Part shown: piece after piece, positions 1 through 21,130 of the stretch
How positions within the stretch are numbered: the stretch's first letter is position 1
Layout: every line of letters starts with the position of its first letter
Source of the DNA: a virus
IMG/VR virus record: IMGVR_UViG_3300025282_000311
Coordinates: 1 to 21,130 of that record
Length of the DNA: 21,130 nt
Strand: one strand, 5' to 3'
The notes under the pieces: generated by a model
What the model saw: the letters and a program-made list of their open reading frames with translations, nothing else
Database searches by the model: none
Told to the model about the DNA's origin: nothing
Made by a program: the position numbers and the translations under genes

Positions 1-82
1 CTCTGAAAATTTTTTAGAAAAAAAGTTTACATACTGCACAACTGTATCTCTTGTGCGATTTCTACTTAGGTATGTTTGCATC

Positions 83-508
83 ATGCAAAGAGACTACTCA
101 CACCAGGAATGGCCGGAAGATCGCTGGCCGAATTTCTCGTTTGACGAGATGAAATGTTCGGCAACGGGTATGTGCCGGGTGGATGAGGATCTGATGGATA
201 AGTTGCAGCGATTGCGAGAAGCAGTGGGTAAGCCCTTGACAATTACGTCGGGGTATCGATCACCCGATCATCCGATTGAGGCGGCTAAGTTGGCAGACGG
301 CAAGCCAACCGGTTCGCATACCTCCGGCAAAGCGGTGGATGTGGCATGTGAAAGGGTGTTTGCGTATCAGGTGCTTTTTGCAGCGGTGAAGTTAGGGTTT
401 ACGGGTATCGGGGTGCAGCAGTCCGGAGCAAGAAGGTTTTTGCATCTGGACACTATCGGTTCGGGTGACGGGTTTCATGTTCCGCGTCCGGCATTGTGGA
501 GTTACTGA
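83..508 (+). CDS. M15-family peptidase, probable endolysin
   Basis: This is a predicted zinc peptidase of the M15 (D-Ala-D-Ala carboxypeptidase-like) family, expected to cut peptide cross-links of the cell wall at lysis. Counting from the ATG at 83 the protein has 141 aa, the usual length of a single-domain phage enzyme. Family marks seen are FSFDEMKC near residues 18-25, SGYRS at 56-60, SHTSGKAVD at 78-86 (H79 and D86 are probable zinc ligands) and HLD at 121-123 (H121 third ligand). No signal peptide or membrane helix is visible, so release would need a holin. An in-frame GTG lies at 53 and the frame is open back to position 2, so a longer protein cut by the window edge cannot be excluded. 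The ATG is preferred because the family core starts just after it. The stop overlaps the next ATG (TGATG). Confidence 0.85.
   Translation: MQRDYSHQEWPEDRWPNFSFDEMKCSATGMCRVDEDLMDKLQRLREAVGKPLTITSGYRSPDHPIEAAKLADGKPTGSHTSGKAVDVACERVFAYQVLFAAVKLGFTGIGVQQSGARRFLHLDTIGSGDGFHVPRPALWSY
498..501 (+). promoter_or_regulatory. Ribosome binding site deciding the start of the small terminase gene
   Basis: GGAG ends six bases before the ATG at 508. This favours that ATG over the in-frame GTG at 496, which has no comparable motif upstream. Confidence 0.55.
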
Positions 509-963
509 TGGCGTTAAGTGATTTACAGCAACAGGCAGTGCAACTGATTGTGCTGGATCGGTGGAATCCGGACAAGTGCGGAGAGAAAGTAGCCAAAACA
601 CTGGATGTGAATCGGTCTACAGTGGCTGCATGGCGTAAAAAGCCTGAGTTCAAGGATGCGCTACAGGAAGAACTGGATAGAGATCGAAAGAATTTTGACA
701 ACGTGCCGTTGGCCTGGCGAAAGAACCGGGTTTTGGCGTTGGAAGAGATTTACAACAAGATCGACGACAAGCGTGTAGCGCTGAAGTTGAAAGTGTTGAA
801 AGAAATCCGCGAGGAAGTGGGCGATAACCGCCTACAGGTCGAGCATACGGTGGAAGTTAAGCCGTTGAACGCACCGCCAGTGGCTGAGAGCTACGAGGAA
901 TGGCTGAAACAGAATGAGCAGATGGTGGAAGCGCAATACACGATTGAGGAAACAGTGGCATGA
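508..963 (+). CDS. Putative terminase small subunit (HTH DNA-binding)
   Basis: Probable terminase small subunit, which recognises the packaging site on phage DNA and feeds it to the large subunit. The protein has 151 aa from the ATG at 508. A helix-turn-helix is readable at about residues 24-50 (CGEKVAKTLDVNRSTVAAWR, then KKPEF), the arrangement of phage small terminases in which a 'vAe.lgv...TV..WRk.peF' motif is followed by a long charged helix. Residues 50-105 are rich in K, E and R and probably form the oligomerisation helices. The tail is acidic. The call rests on the HTH and on lying three genes before a clear large terminase. A separate transcriptional regulator is the alternative, but the position favours terminase. 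The stop overlaps the next gene (ATGA). Confidence 0.68.
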   Translation: MALSDLQQQAVQLIVLDRWNPDKCGEKVAKTLDVNRSTVAAWRKKPEFKDALQEELDRDRKNFDNVPLAWRKNRVLALEEIYNKIDDKRVALKLKVLKEIREEVGDNRLQVEHTVEVKPLNAPPVAESYEEWLKQNEQMVEAQYTIEETVA

Positions 964-1307
964 ACGAAGATCAATTAACAAGAGATTTAACTGAAAATTT
1001 TTTACGAGATCGACTACAGCCTATGCCGTCTTTGTCACCGGAACAACAAGAGGCTTTAGCCAAATTAGTGCAGGGTTCTATGAGTCATAAAACGCAAGTT
1101 GATCCAGATGCGCGAACTAGTCGGTTTGATGACATAACTCTTCATAGAAAATTGTCAGGCACACGGCCAATAGCCCCTTACATCGCACTTCCGACTTCTG
1201 ATAAAATCCAAAAAGCCTCAATTTATGGGCAAATGGATCAAGTAAGCGATGAGTCAGAACAAGAATTTATAAGAAACAACCCAAGATACCGTAAAGATAA
1301 GCCCTGA
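960..1307 (+). CDS. Hypothetical protein in the terminase cluster
   Basis: I do not recognise this 115-aa protein. It is hydrophilic with no membrane segment, and the stretch SLSPEQQEALAKLVQG (residues 24-39) could be a helix. The C-terminus is charged and ends in RYRKDKP. A GAGGA motif (946-950) lies nine bases upstream of the ATG and the start overlaps the preceding stop (ATGA), so it is probably translated together with the putative small terminase. The base composition looks more AT-rich than the flanking genes, which may mark a recently acquired or fast-evolving gene. A packaging accessory role is only suggested by its position between the small and large subunits. Confidence 0.7.
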   Translation: MNEDQLTRDLTENFLRDRLQPMPSLSPEQQEALAKLVQGSMSHKTQVDPDARTSRFDDITLHRKLSGTRPIAPYIALPTSDKIQKASIYGQMDQVSDESEQEFIRNNPRYRKDKP

Positions 1308-1465
1308 TGATACTTGAAGAGCAGACCTATCGGCCAAAAATCTATCCAACCGATAGTCGTGCGCCCAAGATTGTGGACGATTGGGGCGGTCTGCACCGTG
1401 AAAACAAAGATTGGCGTAGTGTTCCGGTTGAAAAGCCGAAAAAAGTCAAGGTCAAGGCAAAATGA
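1307..1465 (+). CDS. Small hypothetical protein (52 aa) before the large terminase
   Basis: A short reading frame of 52 codons starts at an ATG that overlaps the previous stop (TGATG) and ends in a TGA that overlaps the TerL start (ATGA). The product starts MILEEQTYRPKIYPTDSRAP and has a central WGGLHRENKDWRSVP stretch. The C-terminus is strongly basic (EKPKKVKVKAK). The exact double overlap, with no unexplained gap between 1307 and 1465, is the main evidence that it is real. I see no known family. The basic tail might bind DNA or the acidic face of a packaging protein, but that is inference. Confidence 0.7.
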   Translation: MILEEQTYRPKIYPTDSRAPKIVDDWGGLHRENKDWRSVPVEKPKKVKVKAK

Positions 1466-2841
1466 ACTGGCAACCGCAGGTCGGCCCCCAAGAAAAGGCG
1501 ATACGTGCCAATTTTGTAGATGAAATATTCTACGGAGGCGGTCGAGGTGGCGGTAAGTCGTGGACATTGTGCTACATGTTCCTGATGGGTGTCCAAAAAT
1601 ACGGTGAACACTGGAAAGGTGTGTTGTTTCGGCGAACCTACCCGGAGTTGGACGAGATTATAGACCAGACGCGCAAAATGTATCGTGATTTTTATCCGGA
1701 TGCAGAATACAAGGTCGGAACGCACACATGGCAGTTTCCAAACGGGGCTACACTCAAGCTCAGACACATAGAAAACGAGGCCGATGCAGACCATTATCAG
1801 GGTATGGCTTTTACGTTTGTTGCTTTTGATGAGTTAGGTAGCTGGAGTGACTTAAAAGCCTATCACAAGATTAAAGCGTGTTTGCGTTCTGGTAGTGCCG
1901 ATGTTCCGGACAAGAAAATTGTCAGTTCCGGTAACCCTGGTGGGCCAAATCACCAAAATATCAAAAAATACTTTATTGACCCTGCACCCGAAGGAACAGT
2001 GATTTCGGGCGAAGACGGCATGAGCCGTATGTATATCCGCAGTCTGGTTACGGACAACAAGATTTTGTTAGACCGCGATCCGCACTACATCAACCGTTTG
2101 AAAAGCGTGGGCGACGAGCATTTGGTAAAGGCATGGCTGGAAGGCGATTGGGATGCGTTCGTCGGCCAATATTTTACGAACTGGAACGAAAAGAAGATCA
2201 CGGTTAACAGTTACGAAATACCCGAACACTGGCCGTTGTTTGGCGCTATGGATTACGGTGAAGCTGCACCCACTTCTTTTGGCCTATACACGGTAGACTA
2301 CGATGGCAACGTCTACCGCATTGCAGAATACTACCAGGACAACGCAAGTGCATCGCAACATGCAGACAATATCACAAAGATGATTGAGAGTTGTCCGTTT
2401 ACGGATGGACGCTACCCACAAACGATCTATTGCGATCCGTCAATGTTTACCAAACGCAGGTTGTCGGCTGCTATTTCTCATTCACCGGCAGATGTGTTTG
2501 CAGAGCATGGGTTGTTTTTAACCAGAGCATCCAACGACCGCATCACCGGATGGCGCGTGATTAACGACGCGCTGATTAAAGAACGCTTTTTCTGCTTTAA
2601 CGGCTGGAACGATGCACTGATGCGAACTATGCCGGCGTTGCCGAGAAGCAACAAGAATCCGGAGGATCTGGACACTCACGCAGAAGACCACGCAGCGGAT
2701 GAATTACGCTATGCAATGATGCACGTATATCGACCGCACAAGCCGGAAGATGAACAACCGTATGAAGGCACCGGACAAGAAGTTATTGACATGATGGAAC
2801 AAGGCTGGGGCGTACGCAAAGGGCGTTACGCACTGGCATAA
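1462..2841 (+). CDS. terL: Terminase large subunit (ATPase and nuclease)
   Basis: This is the packaging motor: it hydrolyses ATP to drive DNA into the prohead through the portal and cuts the concatemer. All hallmark motifs are readable in its 459 aa. The Walker A-type loop is YGGGRGGGKS at residues 24-33 with K32. Walker B is FTFVAFDELG at 117-126 with D123 and catalytic E124. The coupling motif is SSGNPGG at 155-161. The C-terminal RNase H-like nuclease shows acidic residues in GAMDYG (D264), YCDPS (D325) and HAEDHAADELRY (D409 and D413). Length is normal and no frame break is seen. It overlaps the 52-aa gene upstream (ATGA). The motor mechanism, headful or site-specific, cannot be decided from sequence alone. 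Confidence 0.95.
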   Translation: MNWQPQVGPQEKAIRANFVDEIFYGGGRGGGKSWTLCYMFLMGVQKYGEHWKGVLFRRTYPELDEIIDQTRKMYRDFYPDAEYKVGTHTWQFPNGATLKLRHIENEADADHYQGMAFTFVAFDELGSWSDLKAYHKIKACLRSGSADVPDKKIVSSGNPGGPNHQNIKKYFIDPAPEGTVISGEDGMSRMYIRSLVTDNKILLDRDPHYINRLKSVGDEHLVKAWLEGDWDAFVGQYFTNWNEKKITVNSYEIPEHWPLFGAMDYGEAAPTSFGLYTVDYDGNVYRIAEYYQDNASASQHADNITKMIESCPFTDGRYPQTIYCDPSMFTKRRLSAAISHSPADVFAEHGLFLTRASNDRITGWRVINDALIKERFFCFNGWNDALMRTMPALPRSNKNPEDLDTHAEDHAADELRYAMMHVYRPHKPEDEQPYEGTGQEVIDMMEQGWGVRKGRYALA

Positions 2842-2855
2842 CAGGAGAAAATGCT

Positions 2856-2975
2856 ATGAAGGGTTTTAACGGAACGCCAATGACAACCAAGCCGAACCGC
2901 AGTAAGAAAGGCACTCGCGTAACGCCGAAGGCGGCAGGGTCGGACAACTTGAAGAAGGTCGGCAAAGGCAAATAG
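2856..2975 (+). CDS. Small lysine-rich protein (39 aa) between terminase and portal
   Basis: This 39-codon frame starts MKGFNGTPMTTKPNRSKKGT and ends KKVGKGK. About a quarter of the residues are lysine and there are almost no acidic ones (a single D). A good AGGAG motif (2843-2847) lies eight bases before the ATG, and the stop ends one base before the portal TTG, so it fills the whole gap between the two large genes. That tight packing and the ribosome site support a real gene. The function is unknown. The charge would suit nucleic-acid binding. Confidence 0.65.
   Translation: MKGFNGTPMTTKPNRSKKGTRVTPKAAGSDNLKKVGKGK
2964..2968 (+). promoter_or_regulatory. Ribosome binding site supporting a TTG start for the portal gene
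   Basis: AAAGG lies inside the end of the 39-aa gene, eight bases before the TTG at 2977. The next in-frame ATG is about 57 bases further on and would remove a conserved-looking N-terminal helix, so the TTG is preferred. Confidence 0.5.
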
Positions 2976-2976
2976 T

Positions 2977-5004
2977 TTGAAGCAGAAACAAATTGAATAC
3001 TGGCGTGGAGCCATAGAGGACGGTCGTAAGTATATGAAGACGCGCCACAAAACGTGGCGTAGACTTTTAAAGACTTACGAGTTGGACTTTGATGTGCCTG
3101 GTCTGGACGAGGATAAGATTGTCAAGATTAGTCGCATGTATCCATTGGCACGTCAGATCATAGCCAGTGTTTCTTTTAACTATCCGCATGTATTCTTCAA
3201 GGTTGAGGAACCGGGTAGAGAGTTTGCTGCGGAGATACTGGAGCGTGTAGCCAATGCTGCGTTAGAGCAGATGGATGCAAAACGCGAAGTGCAACAGGTC
3301 ATCTTTGATGCGCTGTTTTGTAGTGTGGGTTGGTTGAAGTTTGGCTATAACCCACCGGGTGATGATGACATCGTTGCACCATACACGATTAACGATGCTC
3401 AGGAAAACGACTTTCCGTATGTGCATCGGGTGTCGCCGTTTAACGTCTACGTCGATCCGTTATGTCCTCCGCACAAATTGTCAGGCGCACGGTATATCAT
3501 CGAAAAGATGATGGTGCCTTTAGAGTTTGTGAAAGAGGATGACCGTTTTGTAAACCGTAGGCAGATAGAGGCGATGTCCGATGACGATCAGGCCGACGCT
3601 TTTATTTATGACATGCAAGATGCAGAACATTCTGACGAGTATGACGCGGTGCAGCATTCCAAGCAGGGTCAGATGGTTTGCCTGTATGAAATCCATGACC
3701 GCTTGCACAAAAAGCGCATCACATTTGCCGAAGGGGTCACCGATCCGATTGAAGAAGTCGATCATCCGTTTCTTGCAATGAACCCTATTACAGAAACCGA
3801 TCCGTTCACCGGCGAAGAACGTATGACGGGTGAGTTTGAACCGGCTGGTGGCTATCTGATGGACGGTGGCTTTCCATACCACGCACTGCGGTTTGACCAG
3901 ACCGAACGCTCGTTTTACGGCGAACCGCCAATGGCGTATGTCGAGGACACGCAGTCACTCATTGTCGAATCCGTATCACGCAGAGCCGATTTGTTAAAAA
4001 GATTCCAGCGCGTGGTCTTAGCCTCGCGCCGTGAACGCGAAGCCAACCAGGACATTGGTGATACGTTAGAAGGCGGTCGTGACGGTGAGATCATCTGGGT
4101 GGAAGATCCAAGCACTTCGATGCGCGAAATGAACTTTGGCAACCCTCCACCGGATCAGTTGGGTCTGGAGTCGGATGCACAAAGCTACGAGGAACAAAGT
4201 TTAAACGTATCGCAGATGGCGATGGGCGGTGGGCCGAAAGTCACAGCCACGCAAGCCTCTTTGTCTGCAAGTTTTGCTCAGGTCAACCGCGAATGGATGC
4301 AGTTGCGCGTAGCCGATTGCTACCGTGCTGTTGTTCGCAACTCGTTACGTATGATGGCCGATGAAAGATATTTACCCGATGACTTCTTAGTCAACGTAGC
4401 AAGAGATACCGAAGATCCGGTATACGAGGCGGTGACCGCTGACATTTTACGGATACGTTACAAGATTGACATCGAAGCCGGTAGTATGCAGCCGTTGACG
4501 GAACAACTTGAACGTCAGGACGCTCTACAGCTTTTCAACATGACAATTAACTTGCCAGAAATAAACCGCATCGAAGCAATCAAGTCATTGTTGGCATCGT
4601 TTCGTGTTCAAGATCCTGATAAATATTTAGGTGATGCAGAAGACGGTGACACGTTGAAAGCGGCACAACTGGAAAACGTAGCCTACCTGATTAACGGTGG
4701 CGATCCGGGTGTCACGCCAAACGAGAATCACCAGATGCACATACAAATCCACCAACAGATACAGCAACTTCCACAGTTCCAGCAACTACTGCCACAACAA
4801 CAGCAACAGGTTATGGGCGTGGTGCAAAACCACATACAGCAACATCAACAAATGCTAAACCAGATGGCGCAAGGTCAAGCACCGCAAGCAGCCGGTGGAG
4901 GTGGCAGTAACGCCGGCGTAGCAGAAGGAAACATTTTATCACTCGTACGCAGTCAGGCACAAGAAGTTAGTCAGGCCGTACAGAACGCACCGGGTCAAGG
5001 ATAA
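2977..5004 (+). CDS. Portal protein
   Basis: Predicted portal, the dodecameric ring at one capsid vertex through which DNA enters and leaves and to which the adaptor binds. The 675 aa are within the range of portals of short-tailed phages. Readable family-like features are the N-terminal helical part (residues 1-60), FNYPHVFFKVEE at 67-78, a GWLKFGY segment at 118-124 and VSPFNVYVDP at 152-161. The C-terminus (about 585-640) is extremely glutamine-rich, probably a helical barrel or tail reaching into the capsid, and is followed by a glycine-rich linker. Position directly after TerL and before scaffold and capsid genes fits. Initiation is at TTG. The stop overlaps the next ATG (TAATG). No catalytic motif is expected. 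Confidence 0.88.
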   Translation: MKQKQIEYWRGAIEDGRKYMKTRHKTWRRLLKTYELDFDVPGLDEDKIVKISRMYPLARQIIASVSFNYPHVFFKVEEPGREFAAEILERVANAALEQMDAKREVQQVIFDALFCSVGWLKFGYNPPGDDDIVAPYTINDAQENDFPYVHRVSPFNVYVDPLCPPHKLSGARYIIEKMMVPLEFVKEDDRFVNRRQIEAMSDDDQADAFIYDMQDAEHSDEYDAVQHSKQGQMVCLYEIHDRLHKKRITFAEGVTDPIEEVDHPFLAMNPITETDPFTGEERMTGEFEPAGGYLMDGGFPYHALRFDQTERSFYGEPPMAYVEDTQSLIVESVSRRADLLKRFQRVVLASRREREANQDIGDTLEGGRDGEIIWVEDPSTSMREMNFGNPPPDQLGLESDAQSYEEQSLNVSQMAMGGGPKVTATQASLSASFAQVNREWMQLRVADCYRAVVRNSLRMMADERYLPDDFLVNVARDTEDPVYEAVTADILRIRYKIDIEAGSMQPLTEQLERQDALQLFNMTINLPEINRIEAIKSLLASFRVQDPDKYLGDAEDGDTLKAAQLENVAYLINGGDPGVTPNENHQMHIQIHQQIQQLPQFQQLLPQQQQQVMGVVQNHIQQHQQMLNQMAQGQAPQAAGGGGSNAGVAEGNILSLVRSQAQEVSQAVQNAPGQG

Positions 5005-5405
5005 TGCTGGTATTTCACGATTACGAATGCGAAGACGGGCATCGTCAGATTGACGTAGCCAACGACTCAAGCAAAGTCAGGCGCACGATTAAATGCGACC
5101 AGTGCGACAAACGTGCAGCCATGTTGTTTATCAAGAGCAACTTCATACATAACTCACACAGCAATATGTATGGCAAGTTTCACGCTGGCTTTGGTGAAGT
5201 GGTAGAGAGCTACAGCCATAAACAGGAATTGTTAAAAAAATACAACGTGACAGAGAGTGCCGATGCAGTTGGTGGTTCTCGATGTCATATAAACTCCAAT
5301 GTAACAGACTCAACTCCAACAGATACCCCAACGCCTTCTTTTGGTAACACACCCGAAGAAGCAGTGGCTCTGGCAGAGAAGAGATTTAACGAAGGAGCAG
5401 ATTAG
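5004..5405 (+). CDS. Zinc-ribbon protein of FmdB-like type
   Basis: The N-terminal 40 residues form a small zinc-ribbon-like module: YECEDGH (C9 and H13), then KCDQCDK (C32 and C35). This is the arrangement of the FmdB regulatory-protein family, in which a CxxGH-like knuckle is followed by CxxC. The remaining part has an FIHNSHSNMYGKFHAGFGEVV stretch and a low-complexity T/P/S-rich tail before a final helix (TPEEAVALAEKRF). The ORF is 133 aa. It lies between the portal (TAATG overlap) and the scaffold-like gene, so a role in head assembly or DNA contact is possible. No function is established from the sequence. AAGGA just before the ATG is close but usable. Confidence 0.7.
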   Translation: MLVFHDYECEDGHRQIDVANDSSKVRRTIKCDQCDKRAAMLFIKSNFIHNSHSNMYGKFHAGFGEVVESYSHKQELLKKYNVTESADAVGGSRCHINSNVTDSTPTDTPTPSFGNTPEEAVALAEKRFNEGAD

Positions 5406-6275
5406 ATGTCCGAATCAGCACTCGCTTTGGACTCCGGTGCGGAAGACACGTCACCTTCAGAGGGTTCATCCAGTGAAGAGTCAACTGAATCATCACTTGA
5501 TTTTTTCACAGATGACACACCCAATGAAGCACCGTCGGAAACATCTGGACACTCTGATGCACAGTCAGATTTTGACCCGGAACGGCACGATTGGTTACGC
5601 GGTAACGCAGACAATGTGCCGGAGCAGTATCAGCCGTTAGTTCCGCTCGCAAAAAACATGCAAGCGCAATTCACGCGTACGCAACAGGACTTAGCAGAGC
5701 AGCGCCGACAGATCGAAGCACAACAGGGCGAATGGGCCAACAGGGTGCAAACCCTCGTTACACCCCAACAGCAGCAGCAAGATCCGGTTGATGCAATGAG
5801 AGCCAACCTTTCTGAAGATGAAGCTCGCGGTGTAGATGCCGTAGAGCAGATCATTAAACATAGGGTAGGCAATGCAGTAAACGATCTGAACAGTCAGGTG
5901 CAGCAGTTACAGCAACAGTTGGCTACGGCCAACAATTACGTGCAGGGTCAGCAGACCGCGCATATTGCCACGCAGGTGGGTGATGCGCGACAGGCGTATG
6001 GCAATGATTTAGATGCGTATACCGATCAAATTGTTGCTACGACCAAGATCGCTAACCCGACGACGGGTAACCCGTATACGGTGAAAGAGGCGTATGAGCT
6101 ACACGCAGGTATCACTGCTCAAAAGGCAGCCGATTTGCGTAACAGCGATACGTCAGCACGTAAGTCCTCAAAACGTGCAGTGCGTGGAACGCAAGGTGTT
6201 GATGCAACGGAAAGTGACGGCCCATTAACAGATTCTGATGTTTTATCAGGGTTATCCAAATTGGGTTTTGAATAA
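5406..6275 (+). CDS. Putative capsid scaffolding protein
   Basis: Probably the scaffold that guides coat assembly and is later lost from the head. The 289 aa show the typical architecture without strong sequence similarity that I can claim. Residues 1-58 are acidic and serine-rich. Residues 80-185 are glutamine-rich and likely to form helical coiled coil (RTQQDLAEQRRQIEAQQ and QVQQLQQQLATANNY). A basic patch, ARKSSKRAVRG at 251-261, lies near the C-terminus, where scaffolds commonly bind coat protein. The position immediately before the major capsid gene supports the call. AAGGAG (5392-5397) is eight bases from the ATG. A minor head protein is the alternative. Confidence 0.75.
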   Translation: MSESALALDSGAEDTSPSEGSSSEESTESSLDFFTDDTPNEAPSETSGHSDAQSDFDPERHDWLRGNADNVPEQYQPLVPLAKNMQAQFTRTQQDLAEQRRQIEAQQGEWANRVQTLVTPQQQQQDPVDAMRANLSEDEARGVDAVEQIIKHRVGNAVNDLNSQVQQLQQQLATANNYVQGQQTAHIATQVGDARQAYGNDLDAYTDQIVATTKIANPTTGNPYTVKEAYELHAGITAQKAADLRNSDTSARKSSKRAVRGTQGVDATESDGPLTDSDVLSGLSKLGFE

Positions 6276-6288
6276 GGAAAAATAGATT

Positions 6289-7275
6289 ATGGCAGCAACA
6301 TCACGTACTTCAGTTTTCGATGCCGCGTGGACTTTAACTATGCGGGCCAAGCGCAAAGAGTTGACCGATAACTTCTTTGACGCATACCCAACTTTAGACA
6401 TGTTTCGTAAAGGTGGAGCATTAGTTACAGACAACGGTGGCAAAGAGATACAGGCAGACATTTTGTATGCCGGTAACTCAGCGCAATATTTCTCAGGCTA
6501 TGACGTACTTAACACAGATGCGGTCGATGGAATCACAGCCGCGTTCTATCCGTTCCGGTACGCCGCAGTGCCTATTACGATCAACTTTACCGAAGAACAA
6601 GAGAACCGTAAACGCGAAGCTGTTATGTCGCTTTTGGAAGCAAAGACTCGTCAGTCCATGCTTACGTTGCGCGATCAGATTAATGCCTCGTTGTATTCTG
6701 CTCAGACCGGTAAGGCTCCGTTAGGATTCCAAGACATTATTGCTGATGCACCGGGAACGACTCCAACTACGTTGGGCGGTATCACGGTGTCCGGTAATTC
6801 ATGGTGGAAAAACAAAACGGAAGATGCGTCTGGTGATACATCGTTTAGAACGATTACCGGAACAAACTTTTACGAAGGTATGTTGCGGATGGCAAGTCTT
6901 TGGAATGCAACATCCGAAGGCAATGAACAGCCAACCAATATCTTCACGACAAATTCTATTTACGCACAGTTTGAAGAGATATTTGAAGGCACGGGTTATC
7001 AGCGTCTTTCGGGTAACGATTCGCCGGGTGTAGATGGCCGTTTGCCGTCGTTTCGTGGTATTCCGGTGCAGTATGACCGTGACTGCGGATCGGGTCGTAT
7101 GTATTTCTTCAATACCAATTACTTGAAGATGCACATGCAGTCAGGTATGAATTTTAGCAAGACTCCATTCCGCGAAAATGCAAATCAAATGGCGAAGGTC
7201 GCCTTTATCACTGTGGGTTTAAACCTAGTTACCTCGAATCGTCGTCGTCAGGGTGTAATTACAGGTATCAGTTAA
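6289..7275 (+). CDS. Major capsid protein
   Basis: Predicted coat protein forming the icosahedral shell, 328 aa. It follows the scaffold gene and precedes a terminator-like hairpin and a probable decoration gene, the standard position. The sequence has the look of HK97-fold coats of environmental phages. It has an N-terminal helical arm (MAATSRTSVFDAAWTLTMRA), a long helix with RDQINASLYSAQ in the middle, a glycine- and threonine-rich loop near residues 145-185, and a C-terminal strand-rich part ending in TSNRRRQGVITGIS. No protease or delta domain is fused, so maturation cleavage is not evident. An AAGGA motif lies about ten bases before the ATG. Confidence 0.85.
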   Translation: MAATSRTSVFDAAWTLTMRAKRKELTDNFFDAYPTLDMFRKGGALVTDNGGKEIQADILYAGNSAQYFSGYDVLNTDAVDGITAAFYPFRYAAVPITINFTEEQENRKREAVMSLLEAKTRQSMLTLRDQINASLYSAQTGKAPLGFQDIIADAPGTTPTTLGGITVSGNSWWKNKTEDASGDTSFRTITGTNFYEGMLRMASLWNATSEGNEQPTNIFTTNSIYAQFEEIFEGTGYQRLSGNDSPGVDGRLPSFRGIPVQYDRDCGSGRMYFFNTNYLKMHMQSGMNFSKTPFRENANQMAKVAFITVGLNLVTSNRRRQGVITGIS

Positions 7276-7286
7276 TAAACAATTCC

Positions 7287-7310
7287 AAGACGCAAGCCAA
7301 TGCGTCTTTT
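7287..7310 (+). terminator. Hairpin with short T run after the capsid gene
   Basis: AAGACGCA (7287-7294) pairs perfectly with TGCGTCTT (7301-7308) around a six-base loop, and the 3' arm runs into TTTT. An eight-base stem with so short a T run is probably a partial terminator, lowering expression downstream of the coat gene, rather than an absolute stop. Confidence 0.55.
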
Positions 7311-7342
7311 GAGCCGAGCAAAAAGGCAAAGGAGAAATAGAA

Positions 7343-8131
7343 ATGCCAAGTGGAGCGCAAGACCTGGGAACAGGTTATAACAATGCAACAACAGATTCGT
7401 TAGGGTCGATTGCCGGTGCAACCGGTGGATCACCACAAGGAATCTACGAAGAGTCATCAACACAGGAATATCCTATCGGAACCAAGCGTGAGTTTGAAGA
7501 CGGTCGAGTATTTCGTTACGGAAGTTTTGCCGGTGCTACAGCAGCCGGTGTGTTGGTGTCGCAAGATTTATCTGCTACAGCCGTTGTAGAAGTTGACAAT
7601 AAAGCAACCGCAGCAGCAATCGGTGCAACAGAAGTTATTCTGACCGATAGCGGAACTTTAGGGTCGGCAACTGCTAACCAGTATGCCGGTGGATACTTGC
7701 ATACTACAGACGATGCAGCAGAAGGTTACACCTACCGTATCAAATCTAACACGGCAGCCAGTAGCAACGCGGTGACATTCACCCTGTATGACGGGTTGGT
7801 TGTCGCAGTAACTACGGCTACTGATGTTGCGATTACGGGTAACCTGTATAACCAAGTTGTTGCATCAACCGCAGCAACTGATTACGTCATTTCTGGCGTT
7901 ACAGCGCGAGTGATGCAGTCGGGTTATTACGGTTGGATTCAGACCGCTGGTGTATCAACCATCTTAGCGGATGGAACCATAGCTATTGGACAAAACCTAA
8001 CCTTGTCTGATGGCGTAGCCGGTGCGGTACATGCAAAGGATGCAGAGACAGAACCGCTGGTCGGTTTTGCCACATTTGCACCCGACACCACTGGACATGT
8101 GGGTGTTGTATTGCAGGGTATCAGCAGATAA
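7343..8131 (+). CDS. Putative head decoration or minor virion protein
   Basis: A 262-aa protein rich in A, T, G and V with no cysteine, as expected of a beta-rich extracellular virion protein. The N-terminus is low in complexity; the middle (EYPIGTKREFEDGRVFRYGSF) and the C-terminal half (QSGYYGWIQTAGV, then an acidic loop and PLVGFATFAPDTTGHVGVVL) look like decoration proteins encoded just after the coat gene of many phages. The hairpin at 7287-7310 lies upstream, and AAAGGAG (7328-7334), eight bases before the ATG, would give it its own strong translation. A head fibre or other minor capsid protein is possible. The call rests mainly on position and composition. Confidence 0.6.
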   Translation: MPSGAQDLGTGYNNATTDSLGSIAGATGGSPQGIYEESSTQEYPIGTKREFEDGRVFRYGSFAGATAAGVLVSQDLSATAVVEVDNKATAAAIGATEVILTDSGTLGSATANQYAGGYLHTTDDAAEGYTYRIKSNTAASSNAVTFTLYDGLVVAVTTATDVAITGNLYNQVVASTAATDYVISGVTARVMQSGYYGWIQTAGVSTILADGTIAIGQNLTLSDGVAGAVHAKDAETEPLVGFATFAPDTTGHVGVVLQGISR

Positions 8132-8144
8132 GCAGTTCACTTTT

Positions 8145-8195
8145 CGTGTGGCGGTGGGTTCTCACAATGTGATACCTCCAGCCCATCGTCGCACG
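8145..8195 (+). promoter_or_regulatory. Long stem-loop between two virion genes
   Basis: CGTGTGGCGGTGGG (8145-8158) pairs with CCCATCGTCGCACG (8182-8195) without a bulge; eleven pairs are Watson-Crick and three are G-U. Two more pairs can form at the inner end. The loop contains a small inverted repeat, TCAC-AAT-GTGA (8162-8172). No T run follows, so this is not a standard intrinsic terminator. It may be an RNA-processing or mRNA-stabilising structure, or a site read as DNA. G-U pairs on the + strand mean it pairs better in RNA of this strand than of the other. Confidence 0.6.
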
Positions 8196-8216
8196 TATTA
8201 ACGAAAGAGATTACAA

Positions 8217-8639
8217 ATGGCAAAACGTATGCCTACAGCAAAAACGCAAGAGCATACCCTGCCGGAACAGTTGGCCGAAGTAGTGCAAGATGCTACACCT
8301 GTTGAAGCACCGACAGCCAGTGTCACGCCAGATCAAATTGCTGACCTCATTTTGAAGGGGTCTGATGAAACAAAAAACGCAATTCGCAAGGCGCTCGACC
8401 TGGATAAAACGCACACTCGTCAGCGCAAGTCACCGGTAACCAACAGCCAAGTGCGGAATCATGTTCGTGCTGTTGGCGAAGTAACTCATGCACCAGGATT
8501 CGTACCCGATCCACCGTCGCGTATTAAAGATCGTGGAGAGGAAGCCGTACGCATTTGGACAGACCGCTGGTTGGACAACAACGGCGACAACTTGTCTGAA
8601 TACGATTTAGATCAGATTGCAGCTACGGCGCATCAATAG
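8217..8639 (+). CDS. Hypothetical protein before the tail adaptor
   Basis: I do not recognise this 140-aa protein. It has a low-complexity N-terminus, a helix-like segment TPDQIADLILKG (about residues 38-49), a basic run (KTHTRQRK) and a C-terminal part with EEAVRIWTDRWLDNN and YDLDQIAATA. No membrane segment or cysteine cluster is seen. GAAAGAG (8203-8209) is seven bases before the ATG, and the long stem-loop at 8145-8195 lies in its leader. Its stop is directly followed by the next ATG. Its place among head and connector genes suggests a virion or assembly role. Confidence 0.65.
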   Translation: MAKRMPTAKTQEHTLPEQLAEVVQDATPVEAPTASVTPDQIADLILKGSDETKNAIRKALDLDKTHTRQRKSPVTNSQVRNHVRAVGEVTHAPGFVPDPPSRIKDRGEEAVRIWTDRWLDNNGDNLSEYDLDQIAATAHQ

Positions 8640-8867
8640 ATGTCAGAAACTTTTGGACAAGTCAACGCGGCCAGTTTCTTTGGCGATTCTGCGTTGATTG
8701 GAGCAGTAGAGGCAGACACCGTAAAATTGTCAGATACGTTAACGGTTGCAAGTTTAACAACAACCGAACGCAACGCACTGACCGCAGCAAACGGAATGCT
8801 GATCTACAACTCTACGGACAACAAGTTTCAAGGGTATGAAAATGGAGCATGGGCTAACTTGATATAG
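8640..8867 (+). CDS. Small virion protein with fibre-type C-terminal motif
   Basis: A 75-aa protein whose second half (TTTERNALTAANGMLIYN, then KFQGYENGAWANLI) matches a module I know from the ends of larger phage tail and fibre proteins: a helix-like 'ERnAL' stretch, 'NGMLIYN' and 'QGYENGAW' strands. Here it stands alone, after a short N-terminal strand-rich part (SALIGAVEADTVKLSDTLTV). It starts at the base after the previous stop. It could be a small head or tail decoration or trimerising peptide. The exact role is unknown. Confidence 0.6.
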   Translation: MSETFGQVNAASFFGDSALIGAVEADTVKLSDTLTVASLTTTERNALTAANGMLIYNSTDNKFQGYENGAWANLI

Positions 8868-8874
8868 GGTTAGC

Positions 8875-9573
8875 ATGACAAATTTGCAGATCATTCAGAT
8901 TGCCCTTAGAAGGGTTGGTCTGAATACAGGTAGTTCGACATTTAAAGACGGGGCGCGTGACTATTTAAATCTGGTCACTCAGGATATAGCTTCGCGTGAA
9001 AAATGGAACTGGCTGTTCAAAGGTTCAACTTTTAATACAGTAAACGGCACTCGTACGTATTCGCTGGCCAGTGACGTAGTGGCTCCGTTGTCGTTTCGCA
9101 ACACTACCGAAGATCACGTCATTCTTATCATGTCTACGCAAGACATTGATGCGGCTGATCCGGATGCCAGTATAAATGGCGATCCGCGATGGGTTGCTAT
9201 TGATGGCGTAGACTCTAGCGGTAACATTGAAGTCACGTTGTATCCGGAGCCGGACGGCGTAGACACGATTGCGTATCGCTACTACTCGTCCATACCCACG
9301 TTTACAGAATCTGAAGATAGCGACTCCATAAATCCGTATGTAGCACCTGTATGTCAGCCGGCACTTATACACGGCATCTCTGCATTATATAAGCAAGAGA
9401 AAGGTGACGATCAGGGCGCAATGTCGGACAAACAGGAGATGGAGCGCGTAATTGCTATTGCAGGTCGGCAAAACATGAACGTGCAGGGTAACCGTTCATA
9501 CCGTATGCGTAGAGCAGATGAGAGCTACAGCAACAAGTTTTCTTTTACGCCTACTGAAGGATCGTTAAGCTGA
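8875..9573 (+). CDS. Head-tail adaptor (SU10-type or T7 gp11-type)
   Basis: Probable adaptor ring that joins the portal to the tail nozzle. The 232 aa resemble the adaptor family typified by phage SU10 and T7 gp11: an N-terminal helical bundle (LQIIQIALRRVGL, then KDGARDYLNLVTQDIASREKW) followed by a beta domain with the 'RTYSLASDVVAP' strand, the P-D-rich insertion and LYPEPDG near residue 120. A C-terminal helix and tail follow (SYRMRRADESY). The gene lies directly before the nozzle gene, and its stop overlaps that ATG (TGATG). Length and order fit a short-tailed phage. Confidence 0.78.
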   Translation: MTNLQIIQIALRRVGLNTGSSTFKDGARDYLNLVTQDIASREKWNWLFKGSTFNTVNGTRTYSLASDVVAPLSFRNTTEDHVILIMSTQDIDAADPDASINGDPRWVAIDGVDSSGNIEVTLYPEPDGVDTIAYRYYSSIPTFTESEDSDSINPYVAPVCQPALIHGISALYKQEKGDDQGAMSDKQEMERVIAIAGRQNMNVQGNRSYRMRRADESYSNKFSFTPTEGSLS

Positions 9574-11072
9574 TGCCGATAACCGCTGAATCGTTACGTC
9601 TTGGCCCCTGGAGAAGTGGGGTAAACTACAGCTTACCGGCTGAAGACATGCCACCGGACGGTCTGTTTGAAATGGAAAACTGCACGGTTGGGTTGGCCGG
9701 TGAGGTAGCCAAGCGGAACGGGTTTGCAAAGTATAATGCAAGTGCAATGAACAGCGGTGCTACGGTAACTGCATGTGGTCAGGTTGTATTAGCCGGAACA
9801 GAAAAGGTTTTCGCTTTTTGCGGTGATAAGTTTTTTGATGTTACAGGTGGAACGGCAACAGATCGAACAGGTAGCGTGACCATAACTGCCGGCAATGACT
9901 ATACGTGGGATTGGGTATTGGCCGGTAGCACATTGATTGCGGTAAACGGTCAGGACACAGACGGTATCAAGTGGGCAGGTGGAACGAGCAACGCAGCAAC
10001 ACTCGACGATAGCTCTCGATTCACCAAACCTAAATGGGTAACCTTTTGGGAAAATCGTGCATGGGTTGGCAACATAAACGGAGCCGCAGATCGTTTATGG
10101 CGAAGCGATGCCGGTGACATCGAAACGTGGGGTTCACTCAGTTTTAACAGCGTAGGTTTTGACATTACCGGGTTACGCCCATTCCAAAACTATTTATCTA
10201 TCCACACAGAGCAGGGCATTCATACACTTACGCCTACGGGTAACGCAACGATACCTTTTCAGCAACAACAGCGAACGCAACGCGGAACCGTAGCCGGCAA
10301 AAGTATTGTTACGGTTCCTGGTGAGCGTCAGTTGTTTGTGCGTAACGATGGCATCTACCAATGGTCAGGCGGTGCAAGTGTTGAGAAGATTTCTTTGGCA
10401 CTGGATGACAGATATTGGAGCGAACTAAATGTAGCTCGTTTGCCGTATTCGTTTGCTATGTATTACCCTGCACAGGAACAAGTCTGGTTTTTCTTACCGT
10501 ATGGTGCATCGCAAACGACAATGAACAGTGTGGTGATTTACTCTGCACGACTTAATGCGTGGTTTGGCCCGTATAATAATTTTACCCGTGACAGTGCAGC
10601 GCTTATCGACGACTTGCCACATGCCGGTGACTTTGCCGGGCGCATCAATAAACACGATAGCGGAACGAACGACGATGGAAGTGCTATCAAGGCTTATTTT
10701 GAAACGGCCTCAATAGCTCCACGCGGTGATGCAGTATCATGTCGCTGGCTGTATAACCGGACGCTGTTTGATAATACTGGAGCGTTTGATCTCAGTATAT
10801 CGCAGATTGCTGCCGGTATTGTTTCCAACACAGAAACTATCACAATGGGTAACGTAGGTAGTCTGCTGGACAGTTCGTTTGTTTTGGACTCGTCATTATT
10901 AGAGTCGGACGTATCTGCACTAACTCAGGATTCGGATTTATTTGGTTACGATCCACGAACTATGCTGCGCTTTTCCAACTTCAACTTAGATGAACCATTT
11001 ACTGTTCGACGTGCAAACCTCCAATACAAGCCTATTGGAAATACACGCGAACGCAACACGGGTATAGAATAA
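9573..11072 (+). CDS. Tail nozzle / stabilisation protein (P22 gp10- or T7 gp12-like role)
   Basis: Predicted tail hub protein below the adaptor. The 499 aa are close to the P22 stabilisation protein and clearly shorter than T7 gp12. The protein is rich in beta strands with repeated W and G positions (WDWVLAGSTLIAVNG, WVTFWENRAWVGNING, LSIHTEQGIHTLTPTG, RQLFVRNDGIYQWSGG), which suggests a propeller of several blades. Upstream residues ('GPWRSGVNYSLPAEDMPPDG') are typical of the N-terminus of this group in environmental phages. It shares a TGATG overlap with the adaptor and a TAATG overlap with the next gene. A role in DNA retention and docking of fibres is inferred from family position. Confidence 0.75.
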   Translation: MPITAESLRLGPWRSGVNYSLPAEDMPPDGLFEMENCTVGLAGEVAKRNGFAKYNASAMNSGATVTACGQVVLAGTEKVFAFCGDKFFDVTGGTATDRTGSVTITAGNDYTWDWVLAGSTLIAVNGQDTDGIKWAGGTSNAATLDDSSRFTKPKWVTFWENRAWVGNINGAADRLWRSDAGDIETWGSLSFNSVGFDITGLRPFQNYLSIHTEQGIHTLTPTGNATIPFQQQQRTQRGTVAGKSIVTVPGERQLFVRNDGIYQWSGGASVEKISLALDDRYWSELNVARLPYSFAMYYPAQEQVWFFLPYGASQTTMNSVVIYSARLNAWFGPYNNFTRDSAALIDDLPHAGDFAGRINKHDSGTNDDGSAIKAYFETASIAPRGDAVSCRWLYNRTLFDNTGAFDLSISQIAAGIVSNTETITMGNVGSLLDSSFVLDSSLLESDVSALTQDSDLFGYDPRTMLRFSNFNLDEPFTVRRANLQYKPIGNTRERNTGIE

Positions 11073-13486
11073 TGGCGGTAAGCTATAACGAGATGATGAC
11101 AGGCGGTAGCCAGAAGAAGAAAAAGAAACAGCCTACAATGGCACAAGCTCAAGGTGCTGGTGTTCAACAACCGCAGACATATGGTCAGCCGTCAATGGCT
11201 CAAGCACAAGGTCAAGATCCGTTGGTGAGTGCAATAGCTGCCGGTAGTCAGGCTCAAAATCAACAGCCGTCAATGGCGCAAGCTCAAGGTGGAATGCAAC
11301 CTCAACAGCAACAGCCAACGATGCAACAGGCGCAAGGTGGAGCCACATTACCACCACCTCCACCGCCTCCACCTCCGGCTCCGTCTATGGCTCAAGCGCA
11401 AGCACCATCTGCACCGCAACCTACAATGGCGCAACAACAACAGCCAGTGGCGCAACCAGCTACAATGACAAACCCGACGAGCGACCCTAATTTCGGTCAG
11501 CCACCAGCTACTACAGTAAACCCAACAAGTGATCCGAATTTTGGACAAGCACCAGCGACAACGGTCAACCCGACAAGCGATCCAAACTTTAGTCAACCGC
11601 CAGCTACAACTGTAAACCCTACGAGCGATCCGAACTTTGGAAGGCCACCAGCAACAACGGTGAATCCAACGAGCAATCCAAATTTTGGTAGAGCGCCGGC
11701 TACAACGGTTAACCCGACAAGCGATCCAAACTTTGGCAAAGCTCCAGCAACTACGGTAAATCCAATTAGCGATCCTGGCTTTGTATCTGACTTAGCTACT
11801 GGTCAGCCGGTTACAGAGAATCCATTAAGTGATCCGTTGGCTGTTAGAGCAATGGAAGAAGAACGCATGAGCCAACCGGTTACAGAAAATCCTTTAAGTG
11901 ACCCATCGTTTGTTCAAGGCTTGGCCGCCGATGCAACTACGCCTACGGTGAATCCGATAAGCGATCCATCGTTTGTTCAAGGTTTAGCTGCTGATGCAAC
12001 TACGCCTACTGACGCATTAGGTGCTGGTGCAGATATGGCTGCTGCTCAGAATGTGGTAACGCCCGAAGCTGCACCAATGGCTGATACGTTAGAAGATGCA
12101 CTACGTCAGCAATACATGAATAGAGTGGGTGGAACAGACGATCCGATTATGGCCTCACAATTAGCCGATCAGCAGTTCAGACAGAACGAAGCGCGTAAGG
12201 CTTTGGTCGAGCAGTTGGGTCGATATGGTGTGTTGCGAGGTGGAGGCGATACAGCGGCCGCTTTAGCGAGAATGGGTGAAGGCGATGAGCGTAACCGATT
12301 AGCACTTGAAGCTCAAGCTGCACAACGCAGACAACAAGATTTACGTGATGCTCAAGGGTTTGATTTAGGCCAGCGAGGTATGGGTCTACAAGAAGATCGA
12401 ACGCAACAAGATATTTTAACGCAAGCGTTAAATCGTGACATTGCCAGAGCCGGTCAAACTGGAATATTTGAACGCGATGAAACAATGGCTGCAAAAAGAC
12501 AGAGAGCAGAACTTGATGCGTTAAGTAGAGGCCAACAACGTGCAGACGCTGCCTTAACTGGTGAGTTTGGCGAAGACGGTCAGCAGACCTTACAAGCACA
12601 ACGCCAACAGGCAGAATTGTTTGGAGAGTTAGACGATCAGAAAACATTGGCTGGTCAACAGTTAGAATCGCAGTTGTTTGGTGAGGTCGATGACCGTCAG
12701 ACGCTAACGGGTGAAACCACACAAAGCGGATTAGACACGCAAGACTTACAACGCAGAATAGCTGAAGCCGGTCAGACCGGACTGTTTGATACAGGTGCAG
12801 CGAACATGGCTCCAGTACAGACTCAGCAAGCCAGAGCATTGGAGAGTGAACTGGATACGGCTGCATTAAGACGTGATGCCACACGCGCCGGTTTGACGGG
12901 TGAGTTTGAAGACGATCAAACATTGGAAGCTGAACTACGTAGAGCCGGCTTGACCGGAATGTTAGGCGATGATCCAACATTGGCTGGAAGACAAGCTGAT
13001 ATGGACTTGATTGGCAGTATTTTAGCAGCAAGAGAAGTAGATGATATGGCTGGAACAGAAGACTTAGTAAGTGGTTTAGCACAAAACTTACAGAGTTTCA
13101 CGCCGGAATCTATTGAACAGATTCGTAGAGGTGCAGCCGCGCAAACGGACACCGCACGGGTTGAAACTGGAACTTCAGTGCCAACGTCAACCCCTGATGG
13201 TATCACCGTACCTTCAACAGGCAATGAAACAATAGATGCGGCAATGGATTCATTTATAAACAGAGAAGATTTCGATTATGACCCTGCAACAGCAAGGGGT
13301 TTTAGAACAGCGCGAGACAGTAAAGGAGACCTTATTGCAGAATGGGTTGTAGGATCTGGGCCAAGTGCAAAGTCCTTTAGAGGTAAGTTTGACAAAAAAT
13401 CACAAAAGTTTGTAAAAATAGGTGGTTCGTATGGTGGAAGTAAAGATAGAACAGGGCCACGAATTGACGAAGTAGATCCGCAATAA
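11072..13486 (+). CDS. Large repetitive virion protein, candidate internal (ejection) protein
   Basis: I do not recognise a family for this 804-aa protein. It is built from four parts. Residues 1-130 contain six loose copies of P(S/T)MAQAQG in a Q-rich stretch, interrupted by nine prolines in a row (94-102). Residues 134-314 are ten tandem units starting NP(T/I/L)SDP; the first six are exactly 16 residues. Residues 315-455 are helical and charged. Residues 459-647 carry about seven units of a second repeat with a TGEFxxDxTL core. The C-terminal 120 residues are non-repetitive (INREDFDYDPATARGF, FRGKFDKKSQKFVKIGG) and probably the folded part. Its position after the nozzle gene and before other large low-similarity proteins suggests an internal virion protein delivered with the DNA; a flexible appendage protein is the alternative. 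Confidence 0.65.
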   Translation: MAVSYNEMMTGGSQKKKKKQPTMAQAQGAGVQQPQTYGQPSMAQAQGQDPLVSAIAAGSQAQNQQPSMAQAQGGMQPQQQQPTMQQAQGGATLPPPPPPPPPAPSMAQAQAPSAPQPTMAQQQQPVAQPATMTNPTSDPNFGQPPATTVNPTSDPNFGQAPATTVNPTSDPNFSQPPATTVNPTSDPNFGRPPATTVNPTSNPNFGRAPATTVNPTSDPNFGKAPATTVNPISDPGFVSDLATGQPVTENPLSDPLAVRAMEEERMSQPVTENPLSDPSFVQGLAADATTPTVNPISDPSFVQGLAADATTPTDALGAGADMAAAQNVVTPEAAPMADTLEDALRQQYMNRVGGTDDPIMASQLADQQFRQNEARKALVEQLGRYGVLRGGGDTAAALARMGEGDERNRLALEAQAAQRRQQDLRDAQGFDLGQRGMGLQEDRTQQDILTQALNRDIARAGQTGIFERDETMAAKRQRAELDALSRGQQRADAALTGEFGEDGQQTLQAQRQQAELFGELDDQKTLAGQQLESQLFGEVDDRQTLTGETTQSGLDTQDLQRRIAEAGQTGLFDTGAANMAPVQTQQARALESELDTAALRRDATRAGLTGEFEDDQTLEAELRRAGLTGMLGDDPTLAGRQADMDLIGSILAAREVDDMAGTEDLVSGLAQNLQSFTPESIEQIRRGAAAQTDTARVETGTSVPTSTPDGITVPSTGNETIDAAMDSFINREDFDYDPATARGFRTARDSKGDLIAEWVVGSGPSAKSFRGKFDKKSQKFVKIGGSYGGSKDRTGPRIDEVDPQ
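11132..11446 (+). repeat. Six degenerate P(S/T)MAQAQG units
   Basis: The motif PTMAQAQG or PSMAQAQG recurs about six times with irregular Q/G/P-rich spacers; the last copies are PTMQQAQG, PSMAQAQA and PTMAQQQQ. Codons vary between copies. Confidence 0.75.
11471..12013 (+). repeat. Ten tandem NPTSDP repeat units (six of exactly 48 bp)
   Basis: Six consecutive 48-bp units (11471-11758) each encode NPTSDPNFGQPPATTV with at most three changes. They are followed by units of 60, 69, 63 and 63 bp that keep the NP(I/L)SDP core; the last two share SFVQGLAADATTPT. Third-position changes are common between units although the peptide is nearly constant. Confidence 0.9.
12447..13011 (+). repeat. About seven units with TGEFxxDxTL core
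   Basis: Units of 19 to 25 residues follow the pattern AG(L/Q)TGEFxDDQTLxAxxxxAxL. Clear copies read ALTGEFGEDGQQTL, FGELDDQKTLAGQQ, FGEVDDRQTLTGE, AGLTGEFEDDQTLEAE and TGMLGDDPTLAGRQ. Two others (AGQTGIFERDETM, AGQTGLFDTGAAN) are more degenerate. The spacing suggests a helical, heptad-like rod with a turn at each G. Confidence 0.75.
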
Positions 13487-13497
13487 AGGAGCATAAA

Positions 13498-13785
13498 ATG
13501 TTTGGAGCATTAGCACCGTATGCAATACCGGCCGGGTTAAGTTTAGCGCAAGGTTTGGTAGGTAAACAGCAAGCCAAACGCGATCAGCAACGCATGGAAC
13601 AACAGGCAAAACAGGATAAGCTGATACAGTCGTTTAATCCGCAAGCCCAGCCTACAGCGCCACAACAGGCCGCGCAGCAGGGTATCGGGCAAACACTGTT
13701 GAATGACCCAATAACTAAAAGCCTGTTAAGTGATTTGTCACAAAGTAAAAAATTATTTGGCGGCAAACTGGCTTTTGGACAGTAA
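13498..13785 (+). CDS. Small Q-rich virion protein candidate (95 aa)
   Basis: The N-terminal 21 residues (MFGALAPYAIPAGLSLAQGLV) are hydrophobic or amphipathic. They are followed by a charged, glutamine-rich helix (KQQAKRDQQRMEQQAKQDK), a flexible P/Q stretch and a helical end (TLLNDPITKSLLSDL). No family is recognised. AAAGGAG (13485-13491) lies six bases before the ATG, a strong site overlapping the stop of the previous gene. A short hydrophobic head followed by a helix is seen in small ejected or internal virion proteins of short-tailed phages; here that is inference from position. Confidence 0.68.
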   Translation: MFGALAPYAIPAGLSLAQGLVGKQQAKRDQQRMEQQAKQDKLIQSFNPQAQPTAPQQAAQQGIGQTLLNDPITKSLLSDLSQSKKLFGGKLAFGQ

Positions 13786-13800
13786 AAACAGGAAAACATA

Positions 13801-15324
13801 ATGGCTATTAGAAACATTTTAGGTGCGTTAGGCGGCATGTTGAACAGAGGGCCGGATCAGGAAGATCCTACGCTTACACCGGAAGAGCGTGAGCGAAGAA
13901 GAAGGCTGATGATGGCCAACCGTACGCCGTTAAACCAACAGACTGCTACTCCATTACAAACAGGGGGTGGCTTAGATCAGGTTTCGGATAGAATGAAAGA
14001 TGCAGCAAAGCAAGCAAGAATGGGCCGACTTGAAGGCATAGCACAAGAGCGGTCTGCGGATGCTTTGTCGCAACCAACCGGTGAATTGGATCTTAACAGG
14101 ATCGCATCAACAGAACAGTTTGCTGAACCCGAATTGCCACCGGAAGATGTGAAAAGTCCGTATGAGCCGTCAGGTAAGGGTACACAAGACAACCCATATG
14201 TAATAGAGGAAACGGTGGTAGAAGGAGATGCGCCAGACGAAGAGGAACAAGAGGAAAAACAAGGACTATTAGGTCGATTGGGTGGCATGGTAAAAAGTAA
14301 CCCGGAACTGTTTGCACAAATTGCTCAGTTAGGCGGTGGATTAATAAGCGGAATGGCTCAAGATAAGGCGCAAAGACGTGCAGATGCCACAACTCAGGAT
14401 CGGATGGCAAGAGCCAACTTGATTGGCGCACTTACGGGTCGCACACCGCAAGTTGCCGCTGAACGTGCAGATACCGGTGGTTTGTTTTCACTGGACACGT
14501 TAGGCAAAGCCATTAAAGGTGGTGGTGCTTTAGCGCAAGATGAGATAGGCCGTCGTGAAGCACAAGAACAGTTAGAATACGACCGAGGTATTGCTGAAGA
14601 GGAAACAGAGTATCAAAGAGAGCAAGACAGATTAGATCGTAAGGAAAGCGAAGAAAAATTAGAGCAGGGTTGGGCAAATATTGAGCAAGGTGGATTAAAA
14701 GGAGCAACAGCCTTAAAAAACAAGGCTGCAATAATGAAAGGATCTGTAGATGTAGTTGATTCCTTTTTAGACAACTTAGAAAATTATCAAAAGTTAGAAG
14801 AAGGTGATTCCATTAGCTGGAGAAGAATGTTGGGTGGTCTTGCTACTAATTTTGGTATAGTTGGAACTACTTATAACCCAGAGGCGCAACAATATACCGA
14901 TTCAAGAGCGCTTATTGTTGCAGAGGTTGCACGTATTATAAATGGCGGCGGTGCAAACGTGTCGGCTAAAGAGCAACAGATGGCAGAATCGGTAGTGCCT
15001 GACATACGAATACCAAGAGATACACAAGCGTATGGAATACAAAAATTAAAACGTCTTCGTGAAATTTTATCATTACGGGTCAACGCAATTAATGAAGGTA
15101 TAAATCCAACAAGTTCATTATACGATCAGATTGTTTTTGATGAAGCTGAAGGGCAAGAAACAGAAACAGAACCAACAGAAGCACAAGTTGCAATGCAAGG
15201 TAAAGATTTGACTCCAGATGAACGAGATTTATTACGTCGCGCTATGGCAAATCCAGATGATACCGAAGTTCAATCAGCAGTAAATAACAATCCTAAACTG
15301 AAAAAAGCTATAGGACGAGGCTGA
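13801..15324 (+). CDS. Putative internal virion protein (507 aa)
   Basis: I do not recognise this protein by motif. Its layout is an N-terminal helix (MAIRNILGALGGML), a disordered stretch to residue 120, and a very acidic block (about 138-155, EETVVEGDAPDEEEQEEK). A hydrophobic glycine-rich segment follows (GLLGRLGGM, then ELFAQIAQLGGGLISGMAQ, about 157-188), then a long charged coiled coil (about 240-292) and a more globular C-terminal half (SFLDNLENYQKLEEGDSISW to SSLYDQIVFDEAEG). Glycine-rich amphipathic segments plus coiled coil suit a protein that crosses the tail and inserts in the host envelope. An AGGA site is seven bases before the ATG. It overlaps the next gene (TGATG). Confidence 0.62.
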   Translation: MAIRNILGALGGMLNRGPDQEDPTLTPEERERRRRLMMANRTPLNQQTATPLQTGGGLDQVSDRMKDAAKQARMGRLEGIAQERSADALSQPTGELDLNRIASTEQFAEPELPPEDVKSPYEPSGKGTQDNPYVIEETVVEGDAPDEEEQEEKQGLLGRLGGMVKSNPELFAQIAQLGGGLISGMAQDKAQRRADATTQDRMARANLIGALTGRTPQVAAERADTGGLFSLDTLGKAIKGGGALAQDEIGRREAQEQLEYDRGIAEEETEYQREQDRLDRKESEEKLEQGWANIEQGGLKGATALKNKAAIMKGSVDVVDSFLDNLENYQKLEEGDSISWRRMLGGLATNFGIVGTTYNPEAQQYTDSRALIVAEVARIINGGGANVSAKEQQMAESVVPDIRIPRDTQAYGIQKLKRLREILSLRVNAINEGINPTSSLYDQIVFDEAEGQETETEPTEAQVAMQGKDLTPDERDLLRRAMANPDDTEVQSAVNNNPKLKKAIGRG

Positions 15325-17369
15325 TGGCATATAATGAAAAACAACGTCGGCGCATGGCGCTGTTGTTAGGCGACAGTCAGCCAGAGGAACAAGAGCAGCA
15401 AGTTCCGCTTGCAGAAGACCGCGTCGAGTCACAACAGTTTTCAGATGCAGAATTGGCGAGGATGGAAAAGCTGTTAGGGGGCAAAGATCAAAGTTTCTTA
15501 GCTCGCTTGGGTCGAACGGCTCAAAAAATACCTGGTGATATTATGGAAACAGCCGGCGAAGAGTTTAGTGCGCTTGGTGAAGTGATAAGTGATCCGGGTC
15601 AGGCTATTTCCGGCATAGGAATGGCGCTGGAAGGAACTGCTGATATAGCCGGAGAGAAAGTGCTTGGTTCGCTGTATGAACCGCGTGATCCGCGTCGTGC
15701 TGAAATGGTGCGCCAAATGGCCGGTCAGTTTGGTGAGGAAATAAAAAACGTAGAAGAGCGTCCAGTTCGATCTTTAGTCAACCTTGCATCATTGGCAACA
15801 TTGCCGCTTACAGGCGGTGGTGCAGCGTTAGCAAGAACTGCTCCAAGAGCATCTAAATTGTTATCGACGCTTGGTAAGGCAGCCGACGTTATTGATCCGG
15901 TAACGGCTGCGGCAAAAGGAACAGGCGCATTATACAGAGGCGTAAGGGGTAAGGTTTCTAAAGCCGGTGAGAAGGTAGCGTCAATGGCCGAAGATACCGG
16001 TGCAGCGACTAAAACTAAACCGCGTCTAAGAGATGCGTTTGGGCAAGTTTTTGATAGTGTTCTTGGGTTTACTACCGGCACAAGTCAGACTGCTTTAGAA
16101 AGATTGCGACGCTATGTAGGCGAAGGTAAAGGCAACGTAATACGTGACTTTAGAAAAGACAAGACAACGGGTCGATTGCGTGTTGTAGATAAATACATAA
16201 AAGATCATAAGAAGATAAGAGAACAGGCAAATAAAGATTACGAGGCTGCTCAACAGATGATGAAGGATAATGGCCTATACGATCAACCTCTTGGAAAAAA
16301 CAATGAAGTAATACTAACAGACTTACGGAACATTGTTACCAGAGCGTTAGACGGGTCAGGTGCAACAGTAAATGTTGGTGCAGTAGATGATCTTGGGGTA
16401 AGTAAAGCAACCATAGATTTTCCATACGGTAAAACTAAAATAGCAGAAGAAACACAAAAGAAGATTGATGGAATTTTAAATAAAATAATAAATCTTGAAG
16501 GCGAAAAATATATTGACAAAATAGTTGAATCAGAAGAACTGGTATATAAAGCACCTGCACAGTTTGTTCCTAAAATGGTTAAAGAAGTAAAGGTTATGGA
16601 TGTGCAGTATTTAGACGCACTGAAGAAGCAGTTAAAAGATGAAATAAATAACATTGCCTACGACGATAAGGCGCGTAGTGCGAAGCGCTATCTGACAAGG
16701 GTTCACGACCAAATTGCTGAAAAATTAAACCAAGCCACAGAGGGCGCACACGGCGAGTTGATGCGTAGTTATGCTGACAAAATGAAGGTGTTGGATGCAG
16801 CCGATGAAGTGTTCAGCATTGACCCAAGAAAAGCAGTTGAAGTTGCAGACCTTAAGACCGGAAAAAATGCTTATGGCAGTTTAGCGTCTGCGCTTGCAGA
16901 CAGCCCGGACGAGCTACTTAACCTTGATCAATTTGAGCGTGTTGCCAGAGAGTCCGGTGGAAGCGGAGACTTGATAGCCTCGTTGGTAGGTTCAGCGTTT
17001 AATCCTCTTTTCGGTAGCGGTCTTGTTGTAAAATCTGAAATATCACAAATAGGACGAAACATTGCAGATAATATAACACGTTTCGGAACTGGAATTGCTA
17101 CTACAGTATTTTCAACGCCGGCCATCCTTCTGTTTAGTCCACGCGCTATTGGTGCGATTGTGCCACGCTTAGTTGAAGGTGGCATGAGATTAGAAGATGC
17201 AACTCGTACGGCTCGTAATCTCGTAAAACAAGTACAGGCAATTGGTAAAAAGACGGGTATAAATAAAGTTGCACTTGAAGGGGTAACATTGGGTCAGTTA
17301 ATAGAGCGCCTTAATGAAGATGCAGAGTTGGCACAAATGATCGAAGACTTAGAAAAAGGGCAAAACTAA
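15324..17369 (+). CDS. Putative internal virion / ejection protein (681 aa)
   Basis: Largest of the four candidates between nozzle and fibre. Residues 1-45 are charged; a short repeated-looking segment at about 70-115 (GDIMETAGEEFSALGEVI, then GQAISGIGMALEGTADIAGE) has helix-forming, glycine-spaced hydrophobics. Residues 150-172 (SLVNLASLATLPLTGGGAALART) and 583-620 (with GTGIATTVFSTPAILLFSP) are the most hydrophobic parts and might enter a membrane. The middle is charged and lysine-rich with several coiled-coil-like stretches. No lytic transglycosylase motif is visible, unlike T7 gp16. Function is inferred from place and layout only. It starts at a TGATG overlap and its stop overlaps the fibre gene (TAATG). 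Confidence 0.6.
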   Translation: MAYNEKQRRRMALLLGDSQPEEQEQQVPLAEDRVESQQFSDAELARMEKLLGGKDQSFLARLGRTAQKIPGDIMETAGEEFSALGEVISDPGQAISGIGMALEGTADIAGEKVLGSLYEPRDPRRAEMVRQMAGQFGEEIKNVEERPVRSLVNLASLATLPLTGGGAALARTAPRASKLLSTLGKAADVIDPVTAAAKGTGALYRGVRGKVSKAGEKVASMAEDTGAATKTKPRLRDAFGQVFDSVLGFTTGTSQTALERLRRYVGEGKGNVIRDFRKDKTTGRLRVVDKYIKDHKKIREQANKDYEAAQQMMKDNGLYDQPLGKNNEVILTDLRNIVTRALDGSGATVNVGAVDDLGVSKATIDFPYGKTKIAEETQKKIDGILNKIINLEGEKYIDKIVESEELVYKAPAQFVPKMVKEVKVMDVQYLDALKKQLKDEINNIAYDDKARSAKRYLTRVHDQIAEKLNQATEGAHGELMRSYADKMKVLDAADEVFSIDPRKAVEVADLKTGKNAYGSLASALADSPDELLNLDQFERVARESGGSGDLIASLVGSAFNPLFGSGLVVKSEISQIGRNIADNITRFGTGIATTVFSTPAILLFSPRAIGAIVPRLVEGGMRLEDATRTARNLVKQVQAIGKKTGINKVALEGVTLGQLIERLNEDAELAQMIEDLEKGQN

Positions 17370-20233
17370 TGGGTACTGTATCAAGGGTACATACATTTTC
17401 ATCAGGCGCGGTTTTAACAGCGGCGCAACTCAATAACGAGTTCGATAACCTTCTGACCAGTAGCGCGGTCAATGGAGGCTTGGATGCGACGAATCTAGGG
17501 GTTACCGCCGGAGTCGTTTCGGCATCAAAAGCACTGGTTGTCGATTCAAGCCGTGACCTCGACGATACGTCTGCATCGAACCAACTGAACAACCTAACCG
17601 TATCAGGGTTGCTTAAAACAGACAATACAACGAATGCTACATCAACAACCGATGGGGCGTTACAAACGGACGGTGGATTATCTGTAGCACTGGACGCGAT
17701 CATCGGTGACGATCTGAAACTGTTAAGCGATTCGGCTGTATTGTCGTTAGGTGCTGGCTCTGATTTTACGATTACACACGATGGAACTACAGGCGCTACG
17801 TTAGCCGGTAACCCTATTGTTATCGACTCAGGAGACGCTCTAACGCTCGATGCACATACTGGCGTGTTCACCTTTAAAGATGCCGGATCTTCTGTTTTAA
17901 GCATCACAGAAGGCAACTCAGGCGATGTCACAATTAAGCTGATAACTAACGGTAAAGATTTAAAGTTTACGGACAACGGCGATGCGGTAGGACTAACCGT
18001 ATTAGATGGAGCCGCTGGTATTACGGTAGCCGGTGAAGGTGACTTTGGCTCATTAGACGTAAACGGCAATGCAGACATATCTGGCGATCTCACGTTGTCG
18101 GCTGGGGCAGATGGAGCATTACGTTTTTCAGCCGCAAGCTCAATTAAAATTCTCGACAACAGTGCAGCCTCACTGGTAGTAGAAGAGGCCGATAATGCCT
18201 ATATGACCTTTGTCACGACCAACAGTTCTGAGGCTGTAAAGTTTGACAAGGCACTCGATATAAACGCTGCTATGGACATAGATGCAGCTATGCAGATAGA
18301 CGGAACGATCACGGTTGGAGTCGATGATACCGGTTACGATGTCAAGTTTTTTGGAGCTACAAGCGGATCAAGTGTGCTGATTGATGAATCTGCCGATGAT
18401 GTAATTTTTACCAATTTCGGATTAGCTGTAGGATCGGACGCTACAGGCGACGTATACTACCGCAACTCAAGTGGATACCTCGCACGTTTAGCGGCTGGGT
18501 CAAACGGCCATGTATTAACGCTAGATTCGGGCATTCCTTCTTGGGCTGCTGCGTCCGGTGGCGACATAACTGGCAGTACTGGAAGCACCGACAATATAAT
18601 AATTACTGCGAACGGAACTGGTGGAAGCACTGTACAGGCTAATAGTGCAGTGGCCGTAGACGACTCCAGTAATGTTACAGGTGTGGGCAACCTGACACTA
18701 TCCGGTGAGGTCGATGCAGCTACGGGTGACTTTTCTGGAGCGGTAGACATAGCAGGTGATCTTACGCTTTCTGCTGGAGCAGATGGAGCGTTGCGTTTTA
18801 GTGCTGCAAGCTCAATTAAGATACTTGATAACAGTGCCACTTCTTTGGTTTTTGAAGAAGCTGACAATGCTTACATGACATTTGTTACCACCAACAGTAG
18901 TGAGGCTATTAAGTTTGATAAGTCGTTAGATATAAACGCCTCCATGGATGTAGATGCAGATGTGGACATATCTGGCGATCTTACGCTATCTGCCGGTGCT
19001 GACGGTGCATTACGATTCTCGGCAGCAAGCTCAATTAAAATCCTGGATAACAGCGCAACGTCATTAGTCGTTGAAGAAGCTGATAATGCCTACATGACAT
19101 TTGTTACGACTAACAGTAGTGAAGCGATCAAGTTTGACGTTGGGCTTGACGTAAATGCTGCTGTTCAGATTGATAGCACGGTGACGGTTGGGGTAGACGA
19201 CACCGGACATGACGTAAAGTTTTTTGGCGCAACATCTGGATCATCGGTGCTTTTTGACGAGTCTGCTGATGACATGATTTTAACTAATTATGGACTTGCA
19301 GTAGGAAGTGATGCCACTGGCGATATTTACTACCGAAACAGTTCTGGATTTTTAGCACGGCTGGGTGCTGGCACAAACGGACATTTCTTGAAACAAGGTT
19401 CGTCTATTCCAGAGTGGTCAGCGGTAAGTGCCACTGCATTAACAGGCTCGACGGCCACAACCATTCCAACCGTGACGGGTGCAAACGCAATAGCCGGCGA
19501 AGCAAACCTTCGATACGATGACAAAATTCTTTCCACCGATGGAGCAGCAGCAAGTTTCGACACGACTTTCACGGGTGTCCAAAGCGAGAAAATGTTTATT
19601 GGTGGCGAAGATGGACATGCTACTAATTCTGAATGGTGGAGCAATGTTTATTACGATTCATCGGCTTATAAGCGCATTGGTACAGGTGAGGCATCACGAT
19701 ATAGACAACAAACTGGCACACACACATGGTATGGTGCAGGGTCAGCATCGGCTGATGCAACTATCACATGGACTACGGCTGCCTATTGGGATTCGGATGG
19801 TAATGCTAACTGGTACGCATCTGGTTCCAGTGCATTTGTTATTGCTACTTCTACACCTAAAAAACCGTCGGGTGGAGATTGGTCAGCTACGTCAGATTCA
19901 CGACTCAAAACAGTAACAGGCGAGTATACGCTTGGCTTAACTGAACTATGCAACTCAAACGTCAGACCGGTCAAATACCAGTATAACGGCAAAGCCGATA
20001 CGACTGCTGATGGTAAGACTTATGTTGGCCTTGTAGCCCAAGAAGTCGAGCAGGTATTTCCTGATACCGTCACACAATACTCAAGAAAAATTAATGACAC
20101 CGATGCAAACGAAACCACTGACCTGAGACAGTTTGACGGTGGCGAAATTAAATGGGCGCTCGTCAATGCGGTAAAAGAGTTAAAGGCAGAACTTGATGCA
20201 GCCAAAGCGCGGATAACAGCACTGGAGGCGTAA
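17369..20233 (+). CDS. Tail fibre or spike with C-terminal S74 self-cleaving chaperone
   Basis: Predicted receptor-binding fibre of 954 aa. The first 80 residues (MGTVSRVHTFSSGAVLTAAQ, then LNNEFDNLL) resemble a virion-attachment end. The bulk (about 90-800) is beta-rich and built from repeated modules: a 66-residue unit with GDLTLSAGADGALRFSAASS appears three times and a 73-residue unit with TVGVDDTG...VKFFGATSG twice. Residues 842-954 are an intramolecular chaperone of the S74 family: SDSRLK carries the Ser (S842) and Lys (K847) pair in the spacing of the known dyad, followed by GLTEL, NVRPVKYQYNG, the YVGLVAQEVEQVFP motif and a final helix (LVNAVKELKAELDAAKARI). The chaperone trimerises the fibre and is then released by cleavage at S842. 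Trimer formation is expected from the family. Confidence 0.88.
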   Translation: MGTVSRVHTFSSGAVLTAAQLNNEFDNLLTSSAVNGGLDATNLGVTAGVVSASKALVVDSSRDLDDTSASNQLNNLTVSGLLKTDNTTNATSTTDGALQTDGGLSVALDAIIGDDLKLLSDSAVLSLGAGSDFTITHDGTTGATLAGNPIVIDSGDALTLDAHTGVFTFKDAGSSVLSITEGNSGDVTIKLITNGKDLKFTDNGDAVGLTVLDGAAGITVAGEGDFGSLDVNGNADISGDLTLSAGADGALRFSAASSIKILDNSAASLVVEEADNAYMTFVTTNSSEAVKFDKALDINAAMDIDAAMQIDGTITVGVDDTGYDVKFFGATSGSSVLIDESADDVIFTNFGLAVGSDATGDVYYRNSSGYLARLAAGSNGHVLTLDSGIPSWAAASGGDITGSTGSTDNIIITANGTGGSTVQANSAVAVDDSSNVTGVGNLTLSGEVDAATGDFSGAVDIAGDLTLSAGADGALRFSAASSIKILDNSATSLVFEEADNAYMTFVTTNSSEAIKFDKSLDINASMDVDADVDISGDLTLSAGADGALRFSAASSIKILDNSATSLVVEEADNAYMTFVTTNSSEAIKFDVGLDVNAAVQIDSTVTVGVDDTGHDVKFFGATSGSSVLFDESADDMILTNYGLAVGSDATGDIYYRNSSGFLARLGAGTNGHFLKQGSSIPEWSAVSATALTGSTATTIPTVTGANAIAGEANLRYDDKILSTDGAAASFDTTFTGVQSEKMFIGGEDGHATNSEWWSNVYYDSSAYKRIGTGEASRYRQQTGTHTWYGAGSASADATITWTTAAYWDSDGNANWYASGSSAFVIATSTPKKPSGGDWSATSDSRLKTVTGEYTLGLTELCNSNVRPVKYQYNGKADTTADGKTYVGLVAQEVEQVFPDTVTQYSRKINDTDANETTDLRQFDGGEIKWALVNAVKELKAELDAAKARITALEA
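18071..18268 (+). repeat. Tail-fibre module A, copy 1 (66 codons)
   Basis: Encodes ADISGDLTLSAGADGALRFS and continues to ALDINA. Copies 2 (18743-18940) and 3 (18962-19159) have exactly the same length of 198 bp. Confidence 0.9.
18293..18511 (+). repeat. Tail-fibre module B, copy 1 (73 codons)
   Basis: Encodes QIDGTITVGVDDTGYDVKFF to the stretch ending AAGSNGH. It matches 19166-19384 without any length change. Confidence 0.9.
18743..18940 (+). repeat. Tail-fibre module A, copy 2
   Basis: Starts VDIAGDLTLSAGADG. It is not followed by module B but by a short linker (SMDVDAD) and then copy 3, so it looks like an extra insertion of module A alone. Confidence 0.9.
18962..19159 (+). repeat. Tail-fibre module A, copy 3
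   Basis: Starts VDISGDLTLSAGADG, differs from copy 2 at only a few residues, yet many codons are different. It is followed by module B copy 2, as copy 1 is followed by module B copy 1. Confidence 0.9.
19166..19384 (+). repeat. Tail-fibre module B, copy 2
   Basis: Encodes QIDSTVTVGVDDTGHDVKFF to the stretch ending GAGTNGH. It is the same length as copy 1 (219 bp) and codon-diverged from it. Confidence 0.9.
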
Positions 20234-20673
20234 TGAGTCCGAATAAGTATCCACCTCCAGAGCAGATACCCTCTGCGGAACGTCAAAGAAGGCTATACGT
20301 TGAGGCGGTAAAAGAGATTGACCATCTGCGTAAAATGGTGTCATCCGAAAACATCGTTGCCAAAGAGTATCGCCATGACCGAGATGAACTAAAGGGCGAA
20401 CTCAAATCTGCCAAGCGGTCTATCATTACGTTAAGCCGTCGGCAAAAAGCCGCTGATGAATCGAAGAAGGCTGCTGCCTGGTCCGGAGGTGCAACAATTT
20501 GTGTAACCATCCTATATCAACTCTGGCATACCATCGGGTTTCCATTTGCGAGAAACGGTGCTGATAAAAAATGGATGGAATTTTGGTCGCACGAAGCGGT
20601 CTACGGAGTCATTGTTTGGCTGATGACAGTGATGTTTGCTGAAGTGTATAAGGCTACTTCCGGCCACAAGTAG
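20233..20673 (+). CDS. Two-helix membrane protein, holin candidate
   Basis: A 146-aa protein with a hydrophilic N-terminal half that can form a charged coiled coil (about 20-80) and two hydrophobic segments: about residues 82-104 (AAWSGGATICVTILYQLW) and 119-138 (HEAVYGVIVWLMTVMFAEVY). The end is short and basic (KATSGHK). Two helices with a charged tail, and the position after the fibre gene, suit a holin. The long N-terminal domain is unusual for one, so a spanin-related or other membrane protein is possible. No signal peptide or lipobox is seen. The start overlaps the fibre stop (TAATG). Confidence 0.62.
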   Translation: MSPNKYPPPEQIPSAERQRRLYVEAVKEIDHLRKMVSSENIVAKEYRHDRDELKGELKSAKRSIITLSRRQKAADESKKAAAWSGGATICVTILYQLWHTIGFPFARNGADKKWMEFWSHEAVYGVIVWLMTVMFAEVYKATSGHK

Positions 20674-20674
20674 A

Positions 20675-20806
20675 ATGAACCGCTTTTGGTCGTGGTTGGA
20701 AAAACTGTTGCACCGAAAGCGTCTAAAAGACAAGCGTAGTCCAAGAGCGCGGATGGCAAAAAAAGATGGAAACAGAAGCAGCAGAGGCTCTACAAAAATT
20801 TTCTGA
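20675..20806 (+). CDS. Very basic small reading frame (43 aa)
   Basis: Starts two bases after the previous gene and encodes MNRFWSWLEKLLHRKRLKDK followed by more R, K and S. The N-terminus is amphipathic with two tryptophans; overall the charge is strongly positive. Its last 41 bases overlap, in another frame, the start of the downstream membrane-protein gene. No convincing ribosome site is seen (AAGG lies about 20 bases off). It could be a real lysis-cassette or DNA-binding peptide, or a chance frame; the second cannot be excluded. Confidence 0.4.
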   Translation: MNRFWSWLEKLLHRKRLKDKRSPRARMAKKDGNRSSRGSTKIF

Positions 20807-21130
20807 ACAGTCCGGTATTGGTCTGCTGATAGAGCAGTATAGCTGGCTGTTTGTAGTTGGTTTGTTTTTGCTGTTTTTGCGTAACACGATTGAAAATATA
20901 CTGGCCGGTGCAACGGTCTTTTTTGGATCGAAATACGATGAGAATCAGACCTGTTACATACAGGTAGGTGGAGATCGTAGACCAGCTCGTATCAGCAAAA
21001 CATCGCTGACATCAACCACGTTTTACGTGTATCAGGTTGATGAGAACGGCAATATAAAATCAGGCACTTTACTCAATGTAGCCAACAGCGATTTAGGGTC
21101 GCTCAGAATTGAACGCGAACTGGACTTACT
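20766..21130 (+). CDS. MscS-like membrane protein, cut by the window edge
   Basis: This frame has no stop before the end of the window (121 codons seen). It begins METEAAEALQKFSEQSGIGL, an amphipathic helix, then one membrane segment (about 26-38, SWLFVVGLFLLFL). The part after it matches the layout of the MscS channel beta domain. RNTIENILAGATVFF stands where MscS has the end of its pore helix (N-x-x-AG). A strand pattern follows, with IQVGGDRRPARISKTSLTS in place of the 'V.i.g..G.V..I...sT' core, and then GTLLNVANSDL at the 'vPNs.l' position. It is only one helix plus beta domain; MscS has three helices. If real it would act in the cell membrane, perhaps with the neighbouring holin candidate. 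GGATGG (20751-20756) is a weak ribosome site. The similarity is read by eye. Confidence 0.55.
   Translation, partial: METEAAEALQKFSEQSGIGLLIEQYSWLFVVGLFLLFLRNTIENILAGATVFFGSKYDENQTCYIQVGGDRRPARISKTSLTSTTFYVYQVDENGNIKSGTLLNVANSDLGSLRIERELDL

Follow-up and report, generated by a model that had tools for sequence, protein, structure and literature searches.

A family of uncultured-phage proteins retaining the TM3-like helix and beta domain of MscS

The window analysed here, namely the entire IMG/VR record IMGVR_UViG_3300025282_000311 (a linear fragment of 21,130 bp), ends inside an open frame in which a sequence-only reading had recognised one membrane helix followed by an MscS-type beta domain. 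Two questions are raised by this locus: whether the frame is a real gene of MscS descent, and what a phage might do with such a protein. The combined use of Pfam, PHROGs and reading of the open frames identified a structural gene set of phage type on the window (Table 1). The translation of the tail fibre gene contains long internal repeats, and tandem 48-bp repeats at 11455-11775, lying within a gene for 804 aa (11072-13486), encode PATTVNPTSDPNFGQ-type repeats.

Table 1 Features of the window, with the parts of the MscS-core gene at its end.
Feature	Position	Strand	Remarks
M15 peptidase	53-508		
Large terminase	1462-2841		
Portal, P22-like	2977-5004		
Major head protein	6289-7275		PHROG E 2e-46
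SU10-type adaptor	8875-9573		
Tail fibre gene	17369-20233		S74 chaperone at end
Neighbour gene, 146 aa	20233..20673	+	Has a coiled coil and two hydrophobic segments; its shape makes it a holin candidate
Small basic ORF, 43 aa	20675..20806	+	MNRFWSWLEKLLHRKRLKDKRSP...; between neighbour and MscS-core gene, overlaps start of the latter
MscS-core gene	20766..21130	+	Open up to contig end, 121 codons; stop 7 codons beyond
N-terminal helix, residues 2-15	20769..20810	+	Acidic flank; AF2, low confidence, pLDDT ~59
Long helix, residues 17-54	20814..20927	+	Hydrophobic ~18-42 (TM3a equivalent), then TM3b-like; NTIENILAGATVFFG
NILAG, residues 44-48	20895..20909	+	Aligns with E. coli MscS N117-G121
MscS-type beta domain	20949..21116	+	Predicted strands 62-67, 70-79, 83-91, 97-106, 115-117; pLDDT ~80
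STT, residues 83-85	21012..21020	+	Aligns with E. coli MscS S152-T154
VANSDL, residues 105-110	21078..21095	+	N107 equivalent to E. coli MscS N167

Extension of the gene beyond the contig, which the sequence-only reading had proposed as a check, was provided by an identical copy (L002) and a 99% identical copy (L003); both place the stop seven codons on and give a full-length form of 128 aa. The protein is encoded by 26 IMG/VR contigs at 78-100% identity, and the pairwise dN/dS within the clade (0.04-0.15 for pairs with measurable dS) indicates purifying selection. The frame is therefore not a chance ORF. The membrane segment, NILAG, G-rich strand, STT and VANSDL that had been picked out by eye were all located in it, a QVGG strand is present, and the protein contains a single hydrophobic stretch (around residues 18-42).

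The family extends well beyond this clade. A scan with L043 returned 18 loci, a scan with a nine-member profile returned 163 confirmed viral loci (the best 80 of 163 were retained) and brought the family to about 60 distinct proteins, and a further scan added eight loci of a second type (L212-L219, named b-type). The contigs that carry family members range from a few kb up to 209 kb and include small podovirus-like phages. One contig, L165, carries two adjacent MscS-core genes (5010-5321 and 5685-6011), one of each type. No significant match was obtained when seven family members were compared by tblastn with 50,697 GenBank phage records. The closest predicted structures in BFVD were UniProt A0A1B1IQW5, A0A516MLU7 and A0A516LVN0, the first being 48% identical over 130 columns, and these three are probably members of the phage family. 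A scan of cellular genome contigs gave one match, on a contig of a Pelagibacter MAG, and the family profile found no member in 296 of 297 genomes of that MAG's order. A cellular origin was rejected, as this sole matching contig has the family's usual phage-type neighbours and is thus probably viral. This phage-type contig, L170 (NZIO01000021.1), binned in a Candidatus Pelagibacter MAG, has the same gene order as L101 and L102, and its binning may point to that lineage's host.

An MscS profile match had been anticipated for the gene; it failed for the single protein and held for the family. The window protein alone matched nothing in Pfam or PHROGs. For PF00924 (MS_channel_2nd, the MscS beta domain), the curated Pfam cut-off of 20.2 bits was passed by homologues of about 39% identity (L101, 26.9 bits; L104, 25.4 bits; L102, 23.5 bits), by the paralogue L165:5685-6011 (24.1 bits) and, in a six-frame search of whole records, by G011 (27.8 bits), G012 (26.4 bits) and G008 (26.4 bits). 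Most other tested members matched PF00924 in the same register under the cut-off. The hhalign comparison of 36 family members with 32 MscS cores gave a probability of 92.9, an E-value of 3.7e-7 and a score of 43.1 over 69 columns, against a maximum of 22.4 in 60 column shuffles and 11.5-14.7 for reversed and unrelated alignments (11.5 for a neighbour-gene profile, about 14 for reversed ones). The window clade taken alone was marginal (probability 6.6, score 20.4 versus 18.6 for the best shuffle), so its MscS assignment rests on the wider family. A PDB sequence search with three profiles, including the family profile, recovered no MscS chain; its matches to calcineurin B, an adenosine receptor and maltose O-acetyltransferase were set aside as chance matches. 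Sub-threshold matches to RE_NgoPII, NifZ and Head_fiber_dimeric were scattered and inconsistent, and were discarded.

The predicted structure leads to the same fold. An AF2 monomer prediction from the shallow clade alignment was too weak (pLDDT 61), and the 36-member alignment was used instead, yielding an overall pLDDT of 72.6 with about 80 in the beta domain. Strands were predicted at residues 62-106, within the 45-110 range expected from the sequence-only reading. The top Foldseek match in the PDB was 2vv5, the open MscS structure (E 1.2e-3, probability 1.00), and the 16 best matches, all of probability 1.00, comprise MscS, T. cruzi MscS, YnaI and a YnaI-MscS chimera, together with 3t9n, which the Foldseek table labels 'membrane protein'; the other 15 are named as MscS-type. 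Profile, structure and family evidence all back the reading of a single membrane helix followed by a beta domain of MscS type, and we assign the MscS fold and ancestry to the phage protein with high confidence.

A joint alignment of 42 viral sequences (36 window-type and 6 b-type) and 32 cellular sequences enabled us to compare the protein with E. coli MscS residue by residue. A47-G48 of the window protein corresponds to A120-G121, STT to S152-T153-T154 and VAN to I165-P166-N167. The N167 equivalent (window N107, the asparagine of the MscS 'PN') is invariant in all 74 sequences, and the position of the L109 gate is leucine in 35 of the 36 window-type members; the T153 equivalent is kept in 32 of the 36. 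The positions of N117, G121, D134 and G143 are largely retained. P129 is absent from the window-type members, and the P166 equivalent is kept in 6/6 b-type and 3/36 window-type sequences. The mean Gly/Ala fraction of TM3a is 0.15 in the viral proteins versus 0.39 in MscS; the viral helix does not show Gly/Ala-rich packing. Window-type members contain a beta-hairpin insert, which is lacking in the b-type, where the canonical I/V-P-N is retained; at the level of sequence, the b-type members are a bridge between MscS and the window's type. The TM1-TM2 paddle of the three-TM layout is missing from the viral members, which have a single hydrophobic stretch, and the C-terminal alpha/beta vestibule is missing as well, the tail after the PN asparagine being 21-45 residues in the aligned viral members versus 119 in E. 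coli MscS. The aligned viral proteins measure 101-147 aa, and the cellular open frames 275-1302 aa among the matches listed. Every member examined retains just the TM3-like helix and the beta domain. By membership, the phage protein corresponds to the core of MscS, TM3 and the beta domain, rather than to the whole channel.

The conserved gene, the family-level TM3-beta homology, the single helix, the wide phage spread and the rarity in the cellular genomes that were scanned (almost none carry the family) are supported by observation; the membrane orientation, heptamer, conductance and physiological role are what we infer. Since the family is widespread and combines a pore-type helix with a neck domain, phages probably either produce miniature membrane pores themselves or disturb those of the host. 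The acidic N-flank, together with the analogy to MscS TM3, suggests that the N-terminus lies outside. The one membrane helix would then be the equivalent of the TM3 pore helix and would continue into a beta domain in the host cytoplasm, with neither a tension-sensing TM1-TM2 paddle nor a C-terminal vestibule. During infection, the protein would most likely oligomerise in the inner membrane of the host, probably with seven subunits, to form a small pore or a ring resembling one, and the infected cell would thereby change in turgor or ion leak. We lean slightly towards such an MscS-type, probably heptameric inner-membrane pore altering turgor or ion leak. Two published cases speak for it: microsporidian MscS2, made of TM3 and the beta domain, is still heptameric (PMC11262690), and a two-helix MscS devoid of the vestibule still conducts (PMC12334622). 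Counting against it are the unrecognised window clade, the PDB sequence search that recovered no MscS chain, the reduced Gly/Ala packing of TM3a, the replaced prolines and the lack of a consistent osmotic or lysis context. More tentative is the broader proposal that phages, independently of microsporidia, reduced MscS to TM3 plus the beta domain and that the resulting self-assembling miniature channel may set the turgor of the infected cell.

A lysis role was weighed against this pore on the basis of gene neighbourhoods. As a lysis factor, the protein would be an accessory or pinholin-like pore working together with the adjacent holin candidate where the late operon ends, and the sequence-only reading had likewise proposed a lysis partner beside a holin. 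The neighbour gene is real and has the expected coiled coil and two hydrophobic segments; nothing significant was found for it in PHROGs or Pfam, so its holin label derives from its shape. The pairing is firm within the window clade, where all 32 loci recovered via the neighbour gene carry the MscS-core gene directly downstream, including seven diverged loci at 35-60% identity. At L066:3001-3423, the neighbour is swapped for a 52%-identical version and the adjoining MscS-core gene is still 78% identical. The small basic ORF precedes the MscS-core gene in most examined window-clade copies; its N-terminus is conserved in the clade with two alternative C-terminal ends, it reads through in frame into the next gene in L048, and it is absent from L056 and L063. 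Holin-type genes also occur near the MscS-core gene in L158 (a holin PHROG match two genes downstream, E 2.5e-12) and in L090, where an XhlA/holin-like gene (E ~1e-3) precedes it by about 1 kb. Against a lysis role, no holin-like neighbour is present in L101, L102, L163, L165 and others, and in other lineages the nearest 5 kb often contain no gene for a small membrane protein. In L101/L102 the two flanking genes encode a zeta-toxin-like kinase and a protein whose start resembles a signal peptide; in L139/L111 a lipoprotein-like gene lies on one side and, on the other, a large gene carrying ankyrin-like repeats. The MscS-core gene adjoins a 653-aa ribonucleotide-reductase-like gene in L078 and has sugar-nucleotide and primase-like genes nearby in L083, several of all these names being readings of the sequence only. 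The M15 peptidase is distant, from about 14 kb (G001) to about 22 kb (G002). No consistent osmotic or lysis context was found across the neighbourhoods, and their variety together with the distant peptidase leaves a dedicated lysis role unsupported. The same gene beside the same holin-like gene therefore holds for the window clade and not for other lineages; a lysis-cassette gene as the general reading is rejected, holin-like neighbours occurring in some lineages only, and we consider a lysis factor improbable.

A modifying subunit, which would insert into or cap host MscS heptamers and shift their gating in a dominant-negative manner, so that the host could not vent solutes or would vent early, is unlikely, though it ranks ahead of the lysis factor. 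It would account for the retention of the oligomerising core (TM3 plus beta domain) with the sensor and vestibule gone, and a target would be nearly universal, as cellular MscS was found in 58 of 60 sampled genomes. Over the core, however, the phage proteins are only about 16% identical to cellular MscS, which makes a matching subunit interface unlikely, and the lineage with two tandem copies fits self-assembly better. The least probable alternative is that the protein is not a channel and that the MscS-like beta domain has been repurposed, anchored in the membrane, as a ring or as a platform where other phage or host proteins dock. The low Gly/Ala content of the helix, the loss of its kink prolines and the window-type hairpin insert would suit such a platform, and the authors of the microsporidian study suggest a possible new function following compaction (PMC11262690); the retained L109-gate position, TM3b and PN asparagine argue against it. 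The miniature pore is the reading we slightly favour. Should the broader, more tentative proposal of a turgor-setting channel hold, prokaryotes and the viruses that infect them would have in it their smallest MscS-type channel, and phages a widespread host-control gene that is so far unannotated. An extensive family of genes from uncultured phages, left blank by PHROGs and, for most members, by Pfam, now has a name, and it becomes testable how small a conducting MscS can be and whether phages steer host turgor by a channel of their own.

Among known systems, E. coli MscS (YggB) shares with the phage proteins the TM3a-TM3b-beta order and, largely, the positions N117, G121, D134, G143, T153 and N167, and provides the best Foldseek match, 2vv5. 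The phage proteins differ from it in having no TM1-TM2 and no vestibule, fewer Gly/Ala residues in the helix, a hairpin insert and a P166 that is mostly lost. In the open-access literature, no single-helix MscS family in phages was found described. MscS- or MscL-like genes have been reported in large eukaryotic DNA viruses (PMC6163359), and MscL genes likewise from estuarine viruses (PMC13288924). The 261-aa protein of the Aureococcus anophagefferens virus is a virus-encoded MscS homologue that Foldseek also matched, but it has three predicted TMs and belongs to a eukaryotic virus; the other large eukaryotic DNA viruses carry the MscL type, and the single-helix phage family is absent from that study (PMC6163359). 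T. cruzi MscS (Foldseek matches 9bgu and 9bgq) shares the vestibule-less beta-domain core and conducts, whereas it keeps an N helix and two membrane-embedded helices, TM2 and TM3 (PMC12334622). A parallel by description is MscS2 of the microsporidian Nematocida displodere, which consists of TM3 and the beta domain only, still forms a heptamer, and was called a truncation unique to microsporidia (PMC11262690). It differs in being eukaryotic, in its separate transfer from bacteria and in keeping P129, G143 and P166 (PMC11262690). The phage family described here adds a second group in which MscS is cut down to the pore helix and the beta domain.
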